Below are positions 1 through 64,000 of a stretch of 64,000 bases of DNA, piece by piece; position 1 is the stretch's first letter, and each line of letters begins with the position of its first letter. Source of the stretch: Cyclobacteriaceae bacterium (lineage in GTDB: Bacteria; Bacteroidota; Bacteroidia; Cytophagales; Cyclobacteriaceae); the NCBI GenBank assembly GCA_025455015.1, contig JALONI010000027.1:1-64000 (forward strand), in the 5' to 3' direction. Under the pieces are notes generated by a model. It saw only the letters and a program-made list of their open reading frames with translations, searched no databases and had not been told where the DNA came from. The translations under genes and the position numbers were made by a program.

Positions 1-41
1 ATGGGGAACATTACCAGATGTATGAATGGATGAAAGAATAG
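1..41 (+). CDS. C-terminal end of a gene cut by the window edge
   Basis: Reading from base 3, the first 41 bases give a short tail, GEHYQMYEWMKE, followed by TAG. The amphipathic composition looks like a real protein C-terminus, but only a dozen residues are visible and the other two frames also close quickly. The next gene starts 75 bases downstream behind its own -7 element. The family cannot be identified. Confidence 0.35.
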   Translation, partial: GEHYQMYEWMKE

Positions 42-88
42 GCTCGCTTGTTTAGCCAGGCCCATAGCTGTTTTTGACGGGCGGTTAG

Positions 89-96
89 TATATTTG
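89..96 (+). promoter_or_regulatory. Bacteroidota -7 promoter element (TATATTTG)
   Basis: TATATTTG matches the TAnnTTTG -7 consensus of the Bacteroidota primary sigma factor and lies 19 bases before the ATG of the response regulator. No -33 TTTG at the usual spacing of about 19-21 bases is evident. Confidence 0.5.
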
Positions 97-115
97 CCTC
101 CTCCGCTGAGGCACA

Positions 116-493
116 ATGACCATCTATTTAATTGAGGACGATGAAATCTATGCCGCGTTTGTAAAAAAAGCGCTGGAGCATAAAGCCTATCACGTCACCG
201 TATTTCACACGGCCGAAGACGCCTTGGCCGTAGCCAACGACCGCATGCCTGAGGCATTTATTGTGGACTATAAGCTGCCGGGCATCAGCGGCATTGAGCT
301 GTATGAGCGTATCAAGCCGCGCGTATCGCCCACGCAAAAAGTGATTATGCTAAGCGCCCTGGACGATGGCAATATGGTGTTGGGTTTTATTCAGAAAGGC
401 GTGCGCGACTATGTAATCAAAGACGAAAACGTCATTGACTCGCTGGTGGCCGTGCTGGAAGGCAAGGAAGACGACTACTACCTGTTCAATTAG
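116..493 (+). CDS. Single-domain response regulator (receiver only)
   Basis: This 125-residue protein is a CheY-like receiver with no output domain. The acidic pocket E7-D8-D9, the phospho-acceptor D51 in a VDYKLPG context, the switch residue S80 and the conserved lysine K102 are all present. It would be phosphorylated by a histidine kinase and signal by protein contact, not by DNA binding. Its stop region overlaps the 3' end of the convergent histidine kinase gene by 8 bases, so the two may be functional partners although they are not co-transcribed. A -7 box at 89-96 supports an independent promoter. Pairing with the neighbouring kinase is inference. Confidence 0.88.
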   Translation: MTIYLIEDDEIYAAFVKKALEHKAYHVTVFHTAEDALAVANDRMPEAFIVDYKLPGISGIELYERIKPRVSPTQKVIMLSALDDGNMVLGFIQKGVRDYVIKDENVIDSLVAVLEGKEDDYYLFN

Positions 494-1418
494 CGTTGCC
501 GTTGGCCCGGGCGGGCTCGTCTTCCATCACCAAGGGCAGGCGTACGGTAAACGTGGTCCCGCGGTTTTCTTGGCTATCGCAGCGGATGTCACCCTTCATT
601 TTGTCTACGATTTCCTTCACAATGGACAACCCCAGTCCGGTGCTGCTTTCGCCCCCGGTGGGGCGGGCCGAAAGGCGCATGTAGTTTTGATACAGCTTTT
701 TCTGATCCTCGGGGCTGATGCCTGGCCCTTCATCGCGTACCACCAGCACTGCATGCGTGGCGGTGGCCGTTACGTCAATGAAAACGTTCTTCCCTTTTTC
801 TGAAAATTTGACCGCGTTGCCCAGTAGGTTTTCGATGATGCGGTTGAGGTAAAGTTTGTCCGCCTCCAGGATGATTTCGGCCGGGCAGTTCAACTGCAGC
901 CGTATGTCTTTCTTGTCGGCCACGGTTTGGAAGCCCCTGACAAAGGTGGTCACCTGAGCGGCCAAGTTCATTGACTCGGGCACCAGGTCAATGCCGCGCT
1001 CTTCAATTCTGCGTTTGTCCAGCAGGTTGCGCACCATGGCGAGTCCGTCAGCGGAGATGTGCTGTATCTTCCCCAAAAACTCCTGCTGGTCGGCCGTGGC
1101 ATCGGGGTAGGACAAGTGCATGAGGTTGACCAAGGCAAAAATCCGGTTAAAAGGGCCTTTCAGATCGTGCGAGACCAAGCCGATCAATTTGGCTCGCTCT
1201 TCGCTGAGTTCCTGGAGCTCTTTGTTGCGCTTCTCCAGTTCTGCTACTTGCCGCTGTATTTCCTGGCTTTGCTGGCGCACCAATTTGTTGCGTTCGCGCA
1301 GCCGTGCGTAAGCAATGAGCTGCAGCCCCAGGGCAATGGCCAACAAGATCAGGGCGATGATGAGTTCTAGTTCCAGGGTCACGTCTGTAAAGAAAAAGAT
1401 TGTGACCCGCAGCGGCAA
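486..1418 (-). CDS. Membrane-anchored sensor histidine kinase
   Basis: The 310-residue protein has one N-terminal transmembrane helix (about residues 15-36), a coiled coil of about 45 residues, then a HisKA domain with the phospho-accepting H84 in SHDLKGP and an HATPase_c domain. The N-box (ENLLGNAVKF), G1 (RDEGPGI) and G2 (GLGLSIV) motifs are intact. There is no extracellular sensor domain, so the signal may be sensed in the membrane or through a partner. The start used is TTG, one base after the stop of the upstream lipoprotein gene; a GTG at 1382 is an alternative start and would shorten the N-terminus by 12 residues. Tight coupling to the lipoprotein gene suggests co-transcription. Confidence 0.88.
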   Translation of the reverse strand: MPLRVTIFFFTDVTLELELIIALILLAIALGLQLIAYARLRERNKLVRQQSQEIQRQVAELEKRNKELQELSEERAKLIGLVSHDLKGPFNRIFALVNLMHLSYPDATADQQEFLGKIQHISADGLAMVRNLLDKRRIEERGIDLVPESMNLAAQVTTFVRGFQTVADKKDIRLQLNCPAEIILEADKLYLNRIIENLLGNAVKFSEKGKNVFIDVTATATHAVLVVRDEGPGISPEDQKKLYQNYMRLSARPTGGESSTGLGLSIVKEIVDKMKGDIRCDSQENRGTTFTVRLPLVMEDEPARANGNAN

Positions 1419-1419
1419 G

Positions 1420-1878
1420 TTAAATTTTCAGCCGAAGTTCGTCTTTGTAGTCCACGGGCACTTTCACCACTACCCCGTGTACGCGCACGCGCAGGTAACC
1501 CACGTAGCGCAATTGATATTTTTTACCGCCAAACAGATTGCGCAACGTATCCAGCAACCCGAGTTCTTTTAGACTTAACTGCATTTCGATGGGCACCGTG
1601 AAATCGCCCTGTGCGGGTATCTTGAGCTTGGGCCGCTGTTGCACGTGGGCGGATTTTTTGCCATCCACAAACACTTCGAGGTTGATTTCGCGCAGGTTCA
1701 TGGCCACCCGGTTGGGGTTGTGAAACTGTGCCAAGCCTTTGACGAGCGGATCGCCCTGGGGCCCCACCTCAATGGCCACCTCGCGCACGTTTTTGAACAC
1801 GATGCGCTCATCCGGCACACAGCCCGCAGCGAAAAACAGGAATGTCGCGGCCCACGCTGCGGTTTTAATAGTTTTCAT
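1420..1878 (-). CDS. LEA14-like lipoprotein
   Basis: The 152-residue protein starts with a lipoprotein signal peptide ending in FFAAGC, so it is probably lipid-anchored. The mature part contains the alternating beta pattern and FHNPNRVAMNL segment typical of LEA14/WHy-like domains, which form beta sandwiches. The ATG at 1878 is chosen because it yields the signal peptide and lies 7 bases after a -7 element; longer readings toward 2097 run antisense through the oxygenase gene. It sits directly upstream of the histidine kinase and might be its envelope partner, but that is only a guess from gene order. The molecular role is unknown. Confidence 0.75.
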   Translation of the reverse strand: MKTIKTAAWAATFLFFAAGCVPDERIVFKNVREVAIEVGPQGDPLVKGLAQFHNPNRVAMNLREINLEVFVDGKKSAHVQQRPKLKIPAQGDFTVPIEMQLSLKELGLLDTLRNLFGGKKYQLRYVGYLRVRVHGVVVKVPVDYKDELRLKI

Positions 1879-1885
1879 TTCGAAA

Positions 1886-1893
1886 CAAAGATA
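1886..1893 (-). promoter_or_regulatory. -7 promoter element (TATCTTTG) for the LEA14-like lipoprotein
   Basis: On the minus strand TATCTTTG ends 7 bases before the ATG at 1878. Its TA shares bases 1892-1893 with the oppositely oriented element of the 2OG oxygenase gene. Confidence 0.5.
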
Positions 1894-1899
1894 CCTTTG
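1892..1899 (+). promoter_or_regulatory. -7 promoter element (TACCTTTG) for the 2OG oxygenase
   Basis: TACCTTTG lies 13 bases before the ATG at 1913 and is back to back with the minus-strand element at 1886-1893. Confidence 0.55.
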
Positions 1900-1912
1900 C
1901 GCTGCCAGAAAA

Positions 1913-2527
1913 ATGAATGCCCAACTTGATTTGATTGCCGATGGCTTAGCGGACCAAGGATATGCCGTGGCCGATGGGTTTTTGAGTACGCGTGAAGTGA
2001 GCGACATACGCCAGACAGACGAGTTCCGGAACCATTTGTTACACTTCCGCCAGGCCGGTATTGGCCAACAGCGCGACCGGCAGGTGAATGAGGCCATCCG
2101 TGGCGACTACATCCGGTGGATTGATCCCGCGCAGGCGGCCGCCCCCCTAGCGTTGTACGTGCAGCGGCTGCGCCACCTGATTGAGCACCTGAACCGCACC
2201 TTGTATGTGGGGCTCAAGGACTTTGAAATCCACCAGACGGTGTATCCGGTAGGAACGTTTTACAAACGCCACCTGGACCAGTTTAAGAAAGACGATCATC
2301 GCAAGCTGTCAGTGATTTGCTACCTCAACGAGGCGTGGCACGAGGAACACGGAGGGCAGTTGCGTTTGTACGTGCACGCTGGCCACCGCGATGTGCTGCC
2401 CCTGGGCGGAAGGCTTGTTTGCTTTCGCAGCGAGGTGTTGGAACACGAGGTGTTGCCGGCCACCCGCGAACGGTTTAGCCTCACCGGCTGGTTGCTGAAC
2501 CAACACGCGGAGTTGAAGCATCTTTAA
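1913..2527 (+). CDS. 2-oxoglutarate/Fe(II)-dependent oxygenase, prolyl 4-hydroxylase type
   Basis: The 204-residue protein carries the double-stranded beta-helix iron-binding triad H120-x-D122 (YKRHLDQF) and H178, with R187 (RERFSL) as the likely 2-oxoglutarate anchor. It resembles the prolyl-4-hydroxylase/SM-20 family, which hydroxylates side chains using O2 and 2-oxoglutarate; the substrate cannot be read from sequence. The ATG at 1913 is favoured over in-frame upstream codons because a -7 element at 1892-1899 would exclude them from the transcript. The gene is divergent from the LEA14-like lipoprotein with only 34 bases between start codons and convergent with the GMC oxidoreductase. Confidence 0.85.
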   Translation: MNAQLDLIADGLADQGYAVADGFLSTREVSDIRQTDEFRNHLLHFRQAGIGQQRDRQVNEAIRGDYIRWIDPAQAAAPLALYVQRLRHLIEHLNRTLYVGLKDFEIHQTVYPVGTFYKRHLDQFKKDDHRKLSVICYLNEAWHEEHGGQLRLYVHAGHRDVLPLGGRLVCFRSEVLEHEVLPATRERFSLTGWLLNQHAELKHL

Positions 2528-2548
2528 CCGGTGTGCGCCATCACGATT

Positions 2549-4153
2549 CTATACCCCTTTGATCATGTCCGCTGCCTTTTCGGCAATCATGATCACGGGC
2601 GCATTGGTATTGCCGCTGGAAATCCGGGGCATCACGGACGCATCGGCCACGCGCAAGTTGGAGAAGCCCTTCACCAACAGCGCGGGCGTTACCACAGCCC
2701 TTTCATTGACACCCATCTGACACGTTCCGACCGGGTGATAGACGCACTCGGCCGTTTGGGCAATGTGTCGCAACCAATCTTCATCAGTCGCGTGCTGTCG
2801 GGGCCAATGCACCTCCACGCGCATGGCCGCCAGGGCGTTGGCTTGCATGACCTCCCACGCTTTGCGGCCCCCCGCGATCAATCGCTTTTTGTCTTCGTCA
2901 TCGGTCAGATAGCGCGGGTCAATGATGGGAGCGTCTGTCGGATTTGCTGAGCGCAAGGTCAGAAATCCGCGACTGCGCGGCCGCACTTGCGTGGGTAAAA
3001 TTGTATAGCCGTCATCGCGCGGAAAACTGGCCATGTCATACATGTCCACTACACGATCGCCCCCCGCATTGGTGGGTGTAAATTGAAATTGGATGTCCGG
3101 ACGCTGCTGCCGTTCATCCGATCGCAAAAAAGCTACTGCCTCCAAGGGCCCGATCGACAGCGGGCCTTTTCGGGTAACGAGGTAGTGCACCAGTGCCAGT
3201 GCCTGCCGATGCCACGGCAGGTAGTAGTTGTTGGAGCGAAGCTTGCCGCGCGCGCTCACCGGGTAAAACACGTGATCGTGCAGGTTTTGCCCCACGCCCG
3301 GCAGCTCGTTGGCCACGGCAATGCCATGCCGCACCAAGTCCGCTTTGGGCCCAATGCCTGAGAGCATCAGCAGTTTGGGTGATTCAAAAGCCCCCGCACA
3401 AAGGATAACTTCTTTTTTGGCACGCGCGGTGAGTGTGCTGCTTTGACCGTTCATGAACTCCACCCCGCGGGCACGCTGGCCATCGTGTACGATGCGTTTC
3501 ACCACGGTGTGTGTAAGCACCGTCAGGTTGGGGCGTTTCATGGCGGGCATCAGAAAGGCCCGCGCGGCACTCCAACGCTTGCCCTGCTTCATGGTGTATT
3601 GAAACCATCCGGCCCCCTCTTGCACGATGCCGTTTACATCGTTGTTGCGCGGAATGCCGCATTCGGCACAAGCGTTAATGAATGCCTCGCCCATGGGCGT
3701 GTGATACCAATAGGCTTGTGTCACATTCAGCGGCCCGCCCTGCGCGTGGTAGTGATTGGTGAATTGTTCATTGTGCTCCGATTTTTTGAAGTAAGGAAGC
3801 ACTTCGTCAAAGCCCCAGCCGTCACAGCCCTCGTTCTTCCACTCGTCATAGTCGGCATGCTGCCCGCGGATGTAGGCCATGGCGTTGGTGGAGCTGGAGC
3901 CTCCCAACACCTTTCCGCGGGGGTGGTAAATTTTCCGATTGCCCAGTGCGGGCTGTGGCTCGGTGTAGTAACAGTTCCAATCCACCGGGCCGTGGTGCAG
4001 TTGCAAGTAGGCTTGCGGTATGTGTATTTTAGGATTCGTATCGCGGCCCCCGGCTTCGATCAACAAAACCGTCTTGCCGGGGTCTTCCGTGAGCCGGTTC
4101 GCCAACACACATCCGGCCGAGCCCGCCCCAATGATGATGTAGTCGTAATTCAC
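2549..4153 (-). CDS. GMC-family oxidoreductase (choline dehydrogenase-like)
   Basis: This FAD-dependent enzyme of about 534 residues starts with the nucleotide-binding GAGSAGCVLANRL fold and has the GMC signatures GGSSSTNAM and GAFESPKLLMLSG. The C-terminal active-site region VYHPVGTCQMG supplies the catalytic histidine, and SGNTNAPV follows. The family oxidises primary or secondary alcohols; choline dehydrogenase is the closest type, but the substrate is not certain. The GTG at 4153 gives the canonical N-terminus VNYDYIIIGAG; a TTG at 4183 would add ten residues. No betaine aldehyde dehydrogenase gene lies nearby, so the choline-betaine pathway is not supported by context. Confidence 0.85.
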   Translation of the reverse strand: MNYDYIIIGAGSAGCVLANRLTEDPGKTVLLIEAGGRDTNPKIHIPQAYLQLHHGPVDWNCYYTEPQPALGNRKIYHPRGKVLGGSSSTNAMAYIRGQHADYDEWKNEGCDGWGFDEVLPYFKKSEHNEQFTNHYHAQGGPLNVTQAYWYHTPMGEAFINACAECGIPRNNDVNGIVQEGAGWFQYTMKQGKRWSAARAFLMPAMKRPNLTVLTHTVVKRIVHDGQRARGVEFMNGQSSTLTARAKKEVILCAGAFESPKLLMLSGIGPKADLVRHGIAVANELPGVGQNLHDHVFYPVSARGKLRSNNYYLPWHRQALALVHYLVTRKGPLSIGPLEAVAFLRSDERQQRPDIQFQFTPTNAGGDRVVDMYDMASFPRDDGYTILPTQVRPRSRGFLTLRSANPTDAPIIDPRYLTDDEDKKRLIAGGRKAWEVMQANALAAMRVEVHWPRQHATDEDWLRHIAQTAECVYHPVGTCQMGVNERAVVTPALLVKGFSNLRVADASVMPRISSGNTNAPVIMIAEKAADMIKGV

Positions 4154-4240
4154 ATGGCCAAGGTAGTGAGCCGCCACAAACAAACCGCATGGACATCGGT
4201 ATCGACTTAACGTGCGAAAGACGCCAGCGGCCGATCGCGG

Positions 4241-5005
4241 CTAGCCGGTGGTAAACCACCGCCAGATTTTTCCCACCCATGTTTTGGGTGGCGGTGGTTG
4301 TGGTTTGTCGTCCTCGAATTTTTCGGTTATTGCACGCCCGCGGCTTTGCTTTTGCATCTTCTTCTTGTTCACCTGACTCAAGTAGCGGTATGCGCGCTGT
4401 TCTTTGCGTTGTTCGGCTTCCTTTTTTCGCTTTTCAATTTCGGCCTTGGCCTCCAAGTCGCGCTGCTCGGCAGGCGTGAGCGTGCGCTGGGTGCGGGGTG
4501 CCGGGCGTTCGCGGCCGGGGCGGTTGGCCTGCCTGCGCGGACGCTCGTGCCGCTTGGGGGCCTCCGCAGACAAGCCCTCCGAATCGTCCGGTGGTGTGCT
4601 CGACTCGTCTGTTTTTTCCTTTTTCCGGGGCGTGGGCAGGTCGATTTTCCCTAATACTTTCAGCCCTTGAAGTTCAATTTTCGGGGCTTTGATGACCTCG
4701 GCTTTTTCCTCTGTATTCCCGGCTTCCGCCAACCGTTGTTCGGGCTCGGGGGCCAGCGGTTCTGCCGGGGGTGGTGCCGCTTCGTTGGCGGCTGGTTTCT
4801 CTTCGGCCATCTCGGGTTCGTCCTCGAGCCACTCTACCCCTGCAAACAGTGCATCGGCCTTGAAGTGATGCAACACCGCCCGCACCTGTTCCTCGTTCAG
4901 GCGGGTATGGTTGCCCGCACCTTGGTAGTGAAACGTGGCCTCTACAAACGAAACAATTTGCGCGGGCTTTACCGATAGTTTCCGCGCCAGTGGACCGATT
5001 CTCAT
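4241..5005 (-). CDS. Stand-alone IF2-N-like domain protein with charged tail
   Basis: The 254-residue protein begins with MRIGPLARKLSVKPAQIV, which resembles the small helical IF2_N module found at the N-terminus of translation initiation factor IF-2. This is followed by a long low-complexity region rich in E, P and A, a Lys/Arg-rich helical stretch near residues 180-235, and a Trp-rich end, WVGKIWRWF. No GTPase domain follows, so it is not IF-2. The start at 5005 is supported by a -7 box at 5030-5037. It lies downstream of arfB, which might hint at a ribosome or RNA connection, but no function can be assigned. Confidence 0.65.
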   Translation of the reverse strand: MRIGPLARKLSVKPAQIVSFVEATFHYQGAGNHTRLNEEQVRAVLHHFKADALFAGVEWLEDEPEMAEEKPAANEAAPPPAEPLAPEPEQRLAEAGNTEEKAEVIKAPKIELQGLKVLGKIDLPTPRKKEKTDESSTPPDDSEGLSAEAPKRHERPRRQANRPGRERPAPRTQRTLTPAEQRDLEAKAEIEKRKKEAEQRKEQRAYRYLSQVNKKKMQKQSRGRAITEKFEDDKPQPPPPKTWVGKIWRWFTTG

Positions 5006-5029
5006 AGCTCGCTTGATAAAAAAAGCGTA

Positions 5030-5037
5030 CAAATATA
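5030..5037 (-). promoter_or_regulatory. -7 promoter element (TATATTTG) for the IF2-N-like gene
   Basis: On the minus strand TATATTTG lies 24 bases before the ATG at 5005, in the gap after arfB, so the gene can be transcribed on its own. Confidence 0.45.
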
Positions 5038-5083
5038 ACGTTCCGCATGGCAATGGTGAAGCCGCGGGTTTAGATGGGCCGAA

Positions 5084-5485
5084 TTACAAGAGGCCCTTCC
5101 TCCACTTCTTCTTCTCGCCTTGTTTCTTTTTTGAGTCGATGCGCTTTTGCTTGGTGGCAGCCGAGGGTTGTGTTGCCCTGCGTTTTTTGGGTTTGTGAAA
5201 GGCTTTGCGCAAGAGCATGTCCAGCTTGCGGAGGGTTTCCTCTTTGTTTTGGCCTTGTGTGCGCGCTTCTTGACTGGTCACAATCAAGTCGCCCTCGCGC
5301 GTGAGTTGGGTTTTCCATTTTTGCAGCAGCAGGTTCTTCTGCTCAGGCGTGAGCCGCACGGAGTTCGCCACCGAAAAACGCAATACCACCTTGGAGTTAA
5401 CCTTGTTCACGTTTTGCCCACCCGGCCCGCTGGCGCGCGCAGTAGTAAACACCAACTCCGGCAAAAAGGTACTGGCGGTCACCAT
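5084..5485 (-). CDS. arfB: Alternative ribosome-rescue factor, ArfB/YaeJ-type peptidyl-tRNA hydrolase
   Basis: The 133-residue protein has the release-factor catalytic motif GPGGQNVNKVNSKVVL with the GGQ glutamine that hydrolyses peptidyl-tRNA. It also has the Lys/Arg-rich C-terminal tail (KKRRATQ through KKKWRKG) that ArfB inserts into the empty mRNA channel of a stalled ribosome. It lacks the codon-recognition domains of RF1/RF2, and its length fits the family. The gene starts 3 bases after the stop of the DUF1330 gene, implying co-transcription. Function as a rescue factor for non-stop ribosomes follows from the family. Confidence 0.9.
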   Translation of the reverse strand: MVTASTFLPELVFTTARASGPGGQNVNKVNSKVVLRFSVANSVRLTPEQKNLLLQKWKTQLTREGDLIVTSQEARTQGQNKEETLRKLDMLLRKAFHKPKKRRATQPSAATKQKRIDSKKKQGEKKKWRKGLL

Positions 5486-5488
5486 GGC

Positions 5489-5776
5489 CTAAACACCCTC
5501 CACCAGAATCATCCGGGTAATGGAAGCGGCTTGTCGAATGGCCTTGGCTGGGGCGTAGCTGTCCGAGCTCCACCAGGCTTTAGCCTGCGCCAGCGAGGGA
5601 AACTGAACCACCACGATGCGACCCGGCTGCCAATCCCCTTCCAGTGTTTCGGCCGCACCCCCACGCACCATAAATCGGCCGCCAAAGGGAACCAACGAAG
5701 CGGGCGTCAGTTTTTTATAGTCCTCGTACCGCTGCGGGTGGGTAATGGTCACGTCAACAATGAGGTAAGCGCTCAT
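5489..5776 (-). CDS. DUF1330 family protein (dimeric alpha/beta barrel fold)
   Basis: The 95-residue protein MSAYLIVDVTITHPQRYEDY shows the DUF1330 pattern: an N-terminal strand, a Y-x-x-Y helix, the GGRF-VRGG turn, and VVVQFPSLAQAKAWW near the end. Members adopt a ferredoxin-like dimeric alpha/beta barrel; no biochemical role is established. The ATG at 5776 is selected because it gives the family start and a -7 box lies at 5799-5806. It is probably co-transcribed with arfB, which follows after 3 bases. Confidence 0.82.
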   Translation of the reverse strand: MSAYLIVDVTITHPQRYEDYKKLTPASLVPFGGRFMVRGGAAETLEGDWQPGRIVVVQFPSLAQAKAWWSSDSYAPAKAIRQAASITRMILVEGV

Positions 5777-5798
5777 GGGGTACCGATAGTTTGGTTGA

Positions 5799-5806
5799 CA
5801 AAAATA
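5799..5806 (-). promoter_or_regulatory. -7 promoter element (TATTTTTG) for the DUF1330-arfB pair
   Basis: On the minus strand TATTTTTG lies 22 bases before the ATG at 5776 and inside the gap after the CPBP protease gene. Confidence 0.45.
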
Positions 5807-5826
5807 CGCGTTGCCATGGATTTGTT

Positions 5827-6414
5827 TCACGCCAGCAGTGAGGGATCAATCGCTCGCGCAGCCAGAAACAGGGAGACAAACACGGCATTGTGGCCACCGT
5901 GAAAAAGCATGGCCCAGCCCAACCCACAACGGATGCGCACGTAGCCCAGCAATAACCCCATCACGATCTGCGGCAACGTAGCCAGCGGCCACACCAGCCA
6001 ATGGGGTGTGCCATCATAGTTGGTGATGTGAACCAAGCCAAAACCCACAGCCGAGATAAAAAATAATGCGGGGAAGACGGTACCCCACCACCGCGGGCGA
6101 ATGGCCGCGAAGGGTCGCAAAAAGGCGCGGAACACGAGCTCTTCCAGGAGCGGAGCCAGCACGCAGGCCAGCAAGAGTACTTGCCAGCCGGGCATCGACA
6201 GCAGCATCTCCAACAGATGGTCGCTGTAGCGCGGCATGATGCCCGTTTGCTCCAATACCGACAAAAGCAGCAGCGTGGGCAGCATGAGGGCCAAGTCCAA
6301 CAACAGCAGGCGGCCGACCGTCTTTGCTTTCGCGACCGGTGTCATCGCTTCGCTATGGGGCAAGAAAATGGGTTTTTGGAGGTAGGCGAAAAAGGCCTGA
6401 GCGGTTGCTTTCAT
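5827..6414 (-). CDS. CPBP-family intramembrane metalloprotease (CAAX-like)
   Basis: The 195-residue protein has several transmembrane helices and the family signature EELVFR (EExxxR) followed later by FGLVHITN with the metal-binding histidine, as in Abi/CAAX prenyl protease 2-like enzymes. These are glutamate-type intramembrane proteases; bacterial substrates are mostly unknown. The ATG at 6414 is preferred to a codon at 6432 because the -7 element TACCTTTG at 6421-6428 would otherwise lie in the coding region. It is followed by the DUF1330 and arfB genes on the same strand. Confidence 0.82.
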   Translation of the reverse strand: MKATAQAFFAYLQKPIFLPHSEAMTPVAKAKTVGRLLLLDLALMLPTLLLLSVLEQTGIMPRYSDHLLEMLLSMPGWQVLLLACVLAPLLEELVFRAFLRPFAAIRPRWWGTVFPALFFISAVGFGLVHITNYDGTPHWLVWPLATLPQIVMGLLLGYVRIRCGLGWAMLFHGGHNAVFVSLFLAARAIDPSLLA

Positions 6415-6420
6415 CGGCAA

Positions 6421-6428
6421 CAAAGGTA
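6421..6428 (-). promoter_or_regulatory. -7 promoter element (TACCTTTG) for the CPBP protease
   Basis: On the minus strand TACCTTTG ends 6 bases before the ATG at 6414, predicting a leader of only a few bases. Confidence 0.5.
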
Positions 6429-6540
6429 GCATTTGGCACGAAGAGACAGGCGAAAGACGCCCGGGTTAAGCCCGTACCTGCGCAGGTGCACGTGTGACGC
6501 GAACGAAGAGAAACTTATGACGGCCGTGCCTTCGGTACTT

Positions 6541-7026
6541 TTATGCACGGGCGGGTTTGAATGCCGTATTCCAGGTGAGAGAGTCCGCGACTTGCGAAAC
6601 AATCCGGGGCGATCCCTCGACCACAATTTCCTGCCCCCAATGAATGGTCACGGTCTCCAATCCGCCCCAGCGGAAAAACAGGCGATAAAACCAGCCGGTG
6701 GCTTCATAGCGCACGGTGTGTTCGTGGTGCTCCGCTACCCGTGTATCGTGGCTCAGCACGTTATCGTGTAGCTTCTCGCGAAAGGCGTCAATGGACTGAT
6801 AGTCGTTTATGAACAGCGTGATTTTGCGCGCGCTGTTTGTGAACACAGCCGCCAACAGCAGAGGTTGCAAAAACGCCCACACCCAACTCCTTGAGTAGTC
6901 AAACAACGGCTCGCCTGCCAGGGCTTTGACTATCCAAGTCAAGCCGTTGGACAACGTCAACAACAGGATTGCCGTGCGAAGAAACAGTTTGCCGCTCCAC
7001 GGGGCGATTTCTTTTCGGATGCGCAT
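6541..7026 (-). CDS. Hypothetical two-helix membrane protein
   Basis: The 161-residue protein has two hydrophobic helices in the first half (about residues 14-35 and 52-68) and a soluble C-terminal half with aromatic beta-rich segments such as GWFYRLFFRWGG. I do not recognise the family. The ATG at 7026 is chosen over one at 7074 because a -7-like TACCTTCG lies on the minus strand at 7052-7059. It is downstream of the SNF2 helicase on the same strand. No function is proposed. Confidence 0.6.
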   Translation of the reverse strand: MRIRKEIAPWSGKLFLRTAILLLTLSNGLTWIVKALAGEPLFDYSRSWVWAFLQPLLLAAVFTNSARKITLFINDYQSIDAFREKLHDNVLSHDTRVAEHHEHTVRYEATGWFYRLFFRWGGLETVTIHWGQEIVVEGSPRIVSQVADSLTWNTAFKPARA

Positions 7027-7098
7027 GGGGGAATTTTTACGTTTCGTGTAACGAAGGTACTCATCCACCGGCACCCGCGCAAGGTGGTCGCCCCGGCA

Positions 7099-10044
7099 TT
7101 ACGCCATCAGCATTTCAATGTCTTCGCGCGTGAGCGTTTTGATCACGTTTTCTTCGTTCTGGATCAAGCTCTCCGACAATTTGAGTTTATGCTTCTGCAG
7201 GGCCAGTATCTTTTCCTCTACCGTGTTGCGGGTGATGAACTTGTAGGTAAACACGCGCTTCTTTTGGCCGATGCGGTGAGCGCGATCCGTTGCTTGGGCT
7301 TCTACGGCCGGGTTCCACCACGGGTCCATGATAAACACATAGTCGGCCTCGGTCAGGTTCAAGCCCAGCCCACCGGCTTTGATGGAAATCAGGAACACGC
7401 GTATTTTTTCGCTCTTGCTAAACTTTTCTACTTGCTCCCTGCGGTCGGTGCTGGATCCGTCCAAATAGGCAAACGGTATTTTTTTGCCGTTGAGCACTTC
7501 CTTGATCAAATCCAGGTGTTTCACAAACTGACTAAAGATCAACAGCTTGTGGCCTTCAAAAAGGGCGTTGTCGATCATGTGCGACACATCGTCCAGTTTG
7601 CCGGACGTACCCGTGTATGCCGCATCGATCATGCGGGGGTGGTTGGACAGTTGCCGCAACTTGGTCAATCCTTCCAAAATGGTAAAGCGCGATTGGCCAA
7701 TGCCCTCTTTGTCGATGAGGTTGAGGATCTTTTCGCGGTAGTATGCCTTGGCCTCTTCGTATTTCTGTTCCTGATCAGCCGTCATGTTGGTATAGTAGAT
7801 GTTCTCTACTTTCTCGGGCAGCTCGGTAGCGACTTGCGACTTGAGCCTGCGCAAGACAAACGGCTTGATGACGGCATTGAGTTTTTTCGTCTTGGCCTCG
7901 TCTGCTTTCTTCTCAATGGGCACTTGGTATTCGTTTTTGAAAAACGTGTGCGTGCCCAACAGCCCGGGGTTGATAAACGTCATCTGCGACCACAAGTCCA
8001 GCGTGGTGTTTTCCAGCGGGGTGCCCGTGAGGGTGAGGCGGTACCGCGACTTCAATTGCATGACGGCTTTGGCAATGTTGGATGTGGGGTTTTTGATCAC
8101 CTGCGATTCATCCAGGATGATGTAGTTGAAATAAAACTGCGACAGCGTTTCCACGTCCAACCGGGTGATGCCATAGGAAGTAAGTACCACATCGTATTTG
8201 GCAAAACGCGCTACGTCTTTGACGCGTTGGGTGCCGGTGTACACCAGAATTTTCAATTGAGGCGCAAATTTGCCAGCCTCCATCTCCCAGTTGTAAATCA
8301 ATGAGGTGGGCATGACCAGCAGCGAAGTGCCGGCATTGCCTTTTTCTTTTTCCGATTGCAGCAGGGCCAGCGTTTGCTCTGTTTTGCCCTAGCCCATGTC
8401 ATCCGCCAGGCAGCCGCCGTAATGAAATTCATTCAAGAAGCGCAGCCAGTTATAGCCCGCCTTTTGGTATGGCCGCAACGACCCCTGAAAGCCGGCCGGC
8501 ACGGGGTAGTCTTTGATGCCGGTAAAGTGCCGTAAATTTTTCAGCCGCTCGCTCATGTGCACTTTGGCCAGGTTGCCTTCTTGCAACTCCATGAGCAGGT
8601 TGAGGTGGTATTTCTTCAACACGGGCTTTTCGGCATCGCCCTGGGTCTCGCTCATGGCAAACAGATCGCCATATTTGATCAGCCACGCTTCGGGTATGAT
8701 GGCGATTTCACCATTGGGCAATTTGAATTCCACCTTCTTTTTGAGGATCAGCTTGCGCAGTTCCTTGAAGCTGATTTCGTATTCGCCAAACCGGATTTTG
8801 GCATGGATGTCAAACCAGTCGATATTCTCTTTGACTTCCAACTCAATCACTGCCTTGCCCACAAAGTATTTTTTGTCGCGGTTTTCGGGCTGGCTTACTT
8901 CAAAGCCCAGGTTCAGCAGGTTGACGCGGTTTTCGTTCAGCCACGAGAAGGCATGGGCTTTGTCTACCGCCACGCGAAAGCCTTTCAGCGGTAAGCCCAG
9001 CTTGATCAAGGTCTGCGCGTATTTTTTCTCGGCTTCCAATTGGCGCTTCACCCGGTGAAAGACATACGCGCTCTCCTTTTTTTCCATAGACACGCTCACC
9101 GTGCCAAAGGCTTCTCCGCGAAAGCGGTGTTTGCCATACTTAAATGAGAGGTCGAAAAAAATCTTGCCCGTTTCGTCATCGGCCCGTTCTTTCGGGGCTT
9201 CGTCAAAAAGCGAAGGTGCTTCGCTGGCACTGGCGGTGGTTTGGAGTTCGGATAAGGTAAGCAACGGGTGTGGGTCGTAGTCGGTTTTGACGATTTCGAA
9301 CCCCTCCACGTCAATATCCTCAAACGAGGCGATGAGCGGAGCAATGAAGCGGGTGTAGTAGGTTTCTTCCAGGTTTTTGGGAATGACCACATTTTTCTTC
9401 GCCAGGAAGGGCAGCAGCTTTTTGCCGTCCACATGCCGTTCAAAGCCATAGAGTTTGCCGTTCACCACCATCCACGCGGGGTTTTTGCACACGAGGTAGG
9501 CCGCGGGGTTGGGGATGTCCATCTTTTTGCCCTCGTAGGTGAGCGTGGGGTAGTACACGGTGCTATCCGCGGTTTTTCGGAAGTGGAAAAGTATTTGCGC
9601 CCGTTTGTCAAGCACGTCCAGTCTTTTCCAGGTGGGCTCACCGTCATTGCCCATCTCAAAAAGCATTTTGCCCTTGAGTTTGTCAAGCACCTCGCTGCGT
9701 TTGGTTTCCAGGTAGCGCTCTATTTCCTCTTGCACCCACTCATTACCTTTTTGCTTGTCGTACGTCTTGGCAAAAAACTCATTGGGCTTCATGGCCTTGG
9801 TGCTGAACTTCTTCAAGATCACGTCCTGGCTCATTTTATCCATCAGCTCAATGAGTTCAAAGTCGCGCGCATCCAACCCGCGGCTAAACTCACGCGCGTT
9901 TTTGGATGAGATGTTTTGGTGTTGGTATGTGAGCTTGCCTTTTTCGTCCAGGTGCACGATGAACGACTCGAACAGATAGCCGAGGTACTCGTGCTGGTAG
10001 AGCGAGTAAATGATTTGAAACGGTTGGGAAGCGGAAACCTTCAT
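7099..10044 (-). pseudogene. SNF2-family helicase interrupted by an in-frame TAG in Walker A
   Basis: Two open segments, 10044-8392 and 8388-7099, are in the same frame and together encode about 981 residues of a bacterial SNF2/RapA-type ATPase. The N-terminal 500 residues are a Bacteroidota-type accessory region. The helicase part has LRPYQKAGYNWL (Q-motif region), DDMG then TAG then GKTEQTLALL (Walker A), DESQ (Walker B), TGTPLEN, DGSSTDR, GGLGLNLTEADYV and DRAHRIGQ (motif VI). The TAG at 8389-8391 replaces the leucine of the GLGKT motif; a single T-to-A change from TTG would explain it. Everything after the stop is intact and conserved. TAG ends other genes here, so recoding is unlikely. 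A restart at 8313 would lack Walker A. Either a very recent pseudogene or a base error. Confidence 0.85.
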
Positions 10045-10206
10045 GGCACGTGTCGTTTGCTTTTTTCGCGCTTATTCAACCAAAGAAGCTATTCAGCAGC
10101 GTCTCAACCGAATTTTGAAAAAAGCAGAATCGCAAAATAGCTCTATTTGCAGGGCAAAACCATGCTTTTTTGATTTATACCTTACATGTTTGGTACATGG
10201 GTGCTG

Positions 10207-11424
10207 CTAGTGGGCATCCGGGCGATAGCTGCGCGCGGCCACCGAGGCGGGGTAAAACGAAATGGTCAGCGTAATGGCAATCTGCGTGGTTACGGTCAGG
10301 GCGAAGTCCGATGCCTTCATGGCCACGGGGTAGTTGGTTACGATGGCATTCTCCATGCCCATGCCCACCAGGCCTACGTGTTGCTGCAACAGGCAAACCA
10401 CCGTGCCAAGCACCAGCCCGGCCCCGGCCCCGATAAAGGCAATGAGGGCACCTTGATGGACAAAAACAGCGCGGATGGTAGTGTCGCGCGCGCCCATTGC
10501 GAAGAGGATGGCCACATCGCGCTTTTTGTCGATCACCAACATCATCAGCGAAAAAAAGATATTGATGGACGAGATGAGCAGCAGCAGCGCAAAACTGACA
10601 AACGCAAAGAGTTTTTCAATTTTGAGCAGGCGGTATAGGTCTTTGTGTTGCTCTTCGTTGGTGAGCACCACAAAGCCGGGGCCCAGCCGCTTTTCCAGCC
10701 GTTGCTTGACGGCCGCGGTTTGGCCATCGGTCATCACCTCCAGCGAAGTGCGCCTGTTGGCGTAGTTGAGCAGCCGCTCAGCAAATGCCAGCGGCACGAG
10801 GATGTAGTTTTCATCGATGTTTTTCTCGATGGAGAACACGCCACTCACACGCAGGTTTTGTTGAAAATACAGATCGGCCGGGTTGGCCGAGCGGCTTTTT
10901 TGATTTTTGATGTAGAACACCTGAAGCGGGTTGAAGTCATCGGCCAACGGCAAGGAAAGCGCATACTGCACGCCTTGTCCGATCACGGCATATTCCACGC
11001 TGTCTTTGGTAAGCCACAAATCCCCTTGCTGAATGGCCTCGTCCAGGCGGTGCTGGTCGATAAAATTCTGGCTCACGCCTTTGAGGGTAGCCACCATGTC
11101 GGCTCCGCGGTAGCGCACATAGGCATAGTCTTCGATAACCTCGGTTACAATTTTCACCCCCGGTACGTGGCTGAGCTGCTGCCGTAGCGAATCTGTGACC
11201 GGGAACGATTTTCCCTTGGCCGGAGCGATTTTGAGCTCGGGGTCGAAGCGGCTGTTGAGCGAGCGCAGCAGCCCCTCCAGGCCGTTGAATACGGAAAGCA
11301 CGATGATGAGCGCTGCGGTAGCCAATGCCAGCGCTACCATGGACAGGATGGAGATGATGTTGATAAAATTCTTTTTCCTGCGCGAAAGAAAATAGCGCCT
11401 CGCAACAAAGAGCGGGAAGTTCAC
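10207..11424 (-). CDS. LolE/LolC-type ABC transporter permease (FtsX family)
   Basis: The 405-residue protein has the MacB/FtsX layout: an N-terminal helix (about residues 25-50), a large periplasmic domain of about 230 residues, and three C-terminal helices. The N-terminal FVARRYFLSRRKKNFINIIS is typical of Bacteroidota LolE-like permeases, which extract lipoproteins from the inner membrane for outer-membrane delivery. The cognate ATPase gene is not in the window. Translation starts with GTG, 5 bases after the rbfA stop, so the two genes form an operon. Assignment to Lol rather than to another MacB-type exporter is by similarity only. Confidence 0.8.
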   Translation of the reverse strand: MNFPLFVARRYFLSRRKKNFINIISILSMVALALATAALIIVLSVFNGLEGLLRSLNSRFDPELKIAPAKGKSFPVTDSLRQQLSHVPGVKIVTEVIEDYAYVRYRGADMVATLKGVSQNFIDQHRLDEAIQQGDLWLTKDSVEYAVIGQGVQYALSLPLADDFNPLQVFYIKNQKSRSANPADLYFQQNLRVSGVFSIEKNIDENYILVPLAFAERLLNYANRRTSLEVMTDGQTAAVKQRLEKRLGPGFVVLTNEEQHKDLYRLLKIEKLFAFVSFALLLLISSINIFFSLMMLVIDKKRDVAILFAMGARDTTIRAVFVHQGALIAFIGAGAGLVLGTVVCLLQQHVGLVGMGMENAIVTNYPVAMKASDFALTVTTQIAITLTISFYPASVAARSYRPDAH

Positions 11425-11429
11425 CGGGG

Positions 11430-11801
11430 TTAGCTCACTTTGGTTTCGGGCGGAATCTGCAGATTGCGGATGATCTCCTCCACGCGTTGGGCCGATTCTT
11501 CCAGTTCATCAAGGATAAAGATCAGCTCGGGAATGATGCGCACTTGCCTGCGGATGATGTCACCCAATTCCTTTCGGATTTCGCTCTTACGCGCATTGAG
11601 CTTTGCCAGCACGCCCGGTTTGTCTTGGGAAAGGGTGAGCCCCAGGTAGATCTTGGCCACGGATAAATCGGGGCTCATGCGCACCTCGGCAATACTGATG
11701 AACGAATTGCCCACGATGCCTTTTTTGTCGCGCTGAAAAATACCGCTCAGTTCTTTTTGAATCATGCGGGCTACCTTCTGCTGCCGTACCGTGCTGCTCA
11801 T
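11430..11801 (-). CDS. rbfA: Ribosome-binding factor A
   Basis: The 123-residue protein has the RbfA KH-like fold signatures: QKVARMIQKELSGIF at the N-terminus, ISIAEVRMSPDLSVAKIYL in the centre, and VRIIPELIFILDELEESAQRV as two peptides near the end. RbfA binds the 30S subunit late in assembly and assists 16S rRNA 5'-end maturation. The gene is the first of a pair with the LolE-like permease. A -7 element ends only 4 bases before its ATG, so the mRNA may be leaderless. It is divergent from the PIN-domain toxin-antitoxin pair. Confidence 0.9.
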   Translation of the reverse strand: MSSTVRQQKVARMIQKELSGIFQRDKKGIVGNSFISIAEVRMSPDLSVAKIYLGLTLSQDKPGVLAKLNARKSEIRKELGDIIRRQVRIIPELIFILDELEESAQRVEEIIRNLQIPPETKVS

Positions 11802-11805
11802 GGTG

Positions 11806-11813
11806 CAAAGATA
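11806..11813 (-). promoter_or_regulatory. -7 promoter element (TATCTTTG) for rbfA
   Basis: On the minus strand TATCTTTG ends 4 bases before the rbfA ATG at 11801. Confidence 0.5.
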
Positions 11814-11822
11814 AGAAATTAG

Positions 11823-11830
11823 TACCTTTG
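11823..11830 (+). promoter_or_regulatory. -7 promoter element (TACCTTTG) for the PIN toxin-antitoxin pair
   Basis: TACCTTTG ends 3 bases before the ATG at 11834, so transcription would begin at or next to the start codon. Confidence 0.5.
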
Positions 11831-11833
11831 AGG

Positions 11834-12067
11834 ATGGGAGTACACAGTCTTAAAAAATGCATGAAACCCGTGGGCGAAACGATTACCAATGACAAAGCAC
11901 TTGCTTTGCGGGAGCCGTTGGAAGCTCCCCATCGCATTAAGCTGGATCGTACCCTATCACCGGCCAAGAACATCTCACGTAAGCTGTACACGCGTATCAC
12001 CACCCAAAAGGCCAAACAACTGCATCGCAAACTTGAAAAAATGCGCAATGAATGGAGCCGCAGTTGA
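11834..12067 (+). CDS. Putative antitoxin of a PIN-domain toxin pair
   Basis: This 77-residue basic protein (MGVHSLKKCMKPVGETITND...) ends 16 bases inside the following PIN-domain gene, the overlap being typical of type II toxin-antitoxin modules. The C-terminal half is helical and Lys/Arg-rich (KAKQLHRKLEKMRNEW), which would suit toxin binding. No ribbon-helix-helix or AbrB fold is obvious, so it is not a recognised VapB class. The call as antitoxin rests on size, position and overlap. An in-frame TTG at 11828 lies inside the -7 element and is rejected as start. Confidence 0.6.
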   Translation: MGVHSLKKCMKPVGETITNDKALALREPLEAPHRIKLDRTLSPAKNISRKLYTRITTQKAKQLHRKLEKMRNEWSRS

Positions 12068-12393
12068 TTGACACCAATTGTATTATTGATTTTGCCACCG
12101 GTTCATTGCCACGTCAGGCGGTTTCTTTTTTAAAAAAAGTGCTTGACCGTCACCCCAGGCTTTCCGTGATCAACAAAATGGAGTTACTCCGTTTTTTCTC
12201 CGTGCCGGCATCGGTGGTTGAGTTTGTTTCCCATGCGCATGTGATCGGGCTTGGCGAACAAAACGTTGCCGCCACCACCTCCCTTCGCAAAAGGCACGCC
12301 ATCAACCTTTCAGATGCCATCGTTGCAGCCATCGGTCTGATTTATCGCCTGCCGCTGGTGTGGCGCACGAAGGCTGATTTTGGCGGCCGCTAA
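12052..12393 (+). CDS. PIN-domain ribonuclease toxin (VapC-like)
   Basis: The 113-residue protein has the PIN acidic residues D7 (LIDTNCIIDF), E44 (NKMELLRF) and D88 (INLSDAIVAA), with D109 near the C-terminus as a possible fourth. PIN toxins are Mg-dependent endoribonucleases that typically cleave tRNA or rRNA when not bound by antitoxin. It overlaps the upstream small gene by 16 bases, which makes translational coupling likely. The family is clear; the RNA target is unknown. Confidence 0.82.
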   Translation: MEPQLIDTNCIIDFATGSLPRQAVSFLKKVLDRHPRLSVINKMELLRFFSVPASVVEFVSHAHVIGLGEQNVAATTSLRKRHAINLSDAIVAAIGLIYRLPLVWRTKADFGGR

Positions 12394-12396
12394 GAA

Positions 12397-13803
12397 ATGG
12401 GTATGCTCCGCTTTTTCCGCATCAACGACCCCTACCGTTTGCTGGCCGTGTTGGCGGTCGTCATCGCCTTAGGCCTTACCCTTTTGCTGGACGCGCCTCC
12501 CCAAACCATCCGGCAGTTGCATGCGCGGGTGGTGGGCCAAATGATGACGGCCGACCAGCAACTCTACACCGAGCTGTGGGACACCGTACCGCCTCTGCAA
12601 GCGGTGTTTGATCAATTCTGCTTTTGGGTGTTTGGGCCCTCGGCTACGGCCCGGCAAATACTCGCCCTGATTTTTGTTTTCGTACAGGCCAGCTACTTCG
12701 CCATTTTCCTCATCCGCGCCAAAGCCTATACCGAAAACACCTACCTGCCCGCGCTGCTGTTTGTAGTCACTGCGTTCTATTCATTCGATACGTTTCAACT
12801 GACGCCCGAGCTTTTTTCGTCTTTCTTCCTGTTGCTCGCGTTGGGTAACCTTTTTCGCGAAATCGAATTTCGGCAGCAACGCGATGCCACCATTTTCAAT
12901 TTGGGCATCTATTTGTCGCTGGCCTCACTCACGGTTTTTGTCCACGCCATTTTTTTGCCCGTGGCCTTGGTGGTGCTGTTGCTCTTTGCGCAGGCCGATG
13001 CGCGAAAAATTGTGTTGCTGATACTCGGCTTTCTGTTACCCCATATGGCGTTGGCGGGTTGGTATTTTATCCACGATGGCCTGGGCTTGCTCTGGAGCCA
13101 CTATTACCACGCACAGTTGACGCGCGCGGTGCCCGACCTGGTGCCGGGCAAAACAATGCTGGTTTTTTGTGCGTTGCCGTTGGTCTATCTTGTGTTTGCC
13201 TTGTTTATGATGAGCCGCGAGGCGCGCCTGACCCGCTACCAAACCCAACTGCTGCAGGCCATGTTGCTGTGGCAACTGGGCGGCATGATTATGTACGTGT
13301 TGGTGCCGGGGTTGCAGCCGGCCAGCTTGCTGCCACTGCTTCCGCCCTGGGTGTATTTGACAAGCTATTACTTGCTGCTCATCCGCAGAAAATGGCTGGC
13401 CGAACTTTCGCTATGGTTTTTTGTGGTGGGCACGGTTGCGTTGAGTTTGCTGGCGCGCCACGGCAAGCTATCGTACATCGACTACTCGGCATTGGTGGTT
13501 ACCCCCTCCCCCCGTGCCGAAAAAATCGCGCAGAAAAAAGTTATGATCCTGGCCGATGACCTTGCGCTGTATGACCACAACCAGCCGGCTTCCTTTTTCT
13601 TGGACTGGTCGGTAAGCCAAGCCGTTTTTGAAGACCCTGATGCCATCGGCAACATCTTGCTCCTGGACCGGTGCTTTCAACATCACACGCCCGAGGTGAT
13701 TGTGGACCCCGGCAACTACCTGTCTGCGATCATCGTGCGGCTACCCCGTTTACAAGGGCGCTATCAGCGGCAAGATGAAAATTGGCTGTTGATCAGCAAG
13801 TGA
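12397..13803 (+). CDS. Polytopic membrane protein, GT-C-like
   Basis: The 468-residue protein has roughly ten transmembrane helices, an early soluble loop after the first helix, and a C-terminal soluble domain of about 110 residues. The arrangement resembles GT-C glycosyltransferases or the Bacteroidota DUF6427-type membrane proteins, but the hallmark acidic residue of GT-C enzymes in the first loop (D in DE/DxD) is not clear to me. The start ATG is 3 bases after the PIN toxin stop. The 3' end overlaps the convergent rpiB gene by 11 bases. Function is not assigned. Confidence 0.7.
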   Translation: MGMLRFFRINDPYRLLAVLAVVIALGLTLLLDAPPQTIRQLHARVVGQMMTADQQLYTELWDTVPPLQAVFDQFCFWVFGPSATARQILALIFVFVQASYFAIFLIRAKAYTENTYLPALLFVVTAFYSFDTFQLTPELFSSFFLLLALGNLFREIEFRQQRDATIFNLGIYLSLASLTVFVHAIFLPVALVVLLLFAQADARKIVLLILGFLLPHMALAGWYFIHDGLGLLWSHYYHAQLTRAVPDLVPGKTMLVFCALPLVYLVFALFMMSREARLTRYQTQLLQAMLLWQLGGMIMYVLVPGLQPASLLPLLPPWVYLTSYYLLLIRRKWLAELSLWFFVVGTVALSLLARHGKLSYIDYSALVVTPSPRAEKIAQKKVMILADDLALYDHNQPASFFLDWSVSQAVFEDPDAIGNILLLDRCFQHHTPEVIVDPGNYLSAIIVRLPRLQGRYQRQDENWLLISK

Positions 13804-14227
13804 TTTTGGACACCCTGCGCTCATGGCGGCCGCCTTCAAAGGCCGTGTGCAGAAAGCGGTCGACAATTTTTTCGGCCTCCGCGTACGCGATAAACCGGGC
13901 CGGAACACACACGATGTTGGCATTGTTGTGCAGGCGTGCCAGCGAAGCAAGTTCTTCCGTCCAGCAGATGGCCGCGCGGATGCCTTGGTGCTTGTTGGCC
14001 GTGATGGCCACGCCATTGGCGCTTCCGCAGATAAGAATACCCAACTCAAACTCGCCTTTTTCCACCGCCCTTGCCACGGGGTGGGCAAAATCAGGATAGT
14101 CTGCTGATTCGGTCGTATGCGTCCCAAAGTCTTTTACCGTGTAGCCCTGGCTGAGCAGTGCTTTCTTCAGCAACTCTTTGTACTCAAAGCCGGCATGGTC
14201 GGCACCGATGGCGAGGGTGGGGTTCAT
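13793..14227 (-). CDS. rpiB: Ribose-5-phosphate isomerase B
   Basis: The 144-residue protein matches the RpiB/LacAB fold: GADHAGFEYKE at the N-terminus, DFGTHTTESADYPD, and the active-site cysteine in ILICGSANGVAITANKH. It interconverts ribose-5-phosphate and ribulose-5-phosphate in the pentose phosphate pathway. The ATG at 14227 gives the normal family start; upstream in-frame codons to 14308 would add 27 basic residues and run into tatC. It is the last gene of the glyA-tatC-rpiB cluster. Confidence 0.9.
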   Translation of the reverse strand: MNPTLAIGADHAGFEYKELLKKALLSQGYTVKDFGTHTTESADYPDFAHPVARAVEKGEFELGILICGSANGVAITANKHQGIRAAICWTEELASLARLHNNANIVCVPARFIAYAEAEKIVDRFLHTAFEGGRHERRVSKITC

Positions 14228-14264
14228 GAGGGCGAAGGTCTGCGTAACGCGCGAAAATTCAAAA

Positions 14265-15107
14265 CTACGCGGCCGCGGCTTCTTCTTTTTCTTTCCTGCG
14301 GATGACACCCGCGGAGATGAAGATGCTCACTTCGTACAGCAGATACAACGGCAGCGAAATCAACGACTGGCTCAGCGGATCGGGTGGCGTCACAATGGCG
14401 CCCAGCACCAAAATGCCGATGAGCGCATACTTGCGGTTTTTGCGCATAAACTGGGGCGTGATCATGCCGATCTTGGTCAGGAAATACACCACCACAGGTA
14501 ATTGAAACAACAGCCCGCTGCCAAAGACCAGCGCTACCATGGTTGAGACCACCGAGGTGATGTCAAACTCATTGGAGATAACTGGGCTGATGCTGTACGT
14601 GGACAGAAACCAAATGGCCAGCGGACACATCACAAAATAGCCAAACAGCACCCCGATGATAAAAAGCGAAGACACGGCAAACACGGCCCCGCGCGAGGAC
14701 TTCTTCTCTTTGAACCGCAAGCCGGGTTTGATAAAACTCCAGATTTGCCAAAACACATAGGGAAACGCCAGCACAAAACCCAAGACAAAAGCCGTGGTCA
14801 GTTGCATCGTAAACTGGCCCGTCATAAAACGGCTTTGCACTTTAAACGGAAAGGGCTTGGCACACAGCGCCTCCTCCGCCCCCGTAGCCTCGCCCAACTT
14901 GCAAAGCAATTGAAACGTGGGAAAATCAATGCGTGTAGGGGCAAAGATGATGTTGTGAAAAATCCATTGTGTGAAAAAGAACGACACGATCATGAAGATG
15001 AGGATGGCGGCCACCGACTTCACAATGTGCCAGCGCAGCTCCTCGAGGTGATCGAGAAACGACATTTCCTTTTCTTCCGGGTAATCGTCAGGCTGGTCCA
15101 GCGGCAT
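14265..15107 (-). CDS. tatC: Sec-independent protein translocase TatC
   Basis: The 280-residue protein has the TatC signature MSFLDHLEELRWHIVKS for twin-arginine signal recognition, then six transmembrane helices, with PYVFWQIWSFIKPGL after the second helix. A larger than usual first periplasmic loop contains two cysteines (CKLGEATGAEEALC). TatC is the receptor of the Tat pathway that exports folded proteins. TatA/B genes are not in this window. It lies 33 bases after glyA and 37 before rpiB on the same strand, so co-transcription is probable. Confidence 0.93.
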   Translation of the reverse strand: MPLDQPDDYPEEKEMSFLDHLEELRWHIVKSVAAILIFMIVSFFFTQWIFHNIIFAPTRIDFPTFQLLCKLGEATGAEEALCAKPFPFKVQSRFMTGQFTMQLTTAFVLGFVLAFPYVFWQIWSFIKPGLRFKEKKSSRGAVFAVSSLFIIGVLFGYFVMCPLAIWFLSTYSISPVISNEFDITSVVSTMVALVFGSGLLFQLPVVVYFLTKIGMITPQFMRKNRKYALIGILVLGAIVTPPDPLSQSLISLPLYLLYEVSIFISAGVIRRKEKEEAAAA

Positions 15108-15140
15108 GTGTCAACAAACAAATCGTGAAAACAAAAAACA

Positions 15141-16412
15141 TCAGGCGTACAACGGGAACTTCTTCATGAACGTGTTCACCTTGCGCTTCACGTTTTTCAA
15201 ATGTTTGACATCCGTGGGTTTTGTCAATGCTTCATCAATCAACTCCACCACTTTGATGACGTCTTTTTCCAGGAGCCCGCGGGTGGTGATGGCGGGTGTG
15301 CCGATGCGCATGCCGGAAGTAACCATGGGCGACTCAGTATCGAAGGGCACCATATTTTTGTTGATGGTGATATCCGCCTGAATCAACGCCTCTTCAGCCG
15401 CTTTGCCCGTCAGCTTCTTCGAGCGCAGGTCGATCAGCATCAAATGATTGTCTGTTCCGTTCGAAATGATTTTGTAGCCGCGTTTGACAAACTCGGCCGC
15501 CATCGCTTTGGCATTTTTGGCCACTTGTACGATGTATTCGAGATATTCATCTGTCAAGGCTTCGCCAAACGCAATGGCCTTGGCTGCAATGACATGCTCC
15601 AGCGGGCCTCCTTGCGTGCCGGGGAAAACACCTGAATCCAACACCGAGCCCAGTTTTCGCAGCTCGCCTTTGGGCGTTTTCAACCCCATCGGATTGTCCA
15701 TGTTTTTGCCCACCATGATGAGGCCTCCGCGCGGGCCGCGCAATGTCTTGTGGGTAGTGGTGGTCACTATGTGGCAATGCTCCATGGGGTCGTTGAGCAA
15801 CCCACGCGCGATGAGCCCCGAAGGATGTGAAATATCGGCCAACAAAATGGCTCCTACCGCATCGGCTGCCTGGCGCAGCTTTTGGTAATCCCAGTCGCGG
15901 CTGTAGGCGCTGGCACCACAGATGATCATTTTGGGCTTCTCCCGCTGTGCCGTTTCAATTACTTTGTCAAAATCAATGAGGCCGCTTTCTTGCTCCACGC
16001 CATAAAACGAAGGCTGATAGAGTTTGCCCGAAAAATTAACGGGTGAGCCATGCGTGAGGTGGCCCCCGTGCGACAAGTCAAACCCCAATATCTTGTCTCC
16101 GGGTTTTAAGCATGCCAGCATCACGGCTGCGTTGGCTTGCGCCCCCGAGTGTGGTTGTACGTTGGCCCATTCGGCCCCAAACAACTCTTTTACCCGGTCA
16201 ATGGCCAGTTGCTCCACTTCGTCCACCACTTCGCAGCCGCCATAGTACCGCTTGCCGGGCAGGCCTTCGGCATATTTATTTGTGAGTACCGAGCCCTGGG
16301 CCTTCATGACTTGCGGTGAGGCAAAATTTTCCGAAGCAATCAGCTCGATGCCGCTCTCCTGGCGATGTTTTTCTTTCTCGATAAGGTCAAAAACCAACTT
16401 GTCGCGTTTCAT
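15141..16412 (-). CDS. glyA: Serine hydroxymethyltransferase
   Basis: The 423-residue protein is a complete fold-type I PLP enzyme. The Schiff-base lysine is in [15 protein letters not shown], preceded by [12 protein letters not shown], and the N-terminal [13 protein letters not shown] motif is present. It converts serine and tetrahydrofolate to glycine and 5,10-methylene-tetrahydrofolate, feeding one-carbon metabolism. It heads the glyA-tatC-rpiB cluster with a -7 element at 16437-16444. Confidence 0.96.
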
Positions 16413-16436
16413 GAGTCAGGGGAAAAAATGGAAGGC

Positions 16437-16444
16437 CAAAAATA
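16437..16444 (-). promoter_or_regulatory. -7 promoter element (TATTTTTG) for glyA
   Basis: On the minus strand TATTTTTG lies 24 bases before the glyA ATG. Confidence 0.4.
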
Positions 16445-16565
16445 GGTCAGGCAGGAGCCATTGCCAAATAAATTGCGCCCTCATACAAGCCCGTTCGGGG
16501 GTTTTGAGAAGAGGAGGGTCATCCGCGCAAGCGCCATGGGCAGCGCACCCAGCCGTGGCAACCGC

Positions 16566-17993
16566 TTACGGCTGGCGCATCAACAACTGCCGCAGCGCCT
16601 CACCGGCTTCTCCATCAACGGTCAACTGGTTGCGAATGGGTTTGTGATCAAGGGAGGTGGCAATGGCAGCGCGCGTGGTGAGGTCTCGCTCGGCCGATCG
16701 TCCAGCAATCTGCAACCCCGTGATTTCGTTTAGCGCCAGATTCAGGAGTCGCTCGCGCGTATCGCCCAGCGGAAATATCCATAGGCGATTGTCTTCATCA
16801 AATCGGTTGGGCACAAACCCATTGCCATAGTCAGATTGATTCAACTTGTTGAATGATTTCACCACGATGGGTTGCATGCCCCAGGTATTGCGAGGTTCGT
16901 TTTCTTCATACAGACTGATGGAGCCCACATTTTTGCCCACCGTTTGATTGCCAATCAAAAATACCTCCATGAATGGCCGAAGCCCATTGATGAGCAACTC
17001 GCTGGCGGATGCTGTGCGTGAACCCGTGAGAATGAACACACGCTGCAATTGGCTGCCCACGTTTTGTGCTTTGTTTGTAAACTTTACCTCCAAAAAACCG
17101 GGCCCCAAAGCAGGATCGTTGATGATGGCTTGGGTAAGACCCTCATTGTACTGGCGCTTGACAAAAATATCGCTGGTGGTTGCGTTCTTAACAATCAGAC
17201 TGGCCAAGTTGCGCGTAGCCGTTTCCGATCCTCCACTGTTGAAGCGCAAGTCCACGATCAAGTCGGTGATGCCGGCACTTTTGAAATTCGTAAAAATCTG
17301 ATCCATTTCGGTGTTATACACTGTGCTGCCCTCGGTGGGCCCGGTGCCGAAAAAGTTATACACGTAGTAGCCAATTTTGTGATCGGGAAATTGAGTGAAT
17401 ACCGTGTGGTAGAAGTTTGGATTCTCGGCAAATTCAACTGTGTTTAGCTGCAGCGGAGTGGCGGCACCAAACGTACCCGATTCGATATTGATAGGTCGGT
17501 ATTCGAGGGTGTGTGGTTCTCCGATTTGCGAAAGAAGCGTGCGGTAGTTTTGTTCGGTAATGGTTTGGCCGTTGATCTTGGTGATCACATCGCCCCGTTT
17601 GAGGGCGGTGCCACTGGCCGGTGAGTTGGGCTTAACATAAAGTACTTGTGCAATGACATTGCCGGGGGCATTGCCATCGAGGTATAAAACGAACTCATAG
17701 CCGGCTTCTTTATTCACCCCGCGCAGGGAATTGAGCAGCTCTTGAAAGTTTTCCTGAATCCACGAAAACCGATCCTCATTGGAAAGCAGGCTTTCAAAAA
17801 AAAGGTCGGGTGTCAGCGTCTTGGTGGGGGCGGCCGGAATATCGTTTGTCCAGTAGTAGTAAAAACGCATGTTTTCCAATATCCACGAGTTGACACTATC
17901 GTTTGGATTATTGGGCGCAGGCGCCTCGTCTTTACAACTGATCGAAACGAATACGGTTGCCAACACTAACACGAACCACCGAAGAACTCTCAT
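16566..17993 (-). CDS. S41-family carboxyl-terminal processing protease, lipoprotein
   Basis: The 475-residue protein starts with a lipoprotein signal ending in VSISC, has a PDZ domain (NSPASGTALKRGDVITKING) at about residues 120-200 and an S41 tail-specific protease domain with LIVDLRFNSGG and the nucleophile serine in GSRTASASELLING. Such proteins cleave or bind C-terminal peptides in the periplasm or at the surface. The ATG at 17993 gives the signal peptide; a start at 18077 would add 28 non-signal residues. It is divergent from the BASS transporter gene. Confidence 0.85.
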   Translation of the reverse strand: MRVLRWFVLVLATVFVSISCKDEAPAPNNPNDSVNSWILENMRFYYYWTNDIPAAPTKTLTPDLFFESLLSNEDRFSWIQENFQELLNSLRGVNKEAGYEFVLYLDGNAPGNVIAQVLYVKPNSPASGTALKRGDVITKINGQTITEQNYRTLLSQIGEPHTLEYRPINIESGTFGAATPLQLNTVEFAENPNFYHTVFTQFPDHKIGYYVYNFFGTGPTEGSTVYNTEMDQIFTNFKSAGITDLIVDLRFNSGGSETATRNLASLIVKNATTSDIFVKRQYNEGLTQAIINDPALGPGFLEVKFTNKAQNVGSQLQRVFILTGSRTASASELLINGLRPFMEVFLIGNQTVGKNVGSISLYEENEPRNTWGMQPIVVKSFNKLNQSDYGNGFVPNRFDEDNRLWIFPLGDTRERLLNLALNEITGLQIAGRSAERDLTTRAAIATSLDHKPIRNQLTVDGEAGEALRQLLMRQP

Positions 17994-18109
17994 ATTTGTG
18001 CTTTTTTGGAACAACGAATGTATACACCAGGCCGCAAAAAAGAAAACGCCCGGCTTGAACAAAATGGTATGACACACACGGCTTTCTTGTATTTTTAGGC
18101 GCCTGACCT

Positions 18110-19021
18110 ATGGAAGAACTGGATGCCGTGCGGCTCAACTTTAGCAGCGACAGCCTGTGGGTGTTAAATGTCGTGTTGGCCATCCTCCTGTTTGGGGTGG
18201 CGTTGGAACTGAAAACCGCTGATTTCAAACGCCTGGCCGATAACCCGCGCGCATCCCTGATCGGTATTGCCTGTCAGTTTTTGCTGCTGCCCGCAATCAC
18301 CTTTGGGTTAGTGTGGGCCGTGCGCCCCCATCCCAGCATTGCGCTGGGCATGATGTTGGTGGCCGCCTGTCCGGGCGGAAACATCTCCAATTTTCTGACC
18401 CATTTTGCGCGCGGCAACACCGCCCTGTCAGTAAGCCTGACCGCTATCGGCACGGTGTTGGCCATCGTGGCCACACCCCTTAACCTGGCCGTGTGGGCCG
18501 GGTGGTATCCTCCTACGTCCGGCCTTCTACGCCACATTTCGCTCGACCCCTGGAACATGATCCAAACGATTGTCACACTCGCAGGTCTGCCGTTGGCCCT
18601 GGGCATGCTGGTGGCGCACTACACCCCGGCCTTGGCCAAGAAACTTACCGTGTATGTAAAGCCCCTTTCGATACTCGTTTTTGTGGCTTTTGTGCTTCTC
18701 GCTTTTGGCAACAATGTCGATCACTTCCAGCGGCACATCCACCGGGTGGCGGTGTTGGTGTTTGTGCACAACGCCCTGGCCTTACTCACCGGCTTTTGGG
18801 CCGCCCGGTGGGGTGGGCTTTCGCTGACGGACCAAAAAACCATAGCGCTGGAGACGGGTATTCAGAACTCCGGCCTGGGATTGATCCTGATCTTCCGCTT
18901 TTTTGATGGCATGGGCGGCATGGCGCTGGTGGCGGCCTGGTGGGGCATTTGGCACATCGTGTCGGGATTGGCGTTGGCCTATTACTGGTCGCGCGGCCAC
19001 GCAACCCAACCGGTCTCGTGA
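18110..19021 (+). CDS. BASS-family (bile acid:sodium symporter type) transporter
   Basis: The 303-residue protein has nine or ten transmembrane helices and BASS signatures: MMLVAACPGGNISNFLTHFA near the core crossover and ALETGIQNSGLGLIL in the second crossover. Bacterial members carry organic anions such as pantoate, pyruvate or sulfonates with sodium; the substrate is not predictable here. The stop codon overlaps the ATG of the acyltransferase gene (ATGA), implying translational coupling. A TATTTTTA sequence close to the -7 consensus lies just upstream. Confidence 0.85.
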   Translation: MEELDAVRLNFSSDSLWVLNVVLAILLFGVALELKTADFKRLADNPRASLIGIACQFLLLPAITFGLVWAVRPHPSIALGMMLVAACPGGNISNFLTHFARGNTALSVSLTAIGTVLAIVATPLNLAVWAGWYPPTSGLLRHISLDPWNMIQTIVTLAGLPLALGMLVAHYTPALAKKLTVYVKPLSILVFVAFVLLAFGNNVDHFQRHIHRVAVLVFVHNALALLTGFWAARWGGLSLTDQKTIALETGIQNSGLGLILIFRFFDGMGGMALVAAWWGIWHIVSGLALAYYWSRGHATQPVS

Positions 19022-20046
19022 TGCCGCGCGTGTGGTATTACTTGCTCCGGACGTATGTGCGCCTAGGGCTGTTCTTTTTTTACCGCAAGATGATCGTTCG
19101 CGGAGTTGATCACCTTCCGCAGGGGCCCATCCTGTTTGCGCCTAACCATCAAAATGCCTTCATGGATGCGCTTCTGGTCGTGTGCACCAATCATCGGTTC
19201 ACCCACTTTTTGGCCCGGGCCGACATCTTCAAAAAACGCTTGGTGCGAGGGTTGCTTTCCACACTCAACCTTCTGCCCGTGTACCGCTTGCGCGATGGGT
19301 TTGAAAACCTGCCCCGCAATCAACAAACGTTTGATACCACCAGCAAGCTGTTTGCGCGCGGCCACTCGCTGATTCTTTTTCCTGAAGGAAACCATGGGGC
19401 GCAGCGAAGGGTGCGGCCTCTGAGCAAAGGATTTACACGCCTCGTTTTTGACTTTCTGCGCAAGCATCCGACCCAAACCTTGCACATTGTGCCCGTGGGT
19501 TTGAACTATGAGGCGCATCGGCAGTTCCGAAGCGCTGTCAGCATCTGGTATGGCCGGCCCATCGCGGTAACAGCCGAAGCCTTGCTAAACGAAACGGCCG
19601 AAGCGCAACGCTTGCGGCTGCAGGTGTCCGAGGCCTTGAAAAAGCTTACCACGCACATCGAAGATTCGGCACGCCACGATGCCCTCGTTTGGCAACTGGA
19701 ACGTGCCGGAGCCACCCACCTATACCCGGCCCACAGCCAGGCGTTGATCGACCGCATCTTACGGGGCGAGCGTCTGCCCGAGGTGCCCCTTGCCAAACGG
19801 AAAATCAATTTTTTATGGCGTTGGTTGCATACCCCCGTGTTGGCCGTGTGGCGCAGGCAACGGGCCGGCATCCAGGACCCCGTGTTTGTGGCCTCGCTCA
19901 AGTTTGCTTTTGGGCTGTTTGTCTTTCCCCTGTACTATTTGGCGGTGGGCAGCGCGCTCATGTGGGCCGTTAACGGATGGGTGGCGGCAGGCGTATGCGC
20001 GTGCCTGGTTGTTTCAACTTTGGTGACCGTACGCGCCACACCTTGA
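19021..20046 (+). CDS. PlsC-type 1-acyl-glycerol-3-phosphate acyltransferase family protein
   Basis: The 341-residue protein has acyltransferase block I in APNHQNAFMDALL, which carries the NHxxxxD-like motif, block III in FPEGNHG, and a hydrophobic C-terminal segment (about residues 285-335) with two membrane helices. PlsC enzymes acylate lysophosphatidic acid; this longer form with a C-terminal membrane region is common in Bacteroidota and may act on other lysolipids. The ATG at 19021 overlaps the BASS stop codon; an upstream start at 18940 would lie within the transporter gene. Confidence 0.83.
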   Translation: MPRVWYYLLRTYVRLGLFFFYRKMIVRGVDHLPQGPILFAPNHQNAFMDALLVVCTNHRFTHFLARADIFKKRLVRGLLSTLNLLPVYRLRDGFENLPRNQQTFDTTSKLFARGHSLILFPEGNHGAQRRVRPLSKGFTRLVFDFLRKHPTQTLHIVPVGLNYEAHRQFRSAVSIWYGRPIAVTAEALLNETAEAQRLRLQVSEALKKLTTHIEDSARHDALVWQLERAGATHLYPAHSQALIDRILRGERLPEVPLAKRKINFLWRWLHTPVLAVWRRQRAGIQDPVFVASLKFAFGLFVFPLYYLAVGSALMWAVNGWVAAGVCACLVVSTLVTVRATP

Positions 20047-20122
20047 AACACCCCGTGGCTGATGGCCGAGCAGTTTGCAAACGCTTGGGGCAACGGCTAC
20101 CTTCGGGGCTTTTTCAATCCCC

Positions 20123-21622
20123 ATGGCAAAATCCCCTTCCTCCCTGCCACCCAAAAGCGATGTCGTGCTGATGGGCGCAGGCATCATGAGTGCCACCCTC
20201 GGTATCATTTTAAAAGAGTTAGACCCCGACATTACCATTCAGATTTTTGAACGCCTGGACGTGGCCGGTATGGAAAGTTCCGATGCGTGGAATAATGCCG
20301 GCACGGGGCATGCGGCCTTCTGCGAGTTGAACTACACGCCCCAAAAGGCCGATGGCACGGTAGATGTGGCCAAAGCGTTGAAGATTGCCGAGTCGTTTGA
20401 GGTGTCGCGCGAATTTTGGGCTTACCTGGTGGAAAAAAAATACCTGACCACCCCGACCGACTTCATCACGAAAGTGCCGCACATGAGTTTGGTGTGGGGC
20501 GATGACAACGTGGACTTTCTGCGCAAGCGCTATGCGTTGCTGCGCCAATGCTGTCTTTTTACGGACATGGCCTACACCGAAAATCGCGAAGAGATGGAGG
20601 CCTGGGCCCCGATTGTGATGCGCGGCCGCAGCAAAAAAATACCCGTGGCCGCTACACGCATGGACATGGGCACCGATGTAAACTTTGGTACCCTCACACG
20701 CGGCATGATTGACCAACTGGGCAAGATGCCGGGCGTGAGTGTCCATTACCACAGTGAGTGTCTGGACCTTGACCCCGATGGAAAAGGCGGCTGGGACGTT
20801 TTTGTGAAAGACCTGACCACCGGAAAAAAGCTACAGACCAATGCGCGTTTTTGCTTTATCGGGGCGGGCGGTGCTACGCTGCATTTACTCAAGCGGGCTG
20901 AAATCAATGAGCGCAAGGGCTATGGCGGCTTTCCGGTGAGTGGACTATGGCTCAAATGCCTCAATGAAGAACTGATTCAAAAACACCACGCCAAGGTGTA
21001 TGGCAAAGCCAGCGTGGGTTCGCCCCCGATGTCCGTGCCGCACGTGGACACGCGCATCATCAACGGCAAAAAGGAATTGCTTTTTGGCCCCTTTGCGGGA
21101 TTTTCTACCAAGTTTTTAAAGAACGGCTCGTTGATGGATTTGCCCATGTCCATCAAGCTGGACAATCTCATGCCCATGATTTTTGCCGGCATCAAAAACG
21201 TGCCGCTGACGAAGTACTTGATTGAACAACTGCGGCTCACACCGGAGGATCGGCTGGCGGCCCTGCGCGAATACGTACCCTTCACCAAACTGGAAGACTG
21301 GGAACTGAAAGAAGCCGGCCAGCGAGTGCAAGTGATCAAAAAGCATGAGAAGGAAGGTGGCGTGCTGGAGTTTGGCACCGAGTTGGTTGTGTCAGAAGAC
21401 GGAACGGTGGCGGCCTTGTTGGGTGCTTCGCCCGGAGCCTCTACTGCGGTAGCCATGATGTTGGAGTTAGTGCAGCGGTGCTTTAAAAAGCAAGCCAAAA
21501 CCGATGCGTGGCAAAGCAAGATACGAGCAATGGCCCCTTCCTTTGGGCAGTCGCTCGCCAAGAATCCCAACCTGATGGTGGATTCGCGCACGCGCACCAA
21601 TGCCGTGCTCCAGTTGGATTAA
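20123..21622 (+). CDS. mqo: Malate:quinone oxidoreductase
   Basis: The 499-residue FAD protein begins with DVVLMGAGIMSATLG, the Mqo-specific Rossmann variant, followed by ERLDVAGMESSDAWNNAGTG and later GASPGASTAVAMMLELV. It oxidises malate to oxaloacetate and passes electrons to the quinone pool at the membrane. The ATG at 20123 gives the usual N-terminus; the codon at 20075 would add 16 residues. It lies downstream of the PlsC-like gene after a 76-base gap. Confidence 0.94.
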   Translation: MAKSPSSLPPKSDVVLMGAGIMSATLGIILKELDPDITIQIFERLDVAGMESSDAWNNAGTGHAAFCELNYTPQKADGTVDVAKALKIAESFEVSREFWAYLVEKKYLTTPTDFITKVPHMSLVWGDDNVDFLRKRYALLRQCCLFTDMAYTENREEMEAWAPIVMRGRSKKIPVAATRMDMGTDVNFGTLTRGMIDQLGKMPGVSVHYHSECLDLDPDGKGGWDVFVKDLTTGKKLQTNARFCFIGAGGATLHLLKRAEINERKGYGGFPVSGLWLKCLNEELIQKHHAKVYGKASVGSPPMSVPHVDTRIINGKKELLFGPFAGFSTKFLKNGSLMDLPMSIKLDNLMPMIFAGIKNVPLTKYLIEQLRLTPEDRLAALREYVPFTKLEDWELKEAGQRVQVIKKHEKEGGVLEFGTELVVSEDGTVAALLGASPGASTAVAMMLELVQRCFKKQAKTDAWQSKIRAMAPSFGQSLAKNPNLMVDSRTRTNAVLQLD

Positions 21623-21796
21623 ACCGGATTCAGCCCCCCGTCTGCCGCGGTCGTTGGCAAAAACGAACACCTTGCCTGTCCATGCATGAACAGTAGAGCG
21701 CAACAGACCGGGCCGACAGCCGCTTTTGGACGCCTTTGGCGGGCATTCTATTTCTGGAAAGCTTTTTGAATGGATGTGGAAACAAATGCAATCGCT

Positions 21797-22084
21797 ATGA
21801 CAAAAGCTACCACATTGGCCGTTGTGCTTATTCTCGTGCTCACATTCCCTTTTTGGATCGGCCTGGCCGGGGGCGTGCTGGGGCTGATCGGTGGGTTGTT
21901 TGGTCTGTTGACCGGTTTGATCGCAGGTGCGTTTGGCTTGTTGGCCGCCTTGATGGGCGGTATCTTGGGTGGAATCGGCTCGTTGTTTTCGTGGTGCTGG
22001 AGTGGGGATGCGGACACCCTGCTTTGGTGCGTGGCAGCAGCCGTGGTCATAGCCGTGGTGACGCGCCAACACACTCGTAGCTAA
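21797..22084 (+). CDS. Small glycine-rich membrane protein
   Basis: The 95-residue protein has an N-terminal transmembrane helix, then a run of Gly-zipper repeats (about residues 26-65) that would pack as one or two further helices, and a last hydrophobic segment before TRQHTRS. I recognise no specific family; similar small proteins are seen near stress genes, which is weak evidence. The ATG at 21797 is preferred to 21770 because it starts directly before the helix. Confidence 0.6.
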   Translation: MTKATTLAVVLILVLTFPFWIGLAGGVLGLIGGLFGLLTGLIAGAFGLLAALMGGILGGIGSLFSWCWSGDADTLLWCVAAAVVIAVVTRQHTRS

Positions 22085-22131
22085 TTCCGGCTGTTTGGCT
22101 GCTGGCGGTTGTCTGGCTTGCCCCGATGCAT

Positions 22132-22139
22132 TATTATTG
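22132..22139 (+). promoter_or_regulatory. -7 promoter element (TATTATTG) with an upstream TTG
   Basis: TATTATTG lies 30 bases before the ATG of the small outer-membrane protein gene. A TTG at 22109-22111 is spaced 20 bases upstream, matching the -33/-7 spacing of Bacteroidota promoters. Confidence 0.5.
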
Positions 22140-22169
22140 CGGCCTCAAAAATCAAACTTTTAACTACTC

Positions 22170-22685
22170 ATGAAGAAAATCATTTTAGCCGGAGTATGCG
22201 TGTTGCTGACCAGCGTTGCTTTTGCGCAGGGCAATCTGGGCAAGGGCGGCAAACAACTGAATGCGGGTGTTGGCTTCTCCTCGTTTGGCGTGCCGGTGTA
22301 CGTGGGTGCCGACTTTGGCGTGCACGAGTCCATTTCCATTGGGCCGCGCTTTTCGTATCGTAACTATGGCAATCGGGTTGGTGGGCTGCGTTACAACCAG
22401 TCGCTCACCGTGTTGTCATTCAATGGCAATTATCACTTTAACACGTTGCTCAACCTGCCCCCGGAGTGGAATTTGTATGCCGGCTTGACGCTTGGCTACT
22501 ACTTCTGGTCGGATATCCGTTGGAACGATGGTCGAAACGATTTATTCGATGGGGAAGGCTCGGGTGTGGGGCTGGACCTTCAGGTTGGTGGCCGTTACTT
22601 TTTTGATGAGAAGTGGGGTGTGAATTTGGAATTTGGCGGGGGCACCATTTCAGGCGGTAGCTTTGGCATCACGTACAAATTGTAG
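22170..22685 (+). CDS. Small outer-membrane beta-barrel protein
   Basis: The 171-residue protein has a signal peptide ending in SVAFAQ and then alternating beta strands rich in Gly, Tyr and Phe, ending with a barrel-like strand GSFGITYKL. About eight strands can be drawn, consistent with a porin-like OmpW/OmpX-sized barrel. No function is evident. The 3' side holds the repeat pair at 22761-22960. Confidence 0.75.
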   Translation: MKKIILAGVCVLLTSVAFAQGNLGKGGKQLNAGVGFSSFGVPVYVGADFGVHESISIGPRFSYRNYGNRVGGLRYNQSLTVLSFNGNYHFNTLLNLPPEWNLYAGLTLGYYFWSDIRWNDGRNDLFDGEGSGVGLDLQVGGRYFFDEKWGVNLEFGGGTISGGSFGITYKL

Positions 22686-22760
22686 ACGTCTCAAAAAATA
22701 GCCGTTTCAAAAAACGACTCTACAATGGGTCAGAACAAAATTTGATTTTGGCGTTCCTTC

Positions 22761-22823
22761 GAGCTTCTTTGTGAAACTTTGAGTAGTAATTTACTACGCG
22801 GAGTTTCACAAAGAAGCGCGGAG
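22761..22823. repeat. 63-bp palindromic repeat, copy 1 (perfect hairpin)
   Basis: This copy contains a 15-bp perfect inverted repeat (CTTCTTTGTGAAACT at 22764-22778 and its complement at 22802-22816) enclosing a second 7-bp inverted repeat (GTAGTAA/TTACTAC at 22783-22797). It ends with AAAGAAGCGCGGAG, shared exactly with copy 2. It lies between two convergent genes. Confidence 0.8.
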
Positions 22824-22897
22824 TTACACAAAGCCACATTCAAAATAGTTGCGCGTCCTTGCGACTAAACCTACCTTTTGATTCTTTGCGTTTCTTT

Positions 22898-22960
22898 GAG
22901 CTTCTCTGTGCAACTCTGCGTAGCGGATTTTACATCCCAGCCGCATAAAGAAGCGCGGAG
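22898..22960. repeat. 63-bp palindromic repeat, copy 2 (degenerate hairpin)
   Basis: Same length as copy 1, with 22 of the first 26 bases and all of the last 14 identical, but a divergent centre that no longer pairs well. It ends 4 bases before the stop of the TonB-type receptor gene. Confidence 0.75.
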
Positions 22961-22963
22961 CTC

Positions 22964-25834
22964 CTACTCCCTTTTTCCCTTGATCGGAAACGATCCAAAC
23001 TGCCCGAATGCCATCGTTCCTGCCAGCTCATCGCCCGTGATCGCGGACTTCACTTGCACTACGGTGCTGTTGCCGCCAAACGAAAGCGTATACTCAAACA
23101 CGAGCTCGTTGCCGGTTACCTTGATGTTTTGGAGCGGCAGCGTCCGGTTGCCCATGCGGGCACTGGTCATGGTACCCGTGTAACCATCGGCCGTTTTTTC
23201 GATCACGATTTTTCCTTCGCCTCCCTGTGGCGACTCTACGGTGTAATTCCAGGTACCTTCTGCCTTGGCTACGGCTGTCGGGTCTGATTTTACTTCGGGT
23301 GCCTTGGCGGGTACTGCCGGTGCTGCGGGGCGCTGGCCTCCGCCACGCTGGCCTCCGCCAAAGCCCCCACCGCCCTGCATGCCACCACCCATGTCTGCGG
23401 CCCCTCCGCCATCGCCTTCTTTCAAGTCATCGTTGTTCACATTGCGGCCACGCCTGCGCGGCTGGTCAAAGCTCATTTTGCCAATGCGGTAGCTAAAGTT
23501 CACGCGCACGCTCCAGTTGTTGAGCACGGTGGTGCTCCGCTGGTCGATGAGCGGGGTTTCCAGGCCGTTGCGTATCTTCATCGAAGGGGCCAGAAAATTC
23601 TCCAACCCCATGCCTACGCTGCCTTTTTTATTGTTGAACTCTTTGCGCGCGCCCAGGCTGTAGATGCCAAAGCCACCCTGGAAGCCTTGCAGTTGAATTC
23701 TTCTGCCGCGATAAAAGCTGAACGTCTGGAGGGCCCATCCTTTGCCCAGGTCGTATCCGCCAAATATCCGGCCGCTGTATACCCAGCCCGTGTTGGCCGC
23801 ATTTTGGGTAGGGTCAGGCACGTTGTTCGCGAGGTCAGCATAGTACACATCACCTCCGCCATTCAACGAAAGTTTGCCAATGGAGACGTTGGCAAAAAAG
23901 CTCATGCCGTAGGCGTTTTCGCTGCCAATGTTGGCGTAGTTGGTGATGATGGTATCGGCCGAAAACCTACGAAGGCTTTGAATGGCGTTGTTGCTGTTGC
24001 GTACAAAGCCCGTAAAGTTCAGGGACGTGCCCTTGATAAACGTGCTGTAGCCCACTTCGTAGTTGTTGGTGAACTCGGGATCCAACACTGGATTGCCAAT
24101 GGTCACGTTCAACGGATTTTGATCTTGCCGGTTGGGGTTGAGAAACTGGATGCCGGGGCGTTGTATCCTTCGGTTGTACGAAGCTTTCACGGTCCCTTTT
24201 TTCAGTTTTTTAGATGCATTTACGCTGGGCACCAATACGCCATATTCAGGGATGGGAATGTCGGCTTCGGTACGGCTAAAGGCGTTGATAGTCGTATACT
24301 CATACCGCAAACCGGTTTTCAAACTATAGCCCGACTTGGCACTGTAGGTATGTGACAAGTAACCTGACACCACGTCTTGCTGGTAGTTTAAATTGTTGTT
24401 GCGCTGGGCGCTGTTGTCTTGCACAAACTCGCCATCGGCCCCCGTGGCGGTGAAGTACGTAAAGTCGCTGAGCACCGTGCGCCTGATGTCCTTGGCACCC
24501 ATCTCCAACATTTGGTTGGTGCCAATGGGTGTTTGATAATCCAATTGCAGGGTGGTTTCCCGGTTCAACCCATCGTTTAGGTTTTTCAAGCGTGACTCCA
24601 CCGCTTCAGTAGACTCATTCAAAATGGCGTTGGTGAAATCGTTGTTGCGGTTGTTTACGCTGTACAACGCCAAAAAGCTTAACTCTTGCTGTGGCTTGGC
24701 AAACTGCCGCGTATAACTCACGTTCACATCCACGTTATTGGAGAGATCTTCGGTGCGCACGTTGCGCAAACTGCTGCCCAGCAATGTGTTGTTGGCGAAC
24801 GACTGTGAGCTAAGGTTGTCTTGGTAACTAAAGTTGTTGCGCACGCCAAACCGAACGCTGGCAGCCAGCGAGTTTTTTTCATTGATGTCGTAATCCCACC
24901 CCAGGTTGTAATTTCCAAATAACCCCTCGCTGCGGTTGCCGGCACGTTGCACTGTTTGAATGTTGCTTTCGCGGTTGTTTTGAAAGTTCTCAAAACTTCC
25001 GTCAATGTTGTAATTGGCACGGCCAAAGCCGCCCAGCGAAAAACCCATTTTGCCTCTGCGGTAGTTGCCGCTCAAGCCCAGGTTGCTGCCACGGTATCCC
25101 ACACCCGCATCGAGGTTGAGCGTGAGGCCCTCCAGGTTGTTTTTCTTGGTGATGATGTTGATGATGCCGGCCGAACCTTCCGCATCGTAACGGGCCGAGG
25201 GGGAAGTGATCACTTCCACTGTTTTAATTTGGTCGGCCGGAATCTGCCGCAACGCATCGGCAATGGAGCTGGCCACAATGGTGGAGGGTTTGTTGTTGAT
25301 GAGCACCTGCACATTTTGGCTGCCGCGCAGGCTCACGTTGCCGTCAAAATCTACGGTCAGTTGGGGCACTCTTCGCAGTACGTCTGCCGCATCGCCCCCT
25401 TTCGTGGTTTGGTCATTTTCCGCGTTGTAAATCGTGCGGTCCACGCGCTCTTCCACCAGGTCTTTCTGGCCTTGCACCACCACTTCGCCCAACTGCTTGG
25501 CCTCTTCCTTGAGGGAAATCGTTCCCAGGTTGATGTCGTTCTTTTTGCCTGCCAGCACCACCGCTTGGCTGATGGTTTCGTAGCCGATAAAAGAGATCAC
25601 TACCGTGTAGCTGCCATCGGCCACTTTGCCAATGGAAAATTTGCCTTTGCCATCGGCAATGGTTCCATCAATGGTTTTTCCAGCGGCATCGGTCAGCGCT
25701 ACGGTGGCAAATTCCACCGGGGCCTTGGTGCCGGCATCGAGTATGGTGCCGGTAATTTTTCCATCGCCTTTGCCCTCTTGGGCCAACGCCTGCAGGCCAA
25801 ACAACACGGCAATGGATGCGAGAATCAGTTTCAT
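22964..25834 (-). CDS. TonB-type outer-membrane receptor with C-terminal soluble domain
   Basis: The 956-residue protein has a signal peptide (ALAQ), a carboxypeptidase-regulatory-like beta sandwich (residues 25-105), a plug domain (about 115-230, with GSAGIINIITKK) and a 22-strand-type outer-membrane barrel of the OMP_b-brl_3 class up to about residue 789 (VRVNFSYRIGKMSF). It then continues with a Gly/Pro-rich linker (790-861) and a 95-residue domain beginning WNYTVESPQGGEG that looks like a small beta barrel. A soluble domain after the barrel is unusual for this class. The usual TonB box is not obvious. The ligand is unknown; no SusD partner is next to it. Confidence 0.85.
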   Translation of the reverse strand: MKLILASIAVLFGLQALAQEGKGDGKITGTILDAGTKAPVEFATVALTDAAGKTIDGTIADGKGKFSIGKVADGSYTVVISFIGYETISQAVVLAGKKNDINLGTISLKEEAKQLGEVVVQGQKDLVEERVDRTIYNAENDQTTKGGDAADVLRRVPQLTVDFDGNVSLRGSQNVQVLINNKPSTIVASSIADALRQIPADQIKTVEVITSPSARYDAEGSAGIINIITKKNNLEGLTLNLDAGVGYRGSNLGLSGNYRRGKMGFSLGGFGRANYNIDGSFENFQNNRESNIQTVQRAGNRSEGLFGNYNLGWDYDINEKNSLAASVRFGVRNNFSYQDNLSSQSFANNTLLGSSLRNVRTEDLSNNVDVNVSYTRQFAKPQQELSFLALYSVNNRNNDFTNAILNESTEAVESRLKNLNDGLNRETTLQLDYQTPIGTNQMLEMGAKDIRRTVLSDFTYFTATGADGEFVQDNSAQRNNNLNYQQDVVSGYLSHTYSAKSGYSLKTGLRYEYTTINAFSRTEADIPIPEYGVLVPSVNASKKLKKGTVKASYNRRIQRPGIQFLNPNRQDQNPLNVTIGNPVLDPEFTNNYEVGYSTFIKGTSLNFTGFVRNSNNAIQSLRRFSADTIITNYANIGSENAYGMSFFANVSIGKLSLNGGGDVYYADLANNVPDPTQNAANTGWVYSGRIFGGYDLGKGWALQTFSFYRGRRIQLQGFQGGFGIYSLGARKEFNNKKGSVGMGLENFLAPSMKIRNGLETPLIDQRSTTVLNNWSVRVNFSYRIGKMSFDQPRRRGRNVNNDDLKEGDGGGAADMGGGMQGGGGFGGGQRGGGQRPAAPAVPAKAPEVKSDPTAVAKAEGTWNYTVESPQGGEGKIVIEKTADGYTGTMTSARMGNRTLPLQNIKVTGNELVFEYTLSFGGNSTVVQVKSAITGDELAGTMAFGQFGSFPIKGKRE

Positions 25835-26021
25835 TTAATTTGGGAGTATGGTAGATTAACCGTTCAAACGGGAAGCGGTTCTGCCTTTTTTAAATAATAC
25901 ATCGGTGGTCGACAACCGATTTCATTGGCAAAACACTCGTTTTCCGATCAAAACGAAGACGCGAAGGTACGGCTGCCTATGTTAATAAAGGTTAAAATTC
26001 CACGAGCGGGGCACCGGTGGC

Positions 26022-27038
26022 TTACAACCTGCGGTCGGCTTGATACAAACGAATGTGGTTGAGCAGCGCCTCCGGCCAGGTAAGGTCAGCGTCCCACCGC
26101 GACCCCAGGTACAGGTTGCCATATTCCAACTCTTTGAGATAAAACTTGTACACATACGCACGCGCAGGTATGGGCTTGAGCATCAGTTGTCCTTGCGGAT
26201 ACGTAGCCGTGGCAAAGGCCGTTTCGGTCTTCACCTCGTATTGCAACAGTTCTTTGATGAGTGAGCCGCGGGTGTAGAAATGGCGCAGTACAAAAGTGAA
26301 GCCGCGATCCAGCAGTTCGCGATCGCTCCATTGCCCATCCACCAACTCATACTTTACCGGAAAATGCATCTTCAAAAAAACTTCCAATGAATCGTTTTGG
26401 GCGGGCGCGTCAAACCGCGGTACGGCAATGCGGGCCAGCCGTATGTTAGGGTAACAAATTTCCTGTCGGTCGCCCCGCACAACGCCCACGCGCAGGTCTT
26501 GTTCGGGCAAGTCGTTCACCAGAAAATTTTCGCGCTTGAGCGCGCGCGCGGCCGTGGTGTAAAGTACCATCAGCGCTTCGCGCCAGGAGGCCGAGCGCAC
26601 CTGCCAGGCAGCCACCCCCTCCTCGGTGAGGCCCGGCTTTCGGTTGTAGGGCACAATGGAAATCAGATAGCCTTTTTCACTTTTCGTCAAGGCGATCAAA
26701 AACGAAATTTGCCTGCGGTTGAAATAGTTGGCGAAGCTGCGCTGGGCGTCCGTACCGGCAAACACCTGGTCGGTTTCAAAGTAGCCCACGGCATCAATGC
26801 CCGTTTGCTGAAAAACGGTTTGAGCCGTTTGCAATTCCTCGCGCGTAAGCGAAGGGCCGTGCAGCACCACGCTGCGGCCGGCCAGCAACTTGTCGGGCAA
26901 TGCCTGGGCCGTTTTCCACGAGGCGGTCCATTTTTTTTCGATGGGCGACTGCGCGCAGGCGGGCCAGGCCAAGCCAGAGCAGACCAACAGCCACAGCAGT
27001 TTTTTTGGAAAGCTGACGCGATGCATTCGTATTGTCAT
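26022..27038 (-). CDS. Hypothetical secreted protein
   Basis: The 338-residue protein has a signal peptide (LLVCSGLAWPACAQ) and a mixed alpha/beta mature region; I do not recognise the family. It has an N-terminal domain with RSVVLHGPSLTREE and SFLIALTKSEKGYLISIVPY, and a C-terminal part rich in Tyr and basic residues. The ATG at 27038 is used, 22 bases after a -7-like TATCTTTC on the minus strand; a Met four codons later is an alternative. A surface-exposed or periplasmic location is likely. The gap to the TonB receptor gene start is 187 bases. Confidence 0.65.
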   Translation of the reverse strand: MTIRMHRVSFPKKLLWLLVCSGLAWPACAQSPIEKKWTASWKTAQALPDKLLAGRSVVLHGPSLTREELQTAQTVFQQTGIDAVGYFETDQVFAGTDAQRSFANYFNRRQISFLIALTKSEKGYLISIVPYNRKPGLTEEGVAAWQVRSASWREALMVLYTTAARALKRENFLVNDLPEQDLRVGVVRGDRQEICYPNIRLARIAVPRFDAPAQNDSLEVFLKMHFPVKYELVDGQWSDRELLDRGFTFVLRHFYTRGSLIKELLQYEVKTETAFATATYPQGQLMLKPIPARAYVYKFYLKELEYGNLYLGSRWDADLTWPEALLNHIRLYQADRRL

Positions 27039-27201
27039 TTGCCTCTTGACAGGCGCGCCCGAAAGATACAACTCCCAACGGCCATCCATCAATACAACGA
27101 ACCAAAATCACTGTGCGGCATGCGTGCCCACGGAAATAAATCAGCCGCCCCTAAGCGCTTGTGCTTTGCCGGTAGTACCTTGCTTGCTCAACGATGTTGC
27201 C

Positions 27202-27360
27202 ATGAAGAAAAAAGAGTGCCCCTCGTGTGCCATGGACATTGACTCGGCCTGCCGCGAGTGCCCCATTTGCGGCTATGCCTTCACCGAACAAACCCCGTGG
27301 ATCCGGTGGACGGCCGTATTCCTGCTGATTGTCCTTTTGCTGCTGTATCTGCTGCAGTGA
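27202..27360 (+). CDS. Small zinc-ribbon membrane protein
   Basis: The 52-residue protein contains two cysteine pairs (CPSC and CRECPIC) forming a zinc-ribbon-like head and one C-terminal transmembrane helix (TAVFLLIVLLLLYLLQ). Such zinc-ribbon plus helix proteins are common in bacteria without a known role. The ATG at 27202 follows a -7-like TACCTTGC. It is 57 bases upstream of the lipoprotein propeller gene, which has its own -7 box. Confidence 0.7.
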   Translation: MKKKECPSCAMDIDSACRECPICGYAFTEQTPWIRWTAVFLLIVLLLLYLLQ

Positions 27361-27387
27361 CGCTGTGCGCATCGCGCGCCCATTGCG

Positions 27388-27395
27388 TACCTTTG
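27388..27395 (+). promoter_or_regulatory. -7 promoter element (TACCTTTG) for the propeller lipoprotein
   Basis: TACCTTTG lies 22 bases before the ATG at 27418. Confidence 0.5.
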
Positions 27396-27417
27396 TATCA
27401 ACCAAATTGTCTTACCC

Positions 27418-28281
27418 ATGAAAAACGTGATTTATGCAGCCCTGATGGCCGGCACAGTGTTCGCTTGCGGCCCTCGGAAAGGGGCAGAACAACCCACCCC
27501 TTCGGTGCCCACACTGGCGCTCAAATGGCAAACCGACACCTTGATGACCACCTCCGAATCGGTGATCTTCGACAACCAGAATAACGTGTTGTACGTGGCC
27601 AACATCAACGGCAATCCGACTGGCAAAGACGGAAACGGATTTATCTCCAAGGTGTCACTGGAGGGTGGCATCATGGAGCACCAATGGATAACGGGCATGG
27701 ACGCGCCCAAGGGCATGGGCATACACCAGGGCAAGCTGTACGTGACGGACATCGACCGCATCCACGAAATTGACATTGCTGCTCAAAAGATCGTGAACAC
27801 CTACCCCGTGCCCGGGGCCAAGTTCCTCAACGACATCACCACCGGGTCGGATGGCTCCGTGTACATCAGCGACATGGACACCCATGAAATTTTAGTGTTG
27901 GCCAATGGCACCGTGAGCAAGTGGCTAACGGGGCAGCCCGCACCCAATGGCCTGTTGGCCGAAGGCAATACGCTTTGGATGGCCCTTTGGAATGACAAAA
28001 CCGTGAACGCGGTGGACATGGCCTCGAAGCAAGTAACACTGAAAGCCGATAGCATTGAAAATCCCGATGGCATCGAAGCCGTGGAAGACGGAGGCTACCT
28101 CGTTTCCAGTTGGAATGGCGTGATTACCTATGTAGCCGCGGACGGCAAGACCTCCGTGCTGCTGGATACACGCGCGGATTCGGTCAGTGCCGCAGACATC
28201 GAATACATAGCCGAAAAAAGGTTGTTGCTCGTGCCTACCTTTTTCAAGAACACGGTGGTGGCCTATGAGTTAGTGAAGTAA
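27418..28281 (+). CDS. SMP-30/gluconolactonase-like beta-propeller lipoprotein
   Basis: The 287-residue protein starts with a lipoprotein signal ending in TVFACG and then shows repeated blades: NNVLYVANINGN, KGMGIHQGKLYVTDI, NDITTGSDGSVYISDM, NGLLAEGNTLWMALW and PDGIEAVEDGGYLVSSW. This is the six-bladed propeller pattern of SMP-30/gluconolactonase-like proteins. Enzyme activity is not certain, because metal ligands cannot be confirmed by eye. It is probably attached to a membrane on the periplasmic side. Confidence 0.8.
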   Translation: MKNVIYAALMAGTVFACGPRKGAEQPTPSVPTLALKWQTDTLMTTSESVIFDNQNNVLYVANINGNPTGKDGNGFISKVSLEGGIMEHQWITGMDAPKGMGIHQGKLYVTDIDRIHEIDIAAQKIVNTYPVPGAKFLNDITTGSDGSVYISDMDTHEILVLANGTVSKWLTGQPAPNGLLAEGNTLWMALWNDKTVNAVDMASKQVTLKADSIENPDGIEAVEDGGYLVSSWNGVITYVAADGKTSVLLDTRADSVSAADIEYIAEKRLLLVPTFFKNTVVAYELVK

Positions 28282-28368
28282 CAGCCCCGGCCACCCGTGG
28301 CAGACTTCCATCGGCAAAGGCCATAGCACCCTGGCGTTTTTTGTTGCTGCCCGGCATAAGCAAAAACA

Positions 28369-28396
28369 AAGGGCCGCGGGTAACACCGCGGCCCTT
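28369..28396 (-). terminator. Hairpin terminator for tpx
   Basis: An 11-bp perfect stem (AAGGGCCGCGG with complement, 6-base loop) is followed on the minus strand by TTTGTTTTTG. It lies just beyond the tpx stop and between the convergent propeller and tpx genes. On the plus strand it has no T-tract, so it mainly serves the minus strand. Confidence 0.7.
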
Positions 28397-28431
28397 GGCA
28401 AAAACAATCGTTATCGCTCGCAGGCGTTTTG

Positions 28432-28929
28432 TCAGAGTGCCGTTAGCGCAGCTTCGTAGTTGGGCTCTTGCCCAATGGCGGGCACCAACTCCGTATAGGC
28501 AACCTTGCGTTCTTTATTGATGACCACCACCGCCCGCGCATCCAGTCCCGCCAAGGCTCCTTCCAACATCTCCACCCCGTAGTTTTTCGAAAACCCTTTG
28601 TTGCGGAAATCTGATACCGTAACCACTTTGTCGATTCCTTCTGCTCCGCAAAAACGCTTCATGGCAAAAGGCAAGTCTTTGGAAACACACACGACCACCG
28701 TGTCCTGGAGGGCGGCCGCCCGCTTGTTAAACTCGCGCACCGAAGTAGCGCACACGCCCGTATCGATGCTGGGAAAGATATTGAGCACGATGTTTTTGCC
28801 GCCAAAATCCTGTAGCGACACTTCGTTCATGTCGGTATTCACCAACTGAAAATCGGGGGCCATCGCGCCCACGCGGGGCAGCTCACCGCTGGTTTGTACG
28901 GGCGTGGTGCCCAAGTGTGTAATTGCCAT
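28432..28929 (-). CDS. tpx: Thiol peroxidase (2-Cys peroxiredoxin, Tpx type)
   Basis: The 165-residue protein has the Tpx sequence PSIDTGVCATSVREFN with the peroxidatic cysteine and a second cysteine in MKRFCGAEG as the resolving residue of atypical 2-Cys peroxiredoxins. It reduces hydrogen peroxide and alkyl peroxides using thioredoxin. The ATG at 28929 fits the usual family length; longer reading frames reach 29139 but are antisense to the DUF4293 gene. A hairpin terminator follows. Confidence 0.93.
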   Translation of the reverse strand: MAITHLGTTPVQTSGELPRVGAMAPDFQLVNTDMNEVSLQDFGGKNIVLNIFPSIDTGVCATSVREFNKRAAALQDTVVVCVSKDLPFAMKRFCGAEGIDKVVTVSDFRNKGFSKNYGVEMLEGALAGLDARAVVVINKERKVAYTELVPAIGQEPNYEAALTAL

Positions 28930-28978
28930 TGTGAAGGGGGTAAGTAATATTGATAAAACGCCTGCGTGCACAAAGAGT

Positions 28979-29440
28979 TCAGCGCAGGCGGTCGGAATCG
29001 CGCACCATTTTTTCGTCTCTGCGGATGAAGCGCAGCGCCAGCCAGTTGCAGGCCACAGCCAAAAACGGAATCCAGATGTTGATGCCGTACTTGACAAAGC
29101 CATACTCCTTGCTGATGCCGTTGTAGAACCACACCACACAGATCATCACACCCGCCAGCAGCAAGGAGTTGAGCGTGCCCAATTTGATTTGCGTGATGCG
29201 GTTGTCATACCTGCGGATGGTGAGCACCGCCACGGTAGCCACGGCAATCATGAGCGTGGCCGTAAGGCTGTAGGGGAAATACGTGGTGCTGCGCACCCCG
29301 TTTTCAATAACCGTAAAATGCAACGGATACAGTTGGCGCTGCACCTCGCCTTCGGTTTGACTCCAGATCGGCAAAAAAATGCTCACGATCATGCTCACCA
29401 CGACCAATACCAAAAACACCGTTTGAATTCGTTGCCACAT
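28979..29440 (-). CDS. DUF4293 family membrane protein
   Basis: The 153-residue protein begins MWQRIQTVFLVLVVVSMIVS and has four transmembrane helices, matching the Bacteroidota-restricted DUF4293 family. The function is unknown. A -7 element at 29466-29473 supports the start. It is transcribed away from the thiolase gene. Confidence 0.85.
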   Translation of the reverse strand: MWQRIQTVFLVLVVVSMIVSIFLPIWSQTEGEVQRQLYPLHFTVIENGVRSTTYFPYSLTATLMIAVATVAVLTIRRYDNRITQIKLGTLNSLLLAGVMICVVWFYNGISKEYGFVKYGINIWIPFLAVACNWLALRFIRRDEKMVRDSDRLR

Positions 29441-29465
29441 AGAGAGGGTTCGGTTAACTTGCCCG

Positions 29466-29473
29466 CAAAACTA
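29466..29473 (-). promoter_or_regulatory. -7 promoter element (TAGTTTTG) for the DUF4293 gene
   Basis: On the minus strand TAGTTTTG lies 25 bases before the ATG at 29440. Confidence 0.4.
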
Positions 29474-29503
29474 CAAAATCCAATCGGCAGCGATTGGTGA
29501 TTT

Positions 29504-30721
29504 ATGCACAAATCCGCTTTTATTACCACGATTTTGCGCACACCCGTGGGCAAATATGGCGGTGCCTTGGCTGCCGTGCGGCCTGACGATTTGTTGGCGC
29601 ACGCATTGCGCGCAGTGATCCGCGCCAACCCCACGCTGGAGGTATCGCAAATCGAAGAAGTCATTGCCGGGGCCGCCAACCAGTCGGGCGAAGACAACCG
29701 GAACGTGGCCCGCATGGCTGCCCTGCTGGCCGGGTTGCCTGTGGAAGTGGCGGGGGTTACGGTCAACCGCTTGTGTGCGTCCGGATTGCAAGCCATCATC
29801 GACTGCGCCCGGGGCGTGCTGACGGGCCAAGGTCACGTGTATTTGGCCGCGGGCGTAGAAAGCATGAGCCGCGCACCGTTTGTCATGGCAAAAAGCGAAG
29901 AGCCTTTTTCGCGGAAAGCAGAGGTGTATGACACCACGTTGGGTTGGCGCTTCACCAACCCCGCGTTAGCCAAACTTTATTACCCGTACGGCATGGGCGA
30001 AACTGCCGAGAACGTGGCGGCCCAATGGAACATTTCGCGCACCGCGCAAGACGAGTTTGGTCTGGCTTCGCAGCAAAAGTATTTTCAGGCAGCGGCTCAA
30101 CACAGATTCAAGGAAGAGATCATTCCGGTGCCTGTGCCCCGCGGCAAAGAGCTAACGCTGTTTGATACCGATGAATATCCGCGGCAAACGAGCTTGGAAA
30201 AACTGGCGGCCCTGAAGCCTGCCTTTCGCGAAGGGGGCACGGTAACGGCCGGCAACTCCTCCGGCATCAATGATGGAGCGGCTGCTGCGCTGGTAGCCAG
30301 CGAAGAGGCGGTGAAGAACTTTCAACTCAAACCGCTCGTGCGCGTGGCGGCCATGGCGGTGGCGGGCGTGGACCCGGCCTACATGGGCGTGGGGCCTGTG
30401 CCCGCGGTGAAAAAAGCGTTGCAGCGAGCGGGGCTCACCATTCAAGACCTGGGGCTGGTGGAGTTAAACGAGGCCTTTGCCGCGCAGGCCATCGCGTGTA
30501 TCCGCGACTTAGACTTAAACCCCGCGTTGGTGAATGTGAACGGGGGAGCGATCGCCATCGGTCACCCGCTGGGATGCAGTGGTGTGCGCATCAGTGCCAC
30601 GCTCATTCACGAAATGCAAAAACGAAACGTCAAATACGGACTCGCCACCATGTGTGTGGGTGTGGGGCAGGGGGTGGCCGTCATTTATGAGAATGTCGGA
30701 ACTGAGAAGATCGGAAGATGA
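29504..30721 (+). CDS. Thiolase (acetyl-CoA acyltransferase family)
   Basis: The 405-residue enzyme has all thiolase active-site motifs: NRLCASGLQAI with the acylated cysteine, GGAIAIGHPLGCSG with the histidine, and TMCVGVGQG with the second cysteine. It catalyses acyl transfer to or from CoA. The pattern (GESM..., LARDDTD-less insert) resembles 3-oxoadipyl-CoA or beta-ketoacyl-CoA thiolases, but no beta-oxidation or aromatic degradation genes are near, so the substrate is not assigned. It begins 63 bases from the divergent DUF4293 gene and is followed by a 209-base gap. Confidence 0.9.
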   Translation: MHKSAFITTILRTPVGKYGGALAAVRPDDLLAHALRAVIRANPTLEVSQIEEVIAGAANQSGEDNRNVARMAALLAGLPVEVAGVTVNRLCASGLQAIIDCARGVLTGQGHVYLAAGVESMSRAPFVMAKSEEPFSRKAEVYDTTLGWRFTNPALAKLYYPYGMGETAENVAAQWNISRTAQDEFGLASQQKYFQAAAQHRFKEEIIPVPVPRGKELTLFDTDEYPRQTSLEKLAALKPAFREGGTVTAGNSSGINDGAAAALVASEEAVKNFQLKPLVRVAAMAVAGVDPAYMGVGPVPAVKKALQRAGLTIQDLGLVELNEAFAAQAIACIRDLDLNPALVNVNGGAIAIGHPLGCSGVRISATLIHEMQKRNVKYGLATMCVGVGQGVAVIYENVGTEKIGR

Positions 30722-30930
30722 ATAGAATGCGATTCTCAAATATCGCACAACGCTCGCGATCAGCGTGTCACTGTCATCTCCTCCTTTCGGGGGATTTTGC
30801 TCACGCCCCTGGTGAACATCGGCAAGCCGATTTGGAATCCGTAAGCAACCCATTGAACGCCTACCACAAAAGCATTTCGAACCGCGCCAGGCGGCTCAAC
30901 TCCTCCAATTCTCGCTCGTCACTTGCCTAG

Positions 30931-31677
30931 ATGAGATTCTTCTTCGAGATATCATACAAAGGGACGCACTACCATGGTTGGCAAAATCAGGACAACGCCA
31001 TCGGTGTGCAAGCCGTGGTCGAAAAGGCCTTGACCACCCTGCTTCGAAAGGAAACACCCATCGTGGGCAGCGGACGAACGGACACGGGCGTTCATTGCCG
31101 CCAGCAGTTTTTCCATGCCGATGTGGAAGACCCGGTGGTGCCCACCGAGCTGCTGCATAAACTCAATTCTTTTCTTCCGGCCGACATCGCGATCCGATCG
31201 ATCCTTCCCGTGCTGCCCACCGCACATGCCCGTTACGATGCGCGCCTGCGCGGATACGAGTACCACATCACCACCGTTAAAGACCCCATGTTGGTCGGTT
31301 TGGCCTATTATTTTTTTCGGCCGCTTGACCTGGCCAAAATGAACCAAGCGGCACAACTCCTCGTTGGTAATCATGATTTCCAGTCATTCAGTAAGGTAAA
31401 TACCGATGTAAACCACTTTCTTTGCGAGTTGAAAACGGCCTATTGGGAACGGCAGGGCGACCGGTTGATTTTTTTTATTGAAGCCAACCGTTTTTTGCGG
31501 GGGATGGTGCGCGCGCTGGTGGGCACCTTGCTGGAGGTAGGCACTGGCAAAATTACCGCAGCAGATTTTGGCGCGATCATCGCCAGTCGCGATCGCAAAA
31601 AGGCCGGCATGAATGCCCCGCCCGAAGGGCTGTATCTGGTGAAGGTGGAGTATAAAGACGGAATATTCGTAGCGTAG
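30931..31677 (+). CDS. truA: tRNA pseudouridine(38-40) synthase
   Basis: The 248-residue protein has the TruA catalytic aspartate in VGSGRTDTGVHCRQQ, the N-terminal EISYKGTHYHGWQNQ, and RFLRGMVRALVGTLLEVG near the end. TruA isomerises uridines 38-40 in the anticodon arm. The gene is 24 bases upstream of the ABC exporter gene, an arrangement common in Bacteroidota. The 209-base gap upstream of it shows no gene I can support. Confidence 0.95.
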   Translation: MRFFFEISYKGTHYHGWQNQDNAIGVQAVVEKALTTLLRKETPIVGSGRTDTGVHCRQQFFHADVEDPVVPTELLHKLNSFLPADIAIRSILPVLPTAHARYDARLRGYEYHITTVKDPMLVGLAYYFFRPLDLAKMNQAAQLLVGNHDFQSFSKVNTDVNHFLCELKTAYWERQGDRLIFFIEANRFLRGMVRALVGTLLEVGTGKITAADFGAIIASRDRKKAGMNAPPEGLYLVKVEYKDGIFVA

Positions 31678-31701
31678 TACCAACGCCCGCTCGGGCCATC
31701 C

Positions 31702-33422
31702 ATGGAAAAAGAAAAAGTAAGCAGTGGCAATATCATCGACTGGTCGGTGCTCAGGCGCCTGATGCAGTTTGTAAAGCCCTACCGAGGACGTTTCTACTTT
31801 TTGATTTTGCTCACGCTGCTGCTGGGTGCCCTCACGCCCGTACGTCCGTTTTTGGTTCAGTACACGTTGGATACCCACGTAGCCGCGGGCGACTATTCAG
31901 GCATGGTGTCGATCATGCTGGTGATGTTGGCCTTGTTGGTGATGCACTCGCTGGTGCAATATTCCCATACTTACATCTCCGGTCGCATCGGGCAGTTCGT
32001 CATCCGCGACATGCGCGTAAAGCTGTACCAGCACATTGTTAACCTGCGGCTGCGTTTTTTTGACAAAACACCCATCGGGCGTTTGGTTACGCGCACGGTT
32101 TCGGATGTGGAGGCGCTGGCCGATGTGTTCAGCGAGGGCATGGCCGCTATGGCGGGCGATCTTTTGCAAATCGTCATCATCCTGGCGTTCATGTTTTATG
32201 AAGATTGGCGGCTGTCGTTGGTGAGCCTCTCCACCATCCCGTTAATGCTGTTGGCCACCTACGTGTTCAAAGAGAAAATCAAGGTGGCCTTTAACGATGT
32301 GCGCAATGCCGTTTCCAACCTGAACACGTTTGTTCAGGAGCACATCACCGGCATGAACATCGTGCAGCTTTTTGGCAGCGAAAAGCGCGAGTATGAACGC
32401 TTCAAGGAAATTAACCGCGAACACCGCGGAGCACACCTTCGCTCGGTCTTGTACTACTCGGTTTACTTTCCGGTAGCCGAAATCATTGCGGCCGCGGGCA
32501 TTGGCTTGTTGATTTGGTACGGAGCCAAAGGGGCCATCGATTTTGAGGCTTCCGGCATCACCATAGGCAAGCTTACGGCTTTCATCATGTACATCCAATT
32601 GTTCTTTCGCCCCATCCGCATGATTGCCGACCGGTACAACACGTTGCAAATGGGCATCGTGAGCACTTCGCGCATCATCAACTTACTGGACGACCAGGAA
32701 CACGTGCCGGCCCAAGGCGCTCAAAAACCAGAGAACGTGCGTGGCCAGGTAACGTTTAACCACGTGTGGTTTGCGTACAACGAAACGGATTACGTTTTAA
32801 AAGACGTTTCGCTGGTCATTGAACCGGGCCAAACGGTGGCGTTGGTCGGTGCTACGGGCGCGGGCAAATCATCGGTGATCAACTTGCTCAATCGGTTTTA
32901 TGAGATCAATCGCGGCAGCATCAAAATCGATGGCCTCGATATTCAGTCATTCGAGTTGGCCGCGCTGCGCAAAAACATTGGACGCTGGGCAATGCAGCCG
33001 TGACAGACGACATGATTTGGCATGCCGCTGACCTGGTGGGCGCCCGCAAGTTTATCGAACGACTGCCGGGCGGGCTGAACTACAACGTGATGGAGCGCGG
33101 GGCCACGCTGTCGGTGGGGCAACGGCAACTGCTGTCGTTTATACGGGCCATGGTGTACGATCCGCACATACTGGTGCTGGACGAAGCCACGTCTTCGGTG
33201 GACACCGAAACCGAAGAGATGATCCAACAAGCCATCGACAAGATGATGGTCAACCGCACCTCCATCGTGATCGCCCACCGGCTGTCCACCATTCAAAAAG
33301 CCGACCGCATTGTGGTGCTGGACAAGGGTGAGATCAAGGAAAGCGGCACGCATGACGAACTGCTGGCACAGGATGGCTACTACGCCCAACTCCACCAAAT
33401 GCAATACAAAGAGGTGGTGTAG
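31702..33422 (+). pseudogene. MsbA-like ABC exporter broken by a deletion at the Q-loop
   Basis: A fused transmembrane-ATPase exporter is split into two frames. The first (31702-33003) carries six transmembrane helices and the Walker A GATGAGKSSVINLL; it ends in frame at WAMQP. The second (reading to 33422) has the signature LSVGQRQLL, Walker [13 protein letters not shown] and the H-loop IVIAHRLS. At 32980-32984 the expected sequence after LRKNIG, which includes the Q-loop (usually VVLQDVFLFSDTI...NI), is missing. Comparison with the family predicts loss of about 52 bases, a number that also explains the frame change. Neither fragment could form a working ATPase. The role of the intact gene would have been lipid or drug export. 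Confidence 0.85.
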
Positions 33423-33472
33423 CCCCTTGTCGGCAATTTTTGGACGTGGGCCGGGCGTTTATCCAAAACCCG

Positions 33473-33480
33473 TATATTTG
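33473..33480 (+). promoter_or_regulatory. -7 promoter element (TATATTTG)
   Basis: TATATTTG ends 5 bases before the ATG at 33486 of the next secreted protein gene, predicting little or no leader. Confidence 0.5.
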
Positions 33481-33485
33481 CTTGA

Positions 33486-34202
33486 ATGCGTGTACCTAAA
33501 CTCGCCCTATTTCTGGCATTTTGGATGCTTTCGCTTGGCCTTCAGGCTCAGCAGCGCAAGAGTCCTTTGAGCGCCAAGTTTCGGGTAAACAAGTTCAGCC
33601 GCAGCCAAAAAAGCATTGCCTGTCCGGTCTTTGAAGAAAGCCAATATCCGTATCAAGGCATCGGCTTCAAGCTGGGCGATCCGTTTGCGTTGACGTACAA
33701 GTTTTATCCCAACAAACACTGGGCCTTTGCCGTAGATGCAGGGCGGGCCGCCAGCGGGCTTTACAATCGCTACTACCGCGGCTTGTTTGACGGGTATGTG
33801 GCAGACGCCCGCGATACCCTGGTGCAAGACGAAAGCATTGAGTACCTCGCGCATCGCGCGCGCATCGACTGGTTGTTGGAAGCTAAGTTTCTCTACCAAT
33901 GGAAGGCCGATGTGATTTCCAAAGGATTGCAGTGCTACATTGGCGCAGGCTGGCAATGGCGCAACACCAAACTGCGCTACGACTACAACCTCACTGCGTT
34001 AAACCCGTTGGACAATGGCGGCATCGGCAACTTTACCGAAACACGCATCACCTACGGGGCCGTAGGCATACTTGGCTTTGAGTACTCGTATTTTTCGCTG
34101 CCGCTGTCCGCGTTTATCGAAATTCAATATTTTACCGACCTGCTGCTCGACCCCGGCTATGGCCGCTTTCAGGGAGGCGTGGGGTTGCGTTACGTATTCT
34201 GA
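33486..34202 (+). CDS. Hypothetical outer-membrane or secreted protein
   Basis: The 238-residue protein has a signal peptide (MLSLGLQAQQ) and a mature region with many aromatic beta strands ending in GGVGLRYVF, a barrel-like C-terminal strand. An outer-membrane beta barrel of about eight to ten strands is likely. No family is recognised. A rho-independent terminator follows at 34212-34231. Confidence 0.72.
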   Translation: MRVPKLALFLAFWMLSLGLQAQQRKSPLSAKFRVNKFSRSQKSIACPVFEESQYPYQGIGFKLGDPFALTYKFYPNKHWAFAVDAGRAASGLYNRYYRGLFDGYVADARDTLVQDESIEYLAHRARIDWLLEAKFLYQWKADVISKGLQCYIGAGWQWRNTKLRYDYNLTALNPLDNGGIGNFTETRITYGAVGILGFEYSYFSLPLSAFIEIQYFTDLLLDPGYGRFQGGVGLRYVF

Positions 34203-34211
34203 TGGCCCCGT

Positions 34212-34231
34212 CACCCGGCCGGGTGTTTTTT
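34212..34231 (+). terminator. Rho-independent terminator
   Basis: CACCC-GGCC-GGGTG forms a compact hairpin followed by six T, 9 bases after the stop of the secreted-protein gene. It overlaps the last bases of the convergent acyltransferase gene. Confidence 0.7.
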
Positions 34232-35078
34232 ACTCACCCATTTCTTTTCGTGAACGCTTCCAGCGCTTGTGCGACCAGAGCCAGTCGTGGGGATAGTCGC
34301 TGATGACACGCTCGGTGGCACGCACATACGCTTCCACTAACCCATTGCCCTCTTTGGCGTACGGGGGCGTGCCAATCAATTCCAGCGTTGCCTCATAGTA
34401 CCCACGCGCTATTTTTCGCATGCGCAGATAGTACACGGGGTATTGCGTGATCACAGCCAACTGGCTGATGCCTTGAAAAAAGGCTGTCTCCTGATGGAGG
34501 AAGGTAGTCCAATAGCGTTTGTCGTTCCTTCCGCTGGGAAATTGATCGGCCACAATGGCGATGATGCGCGGCAGGTGTTTTCGCTTGATGGCTTCGCGGG
34601 CCACGTGCTGTCGCAAAATGGGGTGGGCACCAAAGCGGGTACGCCCGGCCAGCGAAAACGCATTGAACACACCACTGCTTTGCCGTTGGTACACGAAATC
34701 CACCGGGATGGGAAAAGAAAAGGAACCCGAGGCCAGTAGCCACTCCCAGTTAAATTGATGCGAAGCCAAAAAAATGGCATGCGGGGTGTTCGCCCCGATC
34801 ACCTCACGGTTGGTGTATACCACGCGCTTTTCCAGCTCCGGGTGGGCAATGGTCAGCAGCTTGAGCGTTTCCACGGCATAGTCGCACAGGCTTTGGTAAA
34901 ATTGCCGCTCAATGCCGCGCAGCTCATCGGGCGTTTTGTGGGGAAACGCATTTTTCAGGTTCCGGTAAACCACCTGTCTGCGGTACTTGACCACATAATA
35001 CGCCAGCACGAACAACGCATCGCTGACCCGGTACAAAAACCAAAGCGGCAGATACGAAAGCAGGCGGAGCAGCACCAT
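34230..35078 (-). CDS. LpxL/HtrB-type lysophospholipid acyltransferase
   Basis: The 282-residue protein has an N-terminal hydrophobic segment and the acyltransferase motif FLASHQFNWEW, which provides the catalytic H(x4)E pair, plus ADQFPSG later on. This places it in the LpxL/LpxM (lauroyl/myristoyl transferase) family that adds secondary acyl chains to lipid A or related lipids at the inner membrane. The ATG at 35078 is preferred to a TTG at 35087; the -7 element at 35085-35092 would overlap the TTG start. It is divergent from the cyanophycinase-like gene. Confidence 0.87.
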   Translation of the reverse strand: MVLLRLLSYLPLWFLYRVSDALFVLAYYVVKYRRQVVYRNLKNAFPHKTPDELRGIERQFYQSLCDYAVETLKLLTIAHPELEKRVVYTNREVIGANTPHAIFLASHQFNWEWLLASGSFSFPIPVDFVYQRQSSGVFNAFSLAGRTRFGAHPILRQHVAREAIKRKHLPRIIAIVADQFPSGRNDKRYWTTFLHQETAFFQGISQLAVITQYPVYYLRMRKIARGYYEATLELIGTPPYAKEGNGLVEAYVRATERVISDYPHDWLWSHKRWKRSRKEMGE

Positions 35079-35084
35079 GAATCT

Positions 35085-35092
35085 CAAAAGTA
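35085..35092 (-). promoter_or_regulatory. -7 promoter element (TACTTTTG) for the LpxL-type gene
   Basis: On the minus strand TACTTTTG ends 6 bases before the ATG at 35078 and mirrors an identical element on the other strand 14 bases away. Confidence 0.5.
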
Positions 35093-35106
35093 GGGTATGT
35101 TTTGCT

Positions 35107-35114
35107 TACTTTTG
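35107..35114 (+). promoter_or_regulatory. -7 promoter element (TACTTTTG) for the cyanophycinase-like gene
   Basis: TACTTTTG lies 14 bases before the ATG at 35129. Confidence 0.5.
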
Positions 35115-35128
35115 AAGCCTCACTTTCT

Positions 35129-36130
35129 ATGAAACGTTTGTTTTTTTGGGCTTGGATAATCGGGGGCAGCTGGGCATGTCAGGAGCCCACCGATTGTTGT
35201 GGGCAGCCCAGCGTAAACACCAGCATTGGCTTGGTGGGCAGCCCGGCCGATGTGAATACCACCACCCAGGGGGGCACGGTTTTGATGGGCGGCAGCACGG
35301 ACGTGGATCAGGCGTTTCGATGGATGATTGAACGGAGTGGCGGAGGTGACTTTGTGATCCTCCGGGCGTCCGGCTCCACCGGCTATAACGACTACGTGTT
35401 TGGGCTCGGCACCGCGAACTCGGTGGAAACGTTGCTCATCAACTCGCGCGATAAAGCCTCCCACCCTGAAACGGGCAGGCGCATACGCGAAGCCGAGGCC
35501 GTGTTCATTGCCGGGGGCGATCAGGCTAACTACGTCAACTTTTGGGCGGGTACTGAGGTGTCGGCCGCCATCGGCTTTTTGATTAATGAAAAGAAAGTTC
35601 CCATCGGAGGCACCAGTGCCGGGTGTGCTATTTTAAGCGACTACATTTTTGATGCGCGCAACGGCAGCGTCACATCCGCGGAAGCGTTAGCCAACCCACA
35701 GGCCGCCACGGTTAGCGTTTCGAAAAGCTTCGTGCAAATCCCGTTTTTGGCCCGCACCGTGGCCGATCAACATTACTCGCAGCGCGAACGCGAGGGGCGG
35801 CATGTGGCGTTTCTGGCGCGGGTGCAAAAAGATTTTGACATCCCCAACCCCCGGGGGATTGGAGTAGATGAGCAAACGGCTGTGTGCATTGACGCAGCGG
35901 GCCACATGGTGGTTATGGGTGCGGGCTCGGCTCACTTCCTGCAAGCCCAAGGCGTGGCGGAAACATGCTTGCCCGGTGTGCCGCTGCATTGGATCAACAA
36001 CCAGCAAGCCCTACAGGTGAACTCGATACGTGGAAGCTCCACGGGCACCGCGGCCTTTCACGCTCACGAGTGGCCCGCCACGGGCACTTTTTGGTTTGTT
36101 GAGTCGGGCGTCTTGAAGAAAACTCCATGA
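35129..36130 (+). CDS. Cyanophycinase-like S51 peptidase, lipoprotein
   Basis: The 333-residue protein has a lipoprotein signal (GGSWAC), then the S51 fold: MGGSTDVDQAF, AVFIAGGDQANY and the nucleophile serine in IGGTSAGCAILSDY. Cyanophycinases hydrolyse the Asp-Arg polymer cyanophycin; related enzymes cleave other aspartyl peptides. The export signal and absence of a cyanophycin synthetase nearby suggest a secreted peptidase acting on external peptides. It ends with an ATGA overlap with the SDR gene. Confidence 0.85.
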   Translation: MKRLFFWAWIIGGSWACQEPTDCCGQPSVNTSIGLVGSPADVNTTTQGGTVLMGGSTDVDQAFRWMIERSGGGDFVILRASGSTGYNDYVFGLGTANSVETLLINSRDKASHPETGRRIREAEAVFIAGGDQANYVNFWAGTEVSAAIGFLINEKKVPIGGTSAGCAILSDYIFDARNGSVTSAEALANPQAATVSVSKSFVQIPFLARTVADQHYSQREREGRHVAFLARVQKDFDIPNPRGIGVDEQTAVCIDAAGHMVVMGAGSAHFLQAQGVAETCLPGVPLHWINNQQALQVNSIRGSSTGTAAFHAHEWPATGTFWFVESGVLKKTP

Positions 36131-36933
36131 GAGACAAAGTGGTCATCATCACCGGGGGCTCGTCCGGCATAGGCTATGCGCTGGCCGAAAAGTTTGGGCG
36201 TGAAGGGAGCAAGATCCTCATCACGGGCCGAAACGGGGAAGAGCTGAGCAAAGCGGTGGCACAACTGGCGGCCCGGGGCGTTACGGTGGTGGGGCAGCAG
36301 GCCGATGTATCGGCAGAGGCCGAAAATCAAGCGATGGCTGAACGCGCCATGCGCGAGTTTGGTCGCATCGACATCCTGATCAACAACGCGGGCATCACCA
36401 TGCGGGCGCTGTTCAGCGAAGTAGACCTGGCCGTGGTTAAGAAAGTAATGGCCATCAATTTCTTTGGTGTGCTTTATGCCACCAAGTACTGCTTGCCTGA
36501 AATCACCCGCAACCGCGGCAGCATCGTGGGTATCTCGTCTATTGCGGGCTATCGCGGGCTGCCCGGGCGCACGGGCTACTGCGCCTCAAAGTTTGCGCTG
36601 AACGGTTTTTTAGAGGTGTTACGCACCGAGCTGTTAACCACGGGTGTTCACGTGCTGACGGCCTCTCCGGGCTTTACGGCCTCCAACATACGCAAGCGGG
36701 CGCTGTCGCGCGATGGTTCGGCCCAGGGCGAATCGCCCCGCAACGAGGAGGACATGATGAGTGCAGAAGAAGTGGCCACGCACATTTACCGGGCGGTGGT
36801 CAGGCGCAAGCGCTCCATCGTGCTCACCGCACAAGGAAAATTCGCGGTGTTTTTGAACAAATGGTGGCCTGCCTTGGCGGATAGAATGACGTACCGGGTG
36901 ATGGCGAGGGAACCTTTATCCAAACGGAGCTAG
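36127..36933 (+). CDS. Short-chain dehydrogenase/reductase
   Basis: The 268-residue protein has the classical SDR features: ITGGSSGIGYAL for cofactor binding, NNAGITM, the catalytic serine in VGISSIAGY and YCASKFALNGF with Tyr and Lys of the active site. The cofactor preference is uncertain. The start overlaps the peptidase stop by 4 bases. The substrate is unknown. The C-terminal VLTAQGKFAVFLNKWWPAL resembles membrane-associated DHRS7-like reductases. Confidence 0.9.
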   Translation: MRDKVVIITGGSSGIGYALAEKFGREGSKILITGRNGEELSKAVAQLAARGVTVVGQQADVSAEAENQAMAERAMREFGRIDILINNAGITMRALFSEVDLAVVKKVMAINFFGVLYATKYCLPEITRNRGSIVGISSIAGYRGLPGRTGYCASKFALNGFLEVLRTELLTTGVHVLTASPGFTASNIRKRALSRDGSAQGESPRNEEDMMSAEEVATHIYRAVVRRKRSIVLTAQGKFAVFLNKWWPALADRMTYRVMAREPLSKRS

Positions 36934-36942
36934 CAAAGACCG

Positions 36943-38847
36943 TTAACTCTTATTCAAGAAAACAAGCTTCATGTTGTCAGCCTTGTTAATCTCCTTGTAA
37001 AACTCAATCATATCCTGGTAGGATTCGGCAGGAAACTCACCGCTGCGCAGCGTTAAACTACGGGTGTAAATGATTTTCCCTTGATCAAATTCAACCTGGT
37101 TTTGGTAGTGACCAAAACGCGTATTTATTTCAACGGGCGCTGGCACAAATTCAGGGTACAGGTTCTCGGGAAACCGATAGGTTATGGTGTCCACCACGGT
37201 ACAGGCCAAGGGCCAACCGATCGGGTGCTTGCGTTTTTCCGTCTTCGGGGGCAGGAACGTGGACCGATTCAAAAGATTTGGCGTGAGAAACAATCGCTTG
37301 CCGCTGACGGACGAATACCTGCTGGCCTGTAGCGCGATGGTTACGTGTACCACGGGTATTTTATCGGGCACTCCTTTGAGTTCGAACGATGAAATCACAA
37401 ACGCAGGGATTCTTGTGTTTTGCTCAATCCACGTTTTTTGATCGGCTGGTGGGGCGTGCACATGAGTTTCCAAACCACCTTCTTCCGACATCAGGCCCGT
37501 GTAGGTTGTATGAATGTTAGCTATGGCATTGCCGTTTATGTCAATTTGCACCTCCGCTTGCGTTCTTTTCTGGTTATGGTGAGCCTTGTATGAGGGGGTT
37601 CGCACAAGTTTGCCCCCCGACTCAGTAACCATTAATGCCCACCGGTCTCCGGTAAAGGAGCCCATATATCCAAAAGGGGCGCGCTGGCTCGTACACTCGG
37701 CCCATAGCGTATCGCTTCCGTTGGGTATGCCCACAATAATGTGGTTTGTTTGGTGACTTGGAAAATCCACAATTTTCTGTTCGTTTCTTCCTGCTCGCAC
37801 CTTGGTGTAATATGCGGCAATTCCCAGCTCTTTAAGCATGGCGATGTAGTAATTGGAAAGGGCCTTGCAATCCCCATAGCCAAGCGCATCAACTTCGTTG
37901 GCGGCAAATGGTTGTAACCCACCAATCCCTTCCTGAATGCTCACATATCTCGTCTTGCTCTGCATATACTCATATACCGCTTTCGCCTTTTCCTCGTTCG
38001 TTGTTAGGTGGGCCGTCATCCTTTTTACGTGACTCCGTGTGGCTTCATCCAAGGTGCCTCTGCCCCGGTTTAATAAATTCTGCCATGCCCCATATTGCTC
38101 CCACGTCTCCATGCTTCCTCGGTAACCGCTGTATTCAAACAAATTGGGGGAGAAAATCACGTGCGGAACAGAAACGGCCGGGGCATACGGCTCAAATTTG
38201 TCCGGCACTACGTCCGCCTGTCTCCAAATCAATTTTTCCATCGTGCCTTCGGTAATTTTTTGGGGTTCCGCCATCCCAATGCACCGGTGTTTAGGCTTCA
38301 GCGCCACCGGATATCGAAGCTCATAGCTGTGCCTTTGAGTGGAAACCTCATCGTCAAAATACGGTTCAAACGCTGGTATGCCATAGAGATACCCGTATTC
38401 CAACTCGTATTCTATTTCTACGGTATAGGGATAGACAGCTTGCGTCAAATCCATCCGCTTAAGCCGATTGTCGCTAAAAAGCGAGAACCCGTCAAAAGCA
38501 CTAAAATCCTGTATTTCGTGACTTTTTAATCGCTTGATTAAATGACCTTCTGCAGAGTATACTTTAGCCGTCACTATGGTGAGTCTTGTTAGCTTGCTAT
38601 AGGCTAGGGTGGTCGTAGCAAATCGTTTGGCTTGCGGGTTTAACAGCGTAATGACTTGACGACAGTAGTACTTTGACTGATTAATCGAAATGATTTCGAA
38701 TCGCTCCTGCTTTTCGCGCAGCACCGCGTACATGCCGGCTTTCAAATTCTCGGGTATTTGACTTACCGGGTATTGCAATTCATCTTTAGCGGGCAGTTGC
38801 CGAAAGAAACAAATCGCCAACACGAGGCTGCACCAAACTGCTTTCAT
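36943..38847 (-). CDS. DUF3857-transglutaminase-like protein, catalytic triad mostly kept
   Basis: The 634-residue protein has a signal peptide, a DUF3857 beta-sandwich domain, a transglutaminase-like domain and a C-terminal DUF3858-like region. The catalytic cysteine is C327 in GYGDCKALSNYY and the histidine H369 in TNHIIVGIP; the third position is ECTSQ (E384) where many enzymes have Asp. It follows a paralogous gene, 38862-40868, on the same strand, 14 bases apart. Function is unknown. The gene appears richer in A/T than its surroundings. Confidence 0.82.
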   Translation of the reverse strand: MKAVWCSLVLAICFFRQLPAKDELQYPVSQIPENLKAGMYAVLREKQERFEIISINQSKYYCRQVITLLNPQAKRFATTTLAYSKLTRLTIVTAKVYSAEGHLIKRLKSHEIQDFSAFDGFSLFSDNRLKRMDLTQAVYPYTVEIEYELEYGYLYGIPAFEPYFDDEVSTQRHSYELRYPVALKPKHRCIGMAEPQKITEGTMEKLIWRQADVVPDKFEPYAPAVSVPHVIFSPNLFEYSGYRGSMETWEQYGAWQNLLNRGRGTLDEATRSHVKRMTAHLTTNEEKAKAVYEYMQSKTRYVSIQEGIGGLQPFAANEVDALGYGDCKALSNYYIAMLKELGIAAYYTKVRAGRNEQKIVDFPSHQTNHIIVGIPNGSDTLWAECTSQRAPFGYMGSFTGDRWALMVTESGGKLVRTPSYKAHHNQKRTQAEVQIDINGNAIANIHTTYTGLMSEEGGLETHVHAPPADQKTWIEQNTRIPAFVISSFELKGVPDKIPVVHVTIALQASRYSSVSGKRLFLTPNLLNRSTFLPPKTEKRKHPIGWPLACTVVDTITYRFPENLYPEFVPAPVEINTRFGHYQNQVEFDQGKIIYTRSLTLRSGEFPAESYQDMIEFYKEINKADNMKLVFLNKS

Positions 38848-38861
38848 AAAATTATCGTCTT

Positions 38862-40868
38862 TCAGTTTCTCTTGAGCACAATCTGCTCAGCCTGCTTGGA
38901 TACCACTTGATTAAAAAACTCGCGAAGGTTAGCGTATTCCCGCTGATCAAAAACTCCTTTGTTGATTGAAAAACTACTGGTCACGCTGATTACGTTTCCG
39001 TTGTTAACTACGTTGAGGATATACTTGGCGGTGTTTCCCGGCAACGCCACGATTTTGCTTTTTGGCAATTCCTCCACCGCTACGTTGGGGGGCAGCACCA
39101 ATTGAAAAATATACACTTGTTCAAAAGGTGCCCCAAAATCAACCGGGTAATTGCGTGTTTCGCTTTTGAATGGGTTGGCCTCCTCTTTGCCCATGACAAA
39201 CGGGCTGATGTAATAGGTGGATCCCGCAAGGGTTACGTATTCACTAATGGTCAGTTCGTGAACCTCTTTAAACGGTTGTTCCGGGTTGGTTTCGTTCTGA
39301 AACTCGCTTCGAGACAAGACCCATGATTTGTTGCCAATCAGATTCTTAAGGTACTCTTCTTTGCCCTTACCCAGATAAAGTTTACGGGGGTTTACGGAAT
39401 GGTATCCGCTTCGATCGATTTTGAGCTTTCCTGCTAAAACGTCATCGTCCGTCAGTGTAAAGGTGGCGCTAATGCTTGTTTTTGTTTTAACGGGCGAAGA
39501 GAGGTTTACCCATTCAAATCCGTCTTTTGATACCGCAAATCCTTTACCATTCAGGCATTGTTCAGGCAGCATGCCGCTGGGTAATGACCGATCGGTTGCA
39601 TCTAGCAGCATCTGCTTATCGCCCCATTTGGCTTGGCATAGCACAGTATTGAACTGAGAGGAAACCGGTGCAGCCTCGCGCACAAATCCGTGATCTCGGG
39701 TACTGACCAGCACCGGATTCGCTTTGATTCCGGCCTTTTCAAGCATGGACGCCAACAGGATATTGATTTCAGCGGAGCTACCTTTTTTGTCATCAATCAC
39801 TTTTCGCAGGGCATGGGTTGGATATTTTCTGGTTAGGCCGTCCCACTGAATATTGTTTCTCACATGCGAAAAGATGGCCGCAATCTTGTCTTCGGGGGTT
39901 ATTTTATCCACAATCAGGTCATCGACTTGTTTCTTCAGAAAACCATTGCCCGTTATTTCTTGTCCAAGTTCCTTCAGGTAGCTGTTGTTGATATCCTGCC
40001 ATGTCCCCATGTAACTTCTGATTCCGGTGTTCGGAAATCTGGTGTAGGAAAGCTCGAAATTGATCTTTGATATGAAGTCTATTTCCGATGTCATGTGCGG
40101 CTCTTCTTTAAAAGCCGGGACGTTTTTGGCCGCCCACCGATTGCGGTTCTCGGTATATTCAACCTTGTCATAACTGACAGACGATGGCTGAATGTTACCG
40201 TCAGATACGTCTTTTGACGTGAGCGTTATGGACGCGACAGCGTTGGAGCTTTCGGCTACGTCAAGGCCTACATACCCCTGCATAAATTTTTCGTAGAAAA
40301 AGTACTCCGGAATTCGGGTCCGGTACTCACTCCACTTGGTTGGAATCTTCGCTTGGAATTCCCAATCGTGAAAATTGAATATGAAATCCGAGGTAACGTT
40401 ATACGTCAACTCCAACACTGAACCCGTTTTTACATTGGGCCACGTTACCTTTGAAATCGAGATGTTTTCGTTATACTTCTCCTTGATAATGGATTCATTT
40501 TTTACTTTGGTTTCAACCACTTTGCCGTTCTCCAGGTTGTAGGTGACGGCCTTCAGCCCTGATATTTTTTCCTCGCCTGTGAGATCGTTGTATAGGAAGA
40601 TGTTGAAGTTTGCCCAGTCGAAGCCTTCTTTGGTCAGTATCTTCACTCGCCTCACGCGCTCAAAGAAAAGATGAAATCCCTTTGCCTGATCGTACCGCAA
40701 CTCGGAAATGCCGAAATCCGCCAGTATAACCGCTGCCGCAGAGGAATCTTTTTCATACATTGTCATCTTGAGCTCCTCCATGGATACATTCCCAAATTTA
40801 ATCGGTGCCTTTTGCGAAAAGCATATGAGCGAGCTGCAAAAAATAATAGCCAGTAACCCAAACTTCAT
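38862..40868 (-). CDS. DUF3857-transglutaminase-like protein lacking the catalytic cysteine
   Basis: The 668-residue protein has a signal peptide, DUF3857 and transglutaminase-like domains as in its neighbour. At the active-site position it reads KKGSSAEINILL (S364/S365) instead of GDCK, and the histidine position reads FNTVLC, while LLDATD keeps the aspartate. It is therefore likely a non-catalytic paralogue. Start is the ATG at 40868, 50 bases from the divergent radA gene. Loss of catalytic residues is common in this family, so this is probably functional as a binding protein. Confidence 0.82.
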   Translation of the reverse strand: MKFGLLAIIFCSSLICFSQKAPIKFGNVSMEELKMTMYEKDSSAAAVILADFGISELRYDQAKGFHLFFERVRRVKILTKEGFDWANFNIFLYNDLTGEEKISGLKAVTYNLENGKVVETKVKNESIIKEKYNENISISKVTWPNVKTGSVLELTYNVTSDFIFNFHDWEFQAKIPTKWSEYRTRIPEYFFYEKFMQGYVGLDVAESSNAVASITLTSKDVSDGNIQPSSVSYDKVEYTENRNRWAAKNVPAFKEEPHMTSEIDFISKINFELSYTRFPNTGIRSYMGTWQDINNSYLKELGQEITGNGFLKKQVDDLIVDKITPEDKIAAIFSHVRNNIQWDGLTRKYPTHALRKVIDDKKGSSAEINILLASMLEKAGIKANPVLVSTRDHGFVREAAPVSSQFNTVLCQAKWGDKQMLLDATDRSLPSGMLPEQCLNGKGFAVSKDGFEWVNLSSPVKTKTSISATFTLTDDDVLAGKLKIDRSGYHSVNPRKLYLGKGKEEYLKNLIGNKSWVLSRSEFQNETNPEQPFKEVHELTISEYVTLAGSTYYISPFVMGKEEANPFKSETRNYPVDFGAPFEQVYIFQLVLPPNVAVEELPKSKIVALPGNTAKYILNVVNNGNVISVTSSFSINKGVFDQREYANLREFFNQVVSKQAEQIVLKRN

Positions 40869-40918
40869 TTGGAATAATACTTTTATTACGAAATAAATAA
40901 AAACTGTTTAAAAAGTCA

Positions 40919-42295
40919 ATGGCCAAATCCAAAACACTCTTCTTCTGTCAGTCCTGCGGTTATGAGTCTGCCAAGTGGCTGGGCAAATGTCCCTCGTGCA
41001 GTGCCTGGAACAGCTTTGTGGAAGAGTTGGTGGTCAAAGGTGAAACAAGCAAAAATGACTGGCGCCCCGAGCCCGGGCGCGAGCGACTGAACAAGCCCAA
41101 AAAACTGGACGAGATCACCGCCACGGCCGAAGTGCGCATCCAAACAACCGATGCCGAACTGAACCGCGTGCTGGGGGGCGGCATCGTGCCGGGGTCACTC
41201 GTGCTGATCGGGGGGGAGCCCGGCATTGGAAAATCGACACTTATGTTGCAACTGGGCCTGTCCATACGCCAGCAGAAGACGCTGTACGTGTCGGGCGAGG
41301 AAAGCGACCAGCAGTTGAAGATGCGGGCGCAACGCATCAGCACCCAAAGCCCGGGCAATTTTTACATGCTCACCGAGACAAATACACGCAACGTGTTTGC
41401 CGCCATCGAAGAGCTCAAACCCCAGCTTGTCATTGTCGATTCTATTCAAACATTATATTCGCCCGTGCTGGACTCGGTGGCGGGCAGCGTGGGCCAGGTG
41501 CGCCAGTGTGCCGGAGAGTTGATGAAGTTTGCCAAGGAAACCAACACCACCGTTTTTCTGGTGGGCCATATTACCAAGGATGGCTCGCTGGCAGGGCCGA
41601 AGGTGCTCGAGCACATGGTGGATACTGTATTGCAGTTTGAGGGCGATCAACACCTGGCTTACCGGATTCTTCGCACCACCAAAAACCGGTTTGGCTCCAC
41701 GTCCGAAATCGGCATCTATGAAATGCGGGGCACAGGCTTGCGCGAAGTGTCCAACCCCTCTGAGATTTTGATTTCCCAAAAAGACGGACCGCTGAGCGGT
41801 GCCACCATTGGCGCCACAATCGAGGGCAACCGTCCGTTGCTGATTGAGATTCAGTCGCTGGTCAGTGTGGCCTCATACGGCACCCCCCAGCGCACCCCCA
41901 CCGGGTTTGATCAAAAACGGTTGAACATGCTGCTGGCCGTGCTGGAGAAGCGGTGTGGCTTTCGTATGGGCACACAAGATGTTTTTGTGAATATGGCCGG
42001 GGGCATCTATGTCGAAGACCCGGCCATTGACTTGGCATTGTGTGTTTCGCTTATTTCTTCGCTGGAAGAAATCGCCATCGATGAGAAGATTTGTTTTGCG
42101 GCCGAAGTGGGGTTGGGTGGCGAACTGCGGGCGGTAAACCGCATTGAGCAGCGCATATCCGAGGCAGAGAAGCTCGGCTTCCACGAAATCTATATCTCCA
42201 AATTCAATCAAAAGTCATTGGATCTAAGCAAGGTTCACATTCAGGTGCGTGGTTTTGGTCAATTAAAAGAAGTGTTTGAGCGCTTGTTTGGTTAG
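40919..42295 (+). CDS. radA: DNA repair protein RadA
   Basis: The 458-residue protein has the N-terminal C4 zinc finger (CQSCGYESAKWLGKCPSC), the RecA-like Walker A GGEPGIGKSTLML, the RadA-specific KNRFGSTSEIG motif and a C-terminal Lon-protease-like domain. RadA is a DnaB-type helicase that promotes branch migration during homologous recombination. It is divergent from the DUF3857 pair; a near-consensus TACTTTTA lies at 40878-40885. Its end overlaps the convergent deaminase-like gene by 4 bases. Confidence 0.95.
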   Translation: MAKSKTLFFCQSCGYESAKWLGKCPSCSAWNSFVEELVVKGETSKNDWRPEPGRERLNKPKKLDEITATAEVRIQTTDAELNRVLGGGIVPGSLVLIGGEPGIGKSTLMLQLGLSIRQQKTLYVSGEESDQQLKMRAQRISTQSPGNFYMLTETNTRNVFAAIEELKPQLVIVDSIQTLYSPVLDSVAGSVGQVRQCAGELMKFAKETNTTVFLVGHITKDGSLAGPKVLEHMVDTVLQFEGDQHLAYRILRTTKNRFGSTSEIGIYEMRGTGLREVSNPSEILISQKDGPLSGATIGATIEGNRPLLIEIQSLVSVASYGTPQRTPTGFDQKRLNMLLAVLEKRCGFRMGTQDVFVNMAGGIYVEDPAIDLALCVSLISSLEEIAIDEKICFAAEVGLGGELRAVNRIEQRISEAEKLGFHEIYISKFNQKSLDLSKVHIQVRGFGQLKEVFERLFG

Positions 42296-43185
42296 TTGTA
42301 TTGACCCTGCAACCCACCCGTGTGCAATAGCAATACCGTGCTTCCTTCGTTAAAGGCACCCACACGGATCAGATCCCGGACACCGGCCACCATCTTGGCG
42401 GTATAAACTGCATCCAGCGGCAACGCATGTCCGGTTTTCATCTCTTCGATAAGTGCTCGTAGCTCGGGGGTGTGTTTGGCATAGCCTCCGTGATGATAGG
42501 ATGTCTCTATCCGCCACTTTCCATACGGAATATCCGAAAATTTTTTCAACCACCCCGCCACTTCACCGGACAAAAAGGCTCCGTTTTTTAAAACCGATAT
42601 ACCGATGACTTCCGCTGCACCCTCCAGTCCCGCGATCATTCCTGCCATGGTTCCACCGGTGCCTACGGGCAGGCAGACATAATCAAACGTGACTTCCTGT
42701 GCAAGCTGGCGGGCAAATTCGGCCACACCCTGGATGGCCAACAGATTTGTACCGCCCTCGGGAATCTGGTAAAACGAACCAAACTGATCATGCAGCAGAC
42801 CGAGAAATTCGGACGTCTCTTTTTGGCGATACGTTTCCCGCGACACGTAGTGCACGTGCATGCCCTGTTCTTTTGCGAATGAAAGGGTGTGGTTGAGCGG
42901 ACGTGTTTCTTCCCCCCGGACGATAGCAATGGATGTTAGTTTCAACCTGTTGGCGGCCGCAGCCGTAGCGTAGATGTGATTGGAATACGCGCCCCCAAAC
43001 GTGAGTACTGTCTGATGGCCCTGACGCATGGCTGTCGCTAGATTGTATTTCAGCTTCCACCATTTATTACCGGAAACATGGGTGTGGTTAAGGTCTTCCC
43101 GTTTGACGAGGATGTTGATGCCCGCGTGCAACGCCTCTGGCAACAGCAACTGTTGAATGGGCGTGGCGGTGTAGGGTAGGGGCAT
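42292..43185 (-). CDS. Fold-type II PLP enzyme, ACC deaminase / D-cysteine desulfhydrase type
   Basis: The 297-residue protein has the PLP lysine in SGNKWWKLKYN, TFGGAYSNHIYATAAA for the cofactor phosphate region, VGTGGTMAGMIAGL, and a C-terminal HTGGLQGQ. This is typical of 1-aminocyclopropane-1-carboxylate deaminase and D-cysteine desulfhydrase. The distinction depends on residues that I cannot call safely, so only the family is given. It ends within radA. Confidence 0.87.
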   Translation of the reverse strand: MPLPYTATPIQQLLLPEALHAGINILVKREDLNHTHVSGNKWWKLKYNLATAMRQGHQTVLTFGGAYSNHIYATAAAANRLKLTSIAIVRGEETRPLNHTLSFAKEQGMHVHYVSRETYRQKETSEFLGLLHDQFGSFYQIPEGGTNLLAIQGVAEFARQLAQEVTFDYVCLPVGTGGTMAGMIAGLEGAAEVIGISVLKNGAFLSGEVAGWLKKFSDIPYGKWRIETSYHHGGYAKHTPELRALIEEMKTGHALPLDAVYTAKMVAGVRDLIRVGAFNEGSTVLLLHTGGLQGQYN

Positions 43186-43632
43186 CGGTATCGTGGATAT
43201 CGGGGGTGAAGTTCAGGTTTATTAACGTAAATAGAATTATATAACCTGTTTGTTTTGAGTTGCTGAATGATAAGTAGTTTGAAAAAGCGTACAAAATGGC
43301 AGACCATGCAAAGTAGACTGATAGTAAGTTCGATGCAGGCTCGTCTTTCGATGGCCGTTCGATCACGCCCTGTGAGGCTTCTCATCGCTCTGTAGAAATA
43401 GCAGGCCGGGCCATATTAACCACCGCAAGCGAATACAGCGTCCCGCGAGGGGAAGTGAATGTTGTCTTCGCCCACCTTACACGCCAGGGGTTCCGGAAAC
43501 CCCCATAAATTACCCTTTGGTAACCCGCATTCACTATTTGTGTGTCTGAGTCTGTAACATCCGATGATCTGGTTCGTCTGGTATTTCGAAATTCCCCTGC
43601 AGAAGTTCAGATTTTAAAACAAACCTGTTTCC
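43186..43632. other. Non-coding gap of 447 bases
   Basis: No supported gene, tRNA or terminator is visible between the divergent PLP enzyme and S41 protease genes. It holds a GC-rich imperfect hairpin (GGGGTTCC/GGAAACCCC at 43487-43504) with no T-tract, and several A/T-rich stretches. Both gene promoters should lie here, but no clean TAnnTTTG stands out. Confidence 0.5.
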
Positions 43633-45021
43633 ATGTCTACATCTACCCCTTCCCGTTCAACGGTTATTTTTGTCCTGTTATGTTTCTCGATTGTTTCCTG
43701 TAGTACCCCGATTGACGATAAAGTTCTCAACGCTTCGTTTGAGCCGGGGTTGTTGCAGGAAGACCTGAATTATCTCGTTGCCGAGTTGGAGAAAAGGCAC
43801 GTGGATTTTTATGAACGTGCTCACCGGGATTCGATCCAACGCATGGCGGCATCCATACGGGGCCAACTTGACCATTCGATGAATCGGACGGAGTTTTTTC
43901 GTGTCGTGGGTCAATTAAACCCCTACTTCAATGATGCGCACTGTTTGGTGTTTCCCCTGACAGAAGAGGCGGATGCAAAAAAGGCCGAGGGTTGCAAACC
44001 CTTTCCATTTCATGTCGTGCTGGACGAGTCTGGCGTTCTACGGCCCGAGCGCAGGTATGTGCGTCAATCGGACAACACAACCGTTGATAAGTCGTGGAGT
44101 CTCGATTCGATCAATGGTGTATCCGCCAGCATGGTGCTTGACCAGATTACCCGGTACAGCCATGGAGAAACATTCCGGCTCAGGCGACACATGACAACAC
44201 TTCTGTTCGCAGATTGGCTATATACACTCTATGGCTGGTGCGGAGACTATGACCTGGTCTTTCAGGCTGGCGAAAAAAAGATTCGTGTCACCCGCGCTGA
44301 CGACTGGCAAAGTCTCGAAAAAAACGTAGTTCAATACAATCGGCTGGAGATTTTGGAAGGAACGATCGGCTATCTGAGACTCAACAGTTTTGATGTGGAT
44401 GAGCACGAAGACGCCTATGAAGACTTCATCAAAAATTCGTTTGACAGTATGGCCCGGGTCAAAGCAGATAAACTTATCATCGATGTGCGAGGTAACACGG
44501 GTGGTCAGTCAGACGCGGGGGCGTTGGTCTTACAATACCTCACCCACAAAAAGTTGGCCCAGGTATCGCGTGGGTACGATCGCATTCATGAAGGGAATGC
44601 AAGTTGGTTTAATCGCGGTCAGCTTGGCGAATTGAAAGAAATGGATCTGAGTACAGATGATATGATTAAGCCCGTGGCGCCTTCCAAGCGATTTCAGGGC
44701 AACGTGGCTGTCTTGTTCGATGAGATGACGTACTCGGCCGGGATCATCTTTATCACGATTGTTCAGGATCATCGCCTGGCCCTTACGCTGGGGCGGCCTA
44801 CGGGTGGCTTTGCCAATCAAACGGGCAATATTGAACCGTTTCGATTGCCCCATACCCAGCTCACGGTATATGCCCCCGCGCGCAAGTTTGTTCGGCCCAG
44901 CGGCAATACTGCCATACACGTGGTTACGCCCGATGTGGTGGTTGCTGCCCCTGATTCGCTGACGGCCGAGGATTATGTGCTGAGGAGGGCCATATCAGAG
45001 TTAAAAAAGCTACAGGATTAA
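43633..45021 (+). CDS. S41-like serine protease, lipoprotein
   Basis: The 462-residue protein has a lipoprotein signal (CFSIVSC), a helical N-terminal region, and an S41-type core with LIIDVRGNTGGQSDAG and the likely nucleophile serine in FDEMTYSAGIIF. The PDZ domain is not obvious. It belongs to the same broad class as the protease at 16566-17993 but shares little sequence. It is likely an envelope-anchored peptidase of unknown substrate. The region appears lower in G+C than the flanking core genes. Confidence 0.75.
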   Translation: MSTSTPSRSTVIFVLLCFSIVSCSTPIDDKVLNASFEPGLLQEDLNYLVAELEKRHVDFYERAHRDSIQRMAASIRGQLDHSMNRTEFFRVVGQLNPYFNDAHCLVFPLTEEADAKKAEGCKPFPFHVVLDESGVLRPERRYVRQSDNTTVDKSWSLDSINGVSASMVLDQITRYSHGETFRLRRHMTTLLFADWLYTLYGWCGDYDLVFQAGEKKIRVTRADDWQSLEKNVVQYNRLEILEGTIGYLRLNSFDVDEHEDAYEDFIKNSFDSMARVKADKLIIDVRGNTGGQSDAGALVLQYLTHKKLAQVSRGYDRIHEGNASWFNRGQLGELKEMDLSTDDMIKPVAPSKRFQGNVAVLFDEMTYSAGIIFITIVQDHRLALTLGRPTGGFANQTGNIEPFRLPHTQLTVYAPARKFVRPSGNTAIHVVTPDVVVAAPDSLTAEDYVLRRAISELKKLQD

Positions 45022-45342
45022 GCGTAAGTCGCTACTCTTTACCATGTCAGTATGATTCTGTTTTACGTGACAGATATTGGGCGTTGGAGAGTGGTATCTC
45101 TTGGATGGCCTGCCTGGGAGTGGTGATGTTTGGATATAAAACGGGATTGCTCTACGCCTTGTTGGTCAATCCTGGTGGCTGACTCTCTGATATATTCTTG
45201 TTTGTCGTTACTCTGTATGCGTGGCCTAGTTTACCAAACCAATGTACGGGTTGTTAGCCCGCGCTTTGTCGGTCTGTTCGTATTGTTTTTATGGGTTTGG
45301 GCTTGGTGGTAGTCTTGAATGCTTTTTTCTTTGCCCTGATTC
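45022..45342. other. Non-coding gap of 321 bases
   Basis: This stretch follows the S41-like protease and precedes the end of the ParE-type toxin gene. I see no gene, no tRNA-like cloverleaf, and no clear terminator. Short reading frames exist but lack any recognisable composition. Confidence 0.5.
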
Positions 45343-45654
45343 TTATTGCGCTTTCAAAATTTCAAATAGCTTTTCCGGGTCTTGCCGGTTGTCCCAGAAG
45401 GCTGTTATAATGATCCTCTCGTCTGTCGCCTTATAAAAAAGACTAAAATGCCCCATGGCCGCCACACGAGTGTCGGGGAAATCGGCCGCTTTGTAAAGCA
45501 ATGGATTCGCTGCTACCTGGTTTGCCTTTTCGTTGCTTAACCGCAGCAGTTTCAATGGATAAGTATTGGACTTGTTCCGGTGTAACCAATATTCAAGAAT
45601 TGATCTTCGCTGCCGAGCGGCTGTTTCCGTCCAGACTATTTTCTTTTTAGCCAT
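45343..45654 (-). CDS. RelE/ParE-family toxin
   Basis: The 103-residue basic protein has the ParE/RelE layout: IVWTETAARQRRSILEYWLHRN at the start, a central helix with KLLRLSNEKANQ, and the C-terminal strands GHFSLFYKATDERIIITAFWDNRQDP. The last DNRQ-P motif is typical of this branch. It would inhibit gyrase (ParE) or cleave mRNA (RelE); the class is not distinguishable here. It overlaps the antitoxin gene by 19 bases. Confidence 0.85.
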   Translation of the reverse strand: MAKKKIVWTETAARQRRSILEYWLHRNKSNTYPLKLLRLSNEKANQVAANPLLYKAADFPDTRVAAMGHFSLFYKATDERIIITAFWDNRQDPEKLFEILKAQ

Positions 45655-45878
45655 TCCAGTTCACGTTCGTTAAGGATGGGCTGGTCAATGGTTCTGCCCG
45701 CTTCAATATCCTCTTCGCTCATGGCCAACATGATTTTTTGCTCTTCGGTAAGTTGAACGGTCTTTTCCTGCACGTGGCTCCTGTCGATCATCTCAGACAA
45801 AGCCCGGAGAAACTCAACATCTTTTATGGCCATTACCTGGTCAATAATTTTATTTCGGATATCGGTTGTTGAAATCAT
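45636..45878 (-). CDS. Antitoxin of the ParE-type pair
   Basis: The 80-residue acidic helical protein (TTDIRNKIIDQVMAI...QLTEEQKIMLAMSEEDIEAG) is the first gene of the module and overlaps the toxin. The sequence SEEDIEAGR..I resembles antitoxins of Bacteroidota RelE/ParE systems. A TATCTTTA near-consensus -7 element lies on the minus strand at 45903-45910. Autoregulation is usual in such modules but no operator is visible. Confidence 0.8.
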   Translation of the reverse strand: MISTTDIRNKIIDQVMAIKDVEFLRALSEMIDRSHVQEKTVQLTEEQKIMLAMSEEDIEAGRTIDQPILNERELEWLKRK

Positions 45879-46202
45879 TATTGTCAGCGGCTAAATGTGC
45901 TTTAAAGATATAAAATGCGGGCGAAAATTATCTCTTTTGTCCATTCAGGCCGCTTCGCTGCGAAGCATCTTCCAACTCAACGGCTAGTAACAAATCGAAG
46001 CCAGCATATTCCTAGAGACTGATAAAGCAAGTCCACCCGTTTTGGCAAATTTTGAATCGTTGCGATGCCCACAGCGCGGGCTATCCGCTGCAAGCCTACC
46101 CACACAGGCTTCGTACCAAGATCGCGACCAATAACCGCCCTTTGCCCGCGCATGTTGACCCAATCGGTAACCTATTAAAATTCTTAGCCGTTTAGTACGG
46201 GT
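45879..46202. other. Non-coding gap of 324 bases
   Basis: The stretch holds the probable promoter of the antitoxin (45903-45910) and of the Crp-like gene. A short palindrome CTTCGCTGCGAAG occurs near 45955. Nothing else can be supported. Confidence 0.5.
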
Positions 46203-46769
46203 ATGCTCAATCCGGATTTTAATGTACTGGGAAGGAAAGACGGCTATGCTACACAGTTGTTACACGTCCTTCAGAAAATTGGGGAAACGAAACGGGTGAA
46301 GCCGGGTACCGTGGTGGTGGACGAAGGCGTCAGCACAGACTCCTTTTTTGTCATCATCGATGGAATTTTCAAGACCGTGAAAGAAATCGATGGGCAACCC
46401 TATATTGTCTGCTTTACATTCCCTGGCGATATCGATGGGGATCCCCTTGTCTTGATGACCCCGCCAAACCAGTACTACAAAATCATGGCCGTTACAGACA
46501 GCACCCTTGTTTTATTCAATTGGAATGACCTTCAAAGAGAAATGGGAGAGGAGGTTTTTGATAAGATGTTGAACCATTATCTGTTGCAATACATTCGATT
46601 TCTGCAAACCCGGGTCGTGGAAAGTCTGGCTTTGAGCGCGGAGGAGCGGTATCGAAGCCTGGTGAAGCAGAATGCTTTTCAAACTTCAAAAATCCCGCTT
46701 CTTGACCTGGCTGCCTACCTGGGTATCACGCCCCAAAGCCTGAGCCGAATACGGGCGAATAGGGCATAG
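46203..46769 (+). CDS. Crp/Fnr-family transcriptional regulator
   Basis: The 188-residue protein has a cyclic-nucleotide-binding-type beta roll (VKPGTVVVDEGVSTDSFFVIIDG, FTFPGDIDGD) followed by a dimerisation helix and a short C-terminal helix-turn-helix with LLDLAAYLGITPQSLSRIR. The cAMP-contact residues of E. coli Crp are not obvious, so the ligand is unknown. Such regulators are abundant in Bacteroidota and often control nearby genes. Confidence 0.85.
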   Translation: MLNPDFNVLGRKDGYATQLLHVLQKIGETKRVKPGTVVVDEGVSTDSFFVIIDGIFKTVKEIDGQPYIVCFTFPGDIDGDPLVLMTPPNQYYKIMAVTDSTLVLFNWNDLQREMGEEVFDKMLNHYLLQYIRFLQTRVVESLALSAEERYRSLVKQNAFQTSKIPLLDLAAYLGITPQSLSRIRANRA

Positions 46770-46971
46770 CGTATTGCGCTTTCGCTAAAAACATGAAGGG
46801 GGTTGGAGACAGACCCGCGCGGATGCGGGGCCATCCGCGTTGTGACTTACCAAATGGTAACTTCCGGAGCGGCCTGCAACTTTTGTAAATTTTTTGCGTG
46901 GTAGTCTGAGATGTGTATGCGCCTTTGGCCATCGATACTCTTTTCATTAACCCAACACAAAAACGTTAAAG

Positions 46972-47364
46972 ATGAAATTACTCCGACTATCTGCGTTCCT
47001 GGTGGCATTGAGTGGTTTTGTATTTCTTGGATCATGTAACGAAGATGACGATGATTCGGCAGGCTCTTCCAGAGCGATTCGTTACGAGATTTCGGGAAAT
47101 TTTTCCGGCAGCTTATTTGCCTCCTACACCACCGCCAGCGGTGGCACCACCAACGAAGCGGTAAGCCAGTTGCCGTGGAGCAAGGATGTTACCTATGAAA
47201 ATTCCGTTGCGGCCGCCATTATTGCCTTGTCTGGAAATGGAGGTACGGCCGGTCAACAGCTTACGATCATCGTGAAAAGAGGCGGCAAACAGGTTTCATC
47301 AACTCCGGTCACAGCCGGCAGTTCGGGAAGTTTTACAATTGCGGCTCCCGTTGTTACCTTTTAA
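46972..47364 (+). CDS. Small lipoprotein of unknown function
   Basis: The 130-residue protein has a lipoprotein signal (FVFLGSC) with an acidic stretch after the cysteine (NEDDDDS), which in Bacteroidota may favour surface export. The mature part is a beta-sandwich-like domain with alternating polar and hydrophobic residues. I recognise MmpS-like character but cannot confirm it. It is upstream of another secreted protein by 19 bases. Confidence 0.65.
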   Translation: MKLLRLSAFLVALSGFVFLGSCNEDDDDSAGSSRAIRYEISGNFSGSLFASYTTASGGTTNEAVSQLPWSKDVTYENSVAAAIIALSGNGGTAGQQLTIIVKRGGKQVSSTPVTAGSSGSFTIAAPVVTF

Positions 47365-47383
47365 CCGCTTGATGCGTTTCGCG

Positions 47384-48193
47384 ATGATCAAGAAAATGAC
47401 GCTTTGCCTTTTGGTAGCCGCTTGTTCGTTAGTTCAGGCACAAAAAAAAGATACCGTGCGCATCTCACCAAAAGACATCAACAGTCGCGTTCTGCGAGAA
47501 GGCACTCATCGCTATCTGGTGTATGTGAAGATGAGCCGGAATGCCCCTCGTACCCAAACACAGTTTTGGACGCGAACCATTGCACGCATCCATTACAGCG
47601 GCAAGCCGTGTATTGAAGTCCGCCAGGAATGGGAGGATAAAGACAGCGTCATGCACGTGGTAAAATCAATCTCCGATGCCGGAACCATGCAGCCCCTGTA
47701 TCATCAAACCTGGTGGAAGGTGCAACGCTCCAGAACTTCGCCCGTGAAAACCGTTAGCAATACCGAGGTTGATTTCATGAACAAGACCGTTGTTCACAAC
47801 GGCCAACGGATAAGCGATGCCGATACCGCCAAGCAGGTAAAACGGATATGGGAGGGTTATCACTCCTCCATGGATACGTACTTTCTTAACTGGCATTTGG
47901 ATTTAGAAACATTTCCGATGTTACCTTTTAAAGAAGGGGTAACGTTCGTCATTCCGTTTTATGACCCCGGCACCGCCTCCAACCTCACGCACGCAGCCTA
48001 CACCGTCACCGGTTCTGCGGAACTGATCGGCTACAACGACCAAAAAATCGACTGCTGGCTGCTGGTACACGAGGAAAAAGGGAACAAGGAGGTTTTCTGG
48101 ATCAGCAAAAGGACAAAGGAAGTGTTGAAACTTGAACAGGAAATCAACGGGCGTTTATATCGCTACAAAATCAAATTGGGGTTCAGTAGCTAG
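47384..48193 (+). CDS. Secreted protein, DUF3108-like
   Basis: The 269-residue protein has a signal peptide (LVAACSLVQAQ) and a beta-rich mature region with GSAELIGYNDQKIDCWLLVHEEKGNKEVFWISKRTKEVL read as two adjoining segments, which resembles DUF3108 and LolA-like folds. The function is unknown. The ATG at 47384 is used; two upstream in-frame codons, down to 47339, overlap the preceding lipoprotein gene. It is probably co-transcribed with it. Confidence 0.7.
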   Translation: MIKKMTLCLLVAACSLVQAQKKDTVRISPKDINSRVLREGTHRYLVYVKMSRNAPRTQTQFWTRTIARIHYSGKPCIEVRQEWEDKDSVMHVVKSISDAGTMQPLYHQTWWKVQRSRTSPVKTVSNTEVDFMNKTVVHNGQRISDADTAKQVKRIWEGYHSSMDTYFLNWHLDLETFPMLPFKEGVTFVIPFYDPGTASNLTHAAYTVTGSAELIGYNDQKIDCWLLVHEEKGNKEVFWISKRTKEVLKLEQEINGRLYRYKIKLGFSS

Positions 48194-48344
48194 CGGTTAT
48201 CACAAACGGTTATAACCACTGCCGCGTGGGTTATTGTCAAGGGTACGGCTTTCATAGTCAACATCTGCTCCGTCTGAAACGATGTATCGGGTAACGATAG
48301 GGCCGTTGCTGCGAATCGGGTAAAAAACGAGGCCTGCGTAAATA

Positions 48345-48365
48345 AATACTAAATTTTTTAGTATT
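48345..48365. promoter_or_regulatory. AT-rich palindrome overlapping a -7 element
   Basis: AATACTAAA-TTT-TTTAGTATT is a perfect 9-bp inverted repeat with a 3-base spacer. Its right arm overlaps TATTCTTG (48362-48369), a -7-like element whose end is 4 bases from the GTG start at 48374. The position would let a bound repressor block transcription of the radical SAM gene. The regulator is unknown. Confidence 0.5.
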
Positions 48366-48373
48366 CTTGCCTC

Positions 48374-49429
48374 GTGAGTCTGGACAACTATTTTAAAGGC
48401 CGAGGGGCGCAAATCAAAACCGGCAACCGATTCCTTAAAAATGAATACGTAACCGAGCATATCGAAGGCTTGGATGAGCCTCTACTTGAAAACCCGCATA
48501 CGCAAATATTCGAGGAGTCGGCTAAAAAGCTGGTCAACAAGGTCGATAGCCCCGACCTGCGGTTTATGTACTCCATGAACCCCTACCAGGGATGTGAACA
48601 CGGCTGCCTCTATTGCTATGCCCGCAACACGCACGAGTACTATGGCTTTAGCGCTGGCCTCGACTTCGAAAGCAAAATCATCGTTAAGAAAAACGCGGCC
48701 CAACTCCTCGAACAACAACTCCTCCACCCCAAATGGGAAGCCGTGCCCATCATGCTTAGCGGCAACACCGATTGCTATCAGCCTCAGGAAAAAAAATACC
48801 AACTCACGCGCCAACTGCTGCGCGTGCTGGCCCGCTACCGCCACCCGGTGGCCCTCATCACTAAAAACAGCCTGATCACCCGCGACCTCGACTTGCTACA
48901 AGACCTCGCAGCCGACCGGCTCGTGAACGTGATGATTTCGCTCACCACGCTGCAAGAAGACTTGCGCAGGGCGCTGGAACCCCGCACTGCCAGTGCGCCT
49001 AAGCGGTTACAAACCATCGAGGCACTGGCCAAAGCCAACGTGCCCGTGGGCGTGATGACGGCCCCCATCATCCCCGGCCTCAACCACCACGAGATACCCG
49101 AACTGCTCAAAGCCGCAGCCGACCATGGCGCGCTCACGGCCGGCATGACGGTGGTTCGCTTAAACGGATCCATTGCCACGATTTTCGAAGACTGGCTGCG
49201 CAAAAACTTCCCCGACCGGTTTGACAAAGTCTGGAACCAAATCCGCTCGCTGCACGAGGGCAACGTGAACGACTCGGAGTTTGGCAGGCGCATGCGCGGC
49301 AGCGGCCACATCGCAGACATCATCCACCAACTCTTCAAGCTTTCGAAGCAAAAACACTTTGCCGGACGGCAGATGCCCGCCTACGACTTAACAAAATTTT
49401 GGAAGGGCGGCACGCTGTCGTTGTTCTGA
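48374..49429 (+). CDS. PA0069-type radical SAM protein
   Basis: The 351-residue protein has the radical SAM cluster motif in NPYQGCEHGCLYCYARN (CxxxCxxC) and the PA0069-family features GNTDCYQPQEKKYQLTR and PIIPGLNHHEIPELL. It resembles spore photoproduct lyase-like enzymes by motif but is a distinct family without known chemistry. Translation starts with GTG at 48374. An AT-rich palindrome lies across its promoter. Confidence 0.85.
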   Translation: MSLDNYFKGRGAQIKTGNRFLKNEYVTEHIEGLDEPLLENPHTQIFEESAKKLVNKVDSPDLRFMYSMNPYQGCEHGCLYCYARNTHEYYGFSAGLDFESKIIVKKNAAQLLEQQLLHPKWEAVPIMLSGNTDCYQPQEKKYQLTRQLLRVLARYRHPVALITKNSLITRDLDLLQDLAADRLVNVMISLTTLQEDLRRALEPRTASAPKRLQTIEALAKANVPVGVMTAPIIPGLNHHEIPELLKAAADHGALTAGMTVVRLNGSIATIFEDWLRKNFPDRFDKVWNQIRSLHEGNVNDSEFGRRMRGSGHIADIIHQLFKLSKQKHFAGRQMPAYDLTKFWKGGTLSLF

Positions 49430-49489
49430 CGCGCGCGACTTTCACCATTTGTTAACGGGCCCGCCCGCGCAAGGAAGGGCGAACGCGCG

Positions 49490-49497
49490 TACCTTTG
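49490..49497 (+). promoter_or_regulatory. -7 promoter element (TACCTTTG) for the LAB_N protein
   Basis: TACCTTTG ends 4 bases before the ATG at 49502, predicting leaderless translation. Confidence 0.5.
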
Positions 49498-49501
49498 CGG
49501 C

Positions 49502-50128
49502 ATGCATCCGTATGCTTTGTATGCGCTCGGTTTTTTTGCTCAAGGTCTGTTTGGCATGCGCATCCTGGTGCAGTGGTTTTACTCCGAGCGCGAGGGGCGC
49601 GTGGTATCCCCCTCGCTCTTTTGGGTTTTCAGCTTAGCGGGGTCGTTTCTCTTTTTGGTGTACGGCTGGCTGCGGGCCGATCCTGTCATCCTCCTCGGCC
49701 AGTCGCTGTCGTTTTACATTTACATTCGCAACCTGCAACTCAAACACGTGTGGAAACGGGTACCGCTACCGTGGCGCATAGCGATTGTTATCGCCCCTGC
49801 GGCCGTGTGGGCTTTGGCGGGCGGCTCCGCGCAGACGTGGGGCGGCATGGCCCGGCAGTTGAGTGGCTTCGATGTCTTTTTGATACTGGGTGCCTGTGGC
49901 CAACTACTACTCAACCTGCGCTACCTCTACCAATGGTATCATTCTGAAAAAGCGCATGAGTCCGTTTTGCCGTTGGGCTTTTGGCTGATCAGTGCGGCTG
50001 CCTCGGTCATGGTAATTGTGTATGGGTTGTACCGAAACGATCCGGTGCTGTTGGTTGCACAAAGCCTTGGCTTTTTCGCCTATGCGCGAAACATCTGGCT
50101 ATGCCTCAAGCCACAACGGCTGCGGTAG
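49502..50128 (+). CDS. Membrane protein with two LAB_N domains
   Basis: The 208-residue protein contains two copies of the lipid-A-disaccharide synthase N-terminal domain (LAB_N): FFAQGLFGMRILVQWFYSE...SLFWVFSLAGS (residues 10-75) and ACGQLLLNLRYLYQWYHSE...PLGFWLISAAAS (residues 130-195). Each copy has about three transmembrane helices. Single LAB_N proteins are small membrane proteins near lipid-A or glycosyltransferase genes; a direct role is unproven. The 3' end overlaps the convergent MFS gene by 23 bases. Confidence 0.8.
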   Translation: MHPYALYALGFFAQGLFGMRILVQWFYSEREGRVVSPSLFWVFSLAGSFLFLVYGWLRADPVILLGQSLSFYIYIRNLQLKHVWKRVPLPWRIAIVIAPAAVWALAGGSAQTWGGMARQLSGFDVFLILGACGQLLLNLRYLYQWYHSEKAHESVLPLGFWLISAAASVMVIVYGLYRNDPVLLVAQSLGFFAYARNIWLCLKPQRLR

Positions 50129-51299
50129 GCTCTTGCTGCAGGTGGCGTATGAACCATAGGGTGAGCACCATGAGCCCTGCGCCCACCACAAACGGCAGGT
50201 GAAAATCCACCCCATACAGCAGGCCGCTCAAGCCCATGCCCACGGCACGCGCCAACGAACCAAACGATTGGCTGATACCGAGTGTTTGGCCTACCTCGTT
50301 GGGTTGCGCATACTTGGATAACAACGAAGAGATGCTGGGTGTAAGACATCCATTGGCCAGTGCAACAATGGCCAGGCCGAGCAGTTCCACCGGCACAAAC
50401 CACGCGCGGTCGACAAACGGAAGAATCAAAAGCCCCACCACCATTAGCCACGCACCGTATACCAGCAGTTTGCGCTCGCCCAGCCAGCGCACCATACCGC
50501 CCACCAGCGTGCCTTGAATAATGGCGGTGGTCAGCCCGATAAAGGCAAACGTATAGCCGATGTGCTTTTCGCTGAGGCCATGTACTTCATCCCACAGGAG
50601 CGAGCATGACAATTGCATGAGCATGAACGCCAGGATGAAAATGAATTGAATGATCATCAGTTCGCGGATGGAGTCTTTTCGCAACTCGTGCCGGATACCG
50701 GTGATCACTCTAAAGTTGAAGGGTGCCTCTTTCTTTAATTCCTTCAATGACTCGGGCAACAGGAAATAAGCCAGCACCAAATTCAATACGCAAAACGCGG
50801 CTGACACATAGCCCACCAGATCTACGTGGCCTGCAGGCGAAATACTTTTGAGGTAGCCGCCCAGCACAGGACCGAAGATAAACCCGAGGCCAAAAGCGGC
50901 ACCCATTAAACCCATGGCTTTGGCGCGTTCCTGGGGTGGGGTTACATCGGCAATGTACGCTTGTGCCACCGAGAAGTTGGCCGACCCAATGCCCGACAGC
51001 AGACGCGAAAGGAACAGCACTACCAACGAGGTACTGAGCCCAAAGACCATATACGCGATGCAGGTGATGCATACGCTGATGAGGATGATGGGCCTGCGGC
51101 CGTGGCGGTCGCTGAGCGTTCCCCAAAAGGGCGCAAACAAAAAATTCATCACCGGAAAGATGGCGGCAATCAGCCCCACTTGGTAGTCGGCCGCACCCAG
51201 TTCTTTGGAGAAAATCGGCAGGATGGGGATGACGATGCCAAAGCCCAGCAAGTCGATAAAGATGGTGATAAAAAGAACAAAAAGAGGCGACTTGCGCAT
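50106..51299 (-). CDS. MFS transporter, TetA/MdtG-like
   Basis: The 397-residue protein has twelve transmembrane helices and the MFS motif A, GTLSDRHGRRPIIL, with the motif C-like GAAFGLGFIFGPVLGGYL characteristic of drug:H+ antiporters. It is closest in type to the tetracycline or multidrug efflux (DHA1) group, but no substrate is implied by context. The start ATG is at 51299. Confidence 0.85.
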   Translation of the reverse strand: MRKSPLFVLFITIFIDLLGFGIVIPILPIFSKELGAADYQVGLIAAIFPVMNFLFAPFWGTLSDRHGRRPIILISVCITCIAYMVFGLSTSLVVLFLSRLLSGIGSANFSVAQAYIADVTPPQERAKAMGLMGAAFGLGFIFGPVLGGYLKSISPAGHVDLVGYVSAAFCVLNLVLAYFLLPESLKELKKEAPFNFRVITGIRHELRKDSIRELMIIQFIFILAFMLMQLSCSLLWDEVHGLSEKHIGYTFAFIGLTTAIIQGTLVGGMVRWLGERKLLVYGAWLMVVGLLILPFVDRAWFVPVELLGLAIVALANGCLTPSISSLLSKYAQPNEVGQTLGISQSFGSLARAVGMGLSGLLYGVDFHLPFVVGAGLMVLTLWFIRHLQQEPTAAVVA

Positions 51300-51369
51300 G
51301 AACGTAAACGAATCCTAAAGGTGCAACTAATTTCTCGTGATCGGGGCGGCTTTACGATTTGTTAACAGA

Positions 51370-52035
51370 TCAGTTCAAGTTAAGCCCCACCACCAAGCCC
51401 ACCCAGGGGTCGTTTTCATAAATCCACACGGGTCGGTCACGGCCGGTCAAGTGGTCAAAGCCCAACGCCACGCCCACGGTCAGGTTGTTGATGCCCACCA
51501 GGGCCGCCATGCCCTTGCTCAACACAAAGCCATCGTACTCCTCGGTGATGGCGTTGTTGGTGGTCCAGGGGTTGATGGGTGAGGAGCCGATGCCACCAAA
51601 GCCACCCAGACTAAAGGCGCGGTGGACGAGCTTTTTCTGCAGGCCTGCGGGCGTATTTCGAAAGCGCAGCTTGAAGCGGTCCCACCGGTAGCCCAAAAAG
51701 AGATTGCCGTTGAAACTGGTATTCAACTGCGGTGGAAGCGGGACTTGCGTGGCGCGGTATTTAAACGGTGCCACCAGCACGTCTAAGTCAAAGCTCCGCT
51801 GGGTAAAAAACTCATCGGTTGACTTCTTGATCATCGGGCTGCCGCCCTTCAGGTAGCGAACGGTGATGGTGTCGGTTTCCTCATCAATATGTACGTACAC
51901 CTTTTGTGCCTTTTGGCCACGCTGGTGAAAAAAATATTCTCCATCCGCCAGTTGGTATTTGGGCGAATCGCGCACGGTGGCACAGCCTGCCAGAAATGCA
52001 AGTAAGACAAACCAACCGGTGCGTTTTATAGCCAC
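51370..52035 (-). CDS. Hypothetical lipoprotein
   Basis: The 221-residue protein has a lipoprotein signal (LLAFLAGC) and a beta-rich mature part with strands GNLFLGYRWDRFKLRFRN and VGVALGFDHLTGRDRPVWIYEND, similar to an outer-membrane barrel. It starts with GTG inside the last bases of the HAD gene (10-base overlap), so the pair is translationally coupled. The family is not recognised. Confidence 0.65.
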   Translation of the reverse strand: MAIKRTGWFVLLAFLAGCATVRDSPKYQLADGEYFFHQRGQKAQKVYVHIDEETDTITVRYLKGGSPMIKKSTDEFFTQRSFDLDVLVAPFKYRATQVPLPPQLNTSFNGNLFLGYRWDRFKLRFRNTPAGLQKKLVHRAFSLGGFGGIGSSPINPWTTNNAITEEYDGFVLSKGMAALVGINNLTVGVALGFDHLTGRDRPVWIYENDPWVGLVVGLNLN

Positions 52036-52721
52036 GGCAGTAAATCTCGGATTTTTTCAGCTTTCACAAAGCCGGCCTGGTCAATAACCGGTTCGGCATG
52101 CTCATGCGCCCACGTAATGTGGTACGGGATGTGTATGGCTTGGCCGCCCAGTGCCAGCACCGGCAAGACATCCGATTTCACCGAGTTTCCAACCATCAGA
52201 AGCTCGGCCGGGCGAATGTCCAGGTGCCGGAGGAGCTTCTGGTAGTCCGCCTCTTTTTTATCAGACATGATTTCAATGTGGTGGAAGTATTTTTCCAACC
52301 CCGATTTTCTGAGTTTGCGCTCCTGATCGAGCAAATCGCCCTTGGTGGCCAACACGAGTTTATAGTGGGCTTGCAAGGTTTGCAACACCAGGGGCGCATC
52401 GGGCATCACATTCACCGGCTTTTGCAGCAGGTCTGTACCAATATCCAGAATATGCCGGATCACTTCGGGCTTGATGGCCCCGTGCGTGATGCGCAGGGCG
52501 GTCTCCACCATGGATAACATAAAGCCTTTAATGCCATACCCATACCACTCCAGGTTCTTGATTTCGGTGGCCAACAGTTCGCGGGTGACGGTGTGGGCGG
52601 GTGAGAAGTTTTCAAACAGGGCTGCAAATTTCTCTTCCGCCTCGCGAAAAAAGGTTTCGTTATGCCATAGCGTATCGTCCGCATCAAATGCCACCACCTT
52701 TACCTGACGATTGTCAATCAT
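52026..52721 (-). CDS. HAD-family hydrolase
   Basis: The 231-residue protein has HAD motif I FDADDTLW, motif II LATKGD, motif III lysine in SDKKEADY and motif IV GNSVKSDVLP. It is a phosphatase of the YfnB/GPH-like group with an alpha-helical cap. The physiological phosphate ester is unknown. The ATG at 52721 gives the normal start; an upstream in-frame codon at 52832 would overlap corA. It is followed by the GTG of the lipoprotein gene. Confidence 0.88.
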   Translation of the reverse strand: MIDNRQVKVVAFDADDTLWHNETFFREAEEKFAALFENFSPAHTVTRELLATEIKNLEWYGYGIKGFMLSMVETALRITHGAIKPEVIRHILDIGTDLLQKPVNVMPDAPLVLQTLQAHYKLVLATKGDLLDQERKLRKSGLEKYFHHIEIMSDKKEADYQKLLRHLDIRPAELLMVGNSVKSDVLPVLALGGQAIHIPYHITWAHEHAEPVIDQAGFVKAEKIRDLLPWL

Positions 52722-52767
52722 TCCACATCCGTTTAATTGGTGTGTTGCGGCTGGTGCAAGGGCACCG

Positions 52768-53724
52768 TCACAACCACTTCTTGCGCTTAAAATACCAGAG
52801 AAATGCCAGTGACGACAGCAGCATGAGCCCAATGGCCGAAGGATAGCCCCCCACCCACTGCAGCTCGGGCATGTGTTGGAAGTTCATGCCGTAAATGCTG
52901 GCAATGAGCGTGGGCGGCATGAACACCACCGTTACCACGGTGAAGATCTTGATCACGGTGTTTTGCTCGATGTTCACCAACCCCAAAAACGTATTTTGCA
53001 TGTATTCCAACCGTTCGCTGCTGAACTGCGAGTGTTGCAGCAGCGAGGCCACGTCTTTGATGATGATCTTCAGCCGCTCCTGTTGCAGGGGCGTAAACTC
53101 ATCGATACGCAGCAACGAGGCCACCACACGTTGTTTTTCGGTGATGGTCTGGTGCAACAACATGACGTTTTCCTGCTGCTGGGCAATGCCCAACAGCAAG
53201 TCTTCGTTCAGCGCCTTGCGCGCAATGAGCTCCTTGCTAAACTGGTTGAGCCTCCGGTTGATGCCCTCGATCAAGTCAGCATCGCTGTCAATGCGCGCCT
53301 CGAGCAATGTCAGAAACACACCCAGTCCGTGTTCTTTCTTCTCCAGCGATCCACCCGCCTTCAATCTGCGCACGGTTTCGGCAAACGTTTTCAAATCGCC
53401 TTGGCGGTAGGTGATGAGCACGTTGCCTACCAGGATGAACGTGACGTTTTGGATGCTTAACTCCTGAGAGCCATTTTGCAGAAAGCCCAAGTTGATCTCA
53501 ATGGTGGTATCGGTCTCCAAAAACCGCGAGCTACTCTCGATTTCCTGCACCTCTTGCGAAGTAAAGAACTCGATTTTGTACAGCCGCTCGATGAATTCCT
53601 TCTCTTCCTGCGAGGGGGATTGCAGGTCAATCCAGATTACGTTCGGCAGCGTCTCCCACTCGTCAAAAGCCGGGTTTTTGTGTTGGAATATTTTTCCCTC
53701 CGTAAGCGTGTACGCACGTATCAT
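52768..53724 (-). CDS. corA: CorA-family magnesium/cobalt transporter
   Basis: The 318-residue protein has a large cytoplasmic N-terminal domain, two C-terminal transmembrane helices, and the CorA pore signature YGMNF. The sequence MPELQWVGGY follows as the periplasmic loop between the helices. CorA forms a pentamer that conducts Mg2+. The ATG at 53724 is 8 bases from a -7 element at 53733-53740. Confidence 0.93.
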   Translation of the reverse strand: MIRAYTLTEGKIFQHKNPAFDEWETLPNVIWIDLQSPSQEEKEFIERLYKIEFFTSQEVQEIESSSRFLETDTTIEINLGFLQNGSQELSIQNVTFILVGNVLITYRQGDLKTFAETVRRLKAGGSLEKKEHGLGVFLTLLEARIDSDADLIEGINRRLNQFSKELIARKALNEDLLLGIAQQQENVMLLHQTITEKQRVVASLLRIDEFTPLQQERLKIIIKDVASLLQHSQFSSERLEYMQNTFLGLVNIEQNTVIKIFTVVTVVFMPPTLIASIYGMNFQHMPELQWVGGYPSAIGLMLLSSLAFLWYFKRKKWL

Positions 53725-53732
53725 GAGCGCAG

Positions 53733-53740
53733 CAAAAGTA
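53733..53740 (-). promoter_or_regulatory. -7 promoter element (TACTTTTG) for corA
   Basis: On the minus strand TACTTTTG ends 8 bases before the corA ATG at 53724. Confidence 0.5.
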
Positions 53741-53762
53741 ACGCAAATCGGCCACGCAGCAT

Positions 53763-53770
53763 TACTTTTG
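53763..53770 (+). promoter_or_regulatory. -7 promoter element (TACTTTTG) for the methyltransferase
   Basis: TACTTTTG ends 4 bases before the ATG at 53775 and is identical to the divergent element at 53733-53740. Confidence 0.5.
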
Positions 53771-53774
53771 AGTG

Positions 53775-54974
53775 ATGTTTGAGTTGCTTTTGCGTTCGGA
53801 GGTTCAGCAATACATTCGCCAGCACGCCCACCTGGACGAAAAGAGTTGGTTGCTTAAGAACCGTGAGGTACTCGGTATTACTCCGAGGCTGCTGGCGCAA
53901 CAGATGGCCGGCTTGCGCAAGGCCATGAACAAGCTGCCCTCGTGGGCGTTGGCCGAAAACATCGTGTACCCGCCCGCCATCAACCTCGAACAAACTTCAT
54001 CCGAGGCCACCGCCCGGTTTAAGGCCAGCGTGATTGCGTCATCGGACGGGCATGAACGTGGCGTTGACCTCACCTGTGGATGGGGTGTCGATTCTTTTTT
54101 TCTAAGCGAGTCTTTTTCTAGCTGGACGTGCGTGGAGCGCGACTCCGACCTGTTGGCCATGGCTCAACACAATCATCACCAGTTGGGTCGGGTGAACGTG
54201 AGGTACGAAAACACCTCCGCGGAAGCGTGGATAGCCCACAACGAAAAGCCCTGCGGCTGGATTTTTATAGACCCCTCGCGCAGGCAACAGGGCAACCGAA
54301 AGGTGGTATCGCTGACCGACTGTGAGCCCGATGTGGTGCGGATGCAGCCTCGACTGCTGGCCATGGCCACCAACGTATTGATCAAAACCTCCCCCTTGCT
54401 CGACATCCGCCAGGCGCTTCGCGATTTGACGTGTGTACAAAACGTGTATGTGGTGGCTGTGGATAATGAGTGTAAAGAACTTTTGTTTCATCTGACCCCC
54501 GGCTTTGCGGGCGAATCAACTCTTCACGCCTGCCAGCTCTCCGGCAAAACGTTTGAAGAGAATTCCCGCTTTTCATTTTTGGGTTCACACGAAAAGGAAG
54601 CCGTTGCCACCGGAGCACAGCCGGGACGTTTTTTGTACGAGCCCAACGCGGCCATCTTAAAGGCCGGAGCGTTCAAACAAGTAAGCGCGCATTGGGGTGT
54701 TCACAAACTCCACGCCAACACACACGTGTACACATCCGAACAGGTCGTGGCTGGCTTTCCGGGCCGTGTGTTTGAGGTATTGGAAATGGTGAAACCCGAC
54801 AAAAGCCTTGCTGCGCGGTTGCCAAACGGGCAGGCCAACATCGTGCTGCGCAACTACCCGCTCACGGTAGCGGAGGTAAAAAAGAAAACAGGCGTGGTGG
54901 AGGGGGGCGATCTTTTTCTGCTGGGCGCCAGGCATGCAAGTGGCGTAGCCCTTTGGCTCTGCCGAAGGTTGTAA
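53775..54974 (+). CDS. SAM-dependent methyltransferase with THUMP-like C-terminal domain (PG_1098 type)
   Basis: The 399-residue protein has an N-terminal helical region, a Rossmann methyltransferase core with VDLTCGWGVDSFFLS (SAM motif I) and FIDPSRRQQGNRK (DPxR-like motif IV), and C-terminal domains like those of Porphyromonas PG_1098. The DPSRR motif suggests RNA modification, but the substrate is unproven. An in-frame GTG at 53772 immediately precedes the ATG; the ATG is used. Confidence 0.82.
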   Translation: MFELLLRSEVQQYIRQHAHLDEKSWLLKNREVLGITPRLLAQQMAGLRKAMNKLPSWALAENIVYPPAINLEQTSSEATARFKASVIASSDGHERGVDLTCGWGVDSFFLSESFSSWTCVERDSDLLAMAQHNHHQLGRVNVRYENTSAEAWIAHNEKPCGWIFIDPSRRQQGNRKVVSLTDCEPDVVRMQPRLLAMATNVLIKTSPLLDIRQALRDLTCVQNVYVVAVDNECKELLFHLTPGFAGESTLHACQLSGKTFEENSRFSFLGSHEKEAVATGAQPGRFLYEPNAAILKAGAFKQVSAHWGVHKLHANTHVYTSEQVVAGFPGRVFEVLEMVKPDKSLAARLPNGQANIVLRNYPLTVAEVKKKTGVVEGGDLFLLGARHASGVALWLCRRL

Positions 54975-55007
54975 AACCTTTTGCCCACGCAATCGTAAAT
55001 ACCGCGC

Positions 55008-55634
55008 ATGATCGCACCCCGAAGGCATGTTGTGCACGCGTGGGCATGGGTTGCCGTGGGGCTGTTGACGCTGGCGGCCTGTGTGGATGACGCCCCCACG
55101 CAGGTTACGCCCCCGAAAGAAATCATTCACACCCCGGACGGACGCACCGTAAAGTTGGGCGATGCCACGGGCATAGCACTTGATGTTGATTCCGATGGCC
55201 GGGTGGATTACAACATTTTTGTAGAACTCACAGCCAACAGCGCGGGCGACAGGTTGTACGCGGGCATCAATCCCATCGGCACCAACGCCATCCTGGCGGG
55301 GCCCGCCAACGATGATAACTTTCTCAGCATGGGCTTCGCCAAGGCGTTGGCCGCAAACACACCGATTCCTGAACGTCCATCCGGTGACTTACAGTGGTCG
55401 CCCGACTTTCACGCGCTGGCCATCCGAAACACGGCTACCGCGGGCGCGGTTTCTTACGAGGGCGATTGGGGAAGCGGTGCCGCTGCTTTTTTGCCTCTTC
55501 GGCTGGATGAAGGTGGCTTGAAAAGATACGGCTGGGCAAAGCTTTCTTTCAACAGGACAACGGAAGTGATGACCTTGGAGGAATATGCGTATAGCGAGGT
55601 GGCTGGTGTGACCCTGGCGGCAGGAGAAAAATAA
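55008..55634 (+). CDS. Hypothetical lipoprotein
   Basis: The 208-residue protein has a lipoprotein signal (LTLAAC), a short Pro/Thr-rich spacer, and a beta-rich region with GIALDVDSDGRVDYNIFVELT, which resembles the DxDxDG calcium-binding loop. A secreted or surface beta-sandwich is likely. No family is assigned. It follows the methyltransferase by 33 bases. Confidence 0.65.
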   Translation: MIAPRRHVVHAWAWVAVGLLTLAACVDDAPTQVTPPKEIIHTPDGRTVKLGDATGIALDVDSDGRVDYNIFVELTANSAGDRLYAGINPIGTNAILAGPANDDNFLSMGFAKALAANTPIPERPSGDLQWSPDFHALAIRNTATAGAVSYEGDWGSGAAAFLPLRLDEGGLKRYGWAKLSFNRTTEVMTLEEYAYSEVAGVTLAAGEK

Positions 55635-55756
55635 TAATAGATAGTCGTACAACTAAGTAGCGGACGAGCTTTTGCAATAGCCACCAGTGCTGGTTACCAA
55701 CCGGCATTGTCCCGCTCAATTTTACTGCCTATTTTTGAAGTAAACTCCAGTGTTCT

Positions 55757-55927
55757 ATGAATGAGCTCGTAATCGACAATAAGCGCTATGTCTTACTTGA
55801 ACAAAATGACTTCGATACGCTTCGAAAAAAAGCCGCGCTAAAGCGAAATCCTGAAAAGACACTCACGGTTGCCCAAGCCAGAGCCGTTTCTAAAAGATTG
55901 ATACGAAAGTGGGCAAACGAAAAGTAA
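55757..55927 (+). CDS. Antitoxin-like small protein upstream of a RelE/ParE toxin
   Basis: Translation from the ATG at 55757 gives 56 residues (MNELVIDNKRYVLLEQNDF...) ending in TAA at 55927. The N-terminal VIDNKRYVLLEQNDFDTL resembles Phd/RelB-like antitoxins, and the end overlaps the next gene by 19 bases as in the pair at 45343-45878. It is small and so carries moderate confidence. Confidence 0.7.
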   Translation: MNELVIDNKRYVLLEQNDFDTLRKKAALKRNPEKTLTVAQARAVSKRLIRKWANEK

Positions 55928-56206
55928 TAATTGCCCGATCGGTTGCCTATCGCATTTCCGAAGTCTCGTTTTTTATTGAGTCACGGGGGTTAATTGCCAC
56001 GGCAGAGCGGTTTGCTTCAGATGCATATGACTTTATTGAATCGTTAGCCGACAAGGCGGTCATTTCGGTATTGCCGCGATCCGAAAAGAGCTGCGTTACA
56101 GTTGAAGTGTGTTGCGTTTCGCAGAAAGTACACCATTGTTTTTTTGGAGACCGACAAAGAAATACTGGTATGTGAGTTTGTGCCTTCTTCAGTAATACGC
56201 TGGTGA
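55909..56206 (+). pseudogene. RelE/ParE-family toxin gene with a frameshift
   Basis: From the GTG at 55909 the frame gives KRKVIIARSVAYRISEVSFF...IESLADKAVISV, typical of ParE-type toxins. After about 56070 the continuation is not toxin-like and ends at 56175. In the next frame, from 56072, the expected C-terminus appears: CRDPKRAALQLKCVAFRRKY and TIVFLETDKEILVCEFVPSS, ending in TGA at 56206. One extra base (or two lost) near 56060-56072 explains this. It is either an inactivated toxin or a single-base consensus error. The antitoxin gene upstream is intact. Confidence 0.8.
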
Positions 56207-56208
56207 CC

Positions 56209-56400
56209 TCACACCACCCCCATCACCCCATACACGACCCAACTGACCGCGCACAGCACCCCGTATACGTTGAGCACCTTCATCCGGTGTTGCGTATCCT
56301 CCCACCACAGCACTACCCATGGCTTAAACAAACCCAACAGCAGCAGAAAACTGCTGGCCCACGCCAACAAAAGAAAAATCAACCGGATGTTTTCAAGCAT
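56209..56400 (-). CDS. Small two-helix membrane protein
   Basis: The 63-residue protein (MLENIRLIFLLLAWASSFLLL...) has two transmembrane helices joined by GLFKPWVVLWWEDTQHRMKVL, a pattern seen in small conserved Bacteroidota membrane proteins. It is divergent from mfd with a 59-base gap. The function is unknown. Confidence 0.65.
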   Translation of the reverse strand: MLENIRLIFLLLAWASSFLLLLGLFKPWVVLWWEDTQHRMKVLNVYGVLCAVSWVVYGVMGVV

Positions 56401-56435
56401 GTGGTAAATTTAACGTCCCCTTTTCATTATTTCTT

Positions 56436-56443
56436 TACTTTTG
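56436..56443 (+). promoter_or_regulatory. -7 promoter element (TACTTTTG) for mfd
   Basis: TACTTTTG lies 16 bases before the GTG start of mfd at 56460. Confidence 0.5.
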
Positions 56444-56459
56444 CGCCCTCTTTTATCGC

Positions 56460-59400
56460 GTGCGCGCAGTTGACTTCCTCTCGTTGTATCAATCGGACGG
56501 CCTCCTACAATCGTTGGTCGAGGGGATACGTGCGCCCCAACAAAAAACATTTCGCCTCAAAGGCCTGTTGGGCAGCTTGGATGCCATTACGGCCGCGGCC
56601 GTCATCAAAAACATTCGCAGCAGCCACCTGTTTGTCCTCACCGATAAGGAAGAAGCCGCCTATTTTCTCAACGATCTGCAAAACCTGCTGGGGCAAAAGG
56701 AGCCGTTGTTGTTCCCCATGTCGTACAAGCGTCCGTATGAGTACAGCGAAATCGAAAATGCCAACATCCTCATGCGCGCAGAGGTGCTCAATCAGGTGGG
56801 CACCCACCCCGAGGGTCAGTTGATTGTGACCTACCCCGAGGCGTTGAGTGAAAAAGTGATCAACAAAAAATCGCTTGCGTCCAACACGTTTGTGGTCAAA
56901 AAGGGAGAAACGCTCGACCTTTCCTTTCTGGAAGAGTTTCTGCACGCCTACGATTTTGAGAAAACCGACTTTGTGTACGAGGCTGGCCAGTTTGCCGTGC
57001 GCGGGGGCATCATCGATGTCTACTCATTTGCACACGAGCGGCCGTACCGCATCGAGCTGTTTGGCGATGAGGTGGACAGCATCCGCAGCTTTGACCCCGG
57101 CTCGCAATTGTCGGTGGATGCATTGGAAAAAATCAGCTTGATGCCCAACGTACAAACCCGGCTGATGAAGGAAGAGCGCCAGTCGTTGTTTGAGTTCATC
57201 CCGCCCAACACGCGGCTGTGGATCAAGGACGTAGAACATACGCGCGATGTGCTGGACCGGTGTTTTGACAAAGCCTCGCAGCAGTTTGATCGCATCTTGC
57301 GCGAAAGCGATACCTCTGTAGCGCTGCAGCCCGAGCAACTGTTTGATACAGGCGCTGCTTTTCTGGAGCACCTGCCCAAGTTTCAGGTGCTGGAGTTTGG
57401 CCCGCGTTCGTTCGTTGCCCACGCGCCTGTGGTAACGTTTGCCTCTTCGGTACAACCGGCCTTCAACAAAAATTTTGAGCTGCTGGCAACCGATCTCATC
57501 GAACGGCAATGGCAAGGATATACCAACCTGATTGCGGCCGAGCAGCCCCGCCAGGCCGAACGGCTTCACGGCATCTTTGCCGAACTACAGCCCGACTTGC
57601 GCTTTCAGATTTTGGAAATTCCCCTGCGCCAAGGGTTTATCGACCACCAAACCAAAATTGTTTGCTACACCGACCACCAGATTTTTGAACGCTACCATCG
57701 CTACCGCAGCAAAGAGAAGTTTTCGAAAAGCAAAGCCTTAACCTTTCGGGAGCTGCAGACCTTGCAGCCGGGCGATTTTGTCACGCACATCGATTATGGC
57801 ATTGCCAAGTTTGCCGGCCTGGAAAAAAAGGAGGTGAATGGCCGCGAGCAGGAGGCAATCCGCCTGGTTTTCCGCGATGACGATATCTTGTATATCAACA
57901 TCCACTCCCTACACAAAATAGCGAAGTACACCGGCCGCGAGGGCACCCCGCCCGTTATCAATAAACTCGGCTCGGGCGAGTGGGACAGCAAGAAAGCCAA
58001 AGTCAAAAAGAAAGTACGCGACATCGCCAAGGAGCTGATCGCCTTGTATGCCAAGCGTAAAACGGCCCCCGGCTATGCCTATCAGCCCGATGGCTTTTTG
58101 CAGGTAGAGCTGGAAACGTCCTTTTTGTACGAAGACACGCCCGACCAAGCCAAGGCCACCGAAGATGTGAAGCGCGATATGGAACAGCCGCACCCCATGG
58201 ACCGGCTGGTGTGTGGCGATGTGGGATTTGGGAAAACCGAAGTGGCCATTCGCGCAGCCTTCAAGGCAGCCAGCGAAGGCAAGCAGGTGGCGGTGCTGGT
58301 GCCCACCACGATTTTGGCCATGCAGCATTACCGCACCTTCTCCGAGCGACTGGCAAATTTTCCCGTTCATATTGAGTATGTGTCGCGGTTCAAAACGGAC
58401 AAAGAGATCAAAGAAATCATCCAGCAAGTGGGCGAGGGCAAGGTCAACATCATCATTGGCACGCACCGCGTGGTCAGCAAAGATGTCGTATTCAAAGATC
58501 TGGGGCTGTTGATCATTGACGAGGAGCAGAAGTTTGGGGTCAAAGTGAAAGACCGCCTCAAAGAACTTCGGGTGAACGTAGACGTGCTCACCCTCACTGC
58601 CACGCCCATCCCGCGCACGTTGCATTTTTCGCTCATGGGCGCGCGCGACCTGAGCATCATTGCCACGGCTCCGCCCAACCGCCAGCCCGTCACCACCGAG
58701 CTCCATACCTTTGGCGAAACCATCATCCGCGATGCCGTGAGCCACGAACTGCGCAGGGGCGGCCAGGTGTTTTTTGTGCACAACCGCATCAGCGACATTG
58801 ACCAAATTGCCAATGTCATTTTCAAGCTGGTGCCTGACTCGCGCATTGGCATTGCCCATGGCCAGATGGAAGGCGATAAATTGGAGAAGGTGATGGTCAA
58901 GTTTATCGAAGGAGAGTATGACGTGCTGGTGAGCACCAACATCATTGAATCGGGGTTGGACATCCCCAATGCCAACACGATTATCATCAATCAAGCCCAC
59001 TTGTTTGGACTGAGCGATTTGCACCAGATGCGCGGGCGCGTGGGCCGCTCCAATAAAAAAGCCTATTGTTATTTGCTTACCCCGCCTTCGTCTTTACTCA
59101 CGAGCGACTCGCGCAAGCGGTTGGCTGCGCTGGAAGAATTTTCGGACTTGGGCGATGGCTTCAAAGTGGCCATGCGCGACCTGGACATCCGCGGGGCCGG
59201 CAACTTGCTGGGGGGTGAGCAGAGCGGCTTCATCAACGACCTGGGTTTTGATACCTACCACAAAATCCTGGACGATGCCATTCAGGAGTTGAAGGAAACG
59301 GAGTTCAAAGAATTGTTCACAGAAGAGCTCTCCGCGAAAGCGAAGTTGATGGTGCCCGATTGTGTGATCGAGACCGACCTGGAGATCCTGATCCCGGAGA

Positions 59401-59837
59401 ATTATGTAGGCAGCACGGCCGAACGCTTGCAGTTGTACTCCACGCTGGACAACATTACCGATGAGGGCGCACTGGAACGGTTCCGGGCTTCGTTGGTCGA
59501 TCGGTTTGGAAGCCTGCCCCCTTCGGTTGTGCAGCTGATTGACACGGTACGGTTGCGCTGGTTGGGCGAACAACTGGGGCTTGAAAAAATTTCGCTTAAA
59601 GGCGGTAAGCTGCGCGCCCAATTTATTTCCGGCAAAGACGAGTATTTCAAGTCGGAAGTGTTTGGCAAGATATTGCAGTTTGTTCAGACTCATTCCAAAC
59701 AATGCCGCATGAAAGACACAGCCGGAAAACTCATGCTGGTGATCGAAGACATTGATAGTGTGGAGGCTGCGCTGCAGTTGTTGGACTTCGACCATCGGTT
59801 CAAGCCGCTGGAAGCACCCCTGCTGCCCGGGCAATAA
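56460..59837 (+). CDS. mfd: Transcription-repair coupling factor
   Basis: The 1125-residue protein has all Mfd regions: an N-terminal UvrB-homology part, the RNA-polymerase interacting CarD-like domain (GDFVTHIDYGIAKFAGLEKK at about residue 440), and the RecG-like translocase with Walker A in CGDVGFGKTEVAIRAAF, IIDEEQKFGV, TATPIPRTLHFS, HGQMEGDKLEKVM and QMRGRVGRSNKKAY, then a C-terminal TRCF domain. Mfd removes stalled RNA polymerase and recruits UvrABC. The start is GTG at 56460. Confidence 0.96.
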   Translation: MRAVDFLSLYQSDGLLQSLVEGIRAPQQKTFRLKGLLGSLDAITAAAVIKNIRSSHLFVLTDKEEAAYFLNDLQNLLGQKEPLLFPMSYKRPYEYSEIENANILMRAEVLNQVGTHPEGQLIVTYPEALSEKVINKKSLASNTFVVKKGETLDLSFLEEFLHAYDFEKTDFVYEAGQFAVRGGIIDVYSFAHERPYRIELFGDEVDSIRSFDPGSQLSVDALEKISLMPNVQTRLMKEERQSLFEFIPPNTRLWIKDVEHTRDVLDRCFDKASQQFDRILRESDTSVALQPEQLFDTGAAFLEHLPKFQVLEFGPRSFVAHAPVVTFASSVQPAFNKNFELLATDLIERQWQGYTNLIAAEQPRQAERLHGIFAELQPDLRFQILEIPLRQGFIDHQTKIVCYTDHQIFERYHRYRSKEKFSKSKALTFRELQTLQPGDFVTHIDYGIAKFAGLEKKEVNGREQEAIRLVFRDDDILYINIHSLHKIAKYTGREGTPPVINKLGSGEWDSKKAKVKKKVRDIAKELIALYAKRKTAPGYAYQPDGFLQVELETSFLYEDTPDQAKATEDVKRDMEQPHPMDRLVCGDVGFGKTEVAIRAAFKAASEGKQVAVLVPTTILAMQHYRTFSERLANFPVHIEYVSRFKTDKEIKEIIQQVGEGKVNIIIGTHRVVSKDVVFKDLGLLIIDEEQKFGVKVKDRLKELRVNVDVLTLTATPIPRTLHFSLMGARDLSIIATAPPNRQPVTTELHTFGETIIRDAVSHELRRGGQVFFVHNRISDIDQIANVIFKLVPDSRIGIAHGQMEGDKLEKVMVKFIEGEYDVLVSTNIIESGLDIPNANTIIINQAHLFGLSDLHQMRGRVGRSNKKAYCYLLTPPSSLLTSDSRKRLAALEEFSDLGDGFKVAMRDLDIRGAGNLLGGEQSGFINDLGFDTYHKILDDAIQELKETEFKELFTEELSAKAKLMVPDCVIETDLEILIPENYVGSTAERLQLYSTLDNITDEGALERFRASLVDRFGSLPPSVVQLIDTVRLRWLGEQLGLEKISLKGGKLRAQFISGKDEYFKSEVFGKILQFVQTHSKQCRMKDTAGKLMLVIEDIDSVEAALQLLDFDHRFKPLEAPLLPGQ

Positions 59838-59968
59838 CGAAGGGTGGCACCCGTTTTAGATCGACCCATACCGCCAGGCTTGATTACCGATTTATCAAAT
59901 ATGGCCTAGCGTTTTGGAAAACATGTATTTATGTGCCTATATTAGCGGTTGCTTTTGAATCAAAATCT

Positions 59969-61309
59969 ATGCAAATGAGACTTTTCAAGGGATTTTTGCT
60001 CCTGGTTGGCTTGGCTGTAGCGGCAACATCCTGTTCACTAATCAACGGGGGTTCTTATCCCACGGCCGAAAACCCGGGCGCCACAAGGGTTAACCCAGGT
60101 GTGAGGCCCGGTACCAGTACCACTACGGGCATCGAGTACACTTCGCGCGAAGACATCCCGGCTCAACCCGCCCCGGGCGAGTATCTGTACCCGATCGATG
60201 AGTTCGACATGATGCCCCCCATCCCCAACATGCGCTATATTGAAGGTGGTCGTGCGGTGTTGGGTTCGTTGGAAGAAGACCTGCTCGGCTGGCGCGACAA
60301 CGTGGAGCGCACGGTATCGGTAGCTTCTTTCTACATGGACGAAACCGAAATTGCGAACATTCACTGGAATGAATATTTGTATGCGTTGAACGACAGCGCC
60401 ATCAAGAATCCGGCTGCGCTGCAGCGCTACAAGGATGCCTATCCGGACACCAGCGTATGGGTGGGCAAACTCGCCTACAACGACCCTTACGTAAAATACT
60501 ATCTGACCTATCCCGGCTTCCGCTATTACCCCGTGGTGGGCATCACATGGAAACAGGCCAATGCCTATGCTGCGTGGCGCACCCGCGTGGTAAATGATGT
60601 GATTCTGGCCGAGCGCGGCCTGTTGGCCGAGCAGCCTGCGGGTGGTGGCACCACTCCTGGCCTGGCGCCTCCCGACCCGCTGCCGAACTTCCGCCTGCCC
60701 ACCGAAGCCGAGTGGGAGTATGCTGCCATGGCTATGATTGGCACCCAATGGTTGGACGAGGTACAAACGCACCAACGCCTTTACCCCTGGGATGGCCACG
60801 CCTTGCGTAATCCTTACGGCAAAGACATGGGTTTGTTTTTGGCCAACTTTAAGCGCGGCCGGGGCGACTATGCCGGTATCGCGGGTAAGTTGAATGATGG
60901 TTCGTTGATCACCACCTATATTTATGAGTATCCCCCCAATGACTACGGCCTGTACAACATGGCCGGTAACGTGAGCGAGTGGGTGCTGGATATCTATCGC
61001 CCCTTGTCGCACCAGGACTTTGACGATCTGAACCCGATCCGCAGAGATGATTTCCTGGATGACAATGACAAGTACCGGAGCAAATACAAAAAGGCGGCCG
61101 ATTCGTCCGGGGTGGCCTCGTTAGGCGTGAACAATCCGCAAAGCTATTTGTCGCTGGTCTCAAACCGGAGCCGTGTGTACAAGGGCGGTTCGTGGAAAGA
61201 TGTGGCCTATTGGATGTCGCCCGGAACCAGACGGTTCTTGGATGAAGATTCCGCCACGGCCACGATTGGTTTCCGTTGCGCGATGATCAACGTAGGCTCC
61301 AACCGATAA
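59969..61309 (+). CDS. gldJ: Gliding motility lipoprotein GldJ
   Basis: The protein (446 residues from 59969; a second Met lies at 59975) has a lipoprotein signal ending in AATSC and a formylglycine-generating-enzyme-like domain with SFYMDETEIANIHWNEYL, PEYPVVG-type RYYPVVGITWKQA, FRLPTEAEWEYAA, YNMAGNVSEWV and the end IGFRCAM. This is the Flavobacterium GldJ pattern, not GldK. GldJ is required for gliding and type IX secretion and stabilises GldK. Other gld genes are not here. A strong terminator follows. Confidence 0.92.
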   Translation: MQMRLFKGFLLLVGLAVAATSCSLINGGSYPTAENPGATRVNPGVRPGTSTTTGIEYTSREDIPAQPAPGEYLYPIDEFDMMPPIPNMRYIEGGRAVLGSLEEDLLGWRDNVERTVSVASFYMDETEIANIHWNEYLYALNDSAIKNPAALQRYKDAYPDTSVWVGKLAYNDPYVKYYLTYPGFRYYPVVGITWKQANAYAAWRTRVVNDVILAERGLLAEQPAGGGTTPGLAPPDPLPNFRLPTEAEWEYAAMAMIGTQWLDEVQTHQRLYPWDGHALRNPYGKDMGLFLANFKRGRGDYAGIAGKLNDGSLITTYIYEYPPNDYGLYNMAGNVSEWVLDIYRPLSHQDFDDLNPIRRDDFLDDNDKYRSKYKKAADSSGVASLGVNNPQSYLSLVSNRSRVYKGGSWKDVAYWMSPGTRRFLDEDSATATIGFRCAMINVGSNR

Positions 61310-61334
61310 GCGTACAAAAAACAGTTTTCCCCAG

Positions 61335-61364
61335 AACCCCCGGTTGAGAAGCCGGGGGTTTTTT
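61335..61364 (+). terminator. Rho-independent terminator after gldJ
   Basis: AACCCCCGG and CCGGGGGTT form a 9-bp stem with an 8-base loop, followed by six T. It lies 26 bases after the gldJ stop codon. Confidence 0.9.
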
Positions 61365-61369
61365 ATTGG

Positions 61370-62083
61370 CTACTGCGCAGCGGCAATACAGGCGATGCTG
61401 AGTTGGGCGCATCCCGCCTGCCATAAATGCCCGCCACAGGCTTCCAGCGTGGCTCCGGTGGTGATCACATCATCCACCAGCAAGACATGCTTGCCTGCGA
61501 GCGATGCGGTGGGTGCCACATCGAAAACCGCCCGCACGTTTTCCCACCGCTGCCAGCGATTTTTTCGGGTTTGGGTTTGCGTCCGTGTTTTGCGCACCGA
61601 GATGGACTCACTCACCGGCACCTTCCACACAGAGGCAAGACCCAGCGCAAACTGGGTGCTTTGGTTATAGCCGCGGCTTCGCTGGCGCGAGCGGTGCAAA
61701 GGCACGGGCACCAGGCAGTCAAACGGGGCCACAAAACCGCGCTGTGCTAACTCATGGGCGAACACCGCACCAAGCCGCTGGCCCACTTCCGGGTGGTTGT
61801 TGTATTTCAGCTGATGTAGTAAGTGCTGCACCAATCCCGACTTTCGGAATTTCAGGAAAGCAAAGGCATGCTGCACCTCCATGCGTCCGGCAAATTTCAT
61901 GCGCACCGGGTTGGTCTCCTCAAGCCAGTCGTTTGCTTTGGGCAGTTGCGAAAGACATTCGGAACACAACACCTCTTCGCCCTTTACCAGGGCATCCTCA
62001 CAGCCTAAACAATAGCGCGGAAAGAAGAGGCCCAGAAAATCACGGGCCAGGTGGGAGTTTGAATTGGCTGTATTTGCGTTCAT
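61370..62083 (-). CDS. ComF-family phosphoribosyltransferase-like protein
   Basis: The 237-residue protein has an N-terminal cysteine ribbon (CLGC...CSEC) and a phosphoribosyltransferase domain with the PRPP loop VLLVDDVITTGATLEA. ComF-family proteins are linked to DNA uptake in naturally competent bacteria, and in others have uncertain roles. It is convergent with gldJ and divergent from the AhpD-like gene. Confidence 0.88.
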   Translation of the reverse strand: MNANTANSNSHLARDFLGLFFPRYCLGCEDALVKGEEVLCSECLSQLPKANDWLEETNPVRMKFAGRMEVQHAFAFLKFRKSGLVQHLLHQLKYNNHPEVGQRLGAVFAHELAQRGFVAPFDCLVPVPLHRSRQRSRGYNQSTQFALGLASVWKVPVSESISVRKTRTQTQTRKNRWQRWENVRAVFDVAPTASLAGKHVLLVDDVITTGATLEACGGHLWQAGCAQLSIACIAAAQ

Positions 62084-62107
62084 CTTTGCAACAAACGTTT
62101 TTTGCCC

Positions 62108-62452
62108 ATGACTTTAGTAGAGCAATTTAATCAATACCGCTCAAAAATGAATGAGAAGATTCTGGAAGCGGACAACCTCATCATCAAACGCATTTTTAAC
62201 CTGGATACCAATGCCTACCAGGCAGGGGCGCTGGACGTCCGCGCCAAGGAGCTGATCGGCCTGACGTGTTCGCTGGTGCTTCGGTGCGATGACTGTGTGC
62301 GATACCATTTGGGCAAATGCCACGAGATAAAGTTGACCACCGAAGAAGTACACGAGGCCATGGGCGTGGCCACGTTGATCGGGGGTACCATTGTAATTCC
62401 GCACCTGAGAAGGGCCTTTGAATATTGGGAGGCGTTGCAAAAAGAAGCCTGA
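62108..62452 (+). CDS. Carboxymuconolactone decarboxylase/AhpD-like protein
   Basis: The 114-residue helical protein has the AhpD-type CxxC in CDDCVRYHLGKCHE with the adjacent histidine, as in alkylhydroperoxidase-like proteins. The family acts as a thiol-disulfide oxidoreductase or decarboxylase; this size is common in Bacteroidota. The ATG at 62108 is used, since a TTG at 62102 is less likely. It ends in ATGA overlap with the next gene. Confidence 0.85.
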   Translation: MTLVEQFNQYRSKMNEKILEADNLIIKRIFNLDTNAYQAGALDVRAKELIGLTCSLVLRCDDCVRYHLGKCHEIKLTTEEVHEAMGVATLIGGTIVIPHLRRAFEYWEALQKEA

Positions 62453-62841
62453 TGTTCAAGCGTGATTTAGACCAAGATCGCAAGTGGCAGGCCCTGCTGG
62501 AATTCATTAACGGCACGTTGGGCAAAAAACCCAAAGACCTGAACGGGGTGCTGTTCATCATCGGGGTGCAGGAATTGGGGCGTGGGTTTGCCCATTTTTC
62601 CAAAGAAGAGAAGCAGGACTTGTTGCACATTGCCATCTGCAAGGTGTTGAGCCTTTCAGGGTACTATGCGTTGGAGGGGTTGGACCAGGACGGCTGGCCG
62701 CATTGGAAGTTGATTAAAAAACTGCCTCACTTCGATCTGTTGGAACAGGAAAAGCTCTTGAAACAACACGTGATGGAGTATTTTGAAAAAGAGTTGGACT
62801 GGGGATACGAGGCGGTGCGCGAGCCCGGCCCGGGCGCTTGA
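62452..62841 (+). CDS. Hypothetical conserved protein
   Basis: The 129-residue helical protein (MFKRDLDQDRKWQALLEFI...) has no recognised domain; GVQELGRGFAHFSKEEKQDLLHIA is the most distinctive part. Its ATG overlaps the stop of the AhpD-like gene, so it is translationally coupled and may share a process with it. Small conserved proteins of this kind are common in Cytophagales, but the role is unknown. Confidence 0.75.
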   Translation: MFKRDLDQDRKWQALLEFINGTLGKKPKDLNGVLFIIGVQELGRGFAHFSKEEKQDLLHIAICKVLSLSGYYALEGLDQDGWPHWKLIKKLPHFDLLEQEKLLKQHVMEYFEKELDWGYEAVREPGPGA

Positions 62842-62925
62842 AAAACAGCGTGTTCATCACTACCTTGCTGTAGCAAAACTATCCGTTCCGTTTGCCCGTT
62901 ATGGATACTGGCGGGGGGCAATTAC

Positions 62926-64000
62926 ATGGCAGAGGGCATTCAATCCGTGGTGGAGAAAATTACTTCGTTCAGGCGCAAGTATTATCTCAATTTGTCCATT
63001 CGCGGAGCATTGCTCTCGCTCACCATCCTCTTGCTTTATTTTTTGCTGGCCGCCTTGGTAGAGCATGTCCTCTGGCTTAGCTCAGGCGCGCGGCTGGCGT
63101 TATTCACCGCCTTCTTTTTGGTTGCCGCCTTTTGCGTGCTGCGTTTTCTGCGTGAGCCGCTGGCCTTTTGGCTGGCCAACCGCGGCCTGGACGAGCAGCA
63201 AAGTGCCCGGCTGATAGGCCTCCACTTTACGAACATTGGCGACCGGCTATTAAACGTGCTGCAACTGGCGGCCGCCAGCGAGCGCACGCTTTTGGCCCAG
63301 GCGGGCATCGCCCAAAAAGCCCGACAATTTGAGCCGGTGGCGTTTGAGCAGGCCGTGGATTTGAAGGACAACCTTCGCTACCTGCGCATGTTGGTATTGC
63401 CCTTTTTACTGTTGCTGGCGCTGCTGCTCGTTAACCAGCAAATCATCACCGGCAGCGCCCAGCGCATCGTTCAATTCAATCAGCAGTTTTCGCCCCAAGC
63501 GCCTTTTCAATTTGTGGTGCAAAACGAAACGCTGCGAGCCTACTACCAAGAGGATTTTACCCTTTCGGTGACCACCCGGGGCGAGGCACTGCCCGAGGCC
63601 GTCTACCTGGTGCGTGACAACCAGCGGTGGAAAATGGAAACGACCGGAATAGGCGCGTTCCGGTACACGTTTGAAAAAGTACAAACCGACCTCACGTTTC
63701 AATTGGAAGGTTCCGGGTTTTTCTCGGCACCGTACACCGTACGGCTGATCAATCGGCCCGAACTGCTGCGCCAAAGCATTACGTTGGAGTTTCCGCGCTA
63801 TCTCCGCCAGAACAGCACCACCATCAACAACGTGGGCAACCTGGAAGTGCCCGAGGGAACCGTGATCACGTGGAAGCTATCCACCGCCTATGCCGACCGG
63901 GCTCATATTGAGTTCGCCTCCGCACCCGGCCAGTTAAACCCGCTACAGCGCCCCGATGATCAGTCGTTTCAGTTCAGCCGAGCGTTTCGCAACCCCGACA
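62926..64000 (+). CDS. DUF4175-like membrane protein, 3' part outside the window
   Basis: Open from the ATG at 62926 to the window end (358 codons). It has two transmembrane helices in the first 85 residues and a third near 150, followed by a large extracytoplasmic domain with NQQFSPQAPFQFVVQNETLR and repeated beta segments. This is the arrangement of the long DUF4175 proteins of Bacteroidota. A TACCTTGC near-consensus -7 element lies just upstream. The function is unknown. Confidence 0.78.
   Translation, partial: MAEGIQSVVEKITSFRRKYYLNLSIRGALLSLTILLLYFLLAALVEHVLWLSSGARLALFTAFFLVAAFCVLRFLREPLAFWLANRGLDEQQSARLIGLHFTNIGDRLLNVLQLAAASERTLLAQAGIAQKARQFEPVAFEQAVDLKDNLRYLRMLVLPFLLLLALLLVNQQIITGSAQRIVQFNQQFSPQAPFQFVVQNETLRAYYQEDFTLSVTTRGEALPEAVYLVRDNQRWKMETTGIGAFRYTFEKVQTDLTFQLEGSGFFSAPYTVRLINRPELLRQSITLEFPRYLRQNSTTINNVGNLEVPEGTVITWKLSTAYADRAHIEFASAPGQLNPLQRPDDQSFQFSRAFRNPD

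Follow-up and report, generated by a model that had tools for sequence, protein, structure and literature searches.

Is the stop codon in the ATP-binding loop of an otherwise healthy SNF2-type ATPase gene a property of the organism, or of its draft genome? The question is raised by a gene on the minus strand of contig JALONI010000027.1 (Cyclobacteriaceae bacterium, assembly GCA_025455015.1; C23 in our numbering), of whose 69,020 bases we analysed bases 1-64000, a stretch of 64,000 nucleotides called the window below. The source is a 3.42-Mb draft genome of 154 contigs, 96% complete. The original prediction left three readings open, namely a very recent lesion, an error and read-through; of these the error reading is now favoured, and evidence has accumulated against read-through. 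The stop is most likely absent from the organism, and would reflect a local consensus error in the draft genome.

Results

A single TAG in an SNF2-type ATPase gene

The gene (7099-10044, minus strand) comprises 981 codons and a terminal TAA. The minus-strand codon 8391-8389 is TAG and is the sole internal stop in the otherwise open frame from 10044 to 7099, with 551 codons from the ATG ahead of it and 429 beyond, in line with the approximately 550 and 430 residues originally given. Its context is DDMG*GKTEQTL; the Walker A motif as read is DDMG*GKTEQTLALLQSEKE, in which TAG occupies the place of the Leu in DDMG-L-GKT. Judged from the frame and profile searches, the N-terminal fragment (8392-10044, 551 codons) ends just ahead of the Walker A lysine, and the C-terminal fragment (7099-8388, 429 codons) carries the SNF2 and Helicase_C domains with an incomplete Walker A. 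Beyond the stop, the first internal start to have a listed open reading frame is 25 codons away, the ATG at 8313.

With TAG read through, the frame matched the whole PF00176 model (positions 1-290) at 233.2 bits (cut-off 24.9). The C-terminal part alone matched PF00176 at 198.8 bits and PF00271 (Helicase_C) at 81.4 bits (cut-off 23.5). Both the SNF2-related domain and Helicase_C of an SNF2-family ATPase are therefore present, whereas the Walker A motif is incomplete as assembled, reading DDMG-stop-GKT against DDMGLGKT in 134 of 134 motif matches from relatives. The N-terminal fragment matched no Pfam family at E 0.001, and the N-terminal half gave a weak end-match to the sll1366 helicase type (NF058636, 57.5 bits, cut-off 550). 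Among NCBIfam models, the C-terminal half scored 357.3 bits with NF058637 (cut-off 1200) and 339.8 bits with NF053675 (cut-off 1100). The best kin are thus the SCO1167 (NF058637), pilus-regulating Snf2 (NF053675) and sll1366 (NF058636) types, and with the halves scored apart and far under the cut-offs these scores denote kinship, not membership. RapA identity (equivalog NF003426) was not found for the C-terminal part alone (18 bits, cut-off 576). The anti-phage SNF2 profiles of PADLOC (ZorD, DpdE, DrmD) match the C-terminal motor part, best DpdE with 418.7 bits.

Counting the source genome itself, 61 of 62 genus genomes have a match to the C-terminal part and 147 of 148 family genomes have one to the N-terminal part; the genus genome lacking a C-terminal match (G011) is only 77% complete. 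Over the C-terminal protein, the nearest of the genomes compared are about 85% identical. The only other PF00176 match in the source genome is weak (C110, 32.8 bits), and it was rejected as a second copy since its gene resembles the Mfd motor too (38% identity), indicating another kind of helicase. The neighbours examined encode a LolC/E-type permease, RbfA and an Rce1-like protease. The permease and RbfA reading frames lie upstream of the helicase at 10207-11801, and matches to both adjoin the helicase in five of six sampled genus relatives. In one draft genus relative of 810 contigs, the SNF2 orthologue (G039:C813:9392-10674) is seemingly broken, consisting of two overlapping pieces with one TGA.

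Three same-type changes at invariant sites

A protein alignment was built from the window and 79 of 80 loci from a single collection, L076 being left out since its contig lacks the region; five of the 79 aligned frames are shorter than 900 codons. TAG stands at the Leu position in none of the 79 aligned relatives, all of which have Leu there, so the comparison with orthologues bears out the original statement that TAG replaces the leucine of GLGKT. A motif search over 142 loci returned 137 matches, with five loci unmatched. Three of the matches are the window's own, and the remaining 134, which include some genomes represented twice, all encode Leu (CTT 58, TTG 44, TTA 14, CTG 13, CTA 3, CTC 2).

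The stop does not stand alone. The Glu of GKTEQ (codon 556, GAG, 8377-8379) is itself abnormal, the relatives having Val (77 of 79) or Ile (2 of 79), and codon 542 (TAC, 8419-8421) is Tyr in the window alone, with Leu in 56 and Phe in 23 relatives. When columns identical in the 79 relatives and gap-free in at least 90% of rows were taken as invariant, 669 base columns qualified and the window differed at exactly three of them, 8420, 8390 and 8378. Each is a T-to-A change at a second codon position, or A to T on the plus strand. With a threshold of 97% there were four departures in 853 columns, the fourth being an A-to-G change at 7418. Three randomly drawn invariant columns fall within 43 bases with a probability of 0.001 (200,000 draws). 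The uniform T-to-A type makes chance less likely still, though T is the commonest invariant base of the gene (270 of 669); in the 43-base span, only 5 of 25 invariant columns are T. The original picture of one T-to-A change from TTG is thus incomplete, for there are three such changes within 43 bases. Given this cluster at invariant sites, a lone nonsense mutation loses weight in favour of a local error or one clustered event.

A further candidate is the targeted rewriting of the patch from a template, by a diversity-generating element or by conversion from a paralogue. A single type of change on one strand (A to T on the plus strand) is possible from adenine-specific mutagenesis. However, a search of the source genome with 401 bases around the site returned, apart from the site, 35 short matches, none of them exceeding 30 bases, so that the assembly contains no template repeat, as a diversity-generating retroelement target would have, and no further similar DNA above that length. 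Of the three pairs of inverted repeats in 8250-8550 none lies over the patch, and in our judgement the motif of a housekeeping-type ATPase is an implausible target. Template-driven rewriting is already weakly refuted by these findings, and we give it hardly any credence.

The gene outside the patch and control genes

Compared with 31 relatives at genus level, the helicase shows departures at 17 of 1,051 bases and 8 of 429 residues that are invariant in them, when the patch sites are counted; outside the patch, the figure is 14 of 1,048 bases. In a leave-one-out count over 31 rows, the window has 17 base departures against 22, 19 and 26 in three stop-free relatives; the gene's freedom from decay elsewhere, noted at the outset, is borne out. 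Four control genes of the source genome were treated likewise. Departures were found at 6 of 667 bases and 3 of 305 residues in SHMT (29 relatives), 13 of 1,330 and 6 of 550 in Mfd (29 relatives), 5 of 1,257 and 3 of 573 in UvrA (29 relatives), and 11 of 1,572 and 5 of 756 in rpoB (30 relatives; 958 codons, cut by a contig end).

Residue departures were graded as mild or radical by BLOSUM62. None of the 17 departures among the 2,184 invariant residues in the controls is more than mild; G to N in SHMT goes furthest. In the helicase, the stop and V to E are radical and L to Y is milder; the rest are K to T, E to D, R to K, I to L and N to S. Radical departures number two in the window, two in L085, one each in L078, L084, L091 and L093 and none in the other rows, and those of the relatives are spread out.

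Clustering alone is not unusual, as similar clusters occur in apparent natural divergence. Three departures fall within 36 bases of the source genome's rpoB (A to G, A to G, A to C) and within 37 columns in L142, where they are of mixed type (T to A, G to C, A to G), and five genus relatives have three or four departures within 43 columns each. In 46 of the 80 rows of the full alignment, no base differs where all other rows agree. What is unusual in the window is that all three changes are of one type, that they lie at sites varying in no other row, and that they place a stop and a charge in conserved hydrophobic positions.

The SNF2 gene of a chromosome record (L083, CP058703.1) has eight ambiguous residues at otherwise invariant places; the script counted these eight letters, which are not real departures. 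The orthologue of Bacteroidetes bacterium OLB12 (L081) has 16 departures in 59 columns near its N-terminus (alignment columns 225-283), a run resembling a compensated local frame slip within that record.

A broader comparison of the window's genes with stretches of six genus relatives proved too shallow and was replaced by the deep single-gene alignments. It had given 48 radical departures in 3,185 columns invariant in three to six relatives, eight of them in the helicase, spread over most of the genes compared with no clear pattern. Its six-frame list of stops was discarded as well, consisting mostly of off-frame matches.

TAG as a stop codon in the source genome

Read-through of TAG, by a suppressor tRNA, recoding or a programmed mechanism, would allow the full-length ATPase to be made, and the frame past the stop is indeed fully open and conserved. 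Against this, TAG is in regular use as a stop. In 449 kb of the source genome, 218 frames of at least 300 codons, the helicase frame included, end in TGA (81), TAA (81) or TAG (56), and the two genes formerly cited as ending in TAG do so and have Pfam matches, one to a response regulator receiver domain and the other to an outer-membrane beta-barrel; TAG is accordingly not a sense codon here, as had been argued. Release factor RF1 (prfA) is present in two pieces, at 358.4 bits (model positions 6-270) and 93 bits (282-356), each of which by itself falls short of the cut-off (423.25). They lie at the starts of two contigs (G000:C73:3-800, L344; G000:C107:1-225, L346), and a third match to the prfA profile at 234.7 bits is presumably RF2. 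No CTA anticodon was found among 34 tRNA genes, a set that is incomplete and includes no Trp or Ile tRNA; the missing CTA anticodon speaks against read-through as supportive, not final, evidence. The use of TAG as a stop, the prfA pieces and the absence of CTA among the 34 tRNAs give no sign of recoding or suppression. Moreover, TAG stands at the site in none of the 79 relatives, and read-through leaves the two neighbouring missense changes unexplained. We regard it as extremely improbable.

Candidate internal stops elsewhere in the source genome

We surveyed 449,020 bases of the source genome, made up of the window and a further 385,020 bases and amounting to about 13% of the genome; 679 stops there are flanked on both sides by 60 open codons. 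Ordered by coding score, the TAG at 8391 comes third, after 66248, just past the window, and C53:42451. These two and the next 13 below the TAG have a start codon within 14 codons, like neighbouring genes in one frame, and C53:42451 lies directly ahead of a full-length DapF gene. Three lower candidates (C5:22146, C53:10154 and C109:10045) have no near start and no Pfam match on either side. Neither the four control genes nor the few best candidates of this census contained a second patch of the helicase kind. The parts sampled thus give no evidence of an error-prone assembly.

Discussion

The stop is one of three same-type changes within 43 bases in a gene that is otherwise healthy, and for this reason we consider a local error the most likely explanation. 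The three bases of the patch 8378-8420 would then be wrong in the consensus, at a place where the assembly may rest on few or faulty reads; candidate sources are errors in the reads where depth is low, or a variant that was collapsed wrongly. The true gene would in that case encode an intact, conserved SNF2-family ATPase. We infer this status for the patch from the departures themselves, the undecayed gene, its single copy and the use of TAG as a stop.

The 154 contigs of the draft include one (C36) whose end cuts rpoB and two that begin with pieces of prfA. The case resembles known in-frame stops due to consensus errors in that an isolated stop interrupts an undecayed, conserved single-copy gene of a draft assembly and neighbouring bases are deviant as well; it differs in that the helicase has substitutions only, all of one type, and that the assembly looks clean where it was sampled. 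An earlier case of an artefactual stop is offered by a single-contig genus relative (G013), whose rpoB (L347, G013:C1:3626200-3630300) contains an in-frame TGA and reads VFLP*VNTPNGTKL where relatives read VFFAMSKHTNGTKL, with 8 N in 4,101 bases. This stretch differs from the relatives in the manner of a compensated frame slip and is presumably an assembly artefact. Since rpoB is an essential gene, its stop serves as an artefact precedent in genomes of this kind, although it shows an indel pattern and not the substitution pattern of the helicase. A TAG counted in the Mfd gene of G011 seems to sit at the C-terminal end of that gene and offers no such precedent. Among particular error sources, the GG-ending triplets reported as Illumina error motifs (PMC4787001) do not fit the patch, where the preceding triplets are TGC, CCC and CCG on the plus strand and CAG, GCT and ATT on the other.

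The main rival is that the loss of the helicase is real and very recent, through one clustered event producing the three T-to-A changes or through strain variation; we think this unlikely, while giving it far more weight than either read-through or template-driven rewriting. The assembly has one copy of the stretch, and that copy carries the three bases. Substitutions of several bases in a cluster are a recognised kind of mutation, though the literature found on them is about human, cancer and yeast genomes (PMC6633265). Loss would also have a possible parallel in the one unmatched genome among the 62 of the genus, though that genome is incomplete. However, no sign of relaxed selection is seen outside the patch, the gene is retained almost throughout the genus and the family, and the assembly offers neither a homologous copy nor an inverted repeat over the patch that could template the changes. 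Recent nonsense pseudogenes likewise have a single stop and little other decay; here, in contrast, three same-type changes sit at invariant sites within 43 bases and scattered decay is lacking. A bacterial mutation shower, in which a real single event introduced the T-to-A triple on one strand and abolished a near-universal SNF2 ATPase before further decay, in a population related to Cyclobacteriaceae, strikes us as quite improbable.

Under the favoured reading of a consensus error, the locus is a caution: in a draft genome, an in-frame stop that falls within a conserved motif mimics recoding or pseudogenisation, and neighbouring bases that are invariant across many relatives can expose a suspicious local patch. 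Were the lesion real, codon 551 would be the last one translated and the motor would be lost, any C-terminal piece restarted at the first internal start lacking the Walker A loop. The source lineage would then be able to lose a helicase that almost all of the family retains.
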